A stretch of 64,000 nucleotides of DNA, taken from Gammaproteobacteria bacterium. Lineage in GTDB: Bacteria; Pseudomonadota; Gammaproteobacteria; Natronospirales; REEB76. Shown here piece by piece: positions 1-64,000 of this stretch. The notes under the pieces were generated by a model. The model did no database searches. It was not told the origin of the DNA and saw only the letters and a list, made by a program, of their open reading frames with translations. Positions within the stretch are counted from its first letter, which is position 1. Each line of letters starts with the position of its first letter. The DNA is taken from positions 186,001 to 250,000 of the forward strand of contig DASVOS010000004.1 in NCBI GenBank assembly GCA_036383255.1, written 5' to 3'. The position numbers were made by a program, and so were the translations under genes.

Positions 1-502
1 CGGCGACTACCGCGAGTCCTGGCAGCCGCAACCCATGAGCCCGAAAGCCCTGGCGGAAGCGGAGCGCATCGCCAAGCTGCTGAGCGACGACCTGGGTGGA
101 CGCGGCATCTTCGGCATGGAGTTCTTCGTGAAAGGCGACGCGGTGTGGTTCAGCGAGGTCTCGCCGCGGCCCCACGACACGGGGCTGGTGACGCTCATCT
201 CCCAGGACCTCTCGGAGTTCGCGCTGCACGCGCGGGCGATCCTGGGACTGCCGATCCCGGTGATAAGGCAATGGGGTCCATCGGCTTCCGCCGTGATCCT
301 GCCCCACGGCGACTCGGATGCCCCGCTGTTCCGGCAGGTGGACGCGGCGCTCAAGGAGCCGGACACGATGCTGCGGCTCTTCGGCAAGCCCGAGATCCGC
401 GGCCAGCGCCGCATGGGCGTGGCGTTGGCGCGGGACGCGAGCATCGAGGCCGCCGTGGCCAAGGCGCTGCGGGCGGCCGCGGCGGTGAAAGTACAGTTCT
501 GA
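1..502 (+). CDS. purT: Formate-dependent phosphoribosylglycinamide formyltransferase (PurT), 3' end
   Basis: The gene enters from the left edge; the first full codon is at base 2. PurT uses formate and ATP to formylate GAR in the third step of purine synthesis and belongs to the ATP-grasp family. The visible part holds the family's [14 protein letters not shown] block, with the metal/ATP-binding glutamate, followed by [20 protein letters not shown], which matches PurT rather than PurK. The C-terminal ATP-grasp lid is complete and ends at TGA 500-502. Only about 166 residues are seen, so the N-terminal GAR-binding half is outside the window. The next gene starts 30 bases downstream on the same strand. 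Confidence 0.93.
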
Positions 503-532
503 GAACGACAGACGGTCTCTAGGGAGACGACG

Positions 533-1414
533 ATGGATACCACGATCCCGACGGTCAACCGCCGTCCCGGCAAACTCTGGGCCTTCCTGCAGTTCCCGTT
601 GACGCGTTTCCTGCTGGCGTTCTTCGCCATCTTCATCTGGATAGGCGCCATCCAGGTGGGCTCGAAGCTCGTGGGCGTGGCGCCAGAGAGTCCCCTCGGC
701 GCCATGCTTGGCCTGCTCATCGCCGTGGGCGTGCTGGTCATCTACGTCTTCTATGTGAGGCTCCTGGAGCGGCGCACGGCAGTGGAGCTGGCGGCAAAGG
801 GTGCGCAGCGGCATGCGGCCCGCGGCATCCTCGTGGGCGCCGCGCTCTTCTGCACCACCATGCTGGTGTTGAAACTGCTCGGCGCATGGAGCTACACCGG
901 CACCTATCCCCTCTCCGCCCTCGCCTTCCCCTTCGCCGGTGCCGTGTTCGCGGCCCTGGTGGAGGAGACCGTGGTGCGGGGCCTGCTGTTCCGTATCCTG
1001 GAGGAGAGCCTGGGGAGCTGGATCGCGCTTGGCCTCTCTGCGCTCATCTTCGGCCTGTTGCACGCTGGCAATCATGGCGCCACCCTGGTCAGCACCTCCG
1101 CCATCGCGCTGGAAGCCGGCGTGCTGCTGGCCGCCGCCTACATGTACACCCGCAGCCTGTGGTTCGTGATGGGACTGCACTTCGCCTGGAACTTCACGGA
1201 GGGCGGCGTTTTCGCCACCAGCGTCTCCGGCCACGCGCCCGAAGGCGTGATCGGCGTGCAGTTCACGGGGCCTGAGCTCCTCACCGGCGGCGCCTTCGGC
1301 CCGGAGGCCTCCCTGGCGGCGGTGGTGATTTGTCTCGCGGCAGGAGTCGCGTTCATCATATTGGCCGTCCGCACAGACCGCGTAGTAGAACCCTTCTGGA
1401 TGCGCAACACGTAA
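533..1414 (+). CDS. CPBP-family intramembrane metalloprotease
   Basis: A 293-residue polytopic membrane protein of the CPBP (CAAX protease/bacteriocin-processing, Abi) family. The three family motifs are present: EETVVRG at about 144-150 (EExxxR), FGLLH at 173-177 (FxxxH), and HFAWN at 216-220 (HxxxN). These build a glutamate/histidine active site inside the membrane. About seven hydrophobic segments are visible. An AGGGAG-like ribosome site lies before the ATG. The substrate cannot be told from sequence; bacterial members serve in peptide maturation, immunity or protein turnover. It follows purT and precedes yajQ by 10 bases, so co-transcription is likely. Confidence 0.88.
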   Translation: MDTTIPTVNRRPGKLWAFLQFPLTRFLLAFFAIFIWIGAIQVGSKLVGVAPESPLGAMLGLLIAVGVLVIYVFYVRLLERRTAVELAAKGAQRHAARGILVGAALFCTTMLVLKLLGAWSYTGTYPLSALAFPFAGAVFAALVEETVVRGLLFRILEESLGSWIALGLSALIFGLLHAGNHGATLVSTSAIALEAGVLLAAAYMYTRSLWFVMGLHFAWNFTEGGVFATSVSGHAPEGVIGVQFTGPELLTGGAFGPEASLAAVVICLAAGVAFIILAVRTDRVVEPFWMRNT

Positions 1415-1424
1415 CGGAGTTCCA

Positions 1425-1910
1425 ATGCCTTCCTTCGATGCCGTCTCCAAGGTCGACACCGCCGAGCTCACCAATGCCGTGGACCAGGCCAGCCGCGAGA
1501 TCGGCCAGCGCTACGACTTCAAGGGTTCCTCCGCCGCCATCGAGCGGTCGGACGACGTGCTGACGGTCTTCGCAGACAGCGAGTTCCAGCTCAAGCAGGT
1601 GACGGACATCCTCTACGGGAAGGCCGCCAAGCGCGGTATCGACGTGGCCAGCTTCGACCCGCAGAAGATCGAGGCCATCGGCGGCGACAAGGCCAAGCAG
1701 GTCATCAAGGTGAAGCAGGGCATCGAGAAGGAACTGGCCAAGAAGATGGTGAAGCTCGTCAAGGACAGCGGCCTCAAGGTGCAGGCGGCGATCCAGGGGG
1801 ACGAGCTGCGTGTCTCCGGCAAGAAGAAGGACGATCTGCAGGCGTGCATGGCGCTGTTCCGCCAGTCCAAGCTCGAACAACCCATCCAATACACGAATTT
1901 CAGAGACTAG
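1425..1910 (+). CDS. yajQ: YajQ-family nucleotide-binding protein
   Basis: A 161-residue protein of the YajQ/DUF520 family, the usual length. It starts with MPSFDAVSKVD and has the conserved NAVDQASREIGQRYDFKG and KDSGLKVQAAIQGDELRVSGKKKDDLQ blocks. Family members fold as paired RNP-like domains; in Xanthomonas a homologue is a cyclic-di-GMP effector, and others bind nucleic acid or nucleotides. With four GGDEF proteins in this window, a cyclic-di-GMP role is plausible but inferred. The ATG follows ACGGAG. Its stop codon directly abuts the stop codon of the convergent gene at 1911, with no terminator between. Confidence 0.95.
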   Translation: MPSFDAVSKVDTAELTNAVDQASREIGQRYDFKGSSAAIERSDDVLTVFADSEFQLKQVTDILYGKAAKRGIDVASFDPQKIEAIGGDKAKQVIKVKQGIEKELAKKMVKLVKDSGLKVQAAIQGDELRVSGKKKDDLQACMALFRQSKLEQPIQYTNFRD

Positions 1911-3782
1911 TTAGAAATTCCACATCCTGAGACCTATCAGTCCCCAGTGGCCTAAGAAAGCGGCCACGCCCAGGCAAGCGACAGCGGCAGCGAGCGCCTG
2001 CCACCTGGCCCAGCGGTTCATCTCCCAGCCGAAGGAGCGCAGCGCCTGGACGCAGGCGGCGAGGCTCAAGAGCGCAAACAGCACCGAACCTAAGTAGAAG
2101 ATCACGGTGTGGACATTGACACTGCCGAGCTGCATGGGCTGCACGCTGACCGCGCCGCCCAGCATGAAGGCGAAGGCGGTGACGGCGGCGAGAGGCAGCA
2201 GCCGCACCTCCCAGTGCCGGAGGCCGCGCATCTGTCCGCTGAGCATCCGCACCAGCCATACCGGCGCCATCACCACGCTGCTCAGCATCGCGAGCAGCGC
2301 GAGGCCGAGGAGCCACAGCGGGCCCCGGGCCGCGAGCCGGCTGGTCTTCACCATCCAGCCTCCGCTGGACCCGAAGTCCAGCACTTCGCGGCCGTCCTCG
2401 ACGTAGGACACCGCCGAGGGGCCCGGATCGCCGCCGCGCGCCCACAGGTCCAGCCCCACCGGCCCCAGCGGCTCGGTGCCGCCGATGAGCGGCGAGTAGG
2501 TCAGCTGGCCGTCCGTGTGCAGTTCCACTTCGGCGGTGTCGAGCAGCCAGTCCAGGCCCGCCAGCACCTGGTTGCGCGGGTTGCCGGCCCGGTAGAAACC
2601 TTCCAGCCGCCCGAGCTGCTGGGGGTCGGCATTGCCCACGGCCGGCAGCGGCTTGGGCTGGTCGCGCATGAGGTAGGCGGTGATGAGCTCGGAAGCCTGG
2701 CGCATGAAGCGGCCGGGGCTGGAGGTGTTCACCAGCAGCACGAAGCCCACGCCCTCGTCCGGCGCGTAGGCGTAGCGTGAGACGAACCCGTCTATGCCGC
2801 CGTCGTGGCCGTGGAACAGGTAGCCGCCGATGTAGCTGGAGTAGTCGGCGAAGCCGTAGCCGTAGTCCAGGCCGTGGCGCGCGGCGAGGCTGGTCCGGGG
2901 CGTCTCCATGCGCGTGACGCTGGCGGCGGAGAGGAACGGCGCGTTCCGCCACTGGCCCCGGTCCAGGAGCAGCACCCCCAGGTTCGCGAGTTCCGCCGGC
3001 GAGGCCGCGAGCGCGCCGGCGGGACGCAGGTAGATCTGCGCCGGTTCCACCGGTTGCTCGGGAGTGCCGATGTACCCCTGGGCGAGTCCCGCGCGCGTCG
3101 CGGCATCCAGCGCCAGGCTGGCGTGGGCGAGCCCCAGGGGCCGCAGCACATGCTCCGTGACGTAGCGCGCGTAGCGCTCGCCGGAGACCTTCTCGATGAG
3201 GTAGCCCGCCACCAGGTAGTCCGGATTCGAGTAACTCATGCGGGTGCCGGGGCGCCAGCGGACTTTCAGTTCCGGCGCGCTGCGCTCCAGCACCGTGAGC
3301 AGCGGCAGGTCCGGCGGCTCGTGGAAGTTGTAGAGGCGCGGGAAATGCATGTCGTCGAAGCCGGCGGTGTGCTCCAGCACCTCGGCCACGGTCACGGGAT
3401 CGGTCTTGTCCCAGGCGTTGGCCACCGGGACCTCCGGCGCGATGTCCTTGAGCCTCGCATCGAGGTTGATGGCGCCGTGCTCGGCGAGCTGCAGCAACGC
3501 CACGGCGGTGAAGCTCTTGGTGATGGAACCGACGCGGAACAGCGTATCCGGTGTCACGGCCTTCTTCGCGGCGAGGTCCGCATAGCCCAAGCCTGCCGTC
3601 CAGGTCACGCCTTCGCGGCCGAACAGCGCCACGCCGGCGCCGGGCACACCCGCATCCTGCATGAGCCGGGTGAGCTGGGCCTTGAGGCTCTCCAGGTCCT
3701 GCGGCGGTGCGGGCGCGTCCGCGGCGCGGACGGGAGCCAGCGGCAGCAGCGCGAGGAGGAGGATGGGCAGGAAGCGGGGCAT
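1911..3782 (-). CDS. Beta-lactamase-fold serine hydrolase with C-terminal membrane domain
   Basis: A 623-residue exported protein of the class C beta-lactamase/esterase/D-aminopeptidase family. A signal peptide (MPRFLPILLLALLPLAPVRA) is followed by the catalytic SITK (SxxK, about 86-89), YSN (YxN, about 184-186) and HGHDGG, which stands where the third KTG/HxG motif lies. The last 150 residues hold about four hydrophobic segments, so the enzyme is probably membrane-tethered with its catalytic domain in the periplasm. It acts on an unknown peptide or ester; nothing shows antibiotic hydrolysis. ATG 3782 is preferred because GGGA lies nine bases before it; 3797 is an alternative. It is the last gene of the operon that starts at 8586. 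Confidence 0.85.
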   Translation of the reverse strand: MPRFLPILLLALLPLAPVRAADAPAPPQDLESLKAQLTRLMQDAGVPGAGVALFGREGVTWTAGLGYADLAAKKAVTPDTLFRVGSITKSFTAVALLQLAEHGAINLDARLKDIAPEVPVANAWDKTDPVTVAEVLEHTAGFDDMHFPRLYNFHEPPDLPLLTVLERSAPELKVRWRPGTRMSYSNPDYLVAGYLIEKVSGERYARYVTEHVLRPLGLAHASLALDAATRAGLAQGYIGTPEQPVEPAQIYLRPAGALAASPAELANLGVLLLDRGQWRNAPFLSAASVTRMETPRTSLAARHGLDYGYGFADYSSYIGGYLFHGHDGGIDGFVSRYAYAPDEGVGFVLLVNTSSPGRFMRQASELITAYLMRDQPKPLPAVGNADPQQLGRLEGFYRAGNPRNQVLAGLDWLLDTAEVELHTDGQLTYSPLIGGTEPLGPVGLDLWARGGDPGPSAVSYVEDGREVLDFGSSGGWMVKTSRLAARGPLWLLGLALLAMLSSVVMAPVWLVRMLSGQMRGLRHWEVRLLPLAAVTAFAFMLGGAVSVQPMQLGSVNVHTVIFYLGSVLFALLSLAACVQALRSFGWEMNRWARWQALAAAVACLGVAAFLGHWGLIGLRMWNF

Positions 3783-3815
3783 GGGGCATTGTCCCATGGA
3801 CCGCGCGGGGCGCGC

Positions 3816-4604
3816 TTACTTGGCGTCGTCCTTGAACACGTCGTGGTAGTCCTTGAAGTCCCCCAGGGGGCCCACCCGCAGGTCCGCGAGGCCCGCAGTG
3901 ACCTTGAGGTCCATGTCGTCCTTGCCGCCGGCCTGCTGCGCCACGCCGTTGCCGAAGAAGTGGAACGAGCTCATGAAGCCGTGCTGCTCCGGCGGGCCGT
4001 AGTACTTGCCGTTGAGGCTCAGCACCGCGAGGCCGAAGGTGCTGCGCAGCGAGAGTGCGCCCGGCTGGGCGCTATCGGAGATCACATGCAGGCGGCCCGC
4101 ACTCACCTGCGCCTTGATCGGCCCGCCGGGGCTGCGGATGGTGATGTCGCCGGCACCGAGCCGGGCCTGTACCCCGCCCCGCACGCCGTCGATCTCCAGC
4201 CGCCCCGCTTCCATCCCGGCGTCCAAGGCGAGGCGCGCCGGCAGCATCAGCATCCAGCGCTGCTTCACGTCGCTGCGGCTCTCGCCGGAGGGATAGGCCA
4301 GCGACAGCGTAAGGATGCCGTCCTTCAGGGATTTCTGCAGCGTGGCGCCGGCGAGGTCGCGGGTGGTGGAAGCGCTCAGCCAGTGGAACAGGCCGAGGAA
4401 GCTGCGCTCGTCCTGGTGCAGGTCGAGCTGCGCGTGGATGGCGTCGTCACCCGAGACGGTGACCACCGCCTCGCCCGCCCCGGCCCGCAGCACCACATGC
4501 TGCAAGCCCGTGGCCGGCACGTCGGTGCTCAGCAAGCCGGGGGCGCCCCAGGCCGGCGCCGCGAGCGCCAGGAGCAGTAGAGCGAAAGCCGTCCGCGTAT
4601 TCAT
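3816..4604 (-). CDS. Exported DUF4097-like beta-strand repeat protein, copy 2
   Basis: A 262-residue protein with a signal peptide ending near APAWG. The body has short repeating strands (RLEIDGVRGGVQARLGAGDITI) of the kind found in DUF4097/DUF2807 proteins, which form right-handed beta-solenoids in the envelope. It is a paralogue of the gene just upstream: both have LHQ(D/K)ER, FHW, VKQ.W and LPARLAL/VPARLAL in the same order. The glycine-aspartate repeats are weaker here, and the tail (DLRVGPLGDFKDYHDVF) has no counterpart. Its ATG overlaps the stop of the upstream copy by four bases (ATGA), so translation is coupled. Function unknown. Confidence 0.75.
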   Translation of the reverse strand: MNTRTAFALLLLALAAPAWGAPGLLSTDVPATGLQHVVLRAGAGEAVVTVSGDDAIHAQLDLHQDERSFLGLFHWLSASTTRDLAGATLQKSLKDGILTLSLAYPSGESRSDVKQRWMLMLPARLALDAGMEAGRLEIDGVRGGVQARLGAGDITIRSPGGPIKAQVSAGRLHVISDSAQPGALSLRSTFGLAVLSLNGKYYGPPEQHGFMSSFHFFGNGVAQQAGGKDDMDLKVTAGLADLRVGPLGDFKDYHDVFKDDAK

Positions 4605-5467
4605 TCGTCGTCATCCTCGTCTTCGCCCTTGGACTTGGCACCGCGCGCGTGCTTCGGTTTGTCCTCGCCGGGCGCCAGGAGGTGCAGTGAGACCTCGCCC
4701 ACGTTGACCGAGAGGTGCATCTCGTCGGCACCCTCTCCGTCCAGCGTCACCCGGTTGCCGAGGCCGCCGCGGTCATGGCTGCCGGTGGACTTGCCGGAGG
4801 AGACCAGTACCGCCTCGCCGATGTTGCTGGAGAGGTCGATGCGGCCGTGGGCCTGGCTGCCCGAGGTGGCGCGGATCTCGCCCACGTTCAGCTCGGCATG
4901 GATGCGGCCCTTGGGCGTGTCGATGCTGAGTTCGCCGACGTTGAGGCCGGCGTCCACGCCGCCGGCCACGTCCTCGATGCTGAGGTCGCCCACCTTCATG
5001 ATGGTCTTCAGGGCGAGGCGCGCCGGCACCTGCACCTCCCAGTCCTGTTTCACGTCGTCCAGCTCGGCGCCGTGGGAATCCAGCGACAGCGTCACGCGCT
5101 TGTCCTGCACCTGCTGGCGCAGGGAGGCGGCGGCGATCTCGCGCGCGGTGCCCTTGCTGCGCCAATGGAAGAACCACATGAGCTCGCGCTCCTTCTGATG
5201 CAGGGTCACCTGCACATGCACCTTGTCGTCACCGGAGGCGCTGACGTGGGCCTCGCCCACGCCGATGTCGAGCGCGGCAGTGTCGAGATCCGCGGCGGGC
5301 AGCTCCAGGGAGAGGGTGCGGGGCGCGGCCAGGGCCGTGTCCGGACCGCCCGCGGGGGCGCTGCCGGCCACGACCGGGACGCGCGTGGGATGCTCGGCGG
5401 CGTACCACGCGAAGCACGCCGCCAGCACCAGGATGACGGCCACGAGCGCGGCAGTAGTCTTGTTCAT
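4601..5467 (-). CDS. Exported or membrane-anchored DUF4097-like beta-strand repeat protein, copy 1
   Basis: A 288-residue protein with an N-terminal hydrophobic segment (AALVAVILVLAACFAWYAA), either an uncleaved anchor or a lipobox (LAAC). The middle carries the periodic strands VGDLSIEDVAGG, VGELSIDTPKG, VGEIRATSGSQ, IGEAVLVSSGK and VGEVSLHLLAP, a beta-solenoid signature of the DUF4097/LiaF-like superfamily. The C terminus is highly charged (KGEDEDDDE). AGGAG precedes ATG 5467. Related proteins often sit beside envelope-stress regulators; that link is inferred here from the GntR-ABC neighbours. Confidence 0.78.
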   Translation of the reverse strand: MNKTTAALVAVILVLAACFAWYAAEHPTRVPVVAGSAPAGGPDTALAAPRTLSLELPAADLDTAALDIGVGEAHVSASGDDKVHVQVTLHQKERELMWFFHWRSKGTAREIAAASLRQQVQDKRVTLSLDSHGAELDDVKQDWEVQVPARLALKTIMKVGDLSIEDVAGGVDAGLNVGELSIDTPKGRIHAELNVGEIRATSGSQAHGRIDLSSNIGEAVLVSSGKSTGSHDRGGLGNRVTLDGEGADEMHLSVNVGEVSLHLLAPGEDKPKHARGAKSKGEDEDDDE

Positions 5468-5491
5468 GCGGCTCTCCTTAGCGAAGCGCGT

Positions 5492-5815
5492 TCAGCGTAT
5501 GACGACGACCCGGCAGCGCACGCTCTTCACCTCGGGGGTGTCGAGCGCCACCTGCACAGCGCGGGTGAGCGTCTCGGCGGAATGCACAGTGCCTTCCAGG
5601 TACACGCGGCCATGCTCGGCGGAGACCTTGAGGTCCGCCTCGCGCAGCGCCGGGTCGGCCTCGTAGCTCGCACGCACCGCGCGGGCCAGCGTGGTGTCGC
5701 TGTGTTCCGAGCTCCAGGAGGAGCCGTCGTCGATGCCGTTGCCGACGGCCAGCACGCAGCCGCCGAGGTTGGCCATCGCGGCACACAGGGTCATGGTGAC
5801 GAGGATACGGCGCAT
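5492..5815 (-). CDS. BON-domain lipoprotein
   Basis: A 107-residue protein. The first 20 residues are a lipoprotein signal with lipobox NLGGC, so the mature protein should be anchored at Cys20. One BON domain follows (LARAVRASYEADPALREADLKVSAEHGRVYLEGTV...VKSV, written here in parts), as in OsmY and DolP, which bind phospholipid surfaces. The start at 5815 has GGAG eight bases upstream; a longer in-frame opening reaches back to a GTG at 6139 but lies inside the permease gene in another frame. Gaps to both neighbours are under 30 bases, so it belongs to the operon. Confidence 0.85.
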   Translation of the reverse strand: MRRILVTMTLCAAMANLGGCVLAVGNGIDDGSSWSSEHSDTTLARAVRASYEADPALREADLKVSAEHGRVYLEGTVHSAETLTRAVQVALDTPEVKSVRCRVVVIR

Positions 5816-5844
5816 CTGTCTCACTCCGGTTGCAGTCTTCGACT

Positions 5845-6807
5845 CTAGATCTCGGAACGCTTGCGGCGCAGCTCGATGGCGCCGTAGATGAAGGCCGCGG
5901 CCAGCGCCGCGCCTATCCACAGGCGCGGGGCGGTGAACACATGCCCGATGTTGCCCAAGCCGAAGATGGGCCCGCCGATCACATCGAATGACTTGTCGCC
6001 GTGCATCTTCAGCGCATCGAAATTGAAGGCCAGCGGCAGCCAGTCCACGGTCTGGTGGGCGATCATGCGGGCGAAGTAGCCGGTGTGGAACACCCAGGCC
6101 TCGGCCACGATGATCCCGGCCGGCACCAGCACGGTCCACAGGAACGGCGTCTTCTTGGCCCAGGACGAGGCCAGCATCACCCAGGCGAAGATCGGCAGAT
6201 ACCAGAGCGCCTGCACCAGCTCACCCCAGGCCACCAGCAGCCAGGAACTCAGGAACGCGCCGGGGTGCGCCAGCAACACGAAGGGATGGGTACCGAGCGC
6301 GGAGCCCAGGATCAGGCCCAGCACCAGCAGCACCAGCTCGAAGGCCACAGTCACGGCGAATGCGACCACGGTCACGCCGATCAAGGCGGTGGCGAGCTTC
6401 GACAGCACGGTGCGGGTGTCGGACACCGGCATGGAACGCCAGAACAGCACGCTGCGGTCGCGGCGGTCGGCGTACAGGCTGTCCAGCAGGTAGAAGAACG
6501 TCACGATCAGCATCAGGCGGCTGAACATGAAGCTCAGGCCGAAGGTGACCACGCGCACGAAGCCCGTGATCTCGGCGTCGCTGGCGTCGCGCAGGTCCGG
6601 CATGTCGGAGATCTGGAAGTGCGGGCCGTTGTCGATGTCGATGTTGTTCACGGCGCCGGAGTGGTTGACCAGTACCGCTACCAGCATGTAGACGCTCAGC
6701 ACCGTGAGGATCGCGGCGAACACCGTCGGCACCAGCCACAGCGAGCGGTTCTCCCAGAACTCGCGGCGGATAAGGGTCTTGTTGATGCGCATGTCCACGG
6801 CGTTCAT
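5845..6807 (-). CDS. ABC-2 type transporter permease
   Basis: A 320-residue integral membrane protein with about six hydrophobic segments and a large extracytoplasmic loop after the first (about residues 48-85). The layout matches the permeases that partner YtrA-linked ATPases. It starts by a four-base overlap with the ATPase gene, so the two make one transporter. The motif DSLYADRRDRSVLFWRSMPVSD is typical of this permease group. The substrate is unknown; related systems export or resist peptide antibiotics, or remodel the envelope. Confidence 0.85.
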   Translation of the reverse strand: MNAVDMRINKTLIRREFWENRSLWLVPTVFAAILTVLSVYMLVAVLVNHSGAVNNIDIDNGPHFQISDMPDLRDASDAEITGFVRVVTFGLSFMFSRLMLIVTFFYLLDSLYADRRDRSVLFWRSMPVSDTRTVLSKLATALIGVTVVAFAVTVAFELVLLVLGLILGSALGTHPFVLLAHPGAFLSSWLLVAWGELVQALWYLPIFAWVMLASSWAKKTPFLWTVLVPAGIIVAEAWVFHTGYFARMIAHQTVDWLPLAFNFDALKMHGDKSFDVIGGPIFGLGNIGHVFTAPRLWIGAALAAAFIYGAIELRRKRSEI

Positions 6808-7661
6808 TTCATCTCTCCTTTCACCTTCGCCACGAAGATGTCGGCGACGCTCGGGGTGTGCAGCTCGCCCAGCCTGGCCAGCTCCTCGCGCGAGGCACCC
6901 TCGAACAGGAACAGCTTCTTGCCGAACACTTCGCGCTCGTAGAGCGGCTTGAGCGCCTGGGCGGCGGCGGCCTTGTCGTGAGCCACCAGCACCTCGGTGT
7001 ACCGCTCGGCCACCTCCTCCATGGAGCTGTTGAGCGTCACCCGCCCGCCGTCGATGAACATGAGGTGGGTGAGGATCTTCTCGATCTCCTCCACTTGGTG
7101 GGTGGTGACCAGGATGGTGCGCTGCGCGTCGAAGTAGTCGTTGAGCAGGCTGGTGTAGAACTCCTTGCGGTACAGGATGTCGAGGCCGAGGGTCGGCTCG
7201 TCCAGCACCAGGAGCTTCGCGTCGATCGCCATGATCAGCGCCAGGTGCAGCTGGGTCACCATGCCCTTGGAGAGCTCGCCCACCTTGCTGCGCTGCTTGA
7301 TCTTGGTGCGCTCCAGGAAGTGCATGGCGCGCTCGCGGCTGAAGCCGGGGTGCACCGCCTCCACGTACTCGATGGCGTTGGACACCCGCAGCCAGCGCGG
7401 CAGCACCGCCACGTCGGCGATGAAGCAGACCTGGCGCATCAGCTCGTGGCGGTCGCCGCGCGGGTCATGGCCCAGCACGTCGAGTTCGCCCTCGAAGTCG
7501 GTGAGGCCGAGGATGGCCTTGAGCGCGGTGGTCTTGCCGGCGCCGTTCGGGCCGATCAGGCCGACGATGCGGCCCTCCTCGATCTCGAAGTCCACGTGGT
7601 CCAGCGCCGCCAGCGCGCCGTATCGCTTGGTCAGGCCCTTGGCCTTGACGAGCATGCTCAT
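6804..7661 (-). CDS. ABC transporter ATP-binding protein
   Basis: A 285-residue ATPase. Walker A is GPNGAGKTT at 37-45, the signature is LSKGM at 130-134 (a degenerate LSGGQ, common in this subgroup), Walker B is LLVLDE at 150-155, and the switch histidine lies in TTHQVEE. The C-terminal 80 residues form the extra domain seen in YtrB/antibiotic-resistance ATPases. The ATG overlaps the gntR stop by four bases, and the stop overlaps the permease start by four. Regulator, ATPase and permease are thus a translationally coupled unit. Confidence 0.93.
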   Translation of the reverse strand: MSMLVKAKGLTKRYGALAALDHVDFEIEEGRIVGLIGPNGAGKTTALKAILGLTDFEGELDVLGHDPRGDRHELMRQVCFIADVAVLPRWLRVSNAIEYVEAVHPGFSRERAMHFLERTKIKQRSKVGELSKGMVTQLHLALIMAIDAKLLVLDEPTLGLDILYRKEFYTSLLNDYFDAQRTILVTTHQVEEIEKILTHLMFIDGGRVTLNSSMEEVAERYTEVLVAHDKAAAAQALKPLYEREVFGKKLFLFEGASREELARLGELHTPSVADIFVAKVKGEMK

Positions 7662-8026
7662 GACTTGCTCCCTTTATCCGCGTCCTTGGCGAGATCCATC
7701 AGGTCCAGGCCGAGGCGCTGTATGCGTTGCAGGATCTGCGGCCATTCGGCCTTGAGGAACTGTTCGCGCTCGTTCTTCATGAGGTTCTTGCGCGCGCCTT
7801 CCTTCACGAACATGCCCAGGCCGCGGCGCTTCTCGACCAGGCCCTCGTCCACCAGTGACTGGTAGCCCTTGAGCACCGTCAGCGGGTTGATCTGGTACTC
7901 GGCGGCCACCGAGCGCACCGATGGCAGGGGGTCGCCCTCCTTCAGCGCGTCCTCGAGGATCATGGCGACCACCCGATCCCGCAGCTGGCGGTAGATCGGC
8001 TGGTTGTCGCTCCAGTTGGGTTCCAT
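7658..8026 (-). CDS. GntR-family transcriptional regulator, YtrA type
   Basis: A 122-residue protein. Residues 10-80 are a GntR winged helix (PIYRQLRDRVVAMILE, LPSVRSVAAEYQINPLTVLKGYQSLVDEG, and the wing KRRGLGMFV). The short C-terminal tail, with no ligand domain, defines the YtrA subfamily. YtrA proteins usually repress their own operon with an ABC transporter. GAGG lies eight bases before ATG 8026; ATG 8032 and TTG 8053 are in frame. It sits second in the operon, 50 bases after the repeat-protein gene, and is the likely reader of the GTGTTATAG sites at 8634 and 39088. Confidence 0.9.
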   Translation of the reverse strand: MEPNWSDNQPIYRQLRDRVVAMILEDALKEGDPLPSVRSVAAEYQINPLTVLKGYQSLVDEGLVEKRRGLGMFVKEGARKNLMKNEREQFLKAEWPQILQRIQRLGLDLMDLAKDADKGSKS

Positions 8027-8076
8027 GTCCATGGCCTCGCTGCTATAGCGCAATAGTTGAGTAGCTTGCCGCTACC

Positions 8077-8586
8077 TTAGCCGCCCATCCGGGCAAAGAC
8101 CAGCGCGCTGATCAGTGCCATCACGCCGCCGAGCACCGGGGCCTTGGCATCGCGCGCGGTCACCGTCACGGCGCCGAGGTACAGAGTGCCCGGCTCGTCG
8201 GCCAGGTTGGCCGCCACGCGGGCGTCCTCGGAATCGGCGTTGGTCACGGTCACGGCGCCGATGTAGAAGGCCCCCTGCTTCGCCGCGGTGGCCGCGGTGG
8301 CGCGGGAGACGGCGGAGTCGTCGGCAGTGACCTCGACCCGGCCGAGGTAGGCAGTCGAGCCGTAGTTGCGCTTCGGCTGGCGGGCGCCTTCGGCATCCGC
8401 CGCGGTCACCTTGATGGTGCCGAGGTGGATCACGTTGCGGGCCTGGCCATGGCTCGGGGCGCCGGTCGTCAGGGTGGTCTGTGCCTTGGCCGCGGGAGCG
8501 GCGCTGGCGGCATCGGCTGCCAGGCTCGCACCCATCAGGCAAAGGCCCAGGGCAACAGCGGCGCTCAATTTGGTGGTGGTGTTCAT
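8077..8586 (-). CDS. Exported protein with four 28-residue YLGxVxVTAxD repeats
   Basis: A 169-residue protein with a signal peptide (about 1-23) and an Ala-rich linker. It has four copies of a 12-residue core at about 53-64, 79-90, 107-118 and 135-146: IHLGTIKVTAAD, AYLGRVEVTADD, FYIGAVTVTNAD and LYLGAVTVTARD. Spacings are 26, 28 and 28 residues. A hydrophobic C-terminal segment (VLGGVMALISALVFARM) could anchor it. I know no family for it. GAGGAGAG precedes the ATG. It is the first gene after the operator promoter, so it should be the most strongly transcribed gene of the operon. It may be a substrate or effector of the transporter, which is speculation. Confidence 0.75.
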   Translation of the reverse strand: MNTTTKLSAAVALGLCLMGASLAADAASAAPAAKAQTTLTTGAPSHGQARNVIHLGTIKVTAADAEGARQPKRNYGSTAYLGRVEVTADDSAVSRATAATAAKQGAFYIGAVTVTNADSEDARVAANLADEPGTLYLGAVTVTARDAKAPVLGGVMALISALVFARMGG

Positions 8587-8633
8587 GACTCTCCTCTTTC
8601 CTTCTGACCCCGTCCGGGGCCAGTTCCGTAGTG

Positions 8634-8673
8634 GTGTTGTAGCTAACTATAACACTAAAAAAAGAGATTGCAA
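8634..8673 (-). promoter_or_regulatory. Promoter with GntR-type operator for the 8586-1911 operon
   Basis: Read on the minus strand, -35 is TTGCAA (8673-8668), the spacer is 16 bases, and -10 is TATAGT (8651-8646). A 22-bp imperfect palindrome at 8655-8634 covers the -10; nine of its eleven base pairs are symmetric, and the half-sites are GTGTTATAG and its mirror with one change. This is the layout of a repressor site. A GGAGA-5-TCTCC inverted repeat lies just upstream (8681-8695). The gap 8587-8949 also holds AT-rich DNA (8700-8745) and the half-site cluster at 8765-8817. Confidence 0.7.
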
Positions 8674-8764
8674 GGGGGTTGGAGAGAAATTCTCCACATC
8701 CATGTATTAGTCATATAAAACAATGGCTTACGTATATAAAAATCAGCGGAAACCGGGGCTCCAG

Positions 8765-8817
8765 GGTGTTATCGGTCCCCCTTCCCGCAGTCCATCTATA
8801 ACACCGCCTATAACACC
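8765..8817. promoter_or_regulatory. Cluster of extra GTGTTATAG half-sites
   Basis: CTATAACAC occurs at 8796-8804 and again at 8808-8816, and GGTGTTAT occurs in the opposite direction at 8765-8772. These match the half-site of the operator at 8634-8655. They lie between that operator and mdh. They could be auxiliary sites of the GntR repressor or control mdh. I found no convincing -35/-10 pair for mdh beside them. Confidence 0.5.
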
Positions 8818-8949
8818 CCTGTGACACCTCACCCGCCGGCACTGCCCAAGGCCTGCAGGAAGCGGGTGCTAAAATCGCGTCCCCTTAAGAGGCCGTCCCC
8901 AGGGGACCGGCCGCCCAGGACCCCACCAGAACTTACGGAGCTCCCTCGA

Positions 8950-9939
8950 ATGGCTATGAAGAAACCCGTCCGCGTCGCCGTCACCGGCGCCGCCGGCCAG
9001 ATCGGCTACCAGCTCATCTTCCGCATCGCCGCCGGCGACATGCTGGGCCCGAAGCAGCCCGTGATCCTGCAGCTCCTGGAAGTGACCCCGGCCTTGCCGG
9101 GCCTCAATGGCGTGGTGATGGAACTCAACGATGGCGCCTACCCGCTGCTGGCGGGCGTGGTGGCCACGGACAGCGCGGAAGTGGCGTTCAAGGACGCGGA
9201 CTACGCCCTCCTGGTGGGCGCCCGCCCGCGCGGTCCCGGCATGGAGCGCAAGGATCTCTTGCTCGAGAACGCGAAGATCTTCTCGGCCCAGGGCAAGGCG
9301 CTCAACGCCGCCGCCAAGAAGAACGTGAAGGTGCTGGTGGTGGGCAACCCGGCCAACACCAACGCGCTCATCGCCGCCTCCAACGCGCCGCGCATCCCGG
9401 CCAAGAACTTCAGCGCCATGATGCGCCTCGACCACAACCGTGCCATGTCGCAGCTCGCCGCCAAGACCGGCAAGCACGTCACCGACATCAAGCGCATGAC
9501 CATCTGGGGCAACCACTCCTCCACCCAGTATCCGGACATCCGCGCCGCCACGGTGAAAGGCAAGCCCGCAGCCAAGCTGGTGGACCAGGCCTGGATCGCC
9601 AACGACTTCATCCCCACGGTGCAGCAGCGCGGCGCGGCCATCATCAAGGCCCGCGGCGCCTCCTCGGCGGCGTCCGCCGCGTCCGCCGCCATTGACCACA
9701 TGCGCGACTGGGCTCTCGGCACGGCGAAGGGCGACTGGGTCAGCATGGCCGTGCCTTCCGACGGCAGCTACGGCATCAAGAAGGGCATCATCTACGGCTA
9801 CCCGGTCACCTGCAGCAAGGGACAGTGGAAGATCGTGAAGAACCTCAAGATCGACGACTTCTCCAAGCAGCGCATGCAGGCCACCGAGGCCGAGCTGCGG
9901 GAGGAGCGCGAGGGCGTTAAGGACCTCCTGCCGGCCTGA
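8950..9939 (+). CDS. mdh: Malate dehydrogenase (NAD)
   Basis: A 329-residue lactate/malate dehydrogenase family enzyme that interconverts malate and oxaloacetate in the TCA cycle. The Rossmann motif is [12 protein letters not shown]; the substrate arginines lie in [13 protein letters not shown] and MMRLDHNRA; the catalytic histidine is in [11 protein letters not shown]. The length and the [10 protein letters not shown] start fit the 327-330-residue proteobacterial type. ATG 8950 has GGAG nine bases upstream; a longer in-frame opening from 8821 lacks a ribosome site and homology. A strong hairpin follows the stop. Confidence 0.96.
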
Positions 9940-9943
9940 TTGA

Positions 9944-9974
9944 GCTGAGAAACCCCCTCCCTGGGTTTCTCAGC
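9944..9974 (+). terminator. Hairpin after mdh
   Basis: GCTGAGAAACCC (9944-9955) pairs perfectly with GGGTTTCTCAGC (9963-9974), a 12-bp stem with a seven-base loop, starting five bases after the mdh stop. No T-run follows, so it may protect the 3' end or act as a weak terminator. It is the first of five hairpins in a row. Confidence 0.6.
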
Positions 9975-9977
9975 CTC

Positions 9978-10102
9978 GAAGACCGCGGAGTGAATCCGCG
10001 GTCTTCTCCATCCCCTCCGGGCGCAATGGCACCCGGAGGGGATGGCGGCACATCCCTGTGCCGCGTCATCCTCAATAGAAGGCCGTGGGTTCCACGGCCT
10101 TC
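9978..10102. repeat. Run of four more perfect inverted repeats between mdh and the thioesterase gene
   Basis: After the hairpin at 9944-9974 come four stems: 9978-9989 with 9995-10006 (12 bp, GAAGACCGCGGA), 10010-10021 with 10032-10043 (12 bp, ATCCCCTCCGGG), 10045-10052 with 10057-10064 (8 bp, GCGGCACA), and 10078-10088 with 10092-10102 (11 bp, GAAGGCCGTGG). All arms match without mismatch. The last stem ends 18 bases before the next ATG. Confidence 0.75.
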
Positions 10103-10120
10103 CTCTATATAAGGTATGCC

Positions 10121-10540
10121 ATGCCCCGCGTGGAGATCGCCCTGCCGGAAAGCTTCCCCTTCTCCACCCAGCTGGAGGTGCGGGTCGGCGACCTCAACTA
10201 CGGCAACCACCTGGGCAATGACCAGGTGCTGGGCCTGATCCACGAGGCCCGCCGCCGCTACCTGCGCTCCCGGGGGGCGGACGAGATCGGGACCGACGGC
10301 ATCGGCTTCGTGGTGGGGGACGCCGCCGTGGTGTACCGGGCCCAGGCCTTCTACGGCGACACGCTCACGCTGGAAGTCGCCGTGGGGGAACTGCAGAGCC
10401 GCGGCTGCGCGTTCTTCTATAAGGTGCGCAAAAGCGATACGGTGGTGGCGGAGGCGCGCACCGGCATGGTGTGCTTCGACTTCAGGTCACAGAAGGCCAT
10501 CAGCATCCCGCCGGCGCTCCTCGCGAAGCTCCAAGCCTGA
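10121..10540 (+). CDS. Hotdog-fold acyl-CoA thioesterase (YbgC/FadM-like)
   Basis: A 139-residue 4-hydroxybenzoyl-CoA thioesterase-like protein. The motif VGDLNYGNHLGNDQVLGLIHEARRRYL has the usual layout, but the YbgC aspartate position reads Asn (NYGNHLGN), as in many FadM-type proteins. It probably hydrolyses an acyl-CoA; it lies ahead of fadE, which suits fatty acid metabolism. AAGGT sits eight bases before ATG 10121. The stop is 61 bases before fadE. Confidence 0.82.
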   Translation: MPRVEIALPESFPFSTQLEVRVGDLNYGNHLGNDQVLGLIHEARRRYLRSRGADEIGTDGIGFVVGDAAVVYRAQAFYGDTLTLEVAVGELQSRGCAFFYKVRKSDTVVAEARTGMVCFDFRSQKAISIPPALLAKLQA

Positions 10541-10601
10541 AACCACCGGCCGCCGCGCGGCAGTAGTATATTTAGGTGCACCCCACGGGATGGGAACTTC
10601 C

Positions 10602-13055
10602 ATGCTGACCGCACTCTGGATCCTGGTGTTCATCGGCGGCAGCCTGGCGCTCACCTATCACCGGGTGCCGTTGTTCCTGGCCACCCTCGCCTACCTCCTC
10701 TTCCTCATCGTCTATACCGTGGCCGGGACCGGGCCGGACTGGCTCAAGCTCCTGTTCTGGGTCCTGTTCCTGGTCATCGCGGTGCCGGTGAACGTGCCGG
10801 CCATCCGCCGCGCCTACGTGTCGAAGCCGCTGCTGGACGTGTTCCGCCGCATCATGCCCGAGATGTCGCAGACCGAAGCGGACGCGCTAGAATCCGGCAG
10901 CGTGTGGTGGGACGGCGAGCTCTTCAGCGGCCGCCCCAACTGGCAGCGCCTGCTCAACACTCCGGCGCCGAAGCTCAGCGCCGAGGAGCAGGCCTTCCTC
11001 GACAACGAGGTCGAGGAGCTGTGCGGGATGCTGGACGAGTGGAAAATCACCCACGAGTGGTGCGACCTGCCGCCGGAAGCCTGGGATTACCTGAAGAAGA
11101 AGGGCTTCTTCGCCATGATCATCCCGAAGCGCTACGGCGGGCGGGAGTTCTCGGCGCTGGCGAACTCCGAGGTGCTGGCCAAGATCGCGACCCGCAGCGC
11201 CACCTGCGCCTCCATCGTCGCGGTACCCAACTCGCTGGGCCCGGCCGAGCTCCTGCTGCGCTACGGCACCGAGCAGCAGAAGGACCATTACCTGCCGCGC
11301 CTCGCCGACGGCACCGACGTGCCCTGCTTCGCCTTGACCGCACCCAACGCCGGCTCCGACGCCGCCGCCATCAAGGACTCTGGCGTCGTGTGCAAGGGCA
11401 TGTGGGAAGGCAAGGAGATCGTCGGCATGCGCCTCAACTGGGACAAGCGCTACATCACGCTCGCCCCCGTCGCCACGGTGCTCGGCCTCGCATTCAAGCT
11501 CTACGACCCAGAGCACCTCATCGGCGACACCGAGGCATACGGCATCACCTGCGCGCTCATCCCGCCGCACCTGCCCGGCATCAGCATCGGCCGGCGCCAC
11601 TTCCCGCTCAACCTGCCGTTCCAGAACGGTCCGACCCAGGGCAAGGATGTATTCGTGCCGCTGGACTTCATCATCGGCGGCACCAAGATGGCCGGCCGCG
11701 GCTGGCGCATGCTGATGGAGTGCCTGGGTGCGGGCCGCGCCATCTCGCTGCCCTCCAACACCGCCGGCGCCGCGCGCCTCGGCGTCTATACCACCGGCGC
11801 CTATGCACGCGTGCGCAAGCAGTTCCACCTGCCCATCGCCCGCTTCGACGGCGTGGACGAGGTGCTGGGCCGCATGGGCGGCATGCTCTACGCCATGGAG
11901 GCGGTGCGCACCATGACCGCCGGCGCCATCGACCAGGGCGAGGCCCCTGCCGTCTGCGCCGCCATCTCCAAGCTGCACGTGACGGAGATGGCGCGCCAGG
12001 TGGGCAACGACGCCATGGACGTGCACGGCGGCAAGGGCATCCAGCTCGGGCCGAAGAACTACCTCGGGCGCGGCTACGAGTCCATACCGATCGCCATCAC
12101 CGTCGAGGGCGCCAACATTCTGACGCGCAACCTCATGATCTACGGCCAGGGCGCGATCCGCTCGCATCCCTACGTGCTGAGGGAGATGCGTGCCGCGGCG
12201 GACGAGGATCACGCCCACGCGCTCCGGGACTTCGACCTGGCGCTATTCGGCCATATAGGACTTGCGCTCAGCAACGCGGCGCGCGCGCTGTGGATGGCGC
12301 TCACCTATGCGCGCTTCACGCGCGTGCACATCGCCACCCCCACGGAGCGCTACTACCAGCACATCAACCGCTTCAGCGCCGCCTTCGTGCTGGCCTCCGA
12401 TGCCGCCATGCTGAGCCTAGGGGGCGCGCTCAAGAAGCGCGAGAAGCTCTCGGCTCGCCTCGGCGACATGCTGAGCTACATGTACATCGCCTCGGCGGTG
12501 CTGAAGCGCTATGAGGACCAGCACCGGCCGGAGGAGGACCTGCCGCTGGTCGAATGGGCCTGCCGCGACGCGCTCTACCGCCTGCAGGAGTCCATGCACG
12601 CGTTCCTGCGCAACCTCCCCAACCGCCTGGTGGCGGGAGTGCTGAGGGTGTTGATCTTCCCCCGCGGCCGCATGTACTCGGCACCCAGCGACGAACTCGG
12701 ACACCAGATCGCCGAGCTCGTCTCGCTGCCCGGACCGGCGCGCATCCGCCTCACCCGCAACACCTACACGGGCGACTCCGGCTCGCCGGTGGGCATGTTC
12801 AAGGAAGCGCTGGAGCTCGCCGCGCGCCTGGAGCCCGTGGAGCGGCGCATCCGCGAGGCGGAGAAGTCCGGCAAGCTCAAGGTCGGCCACGGCGCGGTGC
12901 CGGCGCTCGCCGCCGAAGAAGCCGGCATCATCGACGTCCAGGAGGCGCGCGCGCTGGTGCGCCTCGAGGAGCTGACCGCGAAGATCGTCGCAGTGGACGA
13001 CTTCGATCCCATGGAACTCGGCACCAAGCCGTTCAGGACCCAGGCGCGCGCATGA
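10602..13055 (+). CDS. fadE: Acyl-CoA dehydrogenase FadE
   Basis: An 817-residue FadE-type enzyme, close to the E. coli length of 814. It catalyses the first, FAD-dependent step of beta-oxidation. Two or three N-terminal hydrophobic segments (LTALWILVFIGG and onward) anchor it to the membrane. The acyl-CoA dehydrogenase core includes CFALTAPNAGSDA, GRGWRMLMECLGAGRAISLP and DVHGGKGIQLGPKNYLGRGYES, followed by a FadE-specific C-terminal domain (from about residue 510). ATG 10602 has GGGA upstream; 10590 is in frame. A TATATT -10-like box lies at 10567-10572. The stop overlaps the next start by four bases. Confidence 0.95.
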   Translation: MLTALWILVFIGGSLALTYHRVPLFLATLAYLLFLIVYTVAGTGPDWLKLLFWVLFLVIAVPVNVPAIRRAYVSKPLLDVFRRIMPEMSQTEADALESGSVWWDGELFSGRPNWQRLLNTPAPKLSAEEQAFLDNEVEELCGMLDEWKITHEWCDLPPEAWDYLKKKGFFAMIIPKRYGGREFSALANSEVLAKIATRSATCASIVAVPNSLGPAELLLRYGTEQQKDHYLPRLADGTDVPCFALTAPNAGSDAAAIKDSGVVCKGMWEGKEIVGMRLNWDKRYITLAPVATVLGLAFKLYDPEHLIGDTEAYGITCALIPPHLPGISIGRRHFPLNLPFQNGPTQGKDVFVPLDFIIGGTKMAGRGWRMLMECLGAGRAISLPSNTAGAARLGVYTTGAYARVRKQFHLPIARFDGVDEVLGRMGGMLYAMEAVRTMTAGAIDQGEAPAVCAAISKLHVTEMARQVGNDAMDVHGGKGIQLGPKNYLGRGYESIPIAITVEGANILTRNLMIYGQGAIRSHPYVLREMRAAADEDHAHALRDFDLALFGHIGLALSNAARALWMALTYARFTRVHIATPTERYYQHINRFSAAFVLASDAAMLSLGGALKKREKLSARLGDMLSYMYIASAVLKRYEDQHRPEEDLPLVEWACRDALYRLQESMHAFLRNLPNRLVAGVLRVLIFPRGRMYSAPSDELGHQIAELVSLPGPARIRLTRNTYTGDSGSPVGMFKEALELAARLEPVERRIREAEKSGKLKVGHGAVPALAAEEAGIIDVQEARALVRLEELTAKIVAVDDFDPMELGTKPFRTQARA

Positions 13056-14434
13056 ACCCGCTGGTCTACGAGGTCACGCTCGACATCGAGTCCGGCGCGG
13101 CGCCGGAGTTCGACACCTGGCTCAAGCAGCATGTGCGGGAGATGCTGGCGCTGCCCGGCTTCCGCGACGCCCGCATCCTGAGGCCGGAAGGCGCCGAAGC
13201 CGGCGCGGAGCGGCGCGTGGTGCAGTACACGCTCGGCAGCCGCGCCGAGCTCGACCGCTATCTCGACGAGCATGCGCCGCGCATGCGCGCCGAGGGCACC
13301 CAGCGCTTCGGCGGGAAGCTCAAGGCCAGCCGCCGGGTGCTCGACCTGGACGCCGGTAGCGCGGTGCCGGCGCTGCCCGGGCTCGCGCTCGCGCCGGAGG
13401 GGCCGCGCTGCCGCAACTGCGGCACTCCGCTCTCCGGCAAGTTCTGCGTGGAATGCGGCCAGAAGAACCATACTTACGTGGCCCCGCTCTGGCACGTGCT
13501 GCACGAGTTCGCCACCCACCACTTCGGCTTCGACACCAAGTTCTTCCACAGCATCGTGCCGCTCCTGTTCCGGCCCGGCTTCCTCACCCGCGAGTACTGC
13601 CTCGGCCACGAGGAGCGCTACGTCAAGCCGTTCCGCATGTACCTGTTCTGCAGCATCGTGTTCTTCTTCCTGGCGGCGATCTTCTGGCCGGACATGGACC
13701 TAGGCAAGAACCCCGCCAACATCAAGGTCGCGCACATGAGCGCGACGGACCGGGCACAGGCCCGCGCCGATATCGAGAAGTCCATCCAGGCGCTGGATGC
13801 GCAGCCCGGCGACGAGGCCGGCAAGTCCTTCGCCCGCTCGCTGCTGGTGGCCCAGCGTGACCGGATGGACGCCGCGACGGCCGCCACTGCCACCCCGCCC
13901 GCCGCCACCGGCGCCAGGCCCGCGGGCAAGACGGACGACGATGACGGCTTCGTGCGCATCGACAGCGGGGACGAGAAGGTGGATAACCGCTTCGCCAGGG
14001 CGCTGCTCAACGTCAAGAAGAATCCGGACCAGTTCAAGAAGAAGCTCTACGAGAACCTGCCGAAGATGATGTTCGTGCTGATGCCGCTGATCGCGCTGTT
14101 CCTCAAGTTCTTCTACATCGACACCAAGCGCTTCCTCACCGAACACTTCGTGTTCACCCTGCACTACCACTCCATGGTGTTCGTGGTGATGCTGCTGGTG
14201 CTCACGCTGGGGTCCGCCGCACGGCACATCGCCTGGCTCGCGCCCATGAAGTCGGAGATCGCGACCGTGGCCGGCTGGTACATGGCGATCTACCTGTTCC
14301 TGGCGCTGCGCTTCTTCTACCGCCAGTCCTGGTTCATGACCGCGCTGAAGTTCTTCATGCTGTTCATCAGCTACTTCGTGGCGCTCACCATCACCTTCGT
14401 GCTCGGCGCGGTGCTGACGGCGGCGGAGATCTGA
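13052..14434 (+). CDS. DUF4286-DUF3667 fusion membrane protein
   Basis: A 460-residue protein. Residues 1-95 are a DUF4286 domain (dimeric alpha/beta-barrel type: MNPLVYEVTLDIE, LKQHVREMLALPGF). A zinc ribbon follows: Cys120-X2-Cys123 and Cys132-X2-Cys135. Then comes the DUF3667 region (APLWHVLHEFATHHFGFDTKFFHSIVPLLFRPGFLTREY) with about five membrane segments and a long polar insert (about 220-340). Neither domain has a known activity. The ATG overlaps the fadE stop by four bases, so it is translationally coupled to fadE. Confidence 0.85.
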   Translation: MNPLVYEVTLDIESGAAPEFDTWLKQHVREMLALPGFRDARILRPEGAEAGAERRVVQYTLGSRAELDRYLDEHAPRMRAEGTQRFGGKLKASRRVLDLDAGSAVPALPGLALAPEGPRCRNCGTPLSGKFCVECGQKNHTYVAPLWHVLHEFATHHFGFDTKFFHSIVPLLFRPGFLTREYCLGHEERYVKPFRMYLFCSIVFFFLAAIFWPDMDLGKNPANIKVAHMSATDRAQARADIEKSIQALDAQPGDEAGKSFARSLLVAQRDRMDAATAATATPPAATGARPAGKTDDDDGFVRIDSGDEKVDNRFARALLNVKKNPDQFKKKLYENLPKMMFVLMPLIALFLKFFYIDTKRFLTEHFVFTLHYHSMVFVVMLLVLTLGSAARHIAWLAPMKSEIATVAGWYMAIYLFLALRFFYRQSWFMTALKFFMLFISYFVALTITFVLGAVLTAAEI

Positions 14435-14674
14435 CGGGCGGCGCGTCCGGCGGCCTATGCCGGATATGTCGTATTGAAGTCGGTTCCAGCTAGCCCCTCT
14501 AAGTGCCTATGCCTGGGGATTTTTTTCCCCTAGCCCCCATCCTTCTTCGCCGGCCGGTAGTCAGCCTGGGATATTTTGGCCTAAATTGACTTAATGCAGG
14601 ATTGCTTCACCCCTTGAGATACGGGTCGGGGGTGGCGCCGCACGGAAGCGGACCCAACGCGATCCACAGGGCAG
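14435..14674. other. Intergenic gap before the PAS-GGDEF-EAL gene
   Basis: 240 bases. GGGGA (14515-14519), a T-run and CCCC (14527-14530) make a short stem with the T-run in its loop, which at best is a weak terminator for the upstream gene. TTGACT at 14586-14591 resembles a -35 box but has no good -10 at the right distance. Nothing else is recognised. Confidence 0.4.
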
Positions 14675-17600
14675 GTGCCAGGCGTGAAGCTCGCCAGCGC
14701 ATTCAACGGCTCGTCCAGTCTGGTGGCACTCACCCGCCTCTCGGACGGTCGTTTCGTGGACGTCAACGACAGCTTCGAACGGGCCCTCGGTTACCCGCGC
14801 GCGGACCTGATCGGGAAGACCTCGGTGGAGCTGGGCATCTGGGATGCCGCCAAGCGCGAGCAGTTCGTCCAAGAACTGGTCGAGCAGCGCAACATCACCA
14901 CCCGGCCCATGACCTATAGGCGCCGCGACGGCAGCGAGTTTGAGGCCCTGTTGATAGCCTCGGTGGTCACGGTGGACGGCGAGCACTATGTCCTCGGCAT
15001 CCTCGAGGATGTGCAGCAGCAGGAAGCCAACCGCGCCCTGCAACACCGCACCGAGACCCGCTACCGCAGCATGTTCGACCACGCGGTGGAGGCCATCTAC
15101 CAAAGCACGCCGGAAGGGCGCTTCCTGGACGCGAACCCCGCCATGGCGCGCCTGCTGGGCTACGCCTCGCCCCAGGAGCTGATGCAGGCGACGCGCGACA
15201 TCGGCACCGAACTCTACGCCGACCCTGACGCCCGTGCCGAGCTGCTGCGCCTGCTCAAGCGCCAGGGCCACTTCGAGGAGTGCGAGGTGCAGGTGCGCCG
15301 CCGCGACGGCAGCCTGCTTTGGGTCTCGGAGAACGCCCACGCGGTGAAGACCGATTCCGGTGAGCTGCTCTACTACGAGGGCACTTTCGTGGACGTGGGC
15401 GCGCGCCGCGCCGCGGAAGTGGCACTGCATGTCTCAGAGGAGAAGTACCGCACCCTGGTGGACCACAGCCAGGACGGCGTGTTCATCACCCAGGAGGACA
15501 ACTACACCTACGTGAACCAGGCCTACGCCGCCATGCTGGGCTACACCATCGGCGAGATGACCGGCACGCCCTACAAGCAGTTCATCGCGCCCGAGGACCG
15601 GACGTTCCTCGAGGAGATCTGGCGCAAGCGCCGTGCCGGACAGTGGGAGAAGAGCGCCTACGAGGTGCACCTGCTCAAGAAGGACGGCAAGACCCGCATC
15701 CTGGCCTCGGTGCGCTCCGGGCCCATCACCCTCAACGGCCAGCTCGCCAGCACCGGCACCATCCGCGACATCACCGAGGAGCGGCGCACCCAGGAGGCGC
15801 TGCTGGCCGCCGAGCAGAAGTTCCGCGCCATCTTCGAGAACGCCGTCATCGGCATGTACCAGAGCACCCCCACCGGCCAGTACCTGCGCGCCAACCAGGC
15901 CATGGCCGAGATCTTCGGCTACCCCAACGCCGAGGCCCTGCTCACCAGCGTCAAGAACATCAGCGAGCTGTACAAGAACCCGGATGACCGCCGCCTCGTC
16001 AACGCCGACCTGGAGCGCACCGGCCGGGTGGCGGGCCGCGAGGTGGAGCTGCGCCGCAGGGACGGCCAGAGCATCTGGGTGTCCTTAAGCGCGCGCGTGG
16101 TGCGCGACGCCGAGGGCAAGGTCGGCTACTACGAAGGCTCGCTGCAGGACGTGACCGCGCGCAAGCGCGCCGAGAGCGCACTGCAGCGTTCCGAGCAGCG
16201 CTACCGCCTGCTGGTGGACCACAGCCAGGTGGGCGTGTTCATCAACGAGAACGGCTACTACACCTACGTGAACCACGCGTTCGCGCAGATGCTGGGCTAC
16301 ACCGAGGCCGAACTCACCGGCATGAGCTACCGCGACGTCTTCCCGCCGGACGAGCTGGCCGCCGCCGACGAGCGCTTCCAGCGCCGCCAGCGCGGCGAGG
16401 AGGTGGCGAACGACTACGAGTCCGCGCTGCTGCACAAGGACCGCAAGACCCGCGTGATCGTGACCCACAGCATCGGCACCATCGACCAGGACGACCGGCG
16501 CATGATGATCGGCACGGTGCGCGACGTCACCGAGCAGAAACGCTTCGAGGCGCAGCTCCGGCACAACGCCAGCCACGACCCGCTCACCGACCTGCCGAAC
16601 CGCAGCTTCTTCATCGAGCGCCTGGCGAAGGCGATGGAGCGCAGCCGCGGGCGCGGCGCGCCGGGCTACGCGGTGCTGTTCATCGATCTCGACAGCTTCA
16701 AGGTGGTGAACGACAGCCTCGGCCATGCCGCCGGCGACGACATGCTGGTGCAGGTGGCGCAGCGCCTCAAGCAGTGCCTGGGTCCCTGGGACACCCTCGC
16801 CCGCCACGGCGGCGACGAGTTCACGGTGCTGGTGGGCCAGACCCAGGACGCGGAGGACGCGGTGGAGGTGGCCGAGCGCATCCTGGCCGAGCTGGTACGC
16901 CCGGTGCGCCTCGGCGACAACGAGATCTACACCAATGCCAGCATCGGCATCGCGCCCGGCCACGCCGATTACGCCAGCACCGACGAGCTGCTGCGCGACG
17001 CCGACACCGCCATGTACCGCGCCAAGGCGGCGGGCAAGGCCGGCTACGTGGTGTTCGACCAGGACATGTATTCCCGCGCCCGCGCCCGCCTGCGGGTCGA
17101 GACGGAGCTCCGGCAGGCGCTCGACGCGCGCGAACTCCGCGTGCACTACCAGCCCATCGTGTCGCTGGCATCGGGCAAGCTGCTCGGCTTCGAGGCGCTG
17201 ATGCGCTGGCAGCACCCGGTGCGCGGGATGCTGTCGCCGGACGAGTTCCTGCTGGTGGCGGAGGAGACCGGCCTCATCCTGCCCGCCGGCTGGTGGCTGC
17301 TGGAGGAGGCCTGCCGCCAGCTCAAGCACTGGCGCGAGCGCCACCCGCAGGGCAAGGACCTGACGGTGGCGGTGAACCTCGCCCACAAGCAGTTCATGTA
17401 CACCGGGTTGCCGCAGCGGGTGGCGGACACGCTGCGCGACACGGGCCTGGAAGCCCACGGCCTGCACTTGGAGATCACCGAGACCGTGTTCCTGGAGAAC
17501 CCCAAGGCCGCCGAGCACACCCTGCGCCGCCTGCGCGCGCTGGGAGTGGCGCTGCACCTGGACGACTTCGGCACCGGCTACTCGTCCCTGAACTACCTGT

Positions 17601-17944
17601 CGGCGCTGCCGCTGGATACCCTCAAGATCGACCGCAGCTTCGTCATGGACATGGAGCAGAACGCCAAGCACGCGGCCATCGTGCGCACCATCATCGACCT
17701 GGCACGGGAGCTCGGCATGAACACGGTGGCGGAGGGCGTGGAGACGCGCCACCAACTGCGCATCCTGGAGGGCCTCGGATGCCGCGCGGGCCAGGGCAAC
17801 CTGTTCGCGCCGGCCCTGGACCTGAAGCGCGCCGACGCGCTGTTCGAACGGGAATCCCTGGTGCTGGCGCCGGGGGATGAGCTGGGCGGCATGCCGCCCA
17901 GTAGCCTGTTCAGGCGCACACGCGATTTCTTCCGCCGCGTTTAG
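14675..17944 (+). CDS. Five-PAS GGDEF-EAL cyclic-di-GMP signalling protein
   Basis: A 1089-residue soluble protein with no membrane segment. Five PAS domains lie at about 10-110, 125-245, 260-370, 385-500 and 515-625; the second and fourth resemble each other, as do the third and fifth. The GGDEF domain (about 632-790) has an intact HGGDEF at about 710 but no RxxD inhibitory site (GPWD there). The EAL domain (about 810-1060) has EALMRW, LEITETV, DDFGTGYSS and LKIDRSF, so it should be an active phosphodiesterase. GTG 14675 has AGGG only four bases upstream; GTG 14684 is an alternative. The 3' end overlaps the convergent gene by 35 bases. Confidence 0.93.
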   Translation: MPGVKLASAFNGSSSLVALTRLSDGRFVDVNDSFERALGYPRADLIGKTSVELGIWDAAKREQFVQELVEQRNITTRPMTYRRRDGSEFEALLIASVVTVDGEHYVLGILEDVQQQEANRALQHRTETRYRSMFDHAVEAIYQSTPEGRFLDANPAMARLLGYASPQELMQATRDIGTELYADPDARAELLRLLKRQGHFEECEVQVRRRDGSLLWVSENAHAVKTDSGELLYYEGTFVDVGARRAAEVALHVSEEKYRTLVDHSQDGVFITQEDNYTYVNQAYAAMLGYTIGEMTGTPYKQFIAPEDRTFLEEIWRKRRAGQWEKSAYEVHLLKKDGKTRILASVRSGPITLNGQLASTGTIRDITEERRTQEALLAAEQKFRAIFENAVIGMYQSTPTGQYLRANQAMAEIFGYPNAEALLTSVKNISELYKNPDDRRLVNADLERTGRVAGREVELRRRDGQSIWVSLSARVVRDAEGKVGYYEGSLQDVTARKRAESALQRSEQRYRLLVDHSQVGVFINENGYYTYVNHAFAQMLGYTEAELTGMSYRDVFPPDELAAADERFQRRQRGEEVANDYESALLHKDRKTRVIVTHSIGTIDQDDRRMMIGTVRDVTEQKRFEAQLRHNASHDPLTDLPNRSFFIERLAKAMERSRGRGAPGYAVLFIDLDSFKVVNDSLGHAAGDDMLVQVAQRLKQCLGPWDTLARHGGDEFTVLVGQTQDAEDAVEVAERILAELVRPVRLGDNEIYTNASIGIAPGHADYASTDELLRDADTAMYRAKAAGKAGYVVFDQDMYSRARARLRVETELRQALDARELRVHYQPIVSLASGKLLGFEALMRWQHPVRGMLSPDEFLLVAEETGLILPAGWWLLEEACRQLKHWRERHPQGKDLTVAVNLAHKQFMYTGLPQRVADTLRDTGLEAHGLHLEITETVFLENPKAAEHTLRRLRALGVALHLDDFGTGYSSLNYLSALPLDTLKIDRSFVMDMEQNAKHAAIVRTIIDLARELGMNTVAEGVETRHQLRILEGLGCRAGQGNLFAPALDLKRADALFERESLVLAPGDELGGMPPSSLFRRTRDFFRRV

Positions 17945-19775
17945 CCTCGTAGAGCTTCTCGTCCGCCGCCGCGATCAGCGCGTCCACGTCATAGGAGGGC
18001 GGCGCTGCCGCCACACCGACGCTGAGGGTCACGTGCAGTCCCGGCTGCAGGCGGCTCCAGTCGTACTCCTCCACCTGCTTGCGGATCTTCTCGCAGACCG
18101 CGAGCGCGTTGTCCTTGGTGGTCTCCGGGAAGCAGAGCAGGAACTCCTCGCCGCCGTAGCGGGCGATGATGTCGATTGAGCGGCACTGGGTGCGCAGGAT
18201 GTTGGCGATGGTGCGCAGCACGTCGTCGCCCACCATGTGCGAATGCTGGTCGTTGACGCCCTTGAAGCGATCCACGTCGGCCATGGCCAGCGCGATCTGG
18301 CGGTTGTAGCGCTCGGCGCGCTTGACCTCGAAGTCCAGCCGGTTGTCCAGGTAGCGGCGGTTGTAGAGGCCGGTCAGGCCGTCTTCGCGGCTCTGGCGCT
18401 CGAGCTCCGAGGCCTGCTGCTGCAGGCGGCCCAGGAGTTCCTCCTTCTCCCGGTTCGCGCTGCGCAGGGACTCGGTGAGCGCGTGCAGCTCGTCCTTCTG
18501 CAGGGCCAGGTCGTGGGTGCGCTCCACCACGCGCCGCTCCAGCTCGTTACGTCCCTTCTCCAGCTCCTCGAACAGCCGCGCGTTGGCGATCGCCACCGCC
18601 ACCTGCCCGGCGAAGGTCAGCACCAGCTGAAACTGCGACTCGCTGAACATGTAGGGCGTATAGCCCTGCACCGACAGCACGCCCAGCACGCGCTCGCGGT
18701 AGGTGATCGGCACCGCGATGAACGACTGGGTCTGCGGCGTGTCGCCGATGTGGATCATCATGCTCTTGAACTCGCTCTCGTCGCTGCCCCAATCGCTGAT
18801 GAACACCGGCTTGTTGCTGGACACCACCCAGGAGAGCACGCCCTCGCCCAGGCGGCGCCGGCGCGGCGCCTGGCGGCCGGCCCGGTTATGGTGCAGGCGG
18901 ATGTCCAGCTCGCGGGTGCTCTCGTCGTAGAGCGCCAGCATGAAGGAGTCCGACTCGAGCAGGTTCTTGCTCTCGCGGTAGATCATCTCGATCACGTCGT
19001 CCAGCACCAGCGCGCCGGACACCGCGCGGCCGACACGGTTCAGCGCCTCCAGCTCGTCCTTCTTCACGGCCAGGGTGGTCTGGGTGTCGGCGATGTGCTT
19101 GACGATCCAGATGATGAGGAACAGCACCACCAGGAACAGCCAGAACACCGGCGTCTCGAGCCGGTTGTAGACGATGGCGGTGAACACCGCGAGCGGCACG
19201 GCGGCGATGTCCACCGCGGCGGAAAAGAACCCGAAGGCCTTGCGCCAGTCGAAGCCCTCCATCCAGGCGATCACGGCCACGAAGCAGTTGTTGAGCAGCT
19301 GCATGACCAGCGCGAGCATCAGCATCAGCATGCCGTCGTGCAGGTCGAGCTGCTCCAGCGGCACGCGCCCGCCGAAGTATTGGTACAGCCCGCCGGTGAT
19401 CAGCACCAAGAAGATGATCATCCCGGAGTTGTGGAAAGCGCGCAGCAGCGTGAGGCGCATGCTCTGGTTGCGGTTCGCGCCCCAGGGCAGGAACGGCCAC
19501 ACCACGGAGGAGATGCCCGCGATCCAAGCCGCCTGCAGCGTGCCGAAGATCAGGATGCTGGAGATCTGCACCACCCGGTCCAGCGAGACGTGGCCCACGT
19601 GCGGCGCCGGGAAGCCGAACAGCACCACCACGATGCCGAACAGGGTGAATCCCACCACGGCCGACACGTTCGCCACTTCGAGCTGGGTGTGCACGGACAG
19701 GTAGACGAGCAGGGCGAAGCCGGCGAATGCCAGTAACGCGGCGTAAACCACAGATACTTGCCGTGCGTTCTTCAT
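17910..19775 (-). CDS. Membrane-bound GAF-GGDEF diguanylate cyclase
   Basis: A 621-residue protein. Residues 1-235 contain about seven hydrophobic segments of a sensor domain. A GAF domain follows (about 250-410), then a coiled coil (RNELERRVVERTHDLALQKDELHAL onward), then GGDEF (about 450-615). The active site is RYGGEEF, and RSID five residues before it is an intact inhibitory I-site, so cyclic-di-GMP synthesis with product feedback is expected. It starts at ATG 19775 without a clear ribosome site. The gene converges with the PAS-GGDEF-EAL gene. Confidence 0.92.
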   Translation of the reverse strand: MKNARQVSVVYAALLAFAGFALLVYLSVHTQLEVANVSAVVGFTLFGIVVVLFGFPAPHVGHVSLDRVVQISSILIFGTLQAAWIAGISSVVWPFLPWGANRNQSMRLTLLRAFHNSGMIIFLVLITGGLYQYFGGRVPLEQLDLHDGMLMLMLALVMQLLNNCFVAVIAWMEGFDWRKAFGFFSAAVDIAAVPLAVFTAIVYNRLETPVFWLFLVVLFLIIWIVKHIADTQTTLAVKKDELEALNRVGRAVSGALVLDDVIEMIYRESKNLLESDSFMLALYDESTRELDIRLHHNRAGRQAPRRRRLGEGVLSWVVSSNKPVFISDWGSDESEFKSMMIHIGDTPQTQSFIAVPITYRERVLGVLSVQGYTPYMFSESQFQLVLTFAGQVAVAIANARLFEELEKGRNELERRVVERTHDLALQKDELHALTESLRSANREKEELLGRLQQQASELERQSREDGLTGLYNRRYLDNRLDFEVKRAERYNRQIALAMADVDRFKGVNDQHSHMVGDDVLRTIANILRTQCRSIDIIARYGGEEFLLCFPETTKDNALAVCEKIRKQVEEYDWSRLQPGLHVTLSVGVAAAPPSYDVDALIAAADEKLYEAKRGGRNRVCA

Positions 19776-19845
19776 GTGAGGCGTTAACTTCTTCCCCTGA
19801 TGTCACTGTTGTTACATAGGCACCCTGGGGGTGCAAGACAATGTT

Positions 19846-19864
19846 TGTATACTAAAGGTATACA
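19846..19864. promoter_or_regulatory. TGTATAC-type palindrome upstream of the DUF4136 lipoprotein gene
   Basis: TGTATAC (19846-19852) and GTATACA (19858-19864) form a 7-bp inverted repeat with five bases between. TATACT at 19848-19853 inside it could be a -10 box. The half-sites resemble those of the palindrome over the TetR start at 48463-48481, but the spacing differs. Confidence 0.4.
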
Positions 19865-19923
19865 CCCGGCAGCCGGCTGAAAACACGCGTGCTAGACTGC
19901 CGGATACCCACGAGGCGACCGCC

Positions 19924-20499
19924 ATGCACCTTGATTCCAAAGGCTTTTTCTCCCGTCCCCTGATCCTGGCCGTCTGCGGGGCCGCCCTGCTGCTGGCCGC
20001 CTGCGCCCCCCGCGTCTATGTGGAACAGGACGATGGCGCCGGGCTCCAGGGCTACCACCGTTTCGCGTGGGTGACCCCGCCCGCCGGGCCGGTACGGGAC
20101 CCGATCCTGGACAGCCAGATCCTGGAATCGCGGGTGCATAACGCGGTGAGCGCCGACCTCAAGGCCCGCGGCTTCGAGGAGGTGGCGGCGGACGGCGAAC
20201 CGGACTTCATGGTGACCTACCATACCTCCAGCAAGCAGAAGCTGGAGAGCACCGGCGCCTCCTTCAGCTTCGGCATCGTGGACGCGTTCCCACACGGCTT
20301 CGGCAGCGTGGCGTTCCCGGTGGGCAGCGACGTGCAGACCCGCGACGAGGGCACACTGATGCTCGACGTCATCGACGGCAAGAGCAAGCGCCTCGCCTGG
20401 CGCGGCTGGACCACCGGCCTGCTCAACCAGGACAACTACAGCGACAAGTCCGTGGCCGAGGCCGTCAAGAACATCCTCGACAAGTTCCCCGCACAGTAA
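19924..20499 (+). CDS. DUF4136 lipoprotein
   Basis: A 191-residue lipoprotein. The signal peptide ends in lipobox LLAAC. The body is DUF4136: YHRFAWVTPP near the start, then RVHNAVSADLKARGFEEV, FMVTYHTSSKQK and LMLDVIDGKSKRLAWRGW. It should be anchored at the inner or outer membrane; function unknown. GAGGCG lies before ATG 19924; the in-frame extension to 19831 runs through the TGTATAC palindrome and lacks a signal. Confidence 0.87.
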   Translation: MHLDSKGFFSRPLILAVCGAALLLAACAPRVYVEQDDGAGLQGYHRFAWVTPPAGPVRDPILDSQILESRVHNAVSADLKARGFEEVAADGEPDFMVTYHTSSKQKLESTGASFSFGIVDAFPHGFGSVAFPVGSDVQTRDEGTLMLDVIDGKSKRLAWRGWTTGLLNQDNYSDKSVAEAVKNILDKFPAQ

Positions 20500-20529
20500 G
20501 CCTCCCCGCATGCCCGCGCCGGTACCGCC

Positions 20530-21705
20530 ATGATGCCGGCGCGGCTCATCGCCCACGTGGACATGGACGCGTTCTACGCGTCCGTGGAACAGCACGACGA
20601 TCCTTCCCTCAAGGGCCGGCCCGTCATCGTCGGCGGCATCGGCACCCGCGGCGTGGTGAGCGCCGCCAGCTACGAGGCGCGCGTCTTCGGCGTGCGTTCG
20701 GCCATGCCCATGTACGAGGCTCGCCAGCGCTGCCCCCAGGGCGTGTACATCCAGGTGCGCATGTCGCGCTACAAGGAAGTATCCCAGCAGGTCTTCCAGG
20801 TGTTCGAGTCGTTCACGCCCACCATCCAGGGCTTGTCCCTGGACGAGGCCTTCCTGGACCTCACCGGCGCCATCGGCAGCGAGGATCCGCTGGCCCTCGG
20901 CCGCAGCATCAAGGATGGCGTGCGCGCCGCCACCGGCCTCACCGCCTCCATCGGCCTCGCGCCCAACAAGCTGGTGGCCAAGATCATCTCCCAGCAGTGC
21001 AAACCCGACGGGCTGCAGCACGTGAAACCGGAGGAGGTGCAGGCCACCCTGGACCCGCTGCCCGTCACCGCCATGTGGGGCATCGGTCCCCGCACCGGGG
21101 AATCCCTCAAGAAGGCCGGCATCGCCACCATCCGCGACCTGCGCGGTGCACCGGAGCATAAGCTCAAGGCCCTGTTCGGCTCCCAGGCGCTGCACTTCAA
21201 GGCGCTCGCCGAGGGCCGCGATGCGCGGCCGGTGGACGACTCCGGCGGCGAGCGCTCCGTGAGCCAGGAGACGACGTTCGAGCGGGACTTGGGCGACATG
21301 CGCGACCTGGACCCGATCCTGCGCGGCCTCACCGAGGACCTGTGCCGCATCCTGCGCAAGAACGGCCTCAAGCCCCATACGCTCGTGGTGAAGCTGCGGG
21401 AGACGGACTTCAGCCGCCACACCCGCCAGCGCCGCTTCACCCCCGCGGACGCCAGCTTCGACGCCCTCTACCCCATCGCCCGGGGACTGCTGGTCCGCTG
21501 GCTGGAGGAGCATCCGCACCGCCAGCTTCGGCTCCTGGGCGTAGGAGCCAGGGACTTCGCGGGCGACGAGCAGCAGGACTTATTTGACGAAAGCCGGGCC
21601 CGCCGCCAGCGCCTGGAATCGGCTTCAGATGCGGTGCGGGACCGCTTCGGCGACAGCGCCCTGCGCCGAGGCGTATCCTTGGACGACGATCAGGACCCGG
21701 CTTAA
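20530..21705 (+). CDS. dinB: DNA polymerase IV
   Basis: A 391-residue Y-family translesion polymerase. The palm motif HVDMDAFYASVEQ and LSLDEAFLDLT hold the catalytic acidic residues (Phe instead of the common Tyr in DEAFLD). Fingers (SYEARVFGVRSAMP), thumb helix-hairpin-helix (MWGIGPRTGESL) and little finger follow. QQDLFD near the C terminus is a beta-clamp binding motif. No LexA box is seen nearby. The start may be 20530 or 20533. Confidence 0.95.
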   Translation: MMPARLIAHVDMDAFYASVEQHDDPSLKGRPVIVGGIGTRGVVSAASYEARVFGVRSAMPMYEARQRCPQGVYIQVRMSRYKEVSQQVFQVFESFTPTIQGLSLDEAFLDLTGAIGSEDPLALGRSIKDGVRAATGLTASIGLAPNKLVAKIISQQCKPDGLQHVKPEEVQATLDPLPVTAMWGIGPRTGESLKKAGIATIRDLRGAPEHKLKALFGSQALHFKALAEGRDARPVDDSGGERSVSQETTFERDLGDMRDLDPILRGLTEDLCRILRKNGLKPHTLVVKLRETDFSRHTRQRRFTPADASFDALYPIARGLLVRWLEEHPHRQLRLLGVGARDFAGDEQQDLFDESRARRQRLESASDAVRDRFGDSALRRGVSLDDDQDPA

Positions 21706-21710
21706 GACCC

Positions 21711-23294
21711 ATGTACGCCAGCTACTTCGGCCTCAGCGACAACCCGTTCGCCATCACGCCGGACCCGCGCTTCCTTTTCCTGTCGGCGCGGCACACCGAG
21801 GCGCTGGCGCATCTCCTGTACGGCGTGACCGAGAGCGGAGGCTTCATCCAGCTCACCGGCGAGGTGGGCACCGGCAAGACCACGCTGGTGCGCACGCTGC
21901 TGGAGAAGCTGCCGGACAACGTGGACGCGGCGCTGGTCATCAACCCGCGCGTCTCGGTACTGGAGTTCCTGCGCAGCATCTGCCGCGAACTCGGCATGGA
22001 CTGGAAGCAGAGCCAGACCCCGCAGGACCTCATCGACACCCTCAACGCGCACCTCTTCAAGTCCCATGAGAAGGGCCGGCGCGTGGTGCTGATCATCGAC
22101 GAGGCCCAGGGCCTCACCGCCGAGGTGCTGGAGCAGGTGCGCCTGCTCACCAACCTCGAGACCCGCGAGCAGAAGCTCCTGCAGATCATCCTCGTCGGCC
22201 AGCCGGAACTGCGGGAGATGCTGGCGCGCAGCGAACTGCGCCAGCTCGCCCAACGCATCACCGGCCGTTACCACCTGACACCTCTCTCCCGCCCCGAGAC
22301 CCGCGCCTACGTGAACCACAGGCTGACGGTGTCCGGCGCCATGGCGCCCATCTTCAGCGGCGGCGCGCTGCGCACCCTGCAGCGCGTCACCGGCGGCATC
22401 CCCCGCCTCATCAACATCATCTGCGACCGGGCGTTGCTCGGCGCCTATACCCATGAGCTGCGGCAGGTGGACTCGGGCTTGGTGCGCCGCGCGGCGCAGG
22501 AAGTGCTGGGTGAAGCGCCCTCCGCCGCATCCTGGTGGCGGCCGCGCCCCGTACTGGCCTTGGGACTGGGCGTGCTGGCTGTGATAGCGGTGGTGCTAAC
22601 CGTACCGTTCTGGGCCGCCGGTCCCAAGCTAGAGGCCGCGGCGGTGCCGCCGCCCGCGAAGCCCGCGCCCGCGCTTACCCTCGCGGACTGGCTCGCGGAC
22701 CCGGGACATCCCAGCGACACCGACGCCGCCTTCGGCACCCTTTTCTCCCTGTGGGGCGCGGGCTATGCGCCGGGGGGCAGCGGCAGCGGCTGCCGCGAGG
22801 CGGCGGATGCGGGCCTGCGCTGTCTATATAGACGCGGCACCTGGAACAACCTGAGGGGCTTCGACCTGCCCGCCATCGTCACCCTCACGGACGGGGCCGG
22901 CGGCGCGCACCAGCTGGTGATGACGCGCATCGACGGGCACGGTGTCACGCTGCGTGCCGGTGGCGCGAGCGCCAGCTTCCCCATCGCCGAGGTGGAACCC
23001 ATGTGGTACGGCGAGTTCCTGGTGCTGTGGCGCCCGGACAGCCACGCGCAGCACCCGCTCACCCCCGGCATGGTGGGCACCGGTGTCGCCTGGCTGCGCA
23101 GCCAGCTCGCCACGCTGCAGCACACCGACGACTCCCGCAGCGCCATCTACGACCCGGCGCTCACTGCCGCGGTGAAGCGTTTCCAGGCTGAGCAGCACAT
23201 GCAGGTGGACGGCATCGCCGGCGAAGAGACGCTGGTGCGCCTGTCCGCGGTGCTGGCGCAACCCGGCACGCCGCTGCTGAGCGGAGGCAGCTGA
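21711..23294 (+). CDS. gspA: General secretion pathway ATPase GspA/ExeA
   Basis: A 527-residue inner-membrane protein. It begins with MYASYFGLSDNPFAITPDPRFLFLS, the ExeA family start. The AAA ATPase has Walker A GEVGTGKTT and Walker B VVLIIDEAQ. A membrane span lies near 285-305, followed by a C39-like domain and a peptidoglycan-binding domain (YDPALTAAVKRFQAEQHMQVDGIAGEETLVRL). With GspB it helps to place the type II secretin through the peptidoglycan. The stop overlaps the gspB start by one base. The other gsp genes are not in the window. Confidence 0.92.
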   Translation: MYASYFGLSDNPFAITPDPRFLFLSARHTEALAHLLYGVTESGGFIQLTGEVGTGKTTLVRTLLEKLPDNVDAALVINPRVSVLEFLRSICRELGMDWKQSQTPQDLIDTLNAHLFKSHEKGRRVVLIIDEAQGLTAEVLEQVRLLTNLETREQKLLQIILVGQPELREMLARSELRQLAQRITGRYHLTPLSRPETRAYVNHRLTVSGAMAPIFSGGALRTLQRVTGGIPRLINIICDRALLGAYTHELRQVDSGLVRRAAQEVLGEAPSAASWWRPRPVLALGLGVLAVIAVVLTVPFWAAGPKLEAAAVPPPAKPAPALTLADWLADPGHPSDTDAAFGTLFSLWGAGYAPGGSGSGCREAADAGLRCLYRRGTWNNLRGFDLPAIVTLTDGAGGAHQLVMTRIDGHGVTLRAGGASASFPIAEVEPMWYGEFLVLWRPDSHAQHPLTPGMVGTGVAWLRSQLATLQHTDDSRSAIYDPALTAAVKRFQAEQHMQVDGIAGEETLVRLSAVLAQPGTPLLSGGS

Positions 23295-23932
23295 TGTCAC
23301 TGATACTGGATGCCCTGCGCAAGTCCGAACGCACCCGCCAGCAGAGCCTGACGGGCCAGCTCGGTGCCGGTGAAGTGCCGACATCGTTGAGCCGCCTGCC
23401 GGTGCCCTGGGTACCGCTCGTGGGTGCGCTGCTGCTCATGAACGCCATGCTGCTCTGGTTCTTCTGGCCGCACGCTGCGTCCACCCCCGCGATCCCCACG
23501 GCGAGCACCCCGGCCGCGCCCGCGGCACCTTACCGGCCCACGGTGCGGCCGCTCGCCTCCGAGATCGGTCCCGGCGACGAGACGGTGCCGGTGCTGCCGG
23601 TGCCGGGACCCGTCTCCAAGGTCGCGCCGCCCGGCAATCCCTCACTCGCCGCCGCGGTGCCGGCGGAAGTGCCGCCGGTGCGCCATTACGGCAACCAGCC
23701 TGCCGTGCAGGGCATCGACAGCCTGCCCGCGGACCTGCGCCAGGCCCTGCCCGCGCTGCACCTGGACGTGCACGCCTACGCCAAGGATCCGGCCGAGCGC
23801 TTCGTAGTGATCAACCTGCAGCGCTACCACATCGGCGACCTCCTGGCGGAGGGGCCGAAGCTGGTGGACATCCTGCCCCAGGGCGCAGTGCTGGAGTTCC
23901 GCGGCGCCACGTTCCTCCTGCCCGCCACCTGA
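23294..23932 (+). CDS. gspB: General secretion pathway protein GspB
   Basis: A 212-residue protein opening with MSLILDALRKSERTRQQ, the GspB/ExeB hallmark. One membrane span (PLVGALLLMNAMLLWFFW) and a Pro/Ala-rich periplasmic linker follow. The C-terminal GspB domain (RQALPALHLDVHAY, VVINLQRYHIGDLL, GAVLEFRGATFLL) is complete. It partners GspA, whose stop it overlaps. The product supports type II secretion, relevant to the GlyGly-CTERM-like protein at 37328. Confidence 0.9.
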   Translation: MSLILDALRKSERTRQQSLTGQLGAGEVPTSLSRLPVPWVPLVGALLLMNAMLLWFFWPHAASTPAIPTASTPAAPAAPYRPTVRPLASEIGPGDETVPVLPVPGPVSKVAPPGNPSLAAAVPAEVPPVRHYGNQPAVQGIDSLPADLRQALPALHLDVHAYAKDPAERFVVINLQRYHIGDLLAEGPKLVDILPQGAVLEFRGATFLLPAT

Positions 23933-23952
23933 TGCTGCCGCGCCGCTAAGGC

Positions 23953-25770
23953 ATGGAAGCCATCGCTGCCATCGCCTATGTGGACGGCGTGCGCCTGCGC
24001 CGCGCGCTCAGCGCCGGCATCCAGCATGTGATCGCGCGCCAGGAGCACCTCAACGCCATCAACGTGTTCCCGGTGCCGGACGGCGACACCGGCACCAACA
24101 TCGCCTTCACGCTGCGCGCCGTGCTCGCCGCCATGAGCGACGAGCCCGGCCGCCACGCCGGCCACATGCTGGAGACGGTGGCCTCGGCCGCCCTGGACGG
24201 CGCGCGCGGCAACTCCGGCGCGATCTTCGCGCAGTTCTTCCAGGGCCTCGCCGAGCGCTCCCGCGAGCTCGCGGCCCTCGGTCCCGCTGATTTCAGCGCC
24301 GCCGTCAGCCACGCCGCGAGCTCGGCCCGCGGCGCCCTCACCCAGCCGAGGGAAGGCACACTGCTCACGGTGATGGGCGACTTCGCCGCGGCACTGCGCG
24401 AGGCGCTGGCGGCCCGCTCCGGCGCGGACGTGCAGGAGCTCATGGTGCAGGGCCTGGCACGGGCCGAGGTCTCGCTGGCCAACACGCCGAACCAGCTGGA
24501 AGTCCTCAAGAAGGCGGGCGTGGTGGATGCCGGCGCCCAGGGCTTCGTGGACCTGGTGCGGGGCGTGGTGGAATTCCTGGAGGACGGGAGCCTCGACGAG
24601 CTGCCCGCCGACGCGCCTCTGCCGGTGGAAGCCCACCCCAAGGGCGTGGAGCTGGACAAGGAGTACCGCTACTGCACCGAGTGCCTGGTGCAGGACGAGG
24701 CGCTGGACCGGGCCGCCTTGAGCGCCGAGCTCGCCGTGGTGGGCGGCAGCCTGGTGGTGGCGGGTGGCGCGCGCAAGCTGCGCGTGCACATCCACCTCAA
24801 CTCGCCGGACGCGCTGTTCCGCATCGCCGCGCGCCACGGCAAGGTCTCGGGAGAGAAGGCAGACGACATGTGGCGGCAGGCGCGCCTCGCGGGCAAGCGC
24901 GTGGCGCGCCCGGCGATCGTCACCGACTCCGGCGCCGACATCCCCGTGGCGCTGCTGGAATCGCTGGACATCCACATGGTGCCGGTGCGGGTACACTTCG
25001 GCGACCACGCCTACCTCGACAAGGTCTCCCTCAAGCCCACGGACTTCTACCGCGAGTTGCGCGAGAACCCGCAGGCCCCCAAGACCTCGCAGCCGCCCCC
25101 CGGCGACTTCCGCCGCGAGTTCAGCATCCTGGGCGGTCACTACGAGGCGGTGCTCTATATAGGCCTCACCTCCCGCGCCAGCGGCACCTTCCAGGCGGGC
25201 GCGTCCGCCGCCGCGCGCACCGACGACGCGGCGGTCTCCGCGCTGGACAGCTGTACGGTCTCCTGTGGCCAGGGCTTGCTCGCCATGTACGCAGCGGAAT
25301 GCGCGTTCGCAGGGCTCGACGCCGCCGCGACGCTCGAGGCGGTGCGGGCGATGATGCCGCGCACCCGCACCTACGGGATGGTGCCCGACCTCACCAGCGC
25401 GGTGCGCGGCGGCCGCGTGCCGCGCTCCAAGAAGCTGGTGGCGGACCTGCTGCACGTGACCCCGCTGCTCACCGCCCGGCCCGACGGCGAGGTGAGGTCC
25501 TGCGGCGTGCTGCTCGGCCGCGCCGGCCGGGTGGCGAAGTTCGCCCGCTACCTCGCGCGCCACGCCCCCGCCGGCGGCCCGCTACGCCTCCTCATCGGCC
25601 ACTGCGCGGCGCCGGATGCGGCGCAAGCGCTGCTGGAGGAGCTGCGCAGAGCCTTGCCGGAAGTGGAGTCCGCACACATCACGGAAGCCGGGCCCGCGCT
25701 CGGCGCCCACGCCGGGCCCGGCGCACTGGTAGTGGGCCTGCAGGCCTATGCGCCGCCGCGACTCAACTGA
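23953..25770 (+). CDS. FakA-DegV (DAK2-DegV) fusion, fatty acid kinase-like
   Basis: A 605-residue fusion. Residues 1-205 are a DAK2 kinase domain with metal-binding VPDGDTGTN and SAALDGARGNSGA, as in FakA. A linker region (about 205-310, CTECLVQDEALD, LRVHIHLNSPDA) is FakA-like. Residues about 315-600 are a DegV fatty-acid-binding domain (AIVTDSGADIP, YIGLTSRASGTFQAG, SCTVSCGQG). In Firmicutes, FakA phosphorylates fatty acids held by the separate protein FakB (DegV). Here both are one chain, so it probably makes acyl phosphate from exogenous fatty acid; that activity is inferred. Confidence 0.9.
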   Translation: MEAIAAIAYVDGVRLRRALSAGIQHVIARQEHLNAINVFPVPDGDTGTNIAFTLRAVLAAMSDEPGRHAGHMLETVASAALDGARGNSGAIFAQFFQGLAERSRELAALGPADFSAAVSHAASSARGALTQPREGTLLTVMGDFAAALREALAARSGADVQELMVQGLARAEVSLANTPNQLEVLKKAGVVDAGAQGFVDLVRGVVEFLEDGSLDELPADAPLPVEAHPKGVELDKEYRYCTECLVQDEALDRAALSAELAVVGGSLVVAGGARKLRVHIHLNSPDALFRIAARHGKVSGEKADDMWRQARLAGKRVARPAIVTDSGADIPVALLESLDIHMVPVRVHFGDHAYLDKVSLKPTDFYRELRENPQAPKTSQPPPGDFRREFSILGGHYEAVLYIGLTSRASGTFQAGASAAARTDDAAVSALDSCTVSCGQGLLAMYAAECAFAGLDAAATLEAVRAMMPRTRTYGMVPDLTSAVRGGRVPRSKKLVADLLHVTPLLTARPDGEVRSCGVLLGRAGRVAKFARYLARHAPAGGPLRLLIGHCAAPDAAQALLEELRRALPEVESAHITEAGPALGAHAGPGALVVGLQAYAPPRLN

Positions 25771-25798
25771 TCACCGGATCCAACCAAAGGGAAGTGCC

Positions 25799-27406
<1,608 letters not shown>

Positions 27407-27428
27407 GATTCCCGCTTAAAAACCCGTG

Positions 27429-27467
27429 CCGGCGGGGGTCGCGCTACCCCCGCCGGGCCCCGGCGGG
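27429..27467 (+). other. Two mutually exclusive hairpins ahead of the REC-REC-GGDEF gene
   Basis: CCGGCGGGGGT (27429-27439) pairs with ACCCCCGCCGG (27446-27456), an 11-bp perfect stem. The second arm's end, CCCGCCGG (27449-27456), can instead pair with CCGGCGGG (27460-27467). The two stems share bases and cannot both form. No T-run follows. TAGAAT at 27468-27473 may be a -10 box, in which case the hairpins would lie upstream of the transcript. Confidence 0.5.
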
Positions 27468-27500
27468 TAGAATCCGGCCAAGGGTCTCAAGAACAGCGCA

Positions 27501-28781
27501 ATGCACATCCTCATCGTCGACCACTCGAAGGTCGTGCGAACCGTCTGGAACAAGATGGTCGCGGACCTGGGCCACCAGAGCCTCACCGTCTCGAGCGCCG
27601 AGGAAGCCATGGAAGTGCTGAACGGCCAGGAGGTGGAGTTCATCTGCGCCTCGCTCTCGCTGCCCGGAGAGAACGGCATCGGCTTCTGCCGCCACGTGCG
27701 TGCGCTGCCCAAGCACCACAAGACCCCCTTCATCCTGCTCACCTCCACCCAGGACAAGACCACGCGCCAGGAGGCGTTCGAGGCCGGCGTCACCGAGATC
27801 CAGGAGAAGATGGACAAGGAGCAGCTCGAGGCACGCCTCAAGCAGTACCTGTCCGAGGAGCAGCAGGAACTCACCGGCCGCGTCCTGTACATCGAGGACA
27901 GCATGGTGGCGGCGCACATCATGATCAAGATCCTGCGCCACATGAACCTGCAGGTGGACCATTTCCGCAGCGCCGACGAGGCGCTGGCCGCTTTCGAGAA
28001 GAACGACTACGATGTCATCATCAGCGACATCCTGCTCGAGGGCGTGATGAGCGGCGTGGGCCTGGTGAACCGCGTGCGCAGCTACCTCTCGGACAAGCGG
28101 CGCGTTCCGATCCTGGCGCTCTCCGGCATGGACGAGACCTCCCGGCGCATCGAGCTGTTCCGCCTCGGCGTCAACGACTACATCGCCAAACCGCCGGTGG
28201 AGGAGGAGGTGCGCGCGCGGGTGCGCAACCTGATCATCAGCAAGCAGCTCTTCGACCGGGTGCAGGCCCAGTCGCGCCAGCTCTACCAGCTCGCCATGCA
28301 GGACCTGCTCACCGGCCTCTACAACCGCACCGGCCTCGATGAGTTCGGCAGCAAGTGCTTCAGCGAGGCCAACGAGTACGACACCCCGCTGTCGATGCTC
28401 ATCATCGACCTGGACCACTTCAAGAACATCAACGACACCCATGGCCATACCGCCGGCGACAAGGTGCTGGCCAAGGTCGGCACCATGCTGACGAAGGCCT
28501 GCCGCGAGACCGACATCGCGGCCCGCGTCGGCGGCGAGGAGTTCGTGCTGATCCTAAACCAGTGCGGCGTCGAGGAGGCTACCCGGCAGGCCGAGAAGCT
28601 GCGCAAGGACATCGAGAAGCTGAGGCCGGACGGCGTGGCCGTCACCGCCAGCATCGGCGTGACCTCGCGCCCCTTGGGCAAGGGGGTCAGCTTCGACGAC
28701 CTGTTCAAGGTCGCCGACCGCGCTGTGTACGAAGCCAAGAACCAGGGAAGGAACCGCGTCGTGAGCATGCTCTATTCGTAG
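27501..28781 (+). CDS. PleD-like response regulator with two receiver domains and GGDEF
   Basis: A 426-residue soluble protein. Receiver 1 (about 1-120) has Ser51 where the phosphoacceptor aspartate should be (CASLSLPG) and His8 in the acidic pair, so it is probably not phosphorylated. Receiver 2 (about 128-250) keeps Asp176 (IISDILLEG) and Lys in YIAKPP. The GGDEF domain has RVGGEEF with RETD five residues before it, an intact inhibitory site. This is the PleD plan: phosphorylation of one receiver drives dimerisation and cyclic-di-GMP synthesis. No kinase gene adjoins it. Confidence 0.93.
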   Translation: MHILIVDHSKVVRTVWNKMVADLGHQSLTVSSAEEAMEVLNGQEVEFICASLSLPGENGIGFCRHVRALPKHHKTPFILLTSTQDKTTRQEAFEAGVTEIQEKMDKEQLEARLKQYLSEEQQELTGRVLYIEDSMVAAHIMIKILRHMNLQVDHFRSADEALAAFEKNDYDVIISDILLEGVMSGVGLVNRVRSYLSDKRRVPILALSGMDETSRRIELFRLGVNDYIAKPPVEEEVRARVRNLIISKQLFDRVQAQSRQLYQLAMQDLLTGLYNRTGLDEFGSKCFSEANEYDTPLSMLIIDLDHFKNINDTHGHTAGDKVLAKVGTMLTKACRETDIAARVGGEEFVLILNQCGVEEATRQAEKLRKDIEKLRPDGVAVTASIGVTSRPLGKGVSFDDLFKVADRAVYEAKNQGRNRVVSMLYS

Positions 28782-28841
28782 CGCAGCGCCGGAAGCGCAC
28801 GCATCACTTGCACCGAAACCCGTCCCGGCATGAGGAACCCC

Positions 28842-29972
28842 ATGTCAGACAAGCCTGTTCACTTCGATACCGCCTGCGTCCACGCCGGCCGCCAGGTGGA
28901 CCCCGTGACGGGCGCAGTGGCCCCGCCCATCCACCTCTCCACCACCTTCCAGCGCAGCCCGGACTACGGCGCCGACCCCTACAACTACGTGCGCGGCAAC
29001 AACCCCAACCGTGCCCAGCTCGAGGCCTGCCTCGCGGCGCTGGAAGGCGGCGCGGCGGCGTTCGCCTTCGCCTCCGGCAGCGCCGCAGCCACGGCGGTGT
29101 TCCAGTCCCTGAAACCCGGCGATCATGTGGTGTGCACCCGCGACGCCTACCACGGCATCCTGCGCATCCTGCGCGAGATCATGGCGCCCTGGCAGCTCAA
29201 GGTGAGCCTCGTGGACGCCAGCGACCTCGACGCGGTACGCGGCGCGCTGACCCCGGCCACGCGGCTGGTGTGGGTGGAGAGCCCCACCAACCCGGTACTC
29301 AAGATCACCGACCTCGCGGCGGTCGCGGACATCGCGCACCGGGCCGGCGCCATCGCGGTCTGCGACAACACCTTCGCCACGCCGGCACTGCAGAACCCCC
29401 TCGCCTTCGGCATGGACCTCGTCATGCACAGCGCCACCAAGTACCTGGGCGGCCACGGCGACGTGATGGGCGGTGCGCTGGTGGCGCGCGAGACCGGTGC
29501 GCTCGCGGAACGCCTGCGCGGCCTGCAGGGCAACGGCGGCGCGGTGCCTTCGCCCTTCGACTGCTGGCTGGTGCTGCGCGGCACCGCCACCCTCAGCGTG
29601 CGCATGCGCGCGCACTGCGAGAACGCGCTCGCGCTGGCGCGCCGGCTGGAATCGCATCCTGCGGTGGAACGCGTGTTCCATCCCGGCCTCGCCTCGCATC
29701 CGCAGCACGCGCTCGCCGCGCGCCAGATGCGCGCGTCCGGCGGCATGCTATCCTTCTGCGTGCGCGGCGGCGCTGAGGCCGCGCTACGCGTGGCGTCCCG
29801 GGTGAAACTTTTCACGCGCGCCACCAGTCTAGGAGGGGTGGAGAGCCTGATCGAACATCGCGCCTCGGTGGAAGGGCCCGAGAGCCCCACCCCGAAGAAC
29901 CTGCTGCGCATCTCGACCGGCCTCGAACACCCCGGCGACCTGGTCGCCGACCTTGAGCAAGCTCTGTCTTAG
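28842..29972 (+). CDS. Cys/Met metabolism PLP-dependent enzyme (cystathionine gamma-synthase/lyase type)
   Basis: A 376-residue fold-type I enzyme of the MetB/MetC/MetZ family. The PLP lysine lies in SATKYLGGHGDVMGG; other marks are FASGSAAATA, VWVESPTNP, CDNTFATP and SLGGVESLIEH. It acts in transsulfuration or in cystathionine/methionine breakdown, but which reaction cannot be settled by eye. AGGA at 28833-28836 suits ATG 28842 rather than 28830. No methionine genes adjoin it. Confidence 0.9.
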   Translation: MSDKPVHFDTACVHAGRQVDPVTGAVAPPIHLSTTFQRSPDYGADPYNYVRGNNPNRAQLEACLAALEGGAAAFAFASGSAAATAVFQSLKPGDHVVCTRDAYHGILRILREIMAPWQLKVSLVDASDLDAVRGALTPATRLVWVESPTNPVLKITDLAAVADIAHRAGAIAVCDNTFATPALQNPLAFGMDLVMHSATKYLGGHGDVMGGALVARETGALAERLRGLQGNGGAVPSPFDCWLVLRGTATLSVRMRAHCENALALARRLESHPAVERVFHPGLASHPQHALAARQMRASGGMLSFCVRGGAEAALRVASRVKLFTRATSLGGVESLIEHRASVEGPESPTPKNLLRISTGLEHPGDLVADLEQALS

Positions 29973-30003
29973 ATCCGAAAACCAAGACTCCAAGGGAACT
30001 CCC

Positions 30004-32475
30004 ATGCAGTACCGCCTACCCGCCTTCCTCCTCGGCGTCCTCACGGCCGCCCTGCCGGCCCTCGCCGCCGCCGCGCCTGCTTCCGCCGGCTCGGGCGTGA
30101 CGCCCACCGTCACGTTGGAGCAGATCATGGCCGCCCGCGACTGGATCGGTAACCCGCCGGAAGACGGCTACTGGAGCTGGGACAGCAAGAGCGTGCTGTA
30201 CAAGGTGAAGCGCGATGGCAGCCCGCTGCGGGACCTGTACCGGGTGGATGCGGTCGGCCCCGGGGCCCCGCGCAGGCTGGGCGACGCCGACCTCGCGAAT
30301 GCGCCGGCTCCGGGCGGAGCCTTCAACCGCGCCCACACCCTGCAGGTGTTCATCCGTGACAACAACGTGTTCGTACGCAACCTCGCCACCGGCAGCCTGC
30401 GCCAGCTCACCCGCGACAACACCGCGCGCAACGCCGAGCAGTTCATGGCCGACGGCAACCGCGTGCAATGGCACCAGGGCAACGACGTCTATGTCTACGA
30501 GCTCAACACCGGCCTGACCTCCCTGGCGGCGGACCTGCGCCTGACCGAGGACCCGGCCAAACCGGCGGCGCCGAAGAACTATCTGCAGGCGGAGCAGCCC
30601 CGCCTGTTCGACTTCCTCAGCACCCGCGCTGCCAACAAGCAGGCGCAGCGGGACCAGCAGGCGGCGCAGCAGAGTGCCGACGCCACCCGTGTGGGCGCGC
30701 CCTGGTACCTGGGCAAGGGTTTCGACATCGTGTACGAATCGCTCTCGCCCAACGGGCGCTGGCTCGCGCTGGTGACCCAGCCGAAGGATGCTGACGCCGG
30801 TGAGCCCGGCATCATGCCGGCCTACGTCACCGACAGCGGCTACGTGGAGACCAGCAAGGAGCATACCTACGTCGGCCTGAACCCGCCGCCGGCCCAGCAG
30901 GTGAAGGTGCTGGACCTCCAGAACCACACCGCCTTCGACCTCGACCTCTCGCAGCTGCCCGGCATCAAGGACGACCCGCTCGCGGCGCTGCGCAAGTCCG
31001 CGGTGGACTGGGACGCGAAGCACGGCATCACCCGCAGCGGCGACGCCAAGGCGCCGGCGGTGCGCGAGGTGTCGGTGAACGGCCTCGCCTTCAGCGATGA
31101 CGGCGCCAACCTAGCGGTGCAGTTCATCTCCAACGACTTCAAGGACCGCTGGCTCGCCACCGTGGACTTCGCGAAGAAGGCGCTGGTGACCCAGGACCGG
31201 CTCAGCAACCCGCGCTGGGTGAACTGGACCTTCAACGACTTCGCCTGGATGCACGACAACCACAGCCTGTGGTTCCTGTCGGAAGCGGACGGCTGGTCGC
31301 ATCTGTACGTGAAGGACCTGGCTGCCAGGAGCGCGCGCCAGCTCACCAAGGGCGAATTCGAGATCAACTCCGGCGTGGCCGCCACCCATGATGACGCCTA
31401 CTTCTTCGTGAGCGCCAACAAGCCCGCACCTGGCACCTGGGAGATCTACCGGGTGGACGCCAAGAGCGGCGCATTCGAGGCGGTGACGAACCTCGGCGGC
31501 ATCAATGGCGCCCAGCCAGCCATGCATGACGGCGAGAGCTTCCAGCTCTCGCCGGACGAAAGCAGGCTGCTCGTGTACCACTCCATGACCGACCGGCCGC
31601 CGGAGATCTGGGCGGTGGACGCCAAGCCCGCCGGCGCCGCGGTGCAGCTCACCCACACCGTGTCCGGCGCGTTCAGCGCGGTGGACTGGGTCGAGCCGCA
31701 GATCGTGCAGGTGCCCTCCAGCCACCAGTCGCGCCCGCTGTACGCGCGCCTGTACCTGCCGAAGGACTACTCACCCGCGAAGATCTACCCGGCGGTGGTG
31801 TTCATCCACGGTGCCGGCTACCTGCAGGACGCGCACAGCGGCTGGTCCTACTACTTCCACGAGTTCATGTTCCACACCTTCCTGACCCAGCACGGCTACC
31901 TGGTGCTGGACATGGACTACCGCGGTTCCGCCGGCTACGGCCGCGACTGGCGCACGGCCATCTACCGCAACATGGGCCATCCTGAGGTGGAGGACATCAC
32001 CGACGGTGCCCACTGGCTCGGCCAGAACTACCACGCCGACCCGAAGCGCATGGGTGTGTATGGCGGCTCCTACGGCGGCTTCATGACCTTCATGATGATG
32101 TTCCGCCAGCCGGACCTGTTCCAGGCCGGCGCCGCACTGCGCCCGGTCGGCGACTGGGCGGACTACAACGACGGCTACACCGCGGCCATCCTCAACCGCC
32201 CGGACGTGGATCCGCAGGCCTACTTCGACAGCTCGCCCATCAACTATGCCGGCGCGCTCAAAGGGCATCTGCTCATCATGCAGGGCATGCAGGACGACAA
32301 CGTGTTCTTCATCGACACCGTCCACATGGTGCAGAAGCTGCAGGAGCTCAGGAACCCGAACTTCGACGTGATGTTCTACCCGACGGAGCACCACGACTTC
32401 CGCGACGCGGCGAGCTGGCTGGACGAGTACCGCCGCATCTGGCGGCTGTTCGACACCTACGTGGACCCGCAGTGA
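30004..32475 (+). CDS. Exported S9-family prolyl oligopeptidase (dipeptidyl peptidase IV-like)
   Basis: An 823-residue exported peptidase. A signal peptide (about 1-22) is followed by a beta-propeller region (DPPIV N-terminal-like, about 40-570) and a catalytic alpha/beta hydrolase domain. The nucleophile lies in GGSYGGFM, the aspartate in MQGMQDDNVF, and the histidine in TEHHDF. It should cleave short peptides in the periplasm. AAGGGA precedes ATG 30004. A T-run terminator follows at 32503-32530. Confidence 0.92.
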   Translation: MQYRLPAFLLGVLTAALPALAAAAPASAGSGVTPTVTLEQIMAARDWIGNPPEDGYWSWDSKSVLYKVKRDGSPLRDLYRVDAVGPGAPRRLGDADLANAPAPGGAFNRAHTLQVFIRDNNVFVRNLATGSLRQLTRDNTARNAEQFMADGNRVQWHQGNDVYVYELNTGLTSLAADLRLTEDPAKPAAPKNYLQAEQPRLFDFLSTRAANKQAQRDQQAAQQSADATRVGAPWYLGKGFDIVYESLSPNGRWLALVTQPKDADAGEPGIMPAYVTDSGYVETSKEHTYVGLNPPPAQQVKVLDLQNHTAFDLDLSQLPGIKDDPLAALRKSAVDWDAKHGITRSGDAKAPAVREVSVNGLAFSDDGANLAVQFISNDFKDRWLATVDFAKKALVTQDRLSNPRWVNWTFNDFAWMHDNHSLWFLSEADGWSHLYVKDLAARSARQLTKGEFEINSGVAATHDDAYFFVSANKPAPGTWEIYRVDAKSGAFEAVTNLGGINGAQPAMHDGESFQLSPDESRLLVYHSMTDRPPEIWAVDAKPAGAAVQLTHTVSGAFSAVDWVEPQIVQVPSSHQSRPLYARLYLPKDYSPAKIYPAVVFIHGAGYLQDAHSGWSYYFHEFMFHTFLTQHGYLVLDMDYRGSAGYGRDWRTAIYRNMGHPEVEDITDGAHWLGQNYHADPKRMGVYGGSYGGFMTFMMMFRQPDLFQAGAALRPVGDWADYNDGYTAAILNRPDVDPQAYFDSSPINYAGALKGHLLIMQGMQDDNVFFIDTVHMVQKLQELRNPNFDVMFYPTEHHDFRDAASWLDEYRRIWRLFDTYVDPQ

Positions 32476-32492
32476 GCAAGGGCTCCATGGGC

Positions 32493-32501
32493 TGCTAATA
32501 T
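32493..32501 (+). promoter_or_regulatory. Extended -10 promoter for the acetyl-CoA hydrolase family gene
   Basis: TGC followed by TAATAT (32496-32501) fits an extended -10 element; the -35 position (TGAGCA, 32473-32478) is poor. Transcription would start near 32508, inside the left arm of the terminator that follows. Confidence 0.45.
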
Positions 32502-32502
32502 G

Positions 32503-32530
32503 GACCCCGCCTCATGGCGGGGTCTTTTTT
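32503..32530 (+). terminator. Rho-independent terminator of the S9 peptidase gene
   Basis: GACCCCGC (32503-32510) pairs with GCGGGGTC (32517-32524), and six Ts follow. The T-run ends two bases before the next gene's ATG, so the right arm also serves as that gene's ribosome-site region (GGGG). Confidence 0.88.
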
Positions 32531-32531
32531 C

Positions 32532-34670
32532 ATGGCACCGAGGAAGTTCAGCAGTCCGGACGAATGCGTGGAGGCCATCCTCCAGCGGGTGGGTCCGCGC
32601 CTGGTGGTGGGCGCGCCGCTCGGCATCGGCAAGCCCAACCACCTCGTCAACGCGCTCTACCGCCGCGTGGCGCGCGACCCCTCGCTGCACTTGAGGCTCG
32701 TCACCGCGCTGTCCCTGGAGCGTCCCGTGGGCAAGAGCGGACTGGAACGGCGCTTCCTGGGTCCCTTCACGGACCGGGTGTTCGGCGACTATCCCGAGCT
32801 CGAGTACGTGGCGCCGCTGCGCCAAGGCAAGCTGCCGCCCAACGTCGAGATCTCCGAGTTCTACTTCAAGTCCGGCAGCATGCTGGGCGTCCCCTCCGCC
32901 CAGCGCCACTACATCAGCAGCAACTACACCCACGTGGCACGGGACATGCTGGCGGCAGGCGCCAACGTCATCCTGCAGGCAGTGGCCGCGCTGCCGGGCC
33001 CGCGCTACAGCCTCTCCTCCAACCCTGACGTGACCCTGGACATCATGCCCGGCCTGCGCGCGGCCGAACGCGCGGGCCGCAAGGTCGCCGTGGCGGGCAT
33101 GGTGAACCGCCGGCTGCCGTTCATGTACGGCGCGGCCGAAGTGGAGCCGGAGTTCTTCGACTTCATGGTGGACGCTCCCGGGCTCGACCACCATCTCTTC
33201 GCCGTGCCGAACATGCCGATCGACCCCGCTGCCCACATGATCGGCCTCTACGCCAGCGCGCTATTGAAAGACGGCGGCACCTTGCAGGTGGGCATCGGCT
33301 CCCTGGGGGACGCCTGCGTCTACGCCTCGCAGTTGCGCCATGCCCGCAACCCGGACTACCGGGCGGCCCTGGACGCCACGGGCGCGCTGGCGAAGTGCGG
33401 CGTGGCCATCGAGGCCATGGGCGGGCTCTCGCCCTACCGGGAGGGCCTCTATGCCGGCAGTGAGATGTTCGGCGACGGGCTGCTGCGGCTCTACGAGGCC
33501 GGCATCCTCAAGCGCCAGGTCTACGACCATGCGGGCCTGCAGGCGCTGCTGAACTCAGGCCGCCTTTCCGAGAGCGTGGGGCCGGACACCCTGACCACGC
33601 TGAAGGACGAAGGGATCATCGGCGCCAAACTCTCGCCGGAGGACATGGCCTTCCTGCAGCGCTTCGGCATCCTGCGGCCGGACCTGCGTCTGGAAGGGGG
33701 CGTGCTGCTGTTGGCGGATGGTGCGCGGGTGACGGCGGACCTGGATGACCGGGAAAGCTTCCGGCATATCGCCGGCGCCGCCCTGGGCGCGCGCCTCAAA
33801 GAGGGCGTGCTGATGCACGGCGCGTTCTTCCTCGGCAGCCAGTGGTTCTACGACACGCTGCAGGCGATGCCTGAGCCTGAGCGGCGCATGTTCGCCATGG
33901 AGGCGGTGTCGCAGGTGAACGAGCTCTTCAGCGACGTGGAGCTGGAGAAGCTGCAGCACCGGCATGCGCGGTTCCTCAACATCTGCATGAAGATGACGCT
34001 GCTGGGCTCGGCGGTCTCGGACGCGCTGGACGGCGGCCGGGTGGTGAGCGGCGTGGGTGGCCAGTACAACTTCGTCGCCATGGCCCATGCGCTGCGCCAG
34101 GCCCGCTCCGTGCTGATGCTGCGCAGCACATACTCGGCGCGCGGCAAGGCCGAATCCAACATCCTGTGGGAGTACGCCCACAGCACCATCCCGCGCCACC
34201 TGCGTGACGTGGTGGTGACGGAGTACGGCATTGCCGACCTGCGCGGCAGGACCGACGAGGAGACCATCGTCGCGATGCTCAAGGTGGCGGACTCGCGCTT
34301 CCAAGACGCGCTCATGGCCGAGGCCAAGCGCGCCGGCAAGCTCAGGCCGGACTTCGCGCTGCCCGAGCTCTACCGCCACAACACGCCGGAGCGGTTGAGG
34401 GCGGACCTCAAGCGCTTCCAGGACGCGGGCCTCTTCCCGGAGCTGCCCTTCGGCAGCGACTTCACGCCGGAGGAACTCGTGCTCGGCAAGGCGCTCAAGC
34501 GGCTGCAGGCCGCGAGCCGGAGCTGGGCGGGCCGTCTTGGCCTCGCCGCCTCGCTGCTGCGGACGCCGTCCCCGTCGGCGGCGCCTTATCTGAAGCGCAT
34601 GGGCCTCGACGCGCCGAAAGGATTGGAGGAGCGGGTCTATGCCCGCCTGGTGGCCGGCGCCCTGAGATGA
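32532..34670 (+). CDS. Acetyl-CoA hydrolase/transferase family protein
   Basis: A 712-residue member of the acetyl-CoA hydrolase/4-hydroxybutyrate CoA-transferase family, longer than the usual 430-640. It moves CoA between acyl groups or hydrolyses acyl-CoA. The core holds VVGAPLGIGKPNHLVNALY, LQVGIGSLGDA and the C-terminal VSGVGGQYNFVAMAHAL, ATYSARG-like STYSARGKAESNI and VVTEYGIADLRGRT blocks. ATG 32532 lies right after the upstream terminator; GGGG of the hairpin arm is nine bases upstream. The alternative at 32514 lies inside the hairpin. Confidence 0.88.
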   Translation: MAPRKFSSPDECVEAILQRVGPRLVVGAPLGIGKPNHLVNALYRRVARDPSLHLRLVTALSLERPVGKSGLERRFLGPFTDRVFGDYPELEYVAPLRQGKLPPNVEISEFYFKSGSMLGVPSAQRHYISSNYTHVARDMLAAGANVILQAVAALPGPRYSLSSNPDVTLDIMPGLRAAERAGRKVAVAGMVNRRLPFMYGAAEVEPEFFDFMVDAPGLDHHLFAVPNMPIDPAAHMIGLYASALLKDGGTLQVGIGSLGDACVYASQLRHARNPDYRAALDATGALAKCGVAIEAMGGLSPYREGLYAGSEMFGDGLLRLYEAGILKRQVYDHAGLQALLNSGRLSESVGPDTLTTLKDEGIIGAKLSPEDMAFLQRFGILRPDLRLEGGVLLLADGARVTADLDDRESFRHIAGAALGARLKEGVLMHGAFFLGSQWFYDTLQAMPEPERRMFAMEAVSQVNELFSDVELEKLQHRHARFLNICMKMTLLGSAVSDALDGGRVVSGVGGQYNFVAMAHALRQARSVLMLRSTYSARGKAESNILWEYAHSTIPRHLRDVVVTEYGIADLRGRTDEETIVAMLKVADSRFQDALMAEAKRAGKLRPDFALPELYRHNTPERLRADLKRFQDAGLFPELPFGSDFTPEELVLGKALKRLQAASRSWAGRLGLAASLLRTPSPSAAPYLKRMGLDAPKGLEERVYARLVAGALR

Positions 34671-34694
34671 AACGGGCCGCGTGAGCGGCCCGTT
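34671..34694. terminator. Hairpin between two convergent genes
   Basis: AACGGGCCGC (34671-34680) pairs with GCGGCCCGTT (34685-34694), a 10-bp stem with loop GTGA. It lies between the stop at 34670 (+) and the stop at 34716 (-). There is a short T-run only on the minus side (TTTCATC), so it may serve both genes. Confidence 0.7.
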
Positions 34695-34715
34695 ACGGTC
34701 CAGTGATGCGATGCT

Positions 34716-37328
34716 TCAGCCGCGCCGGCGCCGCAGACCTAGCACGCCGAGCAGGAGGGGCAACAGGGGCAGCCAGAAACCCCCCAGGAACCCGCCGCCA
34801 CCGCCACCGCCGGTGTTGTTGTTCTGGACGGTGACATTCGTGGTGGCGATGTTGGACAGCTTCACGCCGTCGCTGGCCTGGAACGTGAAGCTGTCCTTGC
34901 CGATGTAGCCCGTGTTCGCGAAATAGGTGAAGCTTCCCCCGCCGAAGCTCAACGCTCCGTGGGTGGCCGGCGACAGCACGGAGAAGCTCAGCCCGTCGCC
35001 GTCCTTGTCGCTGGCATTGAAGGTGCCGCTGAGGGGCTGGGTGCCGTCCCGTATGAAGAACGGGCCGCTCTTCGCCACCGGCGCCGTATCGGCTGCCACC
35101 ACCCCGGGTATCTGCAGCGAGATGTTGAGGTCGTCGCTGCCGCCGTTGATCACCGCCAGGTCCGGCTGGCCGTTCTCGTCGAAGTCAGCCACCGCCACGC
35201 CGCGCGCATCCACTTCCGCGGGGTAGCTGTTGCTGATCAGGCCGCCCTGGCCGTTGCCGAGCAGCACGCCCACGCTGCTGCTGCCCACGCAGGTGGTGAC
35301 CACGTCCGGGTCACCATCGGCATTGAGGTCCGCCACCGCGAGGCTGCTGGGGTTGGTGCAGGTGGAATAGCTGAACGCCGCATCGAAGCGCTTGCCGTGG
35401 CTGCGCAACACGGTGATCCGGCTGTTGCCATAGTCGGCGACGATGATGTCCGGGAAGCCGCTGTGATCGAGATCCGCCAGAGCCGCCCGTACGCCGACAC
35501 CTGCATACACGAAGGAGCTCGCGCCATTCTCGTCGAACGTGACCGGCTGGAGCTTGCCGCCGCCGTCGTTCACGAGGATCGCCACGTTGCTGCCCACCGT
35601 CACCACGTCCGGGATGTGGTCGCGGTTCGCGTCTCCCACCGCCAGCGCGCTGATCACGCCGCCCGCGGCGAAGCTGCGCGGCGCGCCGAAACCGCCGCCG
35701 CCGTGGCCGGGAAGGATACTGACCTTGTTCACCACCGCGTTGGCGACGATCAAGTCCGGCTTGCCGTCGCCGTCCATGTCTTCCACCGCCAGATCCACGG
35801 GGTTGTCGCCCGCGGCGAACTGCCTTGCCGTCTGGAAGCTGCCGTCACCGTTGCCGAGCAGCACGCTCACGGTGCCGTCGCCGTTGTTGGCGCAGACCGC
35901 ATCCAACTTCCCGTCGCCGTCCAGGTCCGCGAGCGCGAGCCGCTGCGGATGGGTGCCGGTGCCGCCGACGCTGAAGACCTGCCGCGCGCGGAGCGTGCCG
36001 TCGCCGTTGCCGAGGCGCACGCCCAGCGTGCCGTCGGCGGAGTCGACCTCCACCACATCGGCATGGCCGTCTCCGTCGAGATCGGCCGCCTTCACATCGC
36101 TAGGGACCGCACCGGTGGCATAGGAACCCTGCAGCGGGAAGCCGCCGCTGCCGTCGTTGTGCAGCACCTGGATGAAGCTGCCCGCAGGGTTGATGGCCAC
36201 GATGTCGGGATTGCCGTCGCCGTCCACGTCGCCGGTGGCGAAGGGCTGGACAGCGAGACCGGAGTTGATGCCGGCAGCGGGGTAGTAGACGCCGGCGTGG
36301 AAACCGCCCTGGCCGTTGCCCTTGAGCACCCGCAGGAGACCGGTGGCGATGCTGCCGGTGAGGAGGTCGAGATGCCCGTCGCCGTCCGCGTCCAACGCCT
36401 GGACATAGCGCGGCTGCGGGCCGGCGGTGAAGGAGCGCGATTGGCCGAAGCGGCCCCTGCCTTCGCCCGGTTCGTAGATCACCGTGGTGCCATTGGGATC
36501 GGTATTGGTGATCACCACGTCCACCTTGCCGTCGCCGTCGAAATCGGCGGCGGCGATCGTCTGCACGGTGCTGGTGGTCGGCGGTCCGCTTATGGTGGTC
36601 GCGGTCTGGGCCGCGAAGGTGCCGTCGCCCTTGTTGCGCAACACGCCGAGGGTGGATTCGCCGGTGTTCGCCACCAGGATGTCCGGACCGTTGTCGTTGA
36701 GGTCGGCGATGGCGACATAGGTCGGGCTGAGGCCGGTCGCGTAGGTCGCCTGCCCCTTGAAGGTGCCGTCGCCCTTGTTGAGCAGCACGCTGACGTCGTT
36801 GTCGGTGAAGTTGGCGGTGACGATGTCGGGGCTTCCGTCGCCGTTCACGTCCGCCACCGCCACCGAGAAGGGGCCGGCGCCGGTCGGGTAGGTCGGCGCG
36901 GGCGTGCCCTTGCCGGTCGTCGCCTGGGCGGCGGTCTGCGCCACGAAGGTACCGTCGCCCTTGCCGATCATCACCATCACGTTGGCGCCGTCGTTGTCCG
37001 CCAGCACCACGTCAGGCTTGCCATCACCGTTCAGGTCCGCCACTGCCAGGGCTACCGGGTTGGCGCCGCCGAAGTAGTAGGAGGTCGGGCTGCTGAACTT
37101 GCCCTTGCCGAGACTGTCGTTGAGCAGCACCGCCATGGTGCCGATCTCGCCGATCTCCACCACATCCAGGTGGCCGTCGCCGTTCACGTCCGCCAGCGCC
37201 ACCGCGCCGGGCGTATCCAGGGTGCCGAAGAAGGGGACCGGGTAGAGGCCATTGGCCCCAGCCAGTCCGCAATAGGCGAGGGCCGCTAGCCCGAGGGCGT
37301 AGCCGGGCAGGTGTCGTCTGCTGTGCAT
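34716..37328 (-). CDS. FG-GAP/VCBS repeat surface protein with GlyGly-CTERM-like tail
   Basis: An 870-residue secreted protein. A signal peptide is followed by about 14 FG-GAP/VCBS units carrying calcium-type D-x-[DN]-x-[DN]-G loops (ADVNGDGHLDVV, ADLNGDGKPDVV, ADFDGDGKVDVV and so on); 14 blades would make two seven-bladed propellers. A cadherin/Ig-like domain follows (about 735-830). The C terminus has a Gly-rich stretch, a hydrophobic segment (WLPLLPLLLGVLGL) and RRRR, as in GlyGly-CTERM sorting signals. Start ATG 37328 has GAGGAA just upstream; TTG 37340 is in frame. Probably adhesin-like or a surface scaffold. Confidence 0.85.
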   Translation of the reverse strand: MHSRRHLPGYALGLAALAYCGLAGANGLYPVPFFGTLDTPGAVALADVNGDGHLDVVEIGEIGTMAVLLNDSLGKGKFSSPTSYYFGGANPVALAVADLNGDGKPDVVLADNDGANVMVMIGKGDGTFVAQTAAQATTGKGTPAPTYPTGAGPFSVAVADVNGDGSPDIVTANFTDNDVSVLLNKGDGTFKGQATYATGLSPTYVAIADLNDNGPDILVANTGESTLGVLRNKGDGTFAAQTATTISGPPTTSTVQTIAAADFDGDGKVDVVITNTDPNGTTVIYEPGEGRGRFGQSRSFTAGPQPRYVQALDADGDGHLDLLTGSIATGLLRVLKGNGQGGFHAGVYYPAAGINSGLAVQPFATGDVDGDGNPDIVAINPAGSFIQVLHNDGSGGFPLQGSYATGAVPSDVKAADLDGDGHADVVEVDSADGTLGVRLGNGDGTLRARQVFSVGGTGTHPQRLALADLDGDGKLDAVCANNGDGTVSVLLGNGDGSFQTARQFAAGDNPVDLAVEDMDGDGKPDLIVANAVVNKVSILPGHGGGGFGAPRSFAAGGVISALAVGDANRDHIPDVVTVGSNVAILVNDGGGKLQPVTFDENGASSFVYAGVGVRAALADLDHSGFPDIIVADYGNSRITVLRSHGKRFDAAFSYSTCTNPSSLAVADLNADGDPDVVTTCVGSSSVGVLLGNGQGGLISNSYPAEVDARGVAVADFDENGQPDLAVINGGSDDLNISLQIPGVVAADTAPVAKSGPFFIRDGTQPLSGTFNASDKDGDGLSFSVLSPATHGALSFGGGSFTYFANTGYIGKDSFTFQASDGVKLSNIATTNVTVQNNNTGGGGGGGFLGGFWLPLLPLLLGVLGLRRRRG

Positions 37329-37422
37329 GCTGTTCCTCAAAAAGACCGGGCGCTTCGACCGCTAGGGTCAGGCCCGACCGGGGGTCTATGGGCGGCGGCG
37401 TGGGTCCTGAAAATGTGGCGTC

Positions 37423-37428
37423 ATTATA
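37423..37428 (-). promoter_or_regulatory. Consensus -10 box upstream of the FG-GAP gene
   Basis: Read on the minus strand this is a perfect TATAAT, about 95 bases before the ATG at 37328. No good -35 is visible 16-18 bases upstream. GC-rich arms CCCCGTCC (37441-37448) and GGACGGGG (37469-37476) form a hairpin between it and the upstream M28 gene and may terminate that gene. Confidence 0.4.
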
Positions 37429-37486
37429 CCCACAGCCCCGCCCCGTCCGGGATGGAACGCCCGGCCGGGGACGGGGATGACAGGCT

Positions 37487-38884
37487 TCAGCCGCCGGGCA
37501 CAGGTGCGGCAGGCACGAACGCGCCGGCCGGGCCCGGGAACACCACCGGGCTCTCGAAGCCCTCGCCCGAGACCGCCGCCACGCCGAAGAACCAGTCGTC
37601 GATGCTCACGTCCTTGAGCACGTAATGCTGCACCGGACCCACGTAACGGCCCGCGTTCCAGCGCGGATCGGTGGTAGCGCGCCAGTGCAGGCGGTAGCCG
37701 GCAGCCCCGGCGGTGGGCTGCCAGTCGAACACCGTATCGGTGCCGCCGGACATGCCTGGTGCCGGGTCCGAGGCGATGGCGACGCCGGCCGGGGGCGCCG
37801 GCGCCCAGGCCAGGGCGGCGAGGGTGACGGCGTTCATGCCCGCCACCTTGGCGAGATAGGGGAAGTCCACGCCCGAGAGCTCATCGCCGTAGCGCAGGCC
37901 GCGCTCCGTGCGCAGGTCCTGGTGCTGGTGGGTGAAGTCCTCGTGGGACTCGGTCACGCGCACCGCGGGATAGCCGAGCGCGTTGAACGCCACGTGGTCG
38001 CCGCCGCGGCCGTAGCGGTCGGTGCGGTACACCAGCATCACGTGCCAGTTCGGGATGTAGCGCTCCGCCAGCGCCTGCATATAGCGCGCCACGTTGCGCG
38101 AGGGCGAGTCCAATTCGCCGCCGTGGTAGCGCCGGTCCTTCGCTTCCTGGGGCGTCTCCAGCGCGCGGGTGCCTTCGGAGAACACCCGCACCGTGGTGTC
38201 GTCGGTCACGCCGTTCTGGCCGCGGCTGTTGCCGACGATGTCGTTGTTGAGGTCCGCCTCCACGTACCACTTGTGGTCCTGGGCGTACTGGGCGATGACC
38301 TTGCCGCCGAACAGGCCCTGCTCCTCGCCGCTGTCCGCCGAATAGACGATGCTGGCGGCGAACTTGTACTTGCTGAGCACGCGCGCCGTCTCCAGGAGCG
38401 CCGCCACGCCGGAGCCGTCGTCGTCGGCGCCGGGGGCATCGGACTTGACGTCCATGACGTCGCTCACGCGCGAGTCCAGGTGCGCGGTCATCACCACGTA
38501 GCGGTCGGGGTCCGTACTGCCCTTCTGGATGGCGACCACGTCCATCACCTCGGCGCCTCCCTTCGGCATGCGCTCGCCGGTGAACACCTGCGAAGGCGTG
38601 ATCACCTCCAGGCAGCCGCCGCAGTCCTTCGAGATGGACTCGAACTGCCCCTGCACCCAGCGGCGCGCGGCGCCGATGCCGCGCTTCTTCGACTGGGTGT
38701 CGGAGAGCGTGTGGCGCGTGCCGAAGCCCACCAGCGTGGTGAGCGTGGCCTTGAGCCTCGCCGGGTCCATGCCCTGGGCGATCTCGCCCAGCACCGGGTG
38801 CTCGTCCGGCGGCGGCGCGAGGTCCGCGGCCAGGGCCGTGCCGCTGAGGAAGAGAGCGAGCAGGAAAGGCAGTCGCTTGAGCAT
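37487..38884 (-). CDS. Exported M28-family zinc peptidase
   Basis: A 465-residue exported protein. The signal peptide is LKRLPFLLALFLSGTALA. Metal and catalytic residues are TAHLDSR, GADDDGSG, DSGEEQGLFGG, DLNNDIVG and TESHEDFTHQHQD. The last 100 residues look like a fibronectin type III-like domain (TVFDWQPTAGAAGYRLHWRA). It is probably a secreted aminopeptidase. GGAGAAAG precedes the ATG. The FG-GAP gene follows on the same strand after 158 bases. Confidence 0.9.
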   Translation of the reverse strand: MLKRLPFLLALFLSGTALAADLAPPPDEHPVLGEIAQGMDPARLKATLTTLVGFGTRHTLSDTQSKKRGIGAARRWVQGQFESISKDCGGCLEVITPSQVFTGERMPKGGAEVMDVVAIQKGSTDPDRYVVMTAHLDSRVSDVMDVKSDAPGADDDGSGVAALLETARVLSKYKFAASIVYSADSGEEQGLFGGKVIAQYAQDHKWYVEADLNNDIVGNSRGQNGVTDDTTVRVFSEGTRALETPQEAKDRRYHGGELDSPSRNVARYMQALAERYIPNWHVMLVYRTDRYGRGGDHVAFNALGYPAVRVTESHEDFTHQHQDLRTERGLRYGDELSGVDFPYLAKVAGMNAVTLAALAWAPAPPAGVAIASDPAPGMSGGTDTVFDWQPTAGAAGYRLHWRATTDPRWNAGRYVGPVQHYVLKDVSIDDWFFGVAAVSGEGFESPVVFPGPAGAFVPAAPVPGG

Positions 38885-39064
38885 GGACTTTCTCCAGGGT
38901 GACGGAGCGAGGGGCTATTCTGGGACGGGACGCTGCCTTTAGGGAATCGCCCAGCCGCCCGGGCATGGGGCGCTTCGGGACGGTGTCCTCTCACCTGGAC
39001 TAAACCCAGGACCCTGTTGAGACGTCCAAGCTGGGAAGACTCGAGACCCGGGCTCTTCAGGTCC

Positions 39065-39115
39065 CAGGCTTGAAATGTCCCAAGCCTGTGTTATAGTAAG
39101 ATAATACAGTAACAC
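39065..39115 (+). promoter_or_regulatory. Promoter and GntR-type operator of the DUF4097 gene
   Basis: -35 is TTGAAA (39070-39075), the spacer is 16 bases, and -10 is TATAGT (39092-39097). GTGTTATAGTAAG begins at 39088 and matches 12 of 13 bases with the operator at 8655-8643 (minus strand). The inverted end TAACAC lies at 39110-39115. A second inverted repeat, CAGGCTTG (39065-39072) with CAAGCCTG (39081-39088), overlaps the -35 box. Confidence 0.68.
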
Positions 39116-39150
39116 GCCCGCCCCGGGCGCCCCCGACAGGAGCCAAGCTC

Positions 39151-40356
39151 ATGCGCATCCCCGCCCTCCTCTGCGCCGCCGTCCTGGCGGCCGCCGCCGC
39201 CGGCCCGGTGGCCGCGGCCCAATCCTTCGAGAAGACCGACACCTACAAGAACCCGGCCATCAAGGCCGGCGGCAGCCTGAGCCTGAGCAACCTGGTCGGC
39301 CACGTCAGCGTCGTGACTGCCGCCGACGGCGTGCTCTCCGTGGACAGCAAGGTGGTCGCGGCCTCCGGCAGCGACGCCGAAGCCCAGGCCCTGGCGGCCA
39401 AGCTCAAGATCGTGCCCCAGGTGGACGGCAACAGCGTGACGCTGCACGCCGAGTACCCGCTGGACGACTACACCGAGTACTACTACCACGGCAACGGCAG
39501 CAACTTCGGCATGAGCACCAGCACCGTGAGCTACGACGGCGAGCGCGTGCGGATCAGCAACGGCACCTTCGGTTCCGGCGCGAACCTGCATGCAGACTTC
39601 GTGGTGCACGTGCCCAAGGGCGTCCACGTGACCGTGGACAACAAGGTGGGCCTGATCGAGGCCAGCGGCGTGAATGCGCCGCTCACCCTGAAGTCCGCAT
39701 CCGGAGACATCAAGGCCGAGAAGGGCAGCGACAGCCTGAGCGGCGACACCGGCTCCGGCGACATCACCGTGACCGACCACAACGGCGCGGTGAAGATGGA
39801 CACCGGTTCCGGCGACATCATCCTCACCCACCAGAAGGGCGGAGACGTGGACGCCGACACGGGCTCGGGCGACGTGAACCTGACCGACGTGGCCGGCACG
39901 CTGACCGCCGACACGGGCTCGGGCGACGTGAACCTGCAGAAATACAGCGGCAACGGCGCCAAGCTCGATACCGGCTCCGGCAGCATCGTGATCCATGACG
40001 CCACCGGCTCCATGAAGCTGGAGGCGGGCTCGGGCGACATCACCGCCACCGGCTTCAAGGCCGGTCAAGTCCTCGAGATCAGCACCGGCAGCGGCAGTGT
40101 GAGCATCGAGGGCGACCTGGGCGACGTGCTGCGCCTCTCCGCCGACGCGGGCAGCGGCGACATCACGATCCGCACCAGCCGCGTGCCCTCGCTGCACATC
40201 ACCGCCACTTCCGACTCGGGCGACGTGGACGTGGACCTGCCCGGCATGCAGAACGTGTCCGCCAAGCATCACTCCATCCGCGCCGACGTGAACGGCGCCA
40301 AGGGCACCGCCGAGCTGGACGCGAGCTCCGGCGACGTGAGCTTCACGAAGAGCTGA
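39151..40356 (+). CDS. Exported DUF4097 beta-solenoid repeat protein
   Basis: A 401-residue exported protein with signal peptide ending near VAAAQ. From about 180 to the end are some ten repeats of 18-20 residues around (D)TGSGD[IV]: SASGDIKA, TGSGDITV, TGSGDIIL, TGSGDVNL twice, TGSGSIVI, AGSGDITA, TGSGSVSI, AGSGDITI, DSGDVDV, SSGDVSF. This is the DUF4097 fold, a right-handed beta-helix. AGGAG precedes the ATG. It shares family and predicted operator with the operon at 8586-1911. A T-run terminator follows at 40385. Confidence 0.9.
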   Translation: MRIPALLCAAVLAAAAAGPVAAAQSFEKTDTYKNPAIKAGGSLSLSNLVGHVSVVTAADGVLSVDSKVVAASGSDAEAQALAAKLKIVPQVDGNSVTLHAEYPLDDYTEYYYHGNGSNFGMSTSTVSYDGERVRISNGTFGSGANLHADFVVHVPKGVHVTVDNKVGLIEASGVNAPLTLKSASGDIKAEKGSDSLSGDTGSGDITVTDHNGAVKMDTGSGDIILTHQKGGDVDADTGSGDVNLTDVAGTLTADTGSGDVNLQKYSGNGAKLDTGSGSIVIHDATGSMKLEAGSGDITATGFKAGQVLEISTGSGSVSIEGDLGDVLRLSADAGSGDITIRTSRVPSLHITATSDSGDVDVDLPGMQNVSAKHHSIRADVNGAKGTAELDASSGDVSFTKS

Positions 40357-40384
40357 CCACCTCCCACCAGTGTGGGTCAGCACG

Positions 40385-40411
40385 GGCCGGCGTTATGCCG
40401 GCCTGTTTTTT
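40385..40411 (+). terminator. Rho-independent terminator of the DUF4097 gene
   Basis: GGCCGGC (40385-40391) pairs with GCCGGCC (40397-40403), loop GTTAT, followed by TG and six Ts (40406-40411). It lies 29 bases after the stop codon. Confidence 0.88.
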
Positions 40412-40420
40412 GATACAAGG

Positions 40421-40485
40421 GTTCGCGGCATCGTCGCGAACGGGCAGGCAGGATGCCTGCCCTGGACATCACGGCGGAGCAGGAT
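40421..40485. repeat. Two-hairpin intergenic repeat, copy 1
   Basis: Hairpin 1 is GTTCGCG (40421-40427) with CGCGAAC (40435-40441). Hairpin 2 abuts it: GGGCAGGCA (40442-40450), loop GGA, TGCCTGCCC (40454-40462). Fifteen bases later comes AGCAGGAT (40478-40485). The same order, spacing and GGA loop occur at 46781-46843. The rest of the gap up to 40644 holds GGATG-containing short repeats and a T-run (40568-40574); no gene is supported there. Confidence 0.65.
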
Positions 40486-40644
40486 GCGTAGCCGGGATGT
40501 ATCAACACCACGCCTCGCTGGAGCGCGGGGATGCGCGACTGCGCAAGCCATCTATGGGCCGGCCCTATTTTTTTGCAGGGTAAGATTTGACGGCAACGGG
40601 CCCGCGGGTCAGATTGGACCCACATCTATATAGAGGCCGCCGCC

Positions 40645-41337
40645 ACGCCCCTCGTCCCCTACATCAGCCTCGCCGAAGCCCGTGCCCGCCAGGAGGCGAT
40701 GCGCGGCCAGGTGGAGCGCCAGGGCAAGCTCCCCTTCGACGCCGTGCGCTACGTGGCGGGGGTGGACTGCGCCTTCCCGGGCGAGCACCAGGGCCGCGTG
40801 ACCCGCGCCGCCGTGGCGGTACTCACGTTCCCCGGCCTGGAGCTGCACGAGTTCACGGTGGTGGAGCGGCCCACGGACTTCCCCTACGTGCCGGGCTTCC
40901 TCTCCTTCCGCGAGGTGCCGGCCATCCTGCTGGCGCTGGAGCAGCTCAAGACCCGGCCCCAGCTCCTGATCGTGGACGGCCAGGGTTATGCACACCCGCG
41001 TGGCTTCGGCATCGCCTGCCACCTGGGGGTGCAGACGGGCCTGCCCGCCATCGGCGCCGGCAAGTCGCGCCTGGTGGGTGAGTTCCACATGCCGGCCACG
41101 GCGGTCGGCTCCCGTTCTCCGCTGACGTACCGCGGCGAGACCGTGGGCACGGTGCTGCGCACCCGCGACGGGGTGAACCCGCTGTTCGTGTCGGTGGGCC
41201 ACAAGCTGGACCTGGACAGCGCGGTCGCCTGGGTACTGGCCTGCACCCGCGGCTACCGCCTGCCCGAGACCACCCGCTGGGCCGACGGCCTGGCCGGGGA
41301 CCCGGGGTTCCGCGCCAGGCCCCGCCGCGCGCGGTAA
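40645..41337 (+). CDS. nfi: Endonuclease V with no standard start codon
   Basis: Endonuclease V cuts DNA one base 3' to deoxyinosine. The catalytic marks are GVDCAF, YVPGFLSFRE, LLIVDGQGYAHPR and IGAGKSRL. The first in-frame ATG is at 40699, but family-like sequence (ISLAEARARQEAMRGQVERQ) begins about 12 codons earlier. The frame is open back to 40591 with no ATG, GTG, TTG or CTG. ACG at 40645 has GAGG eight bases upstream and would give 230 residues, the normal family length. I list that start; 40699 would give 212 residues and lose the first helix. The stop is one base before another ATG at 41339. Confidence 0.8.
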   Translation, partial: TPLVPYISLAEARARQEAMRGQVERQGKLPFDAVRYVAGVDCAFPGEHQGRVTRAAVAVLTFPGLELHEFTVVERPTDFPYVPGFLSFREVPAILLALEQLKTRPQLLIVDGQGYAHPRGFGIACHLGVQTGLPAIGAGKSRLVGEFHMPATAVGSRSPLTYRGETVGTVLRTRDGVNPLFVSVGHKLDLDSAVAWVLACTRGYRLPETTRWADGLAGDPGFRARPRRAR

Positions 41338-41374
41338 GATGCCCGCAGGGGTCCGATGGCATAAGAAAAATCCG

Positions 41375-43261
41375 ATGGCGGCAGGCGACATCAAGTTCAT
41401 CCTCGATTTCGACAGCACCCTGGTGCGCGTCGAGACGCTGGAGATCATGGCCGACCTGGTCCCGGGCGGCGCCAAGCTGCGCGCACGCATCCGCGAGATC
41501 ACCGACGCCGCCATGGGCGGCCACATGCACTTCCAGGACGCGTTGCGCGAGCGTTTGAAGCTCCTGCACATGCACCGCGACCAGCTCACCCAGCTCGGCG
41601 CACAGCTCAGGGAGGAGATCAGTCCCTCCTTCAAGCGCAACCGCGCCTTCCTCGCCGCCAACGCCGCGGACATCCATGTCGTCACGAGCGGCTTCCGCGA
41701 GGTGGTGCTGCCGGTGGTGAAGGGCCTGGGCCTGCGGCCCGAGCAGGTCTACGCGAACACCCTGCACTTCGACGCGGAGGGCTACATCGACGGCGTGGAC
41801 TGGCAGAACCCGCTGGCCACCGACGGCGGCAAGGTGAAGGTGGTGAAAGGCCTCAAGCTCGAGGGCGAAGTGGTGGTGGTCGGCGACGGCTGGAGCGACT
41901 ACGAGATCCTCGCCGCCGGAGCGGCGCAGCGCTTCTACGCCTTCACCGAGAACGTGCAGCGCGAGGAGGTGACCGGCGCCAGCGGTGCGCGGCAGGCGCC
42001 GAGCTTCGACGAGGTGCTGTACGACTGCGGCCTCAGGGCCGCCGTGTCCTACCCCAAGAACCGGCTCAAGGTGCTGCTGCTGGAGGGCATCCATCCCGAG
42101 GCGGTGGCGGCCTTCGAGCGCGAGGGCTATGCGGTGGAGTCATTGAAGGGCAGCCCGCCCTCCGGCGAGCTGGCCCAGCGCCTGGCGGACGTGGCGATCC
42201 TCGGCATCCGCTCCAAGACCCAGCTGGACGCGCCGGCGCTCGCGGCCGCGAAGCGCCTCCTGGCGGTCGGCGCGTTCTGCATCGGCACCAACCAGATCGA
42301 CCTGCCGGAATGCGAGCGGCGCGGCGTGGCGGTGTTCAACGCGCCCTTCAGCAACACCCGCTCGGTGGTGGAGCTGGCCCTCGCCGAGCTGATCCTGCTC
42401 ATGCGCGGCATCCCGGCGAAGATGCGCATGATGGATGCCGGCACCTGGGACAAGTCCGCCCAGGGCGCCCACGAGGTGCGCGGCAAGCGCCTCGGCATCG
42501 TCGGCTACGGCAACATCGGCATGCAGCTCTCGGTGCTCGCCGAGTCCATGGGCATGCAGGTCTGCTTCTACGACGTGGCCGAGAAGCTCGCCCTCGGCAC
42601 CGCCCAGCGCTGCAACAGCCTGGAAGAGCTCCTCGAGACCAGCGACGCGGTGACCGTGCACGTGGACGGGCGCCGCGAGAACGCCGGCCTCATCGGCCCG
42701 CGCGAGTTCGCGCGCATGAAGGAAGGTTCGGTGTTCCTGAACCTCTCCCGCGGGCACGTGGTGGACCTCGTCTCGCTGCGCAGCCACCTCCTGTCCGGGC
42801 ACCTGGCCGGCGCGGCGGTGGACGTGTTCCCGGACGAGCCCCACGGGAACGGCGAGCGCTTCGAGCACCCGTTGCGGGACGTCCCGGAGGCGCTGCTCAC
42901 CCCGCACATCGGCGGCAGCACCCTGGAAGCACAGCACGATATCGGCCGGTTCGTGAGCGGACGCATCATCGACTACATCAACACCGGCAGCACCGAGAAC
43001 TGCGTGAACTTCCCCGCCATCCGCCTGCCGCCCCAGGAGAAGGCGCACCGCCTCATCCATCTGCACGAGAACGTGCCCGGCATCCTGGCGCGCATCAACC
43101 AGGCTTTGGCCGCCGCCGGCGCCAACATCACCGGCCAATACCTCAAGACCAACGAGCGCATCGGCTACGTGATCACCGACATCGACAGCCACTACTCCGA
43201 GTCGCTGCTGGACGAGATCCGGGGCATCCCGCACACCTTGAGATTCAGGGTGCTTTACTGA
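41375..43261 (+). CDS. Fused phosphoserine phosphatase-phosphoglycerate dehydrogenase
   Basis: A 628-residue fusion. Residues 1-225 are a HAD phosphatase of the SerB type: nucleophile DFDST (11-15), SGF, a lysine in GGKVKVVKG and VGDGWSDYE. Residues about 228-628 are an E. coli-type SerA: FCIGTNQIDLPEC, NAPFSNTRSVVELALAEL, NAD motif GYGNIG, catalytic LSRGHVVD, FPDEP and TPHIGGS, then a C-terminal ACT domain (HENVPGILARINQALAAAG). It would carry the first and last steps of serine synthesis. ATG 41375 starts the HAD fold; 41339 is an alternative. Confidence 0.9.
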   Translation: MAAGDIKFILDFDSTLVRVETLEIMADLVPGGAKLRARIREITDAAMGGHMHFQDALRERLKLLHMHRDQLTQLGAQLREEISPSFKRNRAFLAANAADIHVVTSGFREVVLPVVKGLGLRPEQVYANTLHFDAEGYIDGVDWQNPLATDGGKVKVVKGLKLEGEVVVVGDGWSDYEILAAGAAQRFYAFTENVQREEVTGASGARQAPSFDEVLYDCGLRAAVSYPKNRLKVLLLEGIHPEAVAAFEREGYAVESLKGSPPSGELAQRLADVAILGIRSKTQLDAPALAAAKRLLAVGAFCIGTNQIDLPECERRGVAVFNAPFSNTRSVVELALAELILLMRGIPAKMRMMDAGTWDKSAQGAHEVRGKRLGIVGYGNIGMQLSVLAESMGMQVCFYDVAEKLALGTAQRCNSLEELLETSDAVTVHVDGRRENAGLIGPREFARMKEGSVFLNLSRGHVVDLVSLRSHLLSGHLAGAAVDVFPDEPHGNGERFEHPLRDVPEALLTPHIGGSTLEAQHDIGRFVSGRIIDYINTGSTENCVNFPAIRLPPQEKAHRLIHLHENVPGILARINQALAAAGANITGQYLKTNERIGYVITDIDSHYSESLLDEIRGIPHTLRFRVLY

Positions 43262-43317
43262 GCCCGCGGCAGGCGTATGCTGGAGTCAGGCCCGCAGAGG
43301 CCATAGGGGAGAACCAC

Positions 43318-43785
43318 ATGAAGACCTTACGCATCGTGACGGCGGCGGCGCTCTTCGCCTCCGCCCTCCTGTTCCAGGCGCCCGTGCATGCCGACAGCGA
43401 GGAGGATCGCATCGACGCGCTGCTTCACCAGTCCGGCTATACCTATGAGAAGCGCGCCGAGGGCGTGTGGGTGGTACCGCAGAAAGGCGACTCGCTCGGC
43501 GACTTCAAGGTGATCGTGGCGCAAGGCGAGGGGTTGGTGGTCATCTTCGTGATCATCGCCAAGAAGGACCAGATGGACATGGGCCTCGGCCTCGCCACGC
43601 GTATGCTCTCCATGAACCACGAATACGATCGCGTAAAGGTCGGCACCGACGACGACGGGGACGCGTTCGTGCGCCTGGATGCCAGCCTCCGTTCGATGGA
43701 TGCCACCGAGATGAAGGAGGACATCCATCAGGTCGCTGCCAGCGCCGACGAGGCCTACTCCGGCATCAAGCCTTACCTGCATTGA
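43318..43785 (+). CDS. Exported YbjN-like small protein
   Basis: A 155-residue protein with a signal peptide ending near VHADS. The mature part (GYTYEKRAEGVWVVPQKG, VIVAQGEGLVVIFVIIAKK, RMLSMNHEYDRVKVGTDDDGDAFVRLDASL) looks like the YbjN/type III chaperone-like fold, seen elsewhere as DUF1790 proteins. Function unknown. AGGGGA precedes ATG 43318. It lies 56 bases after the serine fusion gene and 40 bases before murB. Confidence 0.75.
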   Translation: MKTLRIVTAAALFASALLFQAPVHADSEEDRIDALLHQSGYTYEKRAEGVWVVPQKGDSLGDFKVIVAQGEGLVVIFVIIAKKDQMDMGLGLATRMLSMNHEYDRVKVGTDDDGDAFVRLDASLRSMDATEMKEDIHQVAASADEAYSGIKPYLH

Positions 43786-43825
43786 GGCCCCGCGCGGCGG
43801 GGCACTCGGGTAGGATGGGAGCCGC

Positions 43826-44860
43826 ATGAGCGACAGCCCTTCCGTCACCTGTTTCCTGCTGCGCGACGCGCCCCTGCAGGCGCGCAACACCTTCCATGTG
43901 GCGGCCAAGGCCGCCCGCTACACCGAGCTCCGCGCCGCTGCGGCGCTGCCGGAGCTCCTGCAGCGGCGCGAACTCAAGACCATGCCGCTGCTGGTCTTGG
44001 GTGACGGAAGCAACCTGCTCTTCACCCGCGACTTCGACGGCCTGGTGCTGCACATGGCGAGCAGCGGCGTACACCTCCTGGAGGACGGCGCCGTGGGCCG
44101 GGTGCGGGTCGCCGCCGGCGAATCCTGGCACGGCTTCGTGCGCTGGTCGTTGCACCAGGGCTTCGCGGGCCTGGAGAACCTCGCGCTCATCCCCGGCACC
44201 GTCGGCGCCGCGCCGATCCAGAACATCGGCGCCTACGGTGCCGAGGTGCGCGAGTTCATCACCGGGGTGGAGGCCTGGGACCGGCGCAGCGAGCAGTTCG
44301 TGCAGCTCGACAACGCCGCCTGCGGATTCGCCTACCGGGACTCGGTGTTCAAGCGCGATCCGCAGCGCTTCATCGTCACCGCGGTCGACTTCGCGCTGCC
44401 GCGCGAGCGGCCGCTGGCGCTGGACTACTCCGGCGTGCGCCAGGAGCTGGAGGCCCAGGGCGTCCAGCACCCCAAGCCCGCGGACGTGGCCCACGCGGTG
44501 GAGACGCTGCGCCGCCGCAAGCTGCCGGATCCCGCCATCACCGGCAATGCCGGCAGCTTCTTCAAGAACCCGCTGCTCGCCAACGAGCGGGCGGCGGCCC
44601 TGGCGGCAGCCCACCCGGAGATGCCGCAGTGGCCGGGTGTGGGCGGCTCCACCAAGGTCTCCGCCGCCTGGCTCATCGAGGCCTGCGGCTTCAAGGGCGT
44701 GCGCGACGGCGACGCCGGCGTCTCCCCCAAGCACTCGCTGGTGCTCATCAACTACGGCCACGCCACCGGCGCCCAGGTGTGGGCGTTGGCGGGCCGCATC
44801 CGCGAGGCGGTGGCGGCGCGCTTCGGCGTCATGCTTGAGCCCGAACCCGTCATCCTCTGA
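43826..44860 (+). CDS. murB: UDP-N-acetylenolpyruvoylglucosamine reductase
   Basis: A 344-residue type I MurB that reduces UDP-GlcNAc-enolpyruvate to UDP-MurNAc with NADPH and FAD, in peptidoglycan synthesis. FAD-binding marks are LVLGDGSNLLF and IPGTVGAAPIQNIGAYG; the catalytic serine lies in GNAGSFFKNP; the end has LIEACGFKGVRDGDAGVSPKHSLVLIN. GGGAG precedes the ATG. The thioesterase gene starts three bases after its stop. Confidence 0.95.
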   Translation: MSDSPSVTCFLLRDAPLQARNTFHVAAKAARYTELRAAAALPELLQRRELKTMPLLVLGDGSNLLFTRDFDGLVLHMASSGVHLLEDGAVGRVRVAAGESWHGFVRWSLHQGFAGLENLALIPGTVGAAPIQNIGAYGAEVREFITGVEAWDRRSEQFVQLDNAACGFAYRDSVFKRDPQRFIVTAVDFALPRERPLALDYSGVRQELEAQGVQHPKPADVAHAVETLRRRKLPDPAITGNAGSFFKNPLLANERAAALAAAHPEMPQWPGVGGSTKVSAAWLIEACGFKGVRDGDAGVSPKHSLVLINYGHATGAQVWALAGRIREAVAARFGVMLEPEPVIL

Positions 44861-44862
44861 CC

Positions 44863-45309
44863 ATGGCGCTCACCCCCGCGGATCCCGGCTTCGAGGCGCG
44901 CGTGCGGGACAGCTTCGCGCGCCAGCGGGTGATGGCGACGCTGGGCGCGCGCCTCGTGCGCGTCGCACCCGGCGAGGTGGACCTGGAGCTGCCGTTCCGC
45001 GCCGACCTCACCCAGCAGCACGGCTACCTGCACGCCGGCATCGTCACCACGCTCCTGGACAGCGCCTGCGGCTACGCCGCCTTCAGCCTGATGCCGGCGG
45101 ACGCCACCGTGCTCAGCGTCGAGTTCAAGACCAACCTGCTGGCCCCCGCTGCCGGCGAGCGGCTGCTGGCCCGCGGCCGCGTGCTCCGGGCCGGCCGCAC
45201 CCTCACGGTCTGCGAGGCCTCGGGCGTGATGCTGGACGGTGGCGGCGAGAAGGCCGTGGCGCACATGGTCGGGACGATGATGGCGCTCGCGGGTAAGCAG
45301 GACCGCTAG
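44863..45309 (+). CDS. PaaI-family hotdog thioesterase
   Basis: A 148-residue hotdog protein. HGYLHAGIVTTLLDSACGYAA is the PaaI/DUF4442 substrate-binding helix with the typical G-x-x-x-x-x-x-D pattern, and VEFKTNLLAPAAGE follows. It probably hydrolyses an acyl- or aryl-CoA. It lies between murB and a GNAT gene with almost no gap, so all three are likely co-transcribed. Confidence 0.88.
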   Translation: MALTPADPGFEARVRDSFARQRVMATLGARLVRVAPGEVDLELPFRADLTQQHGYLHAGIVTTLLDSACGYAAFSLMPADATVLSVEFKTNLLAPAAGERLLARGRVLRAGRTLTVCEASGVMLDGGGEKAVAHMVGTMMALAGKQDR

Positions 45310-45846
45310 ATGGCCTTCCGCATCGAGAGTCCGCGCCTGCTGATCCGCCCCTGGGAGCCGGCGGACCGGCCGGCGTTCACCAGGTTCGCGACCGACCCCG
45401 AGATGATGCGCTACATCAACTTCGGCCAGGCCTGGGACGAGGCGCAGATAGACGCGGTGCTGCAGCGCCAGGCTCGCTTCCTGGCGCAACATGGCTGCTG
45501 CGTCGGCGCGGCGGTGCTGAAGGAGACGGACGAGGTGGTGGGCTTCGCCGGCCTCCAGCCCCAGGACAAGTCCGGTTTCTATGAGTTCGCCTGGTGGGTG
45601 TGGAAGGACTATTGGAACCGTGGCTTCGCCACGGAACTCGCCGAAGCGATGAAACGTCACGCGTTCGACGTGATGAAGCTGCCGAAAGCGGTGGCCATCG
45701 CCGACGTGCCGAACCTCGCGTCCATCCGCGTGATGGAGAAGATCGGCATGCATTACGAGGGGCTGCGCAACGCCCACGACCTCGCCGAGCGTCATCCCGA
45801 TGTGGAAGTGGTGCTATACACTTTGGACAAACCGGATTCGTCGTAA
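45310..45846 (+). CDS. GNAT-family N-acetyltransferase (RimJ/RimL-like)
   Basis: A 178-residue acetyltransferase of the RimJ/RimL/SpeG-like class: IESPRLLIRPWEPADRPAFTRF at the start, YEFAWWVWKDYWNRGFATELAEAMKRHAF holding the acetyl-CoA pocket (degenerate Q/RxxGxG/A), and VPNLASIRVMEKIGMHYEG. The acceptor is unknown. It starts directly after the previous stop codon. Confidence 0.88.
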   Translation: MAFRIESPRLLIRPWEPADRPAFTRFATDPEMMRYINFGQAWDEAQIDAVLQRQARFLAQHGCCVGAAVLKETDEVVGFAGLQPQDKSGFYEFAWWVWKDYWNRGFATELAEAMKRHAFDVMKLPKAVAIADVPNLASIRVMEKIGMHYEGLRNAHDLAERHPDVEVVLYTLDKPDSS

Positions 45847-45907
45847 CACTGCGCGGGCGCTCCATTATCATCGCCGTTCCCAAAAGAACGGCTCCGTAGG
45901 GAAACCC

Positions 45908-46702
45908 ATGCTCACACTCCGACATATCTTCTTCCTGATCTGTCTGCTCGCCGCCGGCACGGCGTGCGCCGACGATGAGACGCCCCAGGAACAGATCGCA
46001 CGGGCGGCCGCCACCGACGCGGGCTCCAGCTGGATCTTCGGCGCCGGCATGGCGGTATCCAATCCCGGCTACGTGGGCGGCAAGAAGCAGGTGACGCCCT
46101 TCCCGCTGGTGTTCTACCACAACGGGCGTTTCTTCTTCGCCGGCGTCATCGCGGGCTACATGCTCTCCAACGGCGAGCACTACCGCTTCTCGCTCACGGC
46201 GCTGCCGGTGTTCAACCGCCTTAACGCCGGCGACGCGCCCGAGCTCGCCGGCATCCAGGACCGGCGCTGGTCCATCGCCGGCGGCGCGAACCTGGACCTT
46301 TTCGGCGGCTGGGGACGCTTCAACGCGGGCGTGTTCCACGACCTCCTGGGCCGCAACGACGGCACCGGCGTCAACCTCGCCTACCAGCACCCCTTCCGCA
46401 CCGGCGGCGTGACGTTCACGCCCGGCATCGGCGTGCTCTGGGGCAGCGCGGCGCTGGACGACTACTACTACGGCGTGAGCCCGGCAGAAGCGCGTCCCGG
46501 CCGGCCGGCCTACTCGCCCGGCGGCGCGGCCAGCCCCTACCTTAGCCTGGGTTTCTCCACGCCCCTCAGCGAGCACTGGCAGTTCCGCAGCGACCTGCGC
46601 TACCTGCACTTCGCCGGCGCGATTCATGACAGCCCCATCGTGGCCCGCTCCGGCGCCACTACGCTCTTCATCGGCTTCGTGTATAACGGCCGTCCCGGCT
46701 GA
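45908..46702 (+). CDS. MipA/OmpV-family outer membrane protein
   Basis: A 264-residue protein with signal peptide ending near GTACA. The MipA/OmpV barrel pattern is present: FGAGMAVSNPGYVGG, PLVFYHNGRFFFAG, LDLFGGWGRFNAGVFHD, GVTFTPGIGVLWGSAALDDYYYGV and a C-terminal strand ending FIGFVYNGRPG. In E. coli MipA links MltA and PBP1B in murein synthesis; others act as porins. AGGGAAA precedes the ATG. The nearby murB fits a murein role but proves nothing. Confidence 0.87.
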   Translation: MLTLRHIFFLICLLAAGTACADDETPQEQIARAAATDAGSSWIFGAGMAVSNPGYVGGKKQVTPFPLVFYHNGRFFFAGVIAGYMLSNGEHYRFSLTALPVFNRLNAGDAPELAGIQDRRWSIAGGANLDLFGGWGRFNAGVFHDLLGRNDGTGVNLAYQHPFRTGGVTFTPGIGVLWGSAALDDYYYGVSPAEARPGRPAYSPGGAASPYLSLGFSTPLSEHWQFRSDLRYLHFAGAIHDSPIVARSGATTLFIGFVYNGRPG

Positions 46703-46780
46703 TATTCGCCATGCCGAAAGAGGCTGCAAAAAAGCGTCGCGAGCGAAGGTAGGGCTAGGCGCGCGAGGCGAGCAAGAGGG

Positions 46781-46915
46781 GCTCGCCGGACACGGCGAGC
46801 GGGCGTACAGGATGTATGCCCTGGGCCGTGAGCGAAGCAGGATTGCGCAGCGAGCGGGCACCCGTCTTTATTTAATTGCGAGTCCTCGCGCCGCCGCTCT
46901 CGCACATCCTTGTGC
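46781..46915. repeat. Two-hairpin intergenic repeat, copy 2, with a reverse-strand relative
   Basis: Hairpin 1 is GCTCGCCG (46781-46788) with CGGCGAGC (46793-46800). Hairpin 2 abuts it: GGGCGTACA (46801-46809), loop GGA, TGTATGCCC (46813-46821) with one G-T pair. AGCAGGAT follows at 46836-46843. This matches the order and spacing at 40421-40485. On the other strand, GCACA-AGGA-TGTGC (46902-46915) has a related loop. No gene is supported in 46703-46973. Confidence 0.62.
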
Positions 46916-46973
46916 TCCGCGGCACGTGCGCATCCCTGCTACAGACAACGCCCTGCCGAGCGCAGCAGCTTTT

Positions 46974-47903
46974 TCAGGGCTTCTGGTGTTTCGAAAAGAA
47001 ATCCCAGATAGCTTCAGTAGCATTTAAAACCGGGCTCGGCGCATCCAGGAACTCCGCCACGCGTGCGCCGCCGGGCCATGAGTGGCCGCCATCCCGCACC
47101 AGGAAGAACTGCACGTCCGTGCCCTCCTCGCAGGCGCCGTAGTTCACCATGTCCACGCCCGGCTCCTGTGAACGCACCGTCACCGTGCAGCCGTCCTGCT
47201 TCACCCAGAAGTCCAGGCTGTCCTGCACCGGCGGGCGGCTCTCCTTCTCCAGCGCCTTCTTGCCCACGCCGCCCGCGAGCGGCACGTTCTCGTCGGCGCC
47301 GCCGTGGATGTGGAACACCGAGACCGGGTGCCCGGGCTTGCAGTCCTTCGCCTCCTGCACCGCCGCCACGGGCGCGATGGCGGCGAACATGTCGCTGGCC
47401 TCGCAGGCCAGGCGGTAGGCCATCATGCCGCCGTTGGAGATGCCGGTGGCGTAGATGCGCTTGGGGTCGGCGCCGTTGTCCTTCACCACCTCCATCACCA
47501 CCGCCCGGATGAAGCCCACGTCGTCCACGTTCTGGTCGCGGGCGTAACCGCAGCAGCCGCCGGCGTTCCAGGTGAGCAGGCCCGGCTTGCCCATCACGTT
47601 AAGCAGCGGGCGCACCTGGTCGGTGCCGTTGGGATAGACCGCGATGAAGCCATGCTTGTCCGCCATGGCGTCGAAGCGGGTCTGCGCCGCCACCGCCTCC
47701 GCGTTGCCGCCGCCGCCGTGCAGCACCACCACCACGGGGAGCGCGGTGTTGGGCAGGGGGTCCGGCAGGTGCAAGACGTAGCTCCTGTCCACGCCGCGGT
47801 ACTGGACACCTACCAGGACATCCCCCTTGGCCTGGGCCAGGAGAGGCGCCAGGAGCAGGAAGAGCAATGAGAGGGCGCGATACATAAGGATAGAGTGTCT
47901 CAT
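46974..47903 (-). CDS. Exported esterase of the LpqC/PHB-depolymerase type
   Basis: A 309-residue exported alpha/beta hydrolase. The signal peptide ends near LLAQA. The nucleophile is in GISNGGMMAY, the oxyanion region is VVLHGGGGNAE, the aspartate is in HGGADENVP and the histidine is in GGHSWPGG. Cysteine pairs (GGCCGY, ACE, DGC, KDC) suggest disulfides. The family includes feruloyl esterases and PHB depolymerases; the substrate here is unknown. GGAGAG precedes ATG 47903; 47927 is in frame. Confidence 0.87.
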   Translation of the reverse strand: MRHSILMYRALSLLFLLLAPLLAQAKGDVLVGVQYRGVDRSYVLHLPDPLPNTALPVVVVLHGGGGNAEAVAAQTRFDAMADKHGFIAVYPNGTDQVRPLLNVMGKPGLLTWNAGGCCGYARDQNVDDVGFIRAVVMEVVKDNGADPKRIYATGISNGGMMAYRLACEASDMFAAIAPVAAVQEAKDCKPGHPVSVFHIHGGADENVPLAGGVGKKALEKESRPPVQDSLDFWVKQDGCTVTVRSQEPGVDMVNYGACEEGTDVQFFLVRDGGHSWPGGARVAEFLDAPSPVLNATEAIWDFFSKHQKP

Positions 47904-47986
47904 GGGACTCTCCGTTATCAAACGCACGGCCCGCCGCCGGGGCTGACATGGTCTAAGCTTAGGTCACATCGGGTAAAGGGGTATCT

Positions 47987-48403
47987 ATGCTGCACCGCAA
48001 GACCGTCCGCGAGAACGGCCGCCACGCCATCGCCATCGTCGAGGACCTGGGGCTCATCCTGATCCTCGTCGCCACCGCCGTGGCCATCGGCCAGGTGGTC
48101 TGGGAGATGTTCCAGAACCTCAGGGTCGAGCTGGCGGACCTGCTGCTCATCTTCATCCTGCTGGAAGTCATCACCATGGTGGACAGCTACTGGAAGATGG
48201 GCAAGCTGCCGGTGCGCATCCCCCTCTACATCGCCATGGTGTCCATGGCCCGCTACCTCATCCTGGACACGGGCGACGCCCATGACATCCATGCCCTCTA
48301 CATCACCGGTGCCATCCTGATCCTGGCGGTGACGGTGTTCATGCTGCGCTACGGTCACGTGAAATATCCCTATGGCGAGGACGACGAGGCGGCGGACTAC
48401 TGA
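47987..48403 (+). CDS. PsiE-family membrane protein
   Basis: A 138-residue protein with four hydrophobic segments and the PsiE pattern (LLLIFILLEVITMVDSYWKMGKLPVRIPLYIAMVSMARYLILD). Family members are phosphate-starvation-inducible in E. coli; their job is unknown. AGGGG precedes the ATG. I see no clear Pho box upstream. A hairpin follows at 48424-48448. Confidence 0.88.
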   Translation: MLHRKTVRENGRHAIAIVEDLGLILILVATAVAIGQVVWEMFQNLRVELADLLLIFILLEVITMVDSYWKMGKLPVRIPLYIAMVSMARYLILDTGDAHDIHALYITGAILILAVTVFMLRYGHVKYPYGEDDEAADY

Positions 48404-48423
48404 CCTCTCACGGTCTGCGCCTC

Positions 48424-48448
48424 CAAGCCCGGCCCGAAGCCGGGCTTG
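48424..48448 (+). terminator. Terminator hairpin of the psiE-like gene
   Basis: CAAGCCCGG (48424-48432) pairs with CCGGGCTTG (48440-48448), a 9-bp stem followed by TCATTTA. It lies 21 bases after the stop codon and ends 15 bases before the TetR operator. Confidence 0.72.
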
Positions 48449-48462
48449 TCATTTACGCCGGT

Positions 48463-48481
48463 ATGTATACACTGTATACAT
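48463..48481. promoter_or_regulatory. 19-bp palindrome over the TetR start codon
   Basis: ATGTATACA (48463-48471), C, TGTATACAT (48473-48481) is perfectly symmetric; TGTATACA is also repeated directly. The ATG of the TetR gene (48480-48482) lies at its right edge. It is the probable autoregulatory operator. Confidence 0.72.
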
Positions 48482-49058
48482 GCCTGTCGCTACTGCCGAC
48501 AAGATCCACGCCGCCGCCCGCAAGCTCCTGGACAAGGAAGGCGCCGAGGCGGTGACCATGCGCCGGGTGGCGGAGAGGGTGGGCATCACCGCCATGGCCA
48601 TCTACCGGCATTACCCGGACCGGGCGGCGCTCCTCAACGCCTTGGCGGACGAGGGCTTCGTGGAGCTCGCCGGGCGGCTCAAAGCCAAGCGCCTCACGGG
48701 CGAGGCGGAGCACCGGCTGCTCCAGCTCACGGACGTGTACGTGGACCACGCCCTCGAGCATCCCAAGCTGTTCGAGCTCATGTTCTTCACCAAGCGTGAG
48801 GGCGCGCGCCAGTACCCCCGGGACTTCAAGGCGCGCCGCTCCCCCACCGCCAGCGTGGTGGCCGACGCGGTGGCCGAGGGCATGGCGAGCGGCGAGCTCA
48901 AAGAGGACACGGACTGGGAGATCGGCTTCGAGATGGGAGCCCTGCTGCAAGGCCTCCTCATGCTCTATCTCGGCGGGCGCATGGACGTGACGCCCGCCGG
49001 TTTCCGCGCCATGTATAGGCGCTCCTTCCGGAGATACTTCGATGGCATCCGTGCTTGA
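48480..49058 (+). CDS. TetR-family transcriptional regulator
   Basis: A 192-residue TetR protein. The helix-turn-helix is at about 8-50 (IHAAARKLLDKEGAEAVTMRRVAERVGITAMAIYRHYPDRAALLNALAD, in family order), and the C-terminal domain (WHG-like, about 80-185) includes FELMFFTKREGARQ. The operator palindrome covers its start. No separate ribosome site is seen, so the transcript may be leaderless or nearly so. The last 17 bases overlap the Lnt-like gene, which it probably controls. The ligand is unknown. Confidence 0.88.
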   Translation: MPVATADKIHAAARKLLDKEGAEAVTMRRVAERVGITAMAIYRHYPDRAALLNALADEGFVELAGRLKAKRLTGEAEHRLLQLTDVYVDHALEHPKLFELMFFTKREGARQYPRDFKARRSPTASVVADAVAEGMASGELKEDTDWEIGFEMGALLQGLLMLYLGGRMDVTPAGFRAMYRRSFRRYFDGIRA

Positions 49059-50490
49059 CGTGAAGCGTTTCGGCCGCGGCCTGCTGGCCGCGCTCGCCAC
49101 CGCCCTGCTGCTGTTCTTCGGCACCGGCCTGCACCCCCTCTGGCCGCTCACCTGGTTCGCGCCGTTGCCGGTGCTGCTCTTCGCCCTGGACGCCACCGGG
49201 TGGGGCGCGGCGCTCGCCGCCTTCTGCGGCATGGTGCTGGGCCTCCTGAACCTCTGGGGCATCTTCCATGTGCTGGGAGCGCCGCCCGCGATCCTGGCGC
49301 GCATCTACCTCATCGAGGGACTGGTGCTGGCGCTGGCGGTGCTCCTGTTCCGGGCGCTGCAGCGGCGCGGCGCGCATTGGAGCGCGCTGCTCGCCTTCCC
49401 CGCCTTCCTCACATCCTTCGAGTGGCTGCTGAACCTCACCTCGCCCCACGGCACCGGCGGGAGCCTCGCCTACTCGCAGCTCGGCTTCCTGCCTTTCCTG
49501 CAGCTCGCCTCCCTCACTGGCCCCTGGGGCATGACGTTCCTGCTGCTGCTCTTCCCCGCCGCCCTGGCCCTGGCATGGGACCTGCGCCGGCGCGCGCCGG
49601 CGCGGATGCGCAGCCTGCTCGGCGTGACAGGCGCGTTGCTCGTCGCGGTGCTGGTGTTCGGCGCGGTGCGCCTGGGGCTGCCGGCGCCGCAGGAGCGCGT
49701 GAAGGTGGGCCTCATCGGCTCCGACGGCCCCAACGAGGACGTGGCGGACGAAGGCGAGGCCACCCGCAAGCTGTTCCAGGCCTACGCGGACGAGGCCGGC
49801 AAGCTCGCCTCCGACGGCGCCCAAGTGATCGTGATCCCGGAGAAGCTCGGCGTGGTGGTGGATGCGGACGCGGACACCGCGGATCCGGTGTTCCAGTCCC
49901 TGGCGGACCAGACCGGCGCGGTGATCGTGGCGGGCATGATCTCGGTGGCGCCGCCCCTGAAGTACAACGAGGCGCGGGTGTACCGGCGCGGCCAGCCGGT
50001 GCTGCGCTACGACAAGCAGCACATGCTGCCGCCCTTCGAGTCGAAGCTCACGCCGGGCACCGGGCTCGTGACGCTGCAGCAACCCTCATCGCCGTGGGGC
50101 GTGGAGATCTGCAAGGACATGGACTTCACGCCGCTGGCGCGCCGCTACGGCGCAGAAGGCGTGGGCCTGATGCTGGTGCCGGGCTGGGACTTCTTCCTGG
50201 ACGACGTGGCCCACGGCCACATGGCCATCATGCGCGGCGTGGAGTCCGGCTTCGCCGTGGTGCGCGCCGCCAAGGGCGGCTCCCTCTACGTGAGCGACGA
50301 CCGCGGCCGCGTGCTGGCGGAGGTCAAGAGCGACGCCGCCCCCTTCTCCACGCTGCTGGCGGAGGTGCCGGTGGAGCACCACCGCACCCTGTTCCTGCTG
50401 TGGGGGGACTGGTTCGCCTGGGTGGCGGTGGCGCTGCTGGGGGCCTGCCTGGCCCGGCTCGCCTGGCGCTGGAAGGCTGCGCCGGGGTGA
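49042..50490 (+). CDS. Lnt-like membrane acyltransferase/nitrilase
   Basis: A 482-residue protein of the apolipoprotein N-acyltransferase type. Six or so N-terminal membrane segments (about 10-215) are followed by a carbon-nitrogen hydrolase domain. The triad is visible: Glu in VIVIPEKLG, Lys in RYDKQHMLPPFE, and Cys in VEICKDMDF; a last membrane span lies near 455-475. True Lnt acylates the N-terminal cysteine of lipoproteins. Control by a TetR gene and the divergent sequence suggest a specialised homologue rather than the housekeeping Lnt. Confidence 0.82.
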   Translation: MASVLDVKRFGRGLLAALATALLLFFGTGLHPLWPLTWFAPLPVLLFALDATGWGAALAAFCGMVLGLLNLWGIFHVLGAPPAILARIYLIEGLVLALAVLLFRALQRRGAHWSALLAFPAFLTSFEWLLNLTSPHGTGGSLAYSQLGFLPFLQLASLTGPWGMTFLLLLFPAALALAWDLRRRAPARMRSLLGVTGALLVAVLVFGAVRLGLPAPQERVKVGLIGSDGPNEDVADEGEATRKLFQAYADEAGKLASDGAQVIVIPEKLGVVVDADADTADPVFQSLADQTGAVIVAGMISVAPPLKYNEARVYRRGQPVLRYDKQHMLPPFESKLTPGTGLVTLQQPSSPWGVEICKDMDFTPLARRYGAEGVGLMLVPGWDFFLDDVAHGHMAIMRGVESGFAVVRAAKGGSLYVSDDRGRVLAEVKSDAAPFSTLLAEVPVEHHRTLFLLWGDWFAWVAVALLGACLARLAWRWKAAPG

Positions 50491-50603
50491 TCCGAAACCG
50501 AAACTCAGGTGAACCCCGGAGACATAAGCGGGTTTAACCCCGATGGGAAGGGTCGGCGCCGGAACGCATACTCCGCCTACAGGACAAAAACAGGCGGGAA
50601 AAC

Positions 50604-50945
50604 ATGGTGCCGCAGGCCCCTTCGGATTCTTTACACCCCTTGCTCCGTATCACCAGCGCCGCCCAGCTCGCGCTGCGCGGCCGCATCCTGGCCGCCGCGC
50701 GCCAGCGGCTGCTGCGCTTCCGGGCCGAGGACACCACGCTCGGAGACATCGCCCGCGCCGCGGGCCTTCCCGAGGAGACGGTGCGCCAGCATTTCGAGGA
50801 CAGGCACGCGGTGCTCAAGGCGCTGCAGCGCGGGCTGGACCGTGAGCCCCGCAACACCCGCCGGCACCGCCTCAGCCCCGAGCAGCGCGCGCGGGGCCGC
50901 GTGCCGCGTCCCGGCACGCAGCCGGGCTATCTCTCGGACGACTGA
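50604..50945 (+). CDS. Short TetR-type helix-turn-helix protein lacking a ligand domain
   Basis: A 113-residue protein. Residues about 25-70 match the TetR helix-turn-helix (GRILAAARQRLLRFRAEDTTLGDIARAAGLPEETVRQHFEDRHAVLKAL, in order), but the chain then runs into a basic, Pro/Arg-rich tail (RRHRLSPEQRARGRVPRPGTQ) and stops. There is no ligand or dimer domain. GGGAAA precedes the ATG. It could be a decayed TetR gene or a small DNA-binding protein. Confidence 0.6.
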   Translation: MVPQAPSDSLHPLLRITSAAQLALRGRILAAARQRLLRFRAEDTTLGDIARAAGLPEETVRQHFEDRHAVLKALQRGLDREPRNTRRHRLSPEQRARGRVPRPGTQPGYLSDD

Positions 50946-50962
50946 AGCGCCCGCCCGCGCCC

Positions 50963-53509
50963 CTATACGGCCAGGTCCAGCTCCTTGCACAGCAGCCGGC
51001 CTGCCTCACGGGCGGGGAGCGGCGGGCTGAACAGGTAGCCCTGCACGTAGCGGCAACCCTCCGACTTCAGGAACGCCAACTGCTCCGGCGTCTCCACGCC
51101 CTCGGCCACGGCCTGGATACGCAGGCTGTCCGCCAGCGCCAGCAGGCAGTGGATGATGGCGCGGTCGTAGCTGTTCTCCGGCGCGCCCTTCACGAACTCG
51201 CGGTCCAGCTTGATGGCGTCGATGGGGAGGCGCTTCAGGTAGGTCATGGAGGAGTGCTCCTTGCCGAAGTCGTCCAGCGCGATGCGGACGCCCAGGAGCT
51301 TCAGCTCCTCCAGCATCTGCAGGTTGCTCTCGATGTCCCGCATCAGCAGGCTCTCGGTGATCTCGAGCTTGAGGCATGCCGGCGGCAGGCCCGTGGCGTC
51401 CAGCGCCTCCTTCACCATGCCGACCAGCGAACCCTGGGCGAACTGGCGCACCGAGAGGTTCACCGACACCTGGAGCTTCCTGTCGCCGGAAGCATCGTGC
51501 CAGGCCTTCATCTGGCGGCAGGCCTCGCGCAGCGCCCAGCGGCCGATGGGCACGATCAGGCCTGTCTCCTCCGCCAGCGGGATGAACTCGGCGGGCGGCA
51601 CGGTGCCCAGCTCAGGGTGTTCCCAGCGCAGCAGGGCCTCGACGCCGTAGATGCCGCCCCTGCGGACGTCGAACTGTGGCTGGTAGTGCAGCTTGAACTC
51701 GTGCCGCTCCAGGGCCCAGCGCAGCGCGTTCTCGCGCGCGAGGCGCAGCGTGGCCAGGGCCTGCATGTCGCGGGTGAAGAACTGGAAGCCGTTGCGGCCG
51801 CGCTCCTTTACCCGGTACATGGCGAGATCGGCGTTCTTCATGAGGGTCGCCGCGTCCGCGCCGTCCTCCGGGTAGGTGCTGATGCCGATGCTGCAGCCGG
51901 TGTGGACCTGCACCCCGGCGGCGTTGAGGGTGCCGCTGACGGTGTCGAGGATGCGCTGCGCGGTGAACGTGACGGCCTTGGGGTCCTCGCAGCCCGCCAT
52001 CAGCACCATGAACTCGTCGCCGCCCAGGCGGGCCACCACGTCCTCGGCCCGGACGCAGTTCACCAGCCGCCGGCCTATCTCCTTGAGCACCTGGTCGCCG
52101 ACCGGGTGGCCGAGCGAATCGTTGATGGTCTTGAAGCGGTCCACGTCCACGAACAGCAGCGCCAGCCTCTCGTGATGGCGGCCGGCGTGCGCCAGCGCCT
52201 GGTTCAGGCGGTCCATGAAGGCAGTGCGGTTAGGCAGCCCGGTGAGCGTGTCCACCGTCGCGAGCCGGCGCATCTCGATCTCGGAGGCGCTGCGCTCGGC
52301 GGAATGCAGCGCCAAGGTCATGGAGTCGGCCAGGGAACTGGCGAAAGCCATGTCGCCCGGCATGCCGTCGGTCTTGCCCGCCATCCACTCGTGCAGGATG
52401 ATGCCGTGCACTCCGCTGCCGTTGCGGAACGGCACGAACAGCACGGCGCGGGCGCCGGTGGAGGCGAAATAGCGCTTCCAGGCGGAGGCCAGCGACGCGT
52501 TCCGCCTCACGTCGGGGACCGAGATGCCGCGGCTGTGCGCGAGCTGCTCGAAGAGCTCGCCGGAGTCCTCCCGTGTGATGTCCTGCGTGGCCCGCGAGAC
52601 ATGGGTGCCGTCCAAATAGGTGTGCGCGTTGCGCAGCAGCGATCCCTTACGGTTCATGAACCATACGCTGACCCGCGCCGCGCCGGTGGCGCGCTGGGAT
52701 TGCTCGCTGATGAGCTCGCAGGCAGCGCGCAAGTTGCCGCCGGTGATGCGCGGGTCCAACGCCACTTCCAGGAGCTTCGACTCGCGGCGGCGGGTGCGGT
52801 CCTCGTGGTCCACCAGGTGACTCTGGTAACGGGTGCGGGTGGTCACCTCATCGGCCAGGCGCAGGCGCGCCTCGCGGTAGGCCAGGCGGAAGCCGATGTT
52901 GGCCAGCATCTCGCGCCCGCCCTCGTCCACCAGCAGCCACATGACGGCGGCGACTGCGAAGCAGGCGAACGCGATGAGCGCGCCCGTCACGTTCAGCATG
53001 GCCACCAGGCGCAGCAGCAGGGGGCCGAACAGCGCGCCGAGATAGGTGAGGTAGATGTGGCGATGGGTCGCCAGCACCATGGTCGGCATCGCCGCCCGGG
53101 CCACCAGCAGGGCCACCAATGCGATCTGGTGCACGGTCGAGCCCGGCTCGAAGAATATCCAGCCGCCCAGGCCCCACAGGATGCCGAGGCCCAGGCTCAG
53201 CACCATGAACACATCCTGCCAGGTACGGCGCGCTGATTCGCTGAGCACCAGCAGTGGGAACGCCCAGCTGAGCACGAGCCGGCCCAGCGAGAGGGCGAGC
53301 GCGCCCGTGAGCCAGGCGACCACCACCGCATGGGGAGTCGAGGACCAGAACGCCAGCGCCGCCAGCAGTGCGAGACCCATGGCTCCGATATCTATCCAGC
53401 GGCCGAGATGGCGCAGGACGCCCACGCGCTCCGACTGCAGGATGCGTTCCGCGCTCGGCTGTGCCTCCGGCGTGACGACCAGCTTCTTCGACGTCATTAC
53501 TGCTGACAT
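50963..53509 (-). CDS. Membrane GGDEF-EAL cyclic-di-GMP protein
   Basis: An 848-residue protein. Six or seven N-terminal hydrophobic segments (about 40-205) are followed by a GAF-like sensor region (about 250-405), GGDEF (about 415-575) with RLGGDEF and an RAED inhibitory site, and EAL (about 590-840) with VEALLRWEHP, LEITESLL, and DAIKLDREF. The EAL loop normally reading DDFGTGYSS reads DDFGKEHSS. ATG 53509 has GGAA seven bases upstream; 53530 and 53497 are alternatives. It may synthesise, break down or only bind cyclic-di-GMP. Confidence 0.92.
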   Translation of the reverse strand: MSAVMTSKKLVVTPEAQPSAERILQSERVGVLRHLGRWIDIGAMGLALLAALAFWSSTPHAVVVAWLTGALALSLGRLVLSWAFPLLVLSESARRTWQDVFMVLSLGLGILWGLGGWIFFEPGSTVHQIALVALLVARAAMPTMVLATHRHIYLTYLGALFGPLLLRLVAMLNVTGALIAFACFAVAAVMWLLVDEGGREMLANIGFRLAYREARLRLADEVTTRTRYQSHLVDHEDRTRRRESKLLEVALDPRITGGNLRAACELISEQSQRATGAARVSVWFMNRKGSLLRNAHTYLDGTHVSRATQDITREDSGELFEQLAHSRGISVPDVRRNASLASAWKRYFASTGARAVLFVPFRNGSGVHGIILHEWMAGKTDGMPGDMAFASSLADSMTLALHSAERSASEIEMRRLATVDTLTGLPNRTAFMDRLNQALAHAGRHHERLALLFVDVDRFKTINDSLGHPVGDQVLKEIGRRLVNCVRAEDVVARLGGDEFMVLMAGCEDPKAVTFTAQRILDTVSGTLNAAGVQVHTGCSIGISTYPEDGADAATLMKNADLAMYRVKERGRNGFQFFTRDMQALATLRLARENALRWALERHEFKLHYQPQFDVRRGGIYGVEALLRWEHPELGTVPPAEFIPLAEETGLIVPIGRWALREACRQMKAWHDASGDRKLQVSVNLSVRQFAQGSLVGMVKEALDATGLPPACLKLEITESLLMRDIESNLQMLEELKLLGVRIALDDFGKEHSSMTYLKRLPIDAIKLDREFVKGAPENSYDRAIIHCLLALADSLRIQAVAEGVETPEQLAFLKSEGCRYVQGYLFSPPLPAREAGRLLCKELDLAV

Positions 53510-53741
53510 GTTGATTTCCAGTGTGCGCATCGCGCACTGAACTGGCGTCCCCTGCCCTGGCTTGTCCGCTCACCGTTCGACCCGCCCCTGTGACGGGCCG
53601 CACCCCTGTGCGGAGACTCTCTTCGTGGGGTGCATTCTCCCGGCGGCGGGCGGAACGGGCCTTGATCCATGTCAGCAGCCTTGCTCGGGGTTTCCCTGAT
53701 GTGGCAGGCACGGCGCGGGGACGGATTCTCTTTCGCCCACG

Positions 53742-53767
53742 AAAAAACCCGCCGCAGCGGGTTTTTT
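53742..53767. terminator. Bidirectional terminator after the E1 fusion gene
   Basis: AAAAAACCCGC (53742-53752) pairs with GCGGGTTTTTT (53757-53767). It has T-runs in both directions. It ends the minus-strand operon whose last stop is at 53790. The gap 53531-53741 beyond it holds no recognised gene. Confidence 0.9.
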
Positions 53768-53789
53768 GAAGACACGGAAACGAAATGTT

Positions 53790-56060
53790 TCAGTCCAAAA
53801 TTTCGCGCGCCGCCGCGTGTATCTCATCTTCGCTGAGCAGCACCAGGTTCGCGGCGGAAGCCAGCGGGATGTAGGAATCTTTCCCCGCCACGCGCCTCTT
53901 CGGCACGCCCGGCGCGTGCTCCTCCAGGTGCGCGAAGATCTCCTCGGCGATGCCGCCGGTCTCGCGTCCTTCGTCCACCACCAGCACCTTGCCGCATTCC
54001 TTCGCATGCTTGGCCATGAGCTCCGCGTTCAGGGGCTTGAGCCAGCGCAGGTCCAGCACCCGGATCTTCTTGCCGGTCTCAGTCTCCAGCTTCTTCGCCA
54101 CCCGCAGCGACATGGGCACGCCGTTGCCGTAGCTGATGATGAGCAGGTCCTTCGCCTTGGGCTCGTACACCCGGCCCTCGCCCAGCGGGATGGCCCTGTC
54201 CGGCGCCGGGTATTCGAACAGCCACTGGTTGTCCTTGGGGGAATGCAGGTCCTTGGTCATGTAGAGGGCGATGGCTTCCATGAACGCCACCACCCGGCCG
54301 TCCACCTTCGCGAGCGCGGCGCAGGTGCGCAGCATCATGGCGGCGTCGTCGCCGCGGCTCGGGCAGGCGATCACCAGGCCCGGGATGTCGCGCAGCGCGG
54401 TGAAGCTGTTGTCGTTGTGGAAGTGCCCGCCGAAGCCCTTCTGGTAGCCCAGGGAGGCGATGCGCGCGACCATGGGGTTGCGGTACTTCGCGTTGGAGAA
54501 GAACTGCAGCGAGGCCGCCTCGCCGCGGATCTGGTCGCAGGCGTTGTGGAAGTACGCCAGGTACTGGATCTCGGGGAACGGCAGCATGCCCATGTAGGCC
54601 GCGCCCTGGGCCATGCCGAGGATGGTCTGCTCGTCCAGCAGCGTGTTGAACACCCGGTGGCCCTTGAAGGTCTTGTAGAGGCCCGAGGTCACGGTGTACA
54701 CGCCGCCCTTCTGCGCCACGTCTTCGCCGAAGACGGTCATCTCCGGGTACTTGGCCATGAGGTCGAACAGCGCGCGGTTGATCTGGATGGAGAGGTGCTT
54801 GGGGGCGCTCTTCTCCGGCAGCGCGTCCTCGGAGCCGAATGCGGCGACGCGCGCCGCGTGATCCGCGGCACGCACGGCCTCTACGTTCACCTGGTCCGCG
54901 TGGTACGGCGCCAGCGGCACCATCACCTGCTCCGCCGTGGTGAGCTTGGGGCGCGTGGCCGCCTTCTTCGAGGCTTCCTGCACGCGGCTGCGGCAGCGCT
55001 CATACATCGCCAGCACTTCGGCGGGCGTCATGAGGCCCGTCTCCAGCGCCGTCTCCGCCGACATCAGCAGCGGGTCGCGCGCCTCCGTGGACTCCAGCTC
55101 CTGGGAAGTCTTGTACTCGGTCTCCGCGTCGGTGCCGGCGTGGCCCAGGAGGCGCACGAGCTTCAAGTGCAGGAACGTGGGCTGACGGGTGCGGCGGCAG
55201 TGCTCGACGGCCGCCTGGGTCTTGTCCCAGGCGTCCACCAGGTCCAGGCCGTCCGCCTGCACGTAATGCAGGCCCGCGCGGTTCCTGAAGTTCGCCTCCA
55301 CCCAGCCTTCCGGCGTCTTCACGGAGATGCCGATGGAGTTGTCCTCGCAGACGAACAGCACCGGGCAGGGCAGCTTCTGGTGGGCGGTCCACTGGGCCGC
55401 GTTGAAGGCGCCGAGCGCCGTGGAATGGTTGGAGCTGGCATCACCGAAGCTGCACACCACCACGCTGTCTTCCGGTATCGGCGGCGTGAGACCCAGGCGC
55501 TTGGTCTGGGCCAGGGCCACGGCGGTGCCGACGGCTTTCGGCAAGTGGCTCGCGATGGTCGAGGTCTGGGGCGGCACCCACAGCGGCACCGAGCCCCACA
55601 CCTTGTGGCGGCCGCCGGAGATGGGGTCCTCGCTGGAGGCGGCGAGGGACAGGGCCGTGTCGTACACCATGTCTAGCCCAAGCTTGCGGGCCCGCTCCTG
55701 CATGAACGCGCCGGAACGGTAGTGCAGGAAGGCGATGTCGGTGTGGCGCGTGACGCGGCCCACCACGGCGTTGATCTCGTGGCCGGAGCTGCCGATGGTG
55801 TAGAAGCCTTCGTTGCGGGCGCGCATGGCGCGGGCCTCGATGTCCTGGTGGCGCGAGAGCATCTGCGACTCGAAGAGCTCCAGGAAGTCCCGCCCCGTGA
55901 GGGAATGCCCGCGGCGTACGGGGGCGCCCGCATCCGGGCGCGGCGCCTCGTCGGCCCAGCCCTGCACGAAACTGATGAAGTTGCCGTCCACGATCTCCGC
56001 GCGGTTGATGCTGCGGGTGGCGGCTTTGGCGAGACCTGTGGCTTTGGGTTCGGTGGACAT
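53790..56060 (-). CDS. 2-oxoacid dehydrogenase E1, alpha and beta subunits fused
   Basis: A 756-residue TPP enzyme. Residues about 50-390 are the alpha part (GSSGHEINAVVGRV, TPP motif FGDASSNHSTALGAFNAAQ, CEDNSIGISVKT); about 420-756 are the beta part (TVFGEDVAQKGGVY, LDEQTILGMAQGAAYMGMLPFPEIQYL, RVLDLRWLKPLN, LVVDEGRETGGIAEEI). It resembles branched-chain 2-oxoacid dehydrogenase E1. E2 and E3 genes are not adjacent. GAGAA precedes ATG 56060. The HAD gene lies 13 bases upstream. Confidence 0.92.
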   Translation of the reverse strand: MSTEPKATGLAKAATRSINRAEIVDGNFISFVQGWADEAPRPDAGAPVRRGHSLTGRDFLELFESQMLSRHQDIEARAMRARNEGFYTIGSSGHEINAVVGRVTRHTDIAFLHYRSGAFMQERARKLGLDMVYDTALSLAASSEDPISGGRHKVWGSVPLWVPPQTSTIASHLPKAVGTAVALAQTKRLGLTPPIPEDSVVVCSFGDASSNHSTALGAFNAAQWTAHQKLPCPVLFVCEDNSIGISVKTPEGWVEANFRNRAGLHYVQADGLDLVDAWDKTQAAVEHCRRTRQPTFLHLKLVRLLGHAGTDAETEYKTSQELESTEARDPLLMSAETALETGLMTPAEVLAMYERCRSRVQEASKKAATRPKLTTAEQVMVPLAPYHADQVNVEAVRAADHAARVAAFGSEDALPEKSAPKHLSIQINRALFDLMAKYPEMTVFGEDVAQKGGVYTVTSGLYKTFKGHRVFNTLLDEQTILGMAQGAAYMGMLPFPEIQYLAYFHNACDQIRGEAASLQFFSNAKYRNPMVARIASLGYQKGFGGHFHNDNSFTALRDIPGLVIACPSRGDDAAMMLRTCAALAKVDGRVVAFMEAIALYMTKDLHSPKDNQWLFEYPAPDRAIPLGEGRVYEPKAKDLLIISYGNGVPMSLRVAKKLETETGKKIRVLDLRWLKPLNAELMAKHAKECGKVLVVDEGRETGGIAEEIFAHLEEHAPGVPKRRVAGKDSYIPLASAANLVLLSEDEIHAAAREILD

Positions 56061-56073
56061 GCTGTTCTCGGAG

Positions 56074-56802
56074 TCAGGCGGCGCGGGACAGGTTCTGGTG
56101 CGCCACGGCGAAGTCCTGCAGGCTGGTGAAGCGGAAGTCCGGCTGCACCTTCTCGTCGGGCGCGCGGGTGGCGCCGTGGCCCTGCTTGTCGTGGCGGCGG
56201 TGGATCCAGCAGGTGGACAGGCCGAGCTTCTTGGCCGGGATGTGGTCGTGGTACAGGCTCTCGGCCACGTGCAGCAGGCGCGAGGGCAGGAAACCTTCGT
56301 CTTCCAGGTTCGAAAGCAGGTACTGGAAATTCTCCATGTCCGGCTTGTAGCTGCCGATGTCCTGGGCGGTGTAGACATGGTCGAACTCGACCCCCAGCTT
56401 GGCGTTGGAGTAGCTGAAGGACTCCCGGTCTATGTTGGAGAGCACCACCAGCTTGAAGTGCTGCTTGAGGTAGGCGAGCGCGAGGGCGGAATCCGGGAAC
56501 GCCGGCCAGTTGCCCACGGAGCGGCCGAAGGCCTTCATGTCGTCGGGGGTGGCGAAGACGCCCCAGCCCGCGGCCATGCGCTTCAGCACCCGGCCGAGGA
56601 TCTCGGGATAGAGCATCCCGGGGTTCTCTTCCTCCTCCTGCCACTCGAGCTTGCCGAAGGCCTCCACGAAGGCATCGTCGCTCACCTGGATGTTCTCGCG
56701 CCGGCGCCAGTTGGCGAGCGCGGCACGGATGCCGCTCTCCCAGTCGATGAGCGTGCCGTAGCAGTCGAAGCTCAGGACGTCGAAATCTATCAAGCGAGGC
56801 AT
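56074..56802 (-). CDS. HAD-family hydrolase (haloacid dehalogenase type II-like)
   Basis: A 242-residue HAD enzyme. Motif I is SFDCYGTLIDW (nucleophile Asp), motif II is VVLSNIDRES, motif III lies in DIGSYKPDMENF, and motif IV in HVAESLYHDHIPAKKLGL. This pattern is the L-2-haloacid dehalogenase subgroup, though many members are phosphatases. It sits between a GCDH-like gene (gap 7) and the E1 fusion (gap 13), so a role in the same catabolic route is inferred. Confidence 0.85.
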   Translation of the reverse strand: MPRLIDFDVLSFDCYGTLIDWESGIRAALANWRRRENIQVSDDAFVEAFGKLEWQEEEENPGMLYPEILGRVLKRMAAGWGVFATPDDMKAFGRSVGNWPAFPDSALALAYLKQHFKLVVLSNIDRESFSYSNAKLGVEFDHVYTAQDIGSYKPDMENFQYLLSNLEDEGFLPSRLLHVAESLYHDHIPAKKLGLSTCWIHRRHDKQGHGATRAPDEKVQPDFRFTSLQDFAVAHQNLSRAA

Positions 56803-56809
56803 GGGTATC

Positions 56810-57976
56810 TCAGAAAGCGTTTACGCCAGTCAGCTCTTTACCGATCACCAGCTGGTGCACGCTCTCGGTGCCCTCGTAGGTGATGACCGATTCGAGGTTC
56901 AGCGCGTGACGGATGGGACAGAACTCGGTGGTGATGCCGGCGCCGCCCAGGAGGTCGCGGGCATCGCGGGCGATGTCCATGGCCATGCGGCAGTTGTTCC
57001 ACTTGGCCAGCGACACCTGGGCAGGCTGCATCTCGCCCTTGTCCTTGAGGCGGCCGAGCTGCAGGGAGAGCAGTTGGGCCAGGGTTATCTGGCGCGCCAT
57101 CTGCGCCATGCGCAGCTGCGCCAGCTGGTTGTTGTCCAGCGGGCGGCCGAAGAGCACGCGGGTCTTGGAGTAATCCAGCACTTCCTTGAGGCAGGCCTGG
57201 GCGGCGCCGATGACACCCCAGGTGATGCCGTAGCGGGCCTGGGTCAGGCAGCCCAGCGGGCCCTTGAGGCCTTCCGCCTTCGGCAGCCGGTTCGCCTCGG
57301 GGATGACCACGTTGTCGAAGTACAGCGCCGAGGTGATGGAGGCGCGCAGCGACATCTTGTGGTGCACCTCGGGGGCGTCGAAGCCCTTGGCGCCCTTCTC
57401 CACCAGGAAGCCGCGGATGCCCTGCTCGGTCTGGGCCCACACCACCGCCACGTCCGCGATGGTGCCGTTGGTAATCCACATCTTGGCGCCGTTCAGCACC
57501 CAGTCGCCGCTCGCGTTCTTCTTCGCGGTGGTCTTCATGTTGGAGGGATCCGAACCGCCGTGGGGCTCGGTGAGGCCGAAGCAGCCGATCTTTTCTCCAC
57601 GCGCCATCGCGGGTAACCACTTCTGCTTCTGCTCCTCGGAGCCGTAGCTATATATCGGATACATCACGAGGGAGGACTGCACGGAGACGAAGCTGCGCAG
57701 CCCCGAGTCGCCGCGCTCCAGCTCCTGGCAGATGAGTCCGTAGGACACGCCGTTGAGGCCGGCGCAGTCATAACCCTGGATGGAGCTGCCGAGCAGGCCG
57801 AGGGAGGCGATCTCCGGGATCAGCTCCTTGGGGAAGCGGCCTTTCTCGAAGCACTCTCCGATGATGGGCAGCACCTTCTCGTCCACGAAGCGGGCGGTGG
57901 TGTCCTGCACCAGCTGCTCCTCTTCGGAGAGGAGGCCGCGCACGTCATACAGGTCCATCGGGTTCAATGACTTCAC
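56810..57976 (-). CDS. Glutaryl-CoA dehydrogenase-type acyl-CoA dehydrogenase
   Basis: A 388-residue flavoenzyme close to glutaryl-CoA dehydrogenase: SVQSSLVMYPI with the preceding Arg (GLRSF), FGLTEPHGGSDPSNMKT, ARYGITWGVIGAA, and the catalytic glutamate in VITYEGTESVHQLVIG. It would oxidise glutaryl-CoA in lysine/tryptophan breakdown. GTG 57976 is chosen because GGGAG lies seven bases upstream; ATG 57958 has no ribosome site. It is the first gene of the operon, divergent from the malic enzyme gene. Confidence 0.88.
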   Translation of the reverse strand: MKSLNPMDLYDVRGLLSEEEQLVQDTTARFVDEKVLPIIGECFEKGRFPKELIPEIASLGLLGSSIQGYDCAGLNGVSYGLICQELERGDSGLRSFVSVQSSLVMYPIYSYGSEEQKQKWLPAMARGEKIGCFGLTEPHGGSDPSNMKTTAKKNASGDWVLNGAKMWITNGTIADVAVVWAQTEQGIRGFLVEKGAKGFDAPEVHHKMSLRASITSALYFDNVVIPEANRLPKAEGLKGPLGCLTQARYGITWGVIGAAQACLKEVLDYSKTRVLFGRPLDNNQLAQLRMAQMARQITLAQLLSLQLGRLKDKGEMQPAQVSLAKWNNCRMAMDIARDARDLLGGAGITTEFCPIRHALNLESVITYEGTESVHQLVIGKELTGVNAF

Positions 57977-58121
57977 AAACGCACTCCCAAAGACGTCGCC
58001 GTCCGCGTAACTCGTTGCCGTTGATGGGGTTTCCCCCGGGAAGGGGGTCCCGCAGGGGGCGCATATGATACCGTAACTGCATATACGTCGCAGTCCGCAT
58101 GCGCGTAACCCCAGGAAAACC

Positions 58122-59429
58122 ATGAGAATCCCCGAGATTCTGCTCATCGAGTCCCATCACAAGCCGGGCAGCCTGGCCAAGGTGCTGGCGGTCATCGGCG
58201 AGGCGAACCTCGTGGTGGAGCACCTGCACGCGGTGCGCCGCCACCAGGACAAGACGGTCTGGGAAGTCACGATCGAGATGGACGAGGACGCGGACCGCAG
58301 CCTCTACGACAAGATCAACGCGCTGCCCAACGCCAAGATCATCGGCAAGTCGGACCGGGTGTTCGACCGCCACAAGGGCGGCAAGATCGAGATGGTCTCG
58401 AAGGTGCCGCTGGACGCGATCCAGCAGCTGCGCGACCTCTACACCCCCGGCGTGGCGCGCGTCAGCCTCGCCATCCAGAAGGATCCGTCCAAGGCCTGGG
58501 ACTACACCAACCTCGGCAACACCGTGGGCATCATCACCAACGGCACCGCCATCCTCGGCCTCGGCCCCATCGGCTCCCTCGCGGGCCTGCCGGTGATGGA
58601 AGGCAAGGCGATGATCTACGCGAAGTTCACCGGCATCTCCGGCATCCCCATCCTGCTCAACGACACGGACCCCAAGAAGATCATCGACACCGTGCTCGCC
58701 ATCGAGTCCTCCTTCGGCGCCATCCATCTCGAGGACATCGCCGCGCCGGAATGCTTCGAGGTGGAAGAGGCGCTGGTGAAGAAGCTCGACAAGCCTGTGC
58801 TGCACGACGACCAGCACGGCACCGCGGTGGTGACGCTGGCGGGTCTGCTCTCCGCCACCCGGCGCGTGGGCCGCGAACTCAAGGCCTGCTGCGTGGGCCA
58901 GATCGGCCTGGGTGCCGCCGGCATCGGCATCGTGCGCCTGCTGCACCAGTACGGCGTGAAGACGGTGCTGGGCGCGGACCGGCGCGAGGAGGCGCTGGCG
59001 CGGGTGGAGAAGATGGGCGGCAAGCGCGCCACGCTCGAACAGGTGATGCAGCAGGCGGATATCGTGATCGCCACCACCGGCGTGAAGGGCCTGATCCTGC
59101 CGGAGATGGTGCGCAAGGGGCAGATCGTGTTCGCGCTCTCGAACCCCGAGCCCGAGATCAGCGCGCGCAAGGCGCTGGAGGCCGGCGCCGCCTACGCCAC
59201 TGACGGGCGCAGCGTGAACAACGCGCTCGGCTACCCTGCCCTGTTCCGCGGCGCGCTGGACGCCCGCGCCAAGCGCTTCACCGACGCCATGTTCTTCGCG
59301 GCGGCCAACACCCTGGCCGAGCTCGCGCCGGCGGAGGAACTGCTGCCGGACCCGCTGGACAAGACCGTGCACGCGGCGGCGGCGGATGCGGTCAAGACTG
59401 CCGCACTCCAGAGCGGCGCCTGCAAATAG
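58122..59429 (+). CDS. Malic enzyme with N-terminal ACT domain
   Basis: A 435-residue enzyme. Residues 1-80 are an ACT domain (LIESHHKPGSLAKVLAVIGEANLVVEHLHAVRR). Residues about 85-435 are an NAD(P)-malic enzyme: YTPGVARVS, KAMIYAKFTGISGIPI, EDIAAPECFEVE, DDQHGTAVVTLAG, GLGAAGIGIVRLL and FALSNPEPEIS. It decarboxylates malate to pyruvate; the ACT domain suggests allosteric control by an amino acid or other small molecule. AGGA precedes the ATG. No promoter was convincing in 57977-58121, only TATGAT at 58064-58069. Confidence 0.93.
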   Translation: MRIPEILLIESHHKPGSLAKVLAVIGEANLVVEHLHAVRRHQDKTVWEVTIEMDEDADRSLYDKINALPNAKIIGKSDRVFDRHKGGKIEMVSKVPLDAIQQLRDLYTPGVARVSLAIQKDPSKAWDYTNLGNTVGIITNGTAILGLGPIGSLAGLPVMEGKAMIYAKFTGISGIPILLNDTDPKKIIDTVLAIESSFGAIHLEDIAAPECFEVEEALVKKLDKPVLHDDQHGTAVVTLAGLLSATRRVGRELKACCVGQIGLGAAGIGIVRLLHQYGVKTVLGADRREEALARVEKMGGKRATLEQVMQQADIVIATTGVKGLILPEMVRKGQIVFALSNPEPEISARKALEAGAAYATDGRSVNNALGYPALFRGALDARAKRFTDAMFFAAANTLAELAPAEELLPDPLDKTVHAAAADAVKTAALQSGACK

Positions 59430-59432
59430 TCC

Positions 59433-59453
59433 ACGGCCCGCATCGCGGGCCGT
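59433..59453. terminator. Terminator hairpin after the malic enzyme gene
   Basis: ACGGCCCGC (59433-59441) pairs with GCGGGCCGT (59445-59453), loop ATC, followed by CTCATTCC. It separates two convergent genes whose stops are at 59429 (+) and 59469 (-). Confidence 0.75.
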
Positions 59454-59468
59454 CTCATTCCATATTAA

Positions 59469-59936
59469 TCAGTATGTGAAGCCGAGCCTGCGGTAGAGGT
59501 CGGCCAGCAGCCACACCGGACCGATCAGCAGGAACTGCAGGTCCTTGAAGAACGACGGCTTGCGTCCCTCGATCTTGTGGCCCACGAACTGTCCCACCCA
59601 GGCGGCGACGAAGATCGCGACGCTGGTCCAGAACAGCGGCCAGGGCAGGCGCGCCAGGAGTCCCAGCACCAGCACCATGCCGAAGCTCACCAGCAGCATG
59701 CCGGCACCGAGCCGTACCGAGAGCAGGAAGTAATACAGCAGCGAGGCCAGGATCAGCAGCGTCGCCCAGTTGAGATAGGGGCTCACGGCGGCGAAAGCCG
59801 CCGGACGCGGCGCGCTCCACAGCATGCCGAGCACGCTCAGCATGATGAGCGGTACGCAGACCCAGTGGACGCGTTTATTGACCGGATTGCGGTGGCTCTC
59901 GCCGTATTCGTTGAACCAGCTCTCGGCACTGCGCAT
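59469..59936 (-). CDS. DUF962/Mpo1-like membrane protein
   Basis: A 155-residue protein with about four hydrophobic segments. The start RSAESWFNEYGESHRNPVNKRVHWVCVPLI and AAWVGQFVGHKIEGRKPSFFKDLQFLLIGPVWLL are the DUF962 signatures, with conserved histidines. Yeast Mpo1 of this family is a dioxygenase acting on 2-hydroxy fatty acids; the bacterial role is unproven. The next gene is divergent, 50 bases away. Confidence 0.88.
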   Translation of the reverse strand: MRSAESWFNEYGESHRNPVNKRVHWVCVPLIMLSVLGMLWSAPRPAAFAAVSPYLNWATLLILASLLYYFLLSVRLGAGMLLVSFGMVLVLGLLARLPWPLFWTSVAIFVAAWVGQFVGHKIEGRKPSFFKDLQFLLIGPVWLLADLYRRLGFTY

Positions 59937-59986
59937 GGGCGGTTCCTCGGGACTAGAATGTCGCAGGGATTCGCTGGGGATCGAGT

Positions 59987-60496
59987 ATGGGCTTCCTGCG
60001 CTTCGTTTCCAACCTCAAGTTCCTGCCGGAGGCGCGGCGGCTGGAGTTCTATCCCGCCTTCGCCATGATGCGGGTCAAGGTGCTGGAGATCGGCGGCGGT
60101 TGGCGCAGGGTGCGCATCCGGCTGCCGCTAAACAGCGTGTCCCGCAACCCCGGCGGCGTGATGTTCGGTGGCTTCCAGGCCTGCCTCGCGGATCCCATCG
60201 CCGCCATCGCTTGTTCACGCGTGTTCCCCGGCTACTCGGTGTGGACCCGCGCCATGACCATGGACTTCCAGAAGGGCGGCAGCACGGACCTCGAGCTGCG
60301 CTTCGAGATGGGACCGGAGCAGGAGGCGTCCATCGCGGCGGAGCTCAAGGCCCGCGGCCGCGCCACCCCCACCTTCGAGTACGGCTATTACCTGACGGAC
60401 GGCAGCCTCTGCACGCTCATCAAGAACACCGTCGCCATACGCCCCAAGGGCTACCAGAAGGCCACCACCCCGCCCGCCGGCCTGGACGGGCTATGA
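59987..60496 (+). CDS. DUF4442-type hotdog protein
   Basis: A 169-residue protein. SRNPGGVMFGGFQACLADPIAAIA is the substrate-binding helix of DUF4442 hotdog proteins, and VWTRAMTMDFQKGGSTDLELRFEM follows. It is probably an acyl-CoA thioesterase-like protein. GGGGAT precedes the ATG. It stands alone between a divergent DUF962 gene and a DUF3775 gene. Confidence 0.8.
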   Translation: MGFLRFVSNLKFLPEARRLEFYPAFAMMRVKVLEIGGGWRRVRIRLPLNSVSRNPGGVMFGGFQACLADPIAAIACSRVFPGYSVWTRAMTMDFQKGGSTDLELRFEMGPEQEASIAAELKARGRATPTFEYGYYLTDGSLCTLIKNTVAIRPKGYQKATTPPAGLDGL

Positions 60497-60555
60497 CCGG
60501 CGTTTTGCGCTAGGCTTACTACCCCCTTCCGCCTCCGCCCAAGCGAGCCCCCACC

Positions 60556-60849
60556 ATGAAGGCCCTCAAACCCGCCCAGGTGCGTGAACTCATCGGCTTC
60601 GCCGAGAAGGGCGAGCTCGACAACGTGGTGGGCGTGCTGGTGCGGCTCGACAAGGACCAGCTCGCCGAGCTCAAGGCCGTGCTCTGGCTCGGCAAGGACG
60701 GCCACACGCCCAAGCACTGGGAAGCGCTGGTGATCCAGGCCCGCGCCAAGCTCGACAAGGACACGGTGCAATTCCTCGCCGAGGAGAAGAACCTGGGCGC
60801 TGACCTGCACAAGGGCATGGACATGCTGGAGAACTCGGGACGCATCTGA
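60556..60849 (+). CDS. DUF3775 protein
   Basis: A 97-residue protein matching DUF3775: IGFAEKGELDNVVGVLVRLDKDQLAELKAVLWLGKDG near the start and LAEEKNLGADLHKGMDML near the end. It has no signal or membrane segment. Function unknown. No strong ribosome site is visible before the ATG. Confidence 0.8.
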   Translation: MKALKPAQVRELIGFAEKGELDNVVGVLVRLDKDQLAELKAVLWLGKDGHTPKHWEALVIQARAKLDKDTVQFLAEEKNLGADLHKGMDMLENSGRI

Positions 60850-60958
60850 ACGGCGCGACCGCGCCCCTGCGCTAAAGTTCCGATACTAACTGCCTAGTAG
60901 GCCGCGATGCCGCGGTCTATGCTTGGGTCTCCGCGCCATCCTTCCAGGAGACTCACCG

Positions 60959-63154
60959 ATGCGACGCACTTTCTGGGTGTCCCTGATCCTTTCCCTGTTC
61001 CCGCTGCTGGCCGTCGCGAGGCCCGTCCCGCCCATGGCCACGGTGGGCGCCGCGCTGGCCGCGCAGAAGATCTCGCCCTCGGTGACCTATCCCGCGACGC
61101 GGCGCGACGACACCGTGGACGACTATCACGGCGTGAAGGTGCCGGCGCCCTACCAGTGGATGGAGGACCAGGACAGCCCCGAGGTCGCGAAGTGGGTGGA
61201 AGAGCAGAACACGCTCACCTTCTCCTACCTCGACCGCATCCCCGAGCGGCCCTGGATGCAGTCGCGCCTCAAGGAGCTGTGGAACTACGCGAAGGTGACC
61301 ACGCCCTACCGCATCGGCGGCAAGCTGTTCTTCACCAAGAACAGCGGCCTGCAGAACCAGGCGGTGATCTACATGCAGGGCCCCGGCGACAAGGAGCCGG
61401 TGATGGTGATGGACCCCAACGCGCTCTCGCCGGACGGCTCGGTGGCGCTGCTCACCTGGGCGCCCTCCAACGACGCCCGTTACTTCGCGTACGGCCTCTC
61501 CCAGGGCGGCTCGGACTGGATCGAGATGCACGTGCGGGACCTTCGCACCGGCAAGGACACCGCGGACGTGGTGAAGTGGATCAAGTTCTCGGGCCTGAGC
61601 TGGACCGACGACGGCAAGGGCTTCTTCTACTCGCGCTATCCGACGCCGGCGGAGGGCAAGGTCTTAAGCAACGAGATCAAGGATCACACCCTCTACTACC
61701 ACGCCCTCGGCACTCCCCAGAGCGCCGACAAGCTGGTGTACGCGCGGCCGGACTTGGCCCACTGGATCGTCAACGGCTCGGTGTCGGAGGACGGCCGCTA
61801 CCTCTACGTGATCCTGAGCGACGGCAGCTCCGCCAACAACGAGCTGTTCTACGCGGACCTGGGCGACCCGAAGCATCCCGACATCGGCGCCGCCATCAAG
61901 CCGCTCTACACCGCGAACGACGCGGCCTACACCCCGCTCGACCACATCGGCGACACGCTGTACCTGCAGACCAGCCACGGCGCGCCCAAGTACAAGATCG
62001 TCTCGTTCAAGCTCTCGGATCCCGTGCCGGAGCACTGGAAGACGCTGGTGCCGGAAGGCGCCGACCTGATCCAGTCTTCGTTCCTGGTCGGCGGCAAGAT
62101 CGCGGTGGGCTATCTAAAGGATGCCCACAGCGAACTGCATCTCTACAGCACGGAGGGCAAGGACCAGGGTGCGCTCAAGCTCCCCGGCATCGGCGCTGTG
62201 ATCGGCTTCAGCGGCCGCACCGACACGCAGGAGCTCTTCTATAGCTTCGCGTCCTATCTCTATCCCACCACCGTCTACCACTACGACATGAAGACGGCCG
62301 CCACCGACACCTTCTTCGCGCCCAAGGTGCCGTTCGACCCCTCTCAGTACGAGACACGCCAGGTGTTCTTCAAGTCCAAGGACGGCACCCGCGTGCCCAT
62401 GTTCATCACCGCCAGGAAGGGCCTCAAGCTCGACGGCAGCCACCCGACGCTGCTCTACGCCTACGGCGGCTTCGACATCAGCATCACGCCCTCCTTCAAC
62501 CCCATCCTGCCGGTGTGGCTGGAGCTCGGCGGCGTGTACGCGGTGGCGAACCTGCGCGGCGGCGGCGAGTATGGCGAGGCCTGGCACGAGGCCGGCATGC
62601 TCGGCAAGAAGCAGAACGTGTTCGACGACTTCGCCAGCGCCGCGAAGTACCTGGTGGATGAGAAGGTCACCTCCACAGCCAAGCTCGGCATCTCCGGTTA
62701 CTCCAACGGCGGCCTCCTGGTCGGCGCCAGCATCACCCAGAACCCGCAGCTCTTCGGCGCGGCCTACGGCGGCGCGGGCGTGATGGACATGCTGCGCTAC
62801 CAGAAGTTCTCCGGCGGCAGCCTGTGGGCACCGGAGTACGGCGACTCCGACGATCCGAAGGCCTTCCAGTGGCTGCGCGCCTATTCGCCGCTGGAGAACC
62901 TCAAGCCCGGCACCTGCTACCCGCCGACGCTGCTCACCACCGCCGACCATGACGACCGGGTGGTGCCGAGCCACTCCTACAAGTTCGCGGCGGCGCTGCA
63001 GCAGGCCCAGGGCTGCGACAACCCGGTGCTGATCCGCATCGAGACCAAGACCAGCCACAACTACATGCCCACCGACAAGCGCATCGCGCAGACGGCGGAC
63101 GTATGGGCGTTCCTGGCCTACAGCCTCGGCATCCAGGAAGCACCCAAGCACTGA
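60959..63154 (+). CDS. Exported prolyl oligopeptidase (S9A)
   Basis: A 731-residue exported serine peptidase. A signal peptide (MRRTFWVSLILSLFPLLAVA) is followed by the helical start of the catalytic domain (YPATRRDDTVDDYHGVKVPAPYQWMED, in family order), a seven-bladed propeller (about 110-440), and the hydrolase domain. The nucleophile lies in GYSNGGLLVG, the aspartate in HDDRVVPSHSYKF, and the histidine in TKTSHNYMP. It cuts after proline in short peptides. AGGAG precedes ATG 60959. A long hairpin terminator follows. Confidence 0.93.
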   Translation: MRRTFWVSLILSLFPLLAVARPVPPMATVGAALAAQKISPSVTYPATRRDDTVDDYHGVKVPAPYQWMEDQDSPEVAKWVEEQNTLTFSYLDRIPERPWMQSRLKELWNYAKVTTPYRIGGKLFFTKNSGLQNQAVIYMQGPGDKEPVMVMDPNALSPDGSVALLTWAPSNDARYFAYGLSQGGSDWIEMHVRDLRTGKDTADVVKWIKFSGLSWTDDGKGFFYSRYPTPAEGKVLSNEIKDHTLYYHALGTPQSADKLVYARPDLAHWIVNGSVSEDGRYLYVILSDGSSANNELFYADLGDPKHPDIGAAIKPLYTANDAAYTPLDHIGDTLYLQTSHGAPKYKIVSFKLSDPVPEHWKTLVPEGADLIQSSFLVGGKIAVGYLKDAHSELHLYSTEGKDQGALKLPGIGAVIGFSGRTDTQELFYSFASYLYPTTVYHYDMKTAATDTFFAPKVPFDPSQYETRQVFFKSKDGTRVPMFITARKGLKLDGSHPTLLYAYGGFDISITPSFNPILPVWLELGGVYAVANLRGGGEYGEAWHEAGMLGKKQNVFDDFASAAKYLVDEKVTSTAKLGISGYSNGGLLVGASITQNPQLFGAAYGGAGVMDMLRYQKFSGGSLWAPEYGDSDDPKAFQWLRAYSPLENLKPGTCYPPTLLTTADHDDRVVPSHSYKFAAALQQAQGCDNPVLIRIETKTSHNYMPTDKRIAQTADVWAFLAYSLGIQEAPKH

Positions 63155-63167
63155 CCGCTTGAGATCC

Positions 63168-63233
63168 AGCCCCGCCGGGTGGATGCGCCGCGTACTAAAT
63201 AAACGCGGTGCTCCGGCGGCGGGGCTTTTCTTT
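63168..63233 (+). terminator. Long hairpin terminator after the prolyl oligopeptidase gene
   Basis: AGCCCCGCCGG (63168-63178) pairs with CCGGCGGCGGGGCT (63213-63226) with a small bulge; inside, GCGCCGCGT (63185-63193) pairs with ACGCGGTGC (63203-63211) with one G-T. TTTTCTTT follows the outer stem. Confidence 0.78.
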
Positions 63234-63306
63234 GGCCAAAGCCCGCGCCGGATCCGGCTTGACGCTCCATAATGGATGCAGGGGTTAAGGGACGGAGATC
63301 CCGAGA

Positions 63307-63873
63307 GTGGATGACGCCGAGATCGAGCGCCAGCGCATCAAGAACATGTCGCGGGTCACTTCCCGTGGCGTGGACGCCTGCCTCAAGGACAACGAGGCGG
63401 CGCGGGTGGAGCTGGAGATCCTGCTGGGAGGCCCGCACGCCAAGGCGGTGGTGTTGGCGATCCTGGAGGTGGCCGGCGCCGCCAGCAACGCCATCAGGCG
63501 CAACGCAAGGTTGTGGCAGCCCTTCGGGCCGCGCGAGAACTTCCTCTACGAGCTCGTCACGGACCGCAGCGACGCCGGCGTGCGGCGGGTGAAGAACCTC
63601 CTGGACGCGGGCTGGGACCCGAACCTGAAGGTCGAGGGGACACACCGCACCGCGCTCATGCAGGTGACCAACGCCTGGAACCCCACCAACCGCGACCTCG
63701 CGGCCATGCTGCTCGCCGCGGGCGCGGACCCGGAGGCGCGCTCCGCCGGCGGACAGACCGCGCTCGACTTCGCGCCGGTCTCCATGCGCAACTTCGTGCA
63801 GAACCTCGTGCGGGACATCGAGCAGGACACCACCAACCGCTCGGCGATCACCAGCACCAAGGACCCGATCTAG
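63307..63873 (+). CDS. Ankyrin-repeat protein
   Basis: A 188-residue cytoplasmic protein. Two ankyrin repeats are visible: VRRVKNLLDAGWDPNLKVEGTHRTALMQVT and NRDLAAMLLAAGADPEARSAGGQTALDFA, in order. The N-terminal 100 residues are helical and unassigned. Start GTG 63307 has GGAG nine bases upstream. Its stop codon interlocks with the stop of the convergent gene (CTAG at 63870-63873). Function unknown. Confidence 0.8.
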   Translation: MDDAEIERQRIKNMSRVTSRGVDACLKDNEAARVELEILLGGPHAKAVVLAILEVAGAASNAIRRNARLWQPFGPRENFLYELVTDRSDAGVRRVKNLLDAGWDPNLKVEGTHRTALMQVTNAWNPTNRDLAAMLLAAGADPEARSAGGQTALDFAPVSMRNFVQNLVRDIEQDTTNRSAITSTKDPI

Positions 63874-64000
63874 ATCTCGATCAGGCCGTCCGAGAGCTCG
63901 TCGCGGTCGTCCGCCGCGCGCGGGTAGTGCTCCGCCATGGCGTCGCCGATGGCGCCGATGGCGGCGCTGAATCCCTCCGTCACCTCGCCGCGTCGCACCT
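63870..64000 (-). CDS. 3' end of a gene, probably a TPM-domain protein
   Basis: Only the last 42 codons lie in the window: they end with VTEGFSAAIGAIGDAMAEHY, then PRAADDRDELSDGLIEI. The EHYPR...DDRDELSDG pattern resembles the C terminus of TPM-domain (TLP18.3/Psb32-type) proteins; this is recognised from a short stretch and is tentative. The coding frame is open to the right edge. Confidence 0.5.
   Translation of the reverse strand, partial: VRRGEVTEGFSAAIGAIGDAMAEHYPRAADDRDELSDGLIEI

Follow-up and report, generated by a model that had tools for sequence, protein, structure and literature searches.

A putative YtrA (GntR) promoter-operator before a DUF4097/Toastrack gene and a predicted regulon of envelope and efflux loci in a gammaproteobacterium

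YtrA regulons are said to consist mostly of single ABC operons (PMC4494728). In Bacillus subtilis, YtrA represses such an operon (ytrGABCDEF), which is induced by lipid II cycle inhibitors (PMC12772383), and it has a second target promoter (ytrA and ywoB sites; PMC4730234); in Sulfolobus acidocaldarius, YtrASa acts on its own operon and on one distant membrane-protein locus (PMC6746942). HpaR1, a YtrA-type regulator of Xanthomonas campestris, can activate (PMC4730234), and for Xanthomonas citri YtrA the motif GGTG-N16-CACC is given (Zhou, Yan and Wang 2017, as quoted in PMC6746942). Toastrack proteins have been tied to envelope stress systems, and a 2024 study pointed to GntR-ABC-Toastrack operons that accompany PSP-like systems of this kind (PMC11237479). 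Such operons, like the GGTG-N16-CACC motif and YtrA regulons with two targets, have been described before.

The operons of PMC11237479 have the same gene set as the one described here, specifically a GntR regulator with an alpha-helical C-terminus, an ABC ATPase, a permease, a membrane-anchored Toastrack protein and a DUF2884 lipoprotein; there, however, the association is at the level of the operon, whereas here an operator is defined, and a Toastrack gene also stands apart from the operon behind an operator of the same type, as do tolC, RND and macA-type loci. The X. citri regulator likewise belongs to GntR/YtrA, and its quoted motif has the same spacing and ends as the dyad found here. The B. 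subtilis and Sulfolobus systems are similar in that YtrA reaches a second locus, but the former is Gram-positive, has inverted repeats 13 bp apart and is not known to have TolC or RND targets (PMC4730234, PMC12772383), and the latter is archaeal, its 14-bp core motif overlaps the transcription start, and ChIP-seq gave two targets (PMC6746942). A literature search returned no paper linking YtrA with the control of TolC, RND or MacAB; the X. citri regulon study was outside this comparison, and the priority of such a link is thus uncertain.

The window, the whole stretch of DNA that was analysed, spans 64 kb (68% G+C) of a 2.585-Mb genome and contains the following ytr features:

8646 to 8673, minus strand: ytr promoter, with -35 TTGCAA at 8673-8668, a 16-bp spacer, and -10 TATAGT at 8651-8646 within the left half-site
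8634 to 8655, minus strand: ytr operator, a 22-bp dyad, GTGTTATAGTTAGCTACAACAC
8077 to 8586, minus strand: first ytr gene; its secreted product of 169 aa carries short repeats (xYLGxVTVTA) and is not a DUF4097 protein
7658 to 8053, minus strand: YtrA-type GntR regulator ORF, start likely near 8026-8032, with a short C-terminal domain
6804 to 7661, minus strand: ABC transporter ATPase, YtrB-like
5845 to 6807, minus strand: ABC-2 type permease, YtrC-like
5492 to 5815, minus strand: BON-domain lipoprotein, whose counterpart in two relatives directly precedes the DUF4097 ortholog
4601 to 5467, minus strand: membrane-anchored all-beta protein, a probable remote DUF4097/Toastrack relative
3816 to 4604, minus strand: paralog of the 4601-5467 product, 40% identical
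1911 to 3797, minus strand: beta-lactamase/serine-hydrolase family membrane protein, ∼18 nt behind the ytr operon and possibly co-transcribed with it
8765 to 8828, no strand assigned: extra half-site cluster between the ytr operator and mdh, with GGTGTTAT at 8765-8772, CTATAACACC at 8796-8805 and 8808-8817, and CTGTGACACC at 8819-8828

Judged by its sequence and gene neighborhood, the 131-aa regulator is a member of the YtrA subfamily. It contains a GntR winged-helix domain (PF00392, E 1.1e-12, residues 21-83) followed by ∼48 aa, compared with a two-helix tail of ∼50 aa and a total of ∼120-130 aa for the subfamily, and it matches the solved short GntR protein 3tqn over nearly its full length (E 1.2e-39). 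The ABC ATPase and ABC-2 permease genes lie directly 3′ of ytrA, an arrangement conserved in relatives. The palindrome typical of the subfamily (GT/AC far from the center, of the GGTG-N16-CACC type) was found at 74 of 80 ytrA loci; the site at 39088, described below, has only its left half intact. Two genes with a GntR domain are present in the genome, and 7658-8053 is the single YtrA-type one; the other, a 499-aa ORF, looks like an aminotransferase-fused regulator of the MocR type by length and tail. Elsewhere, a Lysobacterales MAG (G138) carries two ytrA-type genes (L275 and L276), and a separate dyad precedes each of them.

The envelope proteins of the two loci had been assigned to the same solenoid family in the original prediction, which fits the ytr operon through its distal genes alone, and there only as a probable remote relationship. 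Neither distal product (4601-5467, 3816-4604) has a Pfam match; these genes probably encode remote Toastrack proteins, as judged by an hhalign comparison with the DUF4097 alignment (probability 85, E 6e-6) and by a low-confidence model (pLDDT 55) that finds its best PDB match in Toastrack structure 4qrk (E 1.4e-5). The first ytr product (8077-8586) has no Pfam match at gathering level, DUF4097 included, and no similarity to P0003; relatives have a weakly similar ORF at this position. Upstream, the malate dehydrogenase gene mdh is divergent from the ytr operon (window 8634-8951), as it is in several distant genomes (L243, L244, L295, L296), so the pairing is conserved. The two CTATAACACC copies of the extra half-site cluster are 12 bp apart, and this cluster was not found at the corresponding place in relatives, being present in this genome only.

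When the best 22-bp window upstream of ytrA was taken from 80 related loci, the full operator emerged as a dyad, GTGTTATAG-N4-CTATAACAC, matched at no fewer than 15 of 18 arm bases before ytrA at 74 loci; four of the other six have ≤350 bp of upstream DNA, and two (L049 and L058) match at 14 of 18. With the flanking G and C present at many sites, the dyad reads GGTG-N16-CACC. As a rule, the ytr promoters of relatives read TTG-16-TATA and have their -10 box within the left arm; ytr, DUF4097, macA and RND promoters all follow this geometry and place the -10 at position 5 of the dyad. Two profiles were built: R1, whose training set was limited to ytr promoters from other genomes, and R2, a dyad profile trained on ytr, DUF4097, tolC and macA sites of relatives with this genome excluded. 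Because of this training, R2 matches at tolC, macA and DUF4097 genes are not independent, whereas R1 matches are. Both were run on 12 family genomes; most genomes are MAGs, and since pattern and profile scans scored at most 150 first-pass candidates per genome, weak sites may escape. Under stricter filters, and irrespective of the presence of ytrA, an R2 site at E ≤0.005 occurred in only 5 of 115 genomes of the class; the background is thus low and the profile specific.

Some 30 kb from the ytr promoter, the window holds a second promoter of nearly identical design:

39070 to 39109, plus strand: DUF4097 promoter-operator, conserved in all 10 family genomes with upstream DNA covered
39070 to 39075 and 39092 to 39097, plus strand: its -35 (TTGAAA) and -10 (TATAGT) boxes, read directly, with a 16-bp spacer
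39088 to 39096, plus strand: left half-site, GTGTTATAG
39101 to 39109, plus strand: eroded right half-site, ATAATACAG, with TAACAC repeated at 39110-39115
39151 to 40356, plus strand: gene for a DUF4097 (Toastrack, PF13349) secreted or envelope protein of 401 aa

The shared pattern that had been predicted, TTG(A/C)AA-16-TATAGT with an operator over the -10 at 39070-39100 and 8673-8643, was recovered with the same coordinates, spacing and strings. By direct reading, GTGTTATAGTAAG covers the DUF4097 -10 at 39088-39100 and GTGTTATAGTTAG lies at 8655-8643 on the minus strand of the ytr promoter; the predicted agreement of 12 of 13 operator bases holds, as does the position of the -10 box inside the half-site at both promoters. 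The only two TTG-N19-TATAGT strings of the window are these promoters, and the same is true of extended -10 strings (TGnTATA[AG]T). With up to 2 mismatches, GTGTTATAGTWAG has 3 matches in the window against 0.11 expected from shuffles, and its 2 exact copies in the genome are both at the ytr and DUF4097 promoters. The exact half-site GTGTTATAG occurs 7 times genome-wide (∼3.4 expected from base composition), and the ytr and DUF4097 promoter regions account for 4 of these; two other half-site matches (G000:C13:250814 and C18:175578) are inside coding sequence and look like chance. The widespread occurrence at unrelated promoters that had been named as counting against common control was not observed in the genome scan: copies of the motif are few, and the promoters that carry them belong to related (envelope/efflux) genes.

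The product of 39151-40356 is a clear DUF4097 protein (PF13349, 86 bits against a cut-off of 22.9), and the gene is apparently a single-gene unit; a terminator-like GGCCGGC hairpin and T-run, read by eye, are just 3′ of it. The same promoter-operator precedes its ortholog in each of the 10 family genomes with upstream DNA covered, usually with the right arm kept. With a matrix from ytr sites of other genomes only, 8 of 9 relatives' sites scored E 0.0002-0.006 per genome (the ninth, in G010, E 0.24), and R1 recovers the DUF4097 promoters in most family genomes. In Thioalkalivibrio sp. XN8 (L120) and at L079, the DUF4097 ortholog (31-36% identity) lies within the ytr operon itself, directly behind the BON gene. 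Operator conservation, this placement inside the operon in two relatives and the single YtrA-type GntR make predicted shared YtrA control of both loci well supported. The site at 39088 is nevertheless lopsided, with ATAATACAG as its right arm versus the consensus CTATAACAC, and the full dyad scores 3.1 bits with the ytr-only matrix, a score reached by chance ∼1.5 times per genome; it is the second-best site of the window, behind the ytr operator. Scored directly with R2 it reaches 10.6 bits, and it is absent from the R2 scan matches of this genome, where it seems to be among the weakest predicted YtrA sites. With its right arm eroded and its left half-site reading as an extended -10 as well, the element could be either a weak operator or a promoter only.

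Across the 12 family genomes, R1 and R2 sites are few per genome and lie almost all before genes of the ytr (12 of 12 genomes), tolC (11 of 12, this genome included), macA-type (10 of 12) or DUF4097 classes, the macA-type class being an adaptor with MacB-like ABC genes; R1, although trained on ytr promoters, also recovers the tolC and macA promoters. In this genome, the dyad before tolC (G000:C18:259531) reaches 35.2 bits (E 7e-6), and a further site of 18.5 bits (E 0.009) at G000:C17:73678-73697 (L192) precedes an operon of RND adaptor, DUF2884 and RND pump genes. At the latter the dyad takes a symmetric CTG...CAG form (CTGTTATA...TATAACAG), and the promoter reads TTGCAT-16-TATACT. The RND site also occurs elsewhere in the order, in families other than this one (G012, G013), and, like the tolC site, in distant ytrA-bearing members of the class. 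Among 16 genomes known to carry ytrA, the dyad lies before an RND adaptor in about 11 and before tolC in 8. Most sites beyond ytr and DUF4097 keep the same -35/-10 geometry. The macA ortholog of this genome (G000:C13:231131, L206) has no operator, unlike those of relatives, and starts ∼12 nt behind the upstream gene; macA is thus claimed for relatives only. Upstream of a TPR-protein gene (G000:C10:43495, L195) there is an operator-like left half-site only (3.2 bits); this gene is a possible member of the YtrA set. Its homolog in G004 (L297) is itself part of the ytr operon, and the TPR gene may thus be a second example of departure from that operon. In G014, a dyad-like site (L242) precedes a gene that resembles DUF2884 lipoproteins by eye. 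Together, these predicted sites suggest that the YtrA set comprises at least four envelope/drug-efflux loci in this genome, not two.

The reading we prefer, at a probability of roughly 0.7, is that 39070-39109 is a promoter-operator of a repression-type YtrA (GntR) regulon that includes ytr, DUF4097, tolC and RND loci. It could instead be that in this genome 39070-39100 has lost its operator function and now acts only as a strong sigma-70 promoter of the extended -10 type (TTGAAA-16-TGTTATAGT), its likeness to the ytr promoter being due to ancestry or convergence. This would account for the extended -10 spelled by TGTTATAGT, for the erosion of the right half-site to ATAATACAG and for a dyad score at chance level genome-wide; it fits less well with the fact that the window's sole two extended -10 strings are exactly the ytr and DUF4097 promoters, and with the retention of the site, mostly with a good right arm, in all relatives with upstream DNA covered. 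Right arms ending in CAG, moreover, are also found at two ytr operators (L045 and L113) and symmetrically at the RND site of this genome, and we consider loss of the operator unlikely.

The original prediction of one GntR repressor for a two-locus regulon survives in its first part, with one YtrA for both loci indicated by site conservation, by the single YtrA and by DUF4097 genes inside the ytr operon of relatives, but not in its second. A regulon strictly limited to the ytr and DUF4097 loci would match the restriction of the exact 13-mer to these two places and the two-target YtrA regulons of Sulfolobus (PMC6746942) and B. subtilis (ytrA and ywoB; PMC4730234); however, a far better dyad stands before tolC (35.2 bits, E 7e-6), the symmetric variant stands before the RND adaptor (18.5 bits, E 0.009), the tolC and RND classes carry the site in other families too, and relatives add their macA sites, so that this limit is highly improbable. 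Hardly any more credible is that a regulator other than the operon's own YtrA reads the shared dyad at some loci: the dyad is assigned to YtrA by conservation only, but it is present at ytrA's own promoter across the clade and fits the published YtrA motif GGTG-N16-CACC, and the sole other GntR in the genome is MocR-like.

Under the preferred reading of a multi-locus YtrA regulon, a YtrA dimer would bind the 22-bp dyad (GGTG-N16-CACC), whose left half contains the -10 box and the TG of the extended -10, and YtrA on its site should keep RNA polymerase out. At most of these promoters the left arm encloses the -10 hexamer, so such exclusion would most likely amount to repression of the targets and autorepression of ytrA. 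Release of YtrA on an inducing signal would then jointly switch on the ytr ABC operon, repressor gene included, along with the DUF4097 gene, TolC and the RND pump, joined in relatives by the MacA-type ABC pump. With much of its right half lost, the DUF4097 operator of this genome would be expected to be weak and its repression partly relieved.

A gene set that combines an ABC-2 exporter, a Toastrack protein, TolC and the pumps that depend on it is in keeping with a response to envelope or antimicrobial stress. In its broadest form, which we regard as an even bet, YtrA would be the master switch of a conserved gammaproteobacterial envelope-defense regulon, acting without a two-component system through one promoter-overlapping dyad on DUF4097 Toastrack genes, the ABC-2 exporter, TolC and RND/MacA-type pumps, with genes that have moved out of the ytr operon and have either retained its operator or acquired it. 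If true, the read-out of such a regulon would be simple, with one regulator, one dyad and few promoters; a conserved multi-locus YtrA regulon would tie Toastrack proteins to TolC and its pumps, and the DUF4097/Toastrack proteins of unknown function would gain a testable physiological setting in envelope stress and efflux.

Follow-up and report, generated by a model that had tools for sequence, protein, structure and literature searches.

E. coli-type SerA (NF008759; PDB 1yba and 1psd) carries the same catalytic residues, and the same serine-binding residues in its ACT domain, as the SerA half of the fusion protein analyzed here, but it is without a phosphatase domain, and SerB is there the product of a separate gene. 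Human PSPH and the SerB-type enzymes of archaea and bacteria (PDB 6hyy, 1l8l, and 1f5s) share their fold and active-site residues with the N-terminal domain of the fusion; those enzymes stand alone, whereas here the phosphatase is fused upstream of SerA and scores below the TIGR00338 cut-off. Mycobacterial SerB2 (PDB 3p96) is, like the fusion, a phosphoserine phosphatase carrying ACT domains, and these are reported to regulate the phosphatase, which serine inhibits (PMC10564941). Its order is ACT-ACT-phosphatase, however, with ACT domains that do not come from SerA, while the fusion has a SerA-derived ACT domain at its C-terminal side. Two enzymes of the serine pathway are joined in the PGDH-PSAT fusion of oomycetes (PMC2705460, PMC5715807), but that protein unites steps 1 and 2 in eukaryotes, and the fusion reported here unites steps 1 and 3 in bacteria. 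The glycerol-3-phosphate dehydrogenase of Dunaliella (PDB 6iuy) has, as the fusion does, an NAD-dependent dehydrogenase preceded at its N-terminal side by a PSP-like HAD domain. Both the dehydrogenase and the product differ from those of the fusion. We take the HAD part of the Dunaliella enzyme to be a glycerol-phosphate phosphatase, and its two steps to be consecutive. Each half of the fusion is an ordinary known family, and fusion sequences are already present in public genomes; among open-licence papers, we found no description of a SerB-SerA fusion or of its reduced form.

The fusion gene is one open frame of 628 codons, encoding a 628-residue protein, on the plus strand of the window (the whole stretch of 64,000 nucleotides that was analyzed); an in-frame ATG at 41339 is an alternative start that would add 12 codons and yield a protein of 640 aa. 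Its features are as follows.

41375..43261, plus strand: serBA fusion gene, 628 aa (open frame and family profiles)
41375..42037, plus strand: SerB-type HAD phosphatase domain, residues 1-221 (Pfam HAD, solved relatives, AlphaFold model, aligned residues)
42038..43036, plus strand: SerA dehydrogenase body with substrate and NAD-binding domains, residues 222 to ~554 (NF008759, aligned residues)
43052..43240, plus strand: C-terminal ACT domain, residues 560-622 (PF22629, 39.1 bits against a cut-off of 27; aligned residues)

Pfam places HAD at residues 9-179, 2-Hacid_dh at 233-545, 2-Hacid_dh_C at 338-513, and an ACT domain of the AHAS small-subunit type at 560-622, each above its cut-off, and the NCBIfam phosphoglycerate dehydrogenase model NF008759 covers residues 222-628 with 603.2 bits (cut-off 404). 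A sequence-only reading of this DNA had proposed that SerB and a complete SerA with its ACT domain lie in one chain, which Pfam, NCBIfam, and the aligned residues bear out; its further proposal, that the first and third steps of serine synthesis are combined in one protein, gains support insofar as the protein is, by its sequence, a SerB-SerA fusion, and both phosphatase and dehydrogenase activities are predicted for it. Because NF008759 is the only NCBIfam equivalog that the protein passes, and it names phosphoglycerate dehydrogenase, annotation can miss the phosphatase half and list the genome, in error, as having no SerB. In published surveys, SerB often goes uncalled, 450 human-gut genomes being an example (PMC9026213).

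The phosphatase half matches the SerB model TIGR00338 over residues 8-198 with 66.0 bits, against a cut-off of 144.15, and the whole frame scores 69.7 bits in the genome search, likewise below a cut-off that was reached in only 7 of 14 control genomes. Because of this score we name the N-terminal half SerB-type and do not call it a TIGR00338 member. It does exceed the cut-off of the HAD-IB subfamily TIGR01488 (62 bits against 45). Among solved structures, those nearest to residues 1-221 are phosphoserine phosphatases, with human PSPH first (5e-22), and an AlphaFold model of this half (pLDDT 94) has the PSP fold, its best Foldseek match again being human PSPH (TM 0.84). The HAD phosphatase motifs claimed from the sequence are present: D11, D13, E20, R60, K153, D171, and D175 align with their counterparts in E. 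coli SerB and, together with S14 and T15, are shared by the window and all 39 of the fused relatives that were aligned. We assume that E20 and R60 are the substrate-binding Glu and Arg of PSP, and assign the roles of the HAD motifs on the same footing. The asparagine of the GDGxN motif of E. coli SerB is replaced by Ser174 in the fusion protein and by Thr in human PSPH; among the fused relatives, position 174 holds Ser, Thr, Gly, or Asn.

The C-terminal 407 residues match E. coli SerA over their whole length at ~48% identity, and the alignment places R279, R459, E488, H511, and a GYGNIG motif beginning at residue 377 in the SerA half. The Arg-Glu-His set is presumably catalytic, GxGxxG and the substrate-binding Arg60 presumably having the roles they have in E. 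coli-type SerA. In the ACT domain, H564, N566, and N584 correspond to H344, N346, and N364 of E. coli SerA, which we take to be its serine-binding residues. The window and 39/39 fused relatives share all seven E. coli SerA residues (R60, R240, E269, H292, H344, N346, and N364); where E. coli SerA has R62, the window and every one of the 39 have Lys, and at position 306 (N87 of E. coli SerA) 31 of the relatives have N, 5 have T, and 3 have K. An AlphaFold model of the full chain has a mean pLDDT of 67.6, its SerA half being too poor for placing domains.

We think it very probable that the protein is a bifunctional serine-synthesis enzyme in which both ends of the pathway lie under one ACT serine sensor, with no direct transfer of intermediates. 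In such an enzyme, the SerA half would convert 3-phosphoglycerate to 3-phosphohydroxypyruvate, SerC, encoded elsewhere, would convert this to phosphoserine, and the SerB half of the same polypeptide would remove the phosphate to give serine. Serine bound at the C-terminal ACT domain would most likely inhibit the SerA half, as it does in the E. coli enzyme, and would probably modulate the attached phosphatase too; the fusion would fix the ratio of the two ends and let a single sensor govern both the entry step, which is the committed one, and the exit step, which is irreversible. Both serine inhibition and ACT control of the phosphatase are predictions. Direct channeling, which had been raised from the sequence as one possible benefit of the fusion, is unlikely because SerC acts between the fused steps: the SerA product must go through an enzyme encoded by a separate, unlinked gene, and on this ground we rejected channeling as the leading mechanism.

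Relatives in which the parts are arranged differently bear on the regulatory side of this reading. The loci concerned are as follows.

L052:845-2724: split serB-serA pair with a 4-base stop/start overlap
L051:1498-3422: split serB-serA pair with a 4-base stop/start overlap
L149, minus strand: split serB-serA pair with a 4-base stop/start overlap
L144:2023-2688: lone phosphatase gene, no SerA matched within the retrieved stretch
L145: lone phosphatase gene (HAD frame, 241 aa), no SerA matched within the retrieved stretch
L146-L148: lone phosphatase genes, no SerA matched within the retrieved stretch
L078:2039-3331: reduced fusion
L079:2942-4279: reduced fusion
L080:1993-3282: reduced fusion
L081:2704-3993: reduced fusion
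L125, L126, L128, L130-L133: reduced fusions

The reduced form occurs in 11 of 395 Bacteroidota genomes and is a protein of ~430 residues in which the phosphatase is followed by what remains of the SerA substrate domain and by the ACT domain; the whole NAD-binding domain is gone, as seen by alignment in 4 of the 11 and by family scans in two of the 11. All 11 proteins retain D11, D13, E20, R60, K153, D171, and D175 of the phosphatase as well as the His and two Asn of the ACT domain, and in all 11 the substrate arginine of SerA has become Ala, Gly, or Asp. In each of the four reduced genomes examined out of the 11 (G661, G514, G606, and G491), there is a serC with a separate SerA-type gene behind it; the product of the latter is 384 aa in G661, and the frames in the other three are 320-339 codons, too short for an ACT-bearing SerA. 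Because the reduced proteins have dropped the dehydrogenase and kept the phosphatase along with the serine-binding residues, the ACT domain appears relevant to the phosphatase, which suggests that it serves this enzyme too. The shared feedback by serine that had been supposed possible is thus plausible, with indirect support from the residues that these 11 sequences keep. The ACT domain could also have been kept in the reduced form for oligomerization or stability and not for serine sensing. We would put at about an even chance the fuller account, in which entry and exit came under one SerA-derived ACT domain and the dehydrogenase was later gutted in a Bacteroidota lineage, so that a new type of serine-regulated phosphoserine phosphatase remained. 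The fused, split, and reduced forms together amount to a natural experiment on whether two pathway steps that are not consecutive can be controlled by a single ACT domain, and the same three forms bear on how a dehydrogenase shrinks to a regulatory module for its fusion partner.

Alternatively, one could envision the fusion as a convenience of expression or stoichiometry only, with independent halves and an ACT domain that regulates SerA alone. The split form, found in three genomes (G146, G055, and G757), fits this account: serB and serA are neighboring genes in that order and overlap by 4 bases in 3 of 3 pairs examined, so that co-expression suffices there. So do the five HAD genes of the phosphatase family for which the retrieved stretch gives no SerA match; in all, the phosphatase is a gene of its own in six further Bacteroidota genomes, one of which (G757) has the split pair. 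Two of the lone genes (L144 and L145) branch among the Bacteroidota fusion proteins in the phosphatase tree and may be products of fission or loss. That 11 reduced proteins should keep both phosphatase and ACT residues after loss of the dehydrogenase is unexpected on this account, however, unless the ACT domain aids folding or assembly, and we regard mere convenience as a possible but somewhat doubtful explanation.

For the rest of the genome, we searched an assembly of 2.59 Mb in 18 contigs that is listed as 100% complete. The fusion is the only SerA-type match; the only other 2-hydroxyacid dehydrogenase is a 318-aa protein that is without an ACT domain and reaches no NCBIfam cut-off. For SerB, the search with TIGR00338 and PF12710, which covers phosphatases of the HAD fold, gave no second SerB above, or even near, the family cut-off. 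PF12710 marks six places, namely the fusion, a histidinol-phosphatase, three HAD genes, and part of a 738-aa frame, and the combined search touched parts of two long frames, of 738 and 898 aa. The histidinol-phosphatase is a separate HAD-IB gene, the strongest apart from the fusion (293.9 bits against an NCBIfam cut-off of 280), and the three further HAD genes, judged by sequence and neighbors, are presumably YrfG-like or phosphoglycolate-phosphatase-like. The search for separate serA and serB genes that had been recommended as a check thus returned none above cut-off; a separate functional serB beside an inactive N-terminal domain had been named as grounds for giving up the bifunctional reading, and what we found is a genome in which the fusion is the only SerA/SerB candidate and the other HAD-IB gene is a histidinol-phosphatase. 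As for SerC, the observation that it is absent from the fusion locus holds, but it is not missing overall: a serC above two family cut-offs lies on contig C9, unlinked to the fusion, in the order gyrA-serC-hisC, where gyrA and hisC are names we assign from sequence. With one polypeptide carrying SerA and SerB-type halves, and serC present, the pathway looks complete as judged from the genes, the fusion apparently serving steps 1 and 3.

These data also bear on whether the HAD half acts on some other substrate, such as histidinol phosphate or a target of metabolite repair, while an unrecognized enzyme dephosphorylates phosphoserine. The score below the SerB cut-off is compatible with this, and HAD-IB phosphatases do switch substrates, PSP-like proteins having been proposed to be histidinol-phosphatases (PMC5764234). 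However, the genome has a separate histidinol-phosphatase and no other SerB above cut-off, the solved structures closest to this half are those of phosphoserine phosphatases, E20 and R60 are retained, and in the split and fused forms examined the phosphatase gene adjoins serA or is fused to it. We therefore consider another substrate improbable. It is more improbable still that the fusion recruits SerC into a complex and so channels intermediates through all three steps; such a complex has in its favor only the general consideration that enzymes of a pathway, once fused, may assemble into complexes, but SerC is here an ordinary separate gene at an unlinked site.

The search of databases for the same domain order, which had likewise been called for, was productive, as the order recurs in the window's family, in other proteobacterial lineages, and in Bacteroidota. 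Both halves are matched in every one of the 11 other genomes of this family, in 9 of them in one frame to the C-terminus; in the remaining two, the match stops at residue 553 (G005) or lies in two pieces (G007). One genome of this family (G009) has two full-length fusion matches, G009:C3:6940-8805 and G009:C60:2897-4780, with 75% and 70% identity, which could be a duplication or reflect a mixed assembly. In seven genomes of the same order, the fusion was not found, and the dehydrogenases there are other ones with ~29-35% identity. A sample of the class (n = 369) held the full fusion in five genomes: the window's own, one of its family, G276, G336, and G238. In a sample of the phylum (n = 398), six genomes passed 1e-140, these being the window and five genomes of one genus (G1140, G1060, G1072, G889, and G801; loci L163-L167), which belong to another proteobacterial family outside the class and whose fusions are full-length and 52-54% identical. 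Bacteroidota had the full fusion in 19 of 296 genomes and, in a larger draw, in 25 of 395, all 25 with both halves in one frame. None of 72,556 plasmid records holds 80% of the fusion protein in one place. An assembly or frame artefact joining two genes can be dismissed as practically out of the question, because the fused frame recurs uninterrupted in 9/11 same-family genomes, in 25/395 Bacteroidota genomes, and in the five genomes of the other proteobacterial family.

Upstream of the fusion, an endonuclease V gene (nfi, window 40699-41337) ends 37 bases before the fusion start. Among the neighboring genes compared at 17 relative loci, several of these loci being short, none was a conserved neighbor in most relatives: nfi and murB were matched at 0/17, one upstream neighbor gene at 3/17, and another at 1 of those 3.

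In the SerA tree, 40 fused halves, two split SerAs, and one unfused SerA stand apart from classical SerA, though this separation is not fully supported (84/93), and the window's lineage forms a well-supported clade with L031 of G276 (100/96). In the phosphatase tree, which has several long rows and a very long branch to its E. coli SerB outgroup, the 11 reduced proteins form one clade (100/99) that lies beside two proteins with the full fusion (95/90), within the fused Bacteroidota sequences. Both trees were built without the five fusions L163-L167, and the starred branches neither require that the fused SerA halves of either group arose more than once nor show that they arose a single time. 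An unfused, SerA-only frame of 428 aa (L089, G642) sits on a long branch among the fused Bacteroidota SerA halves.
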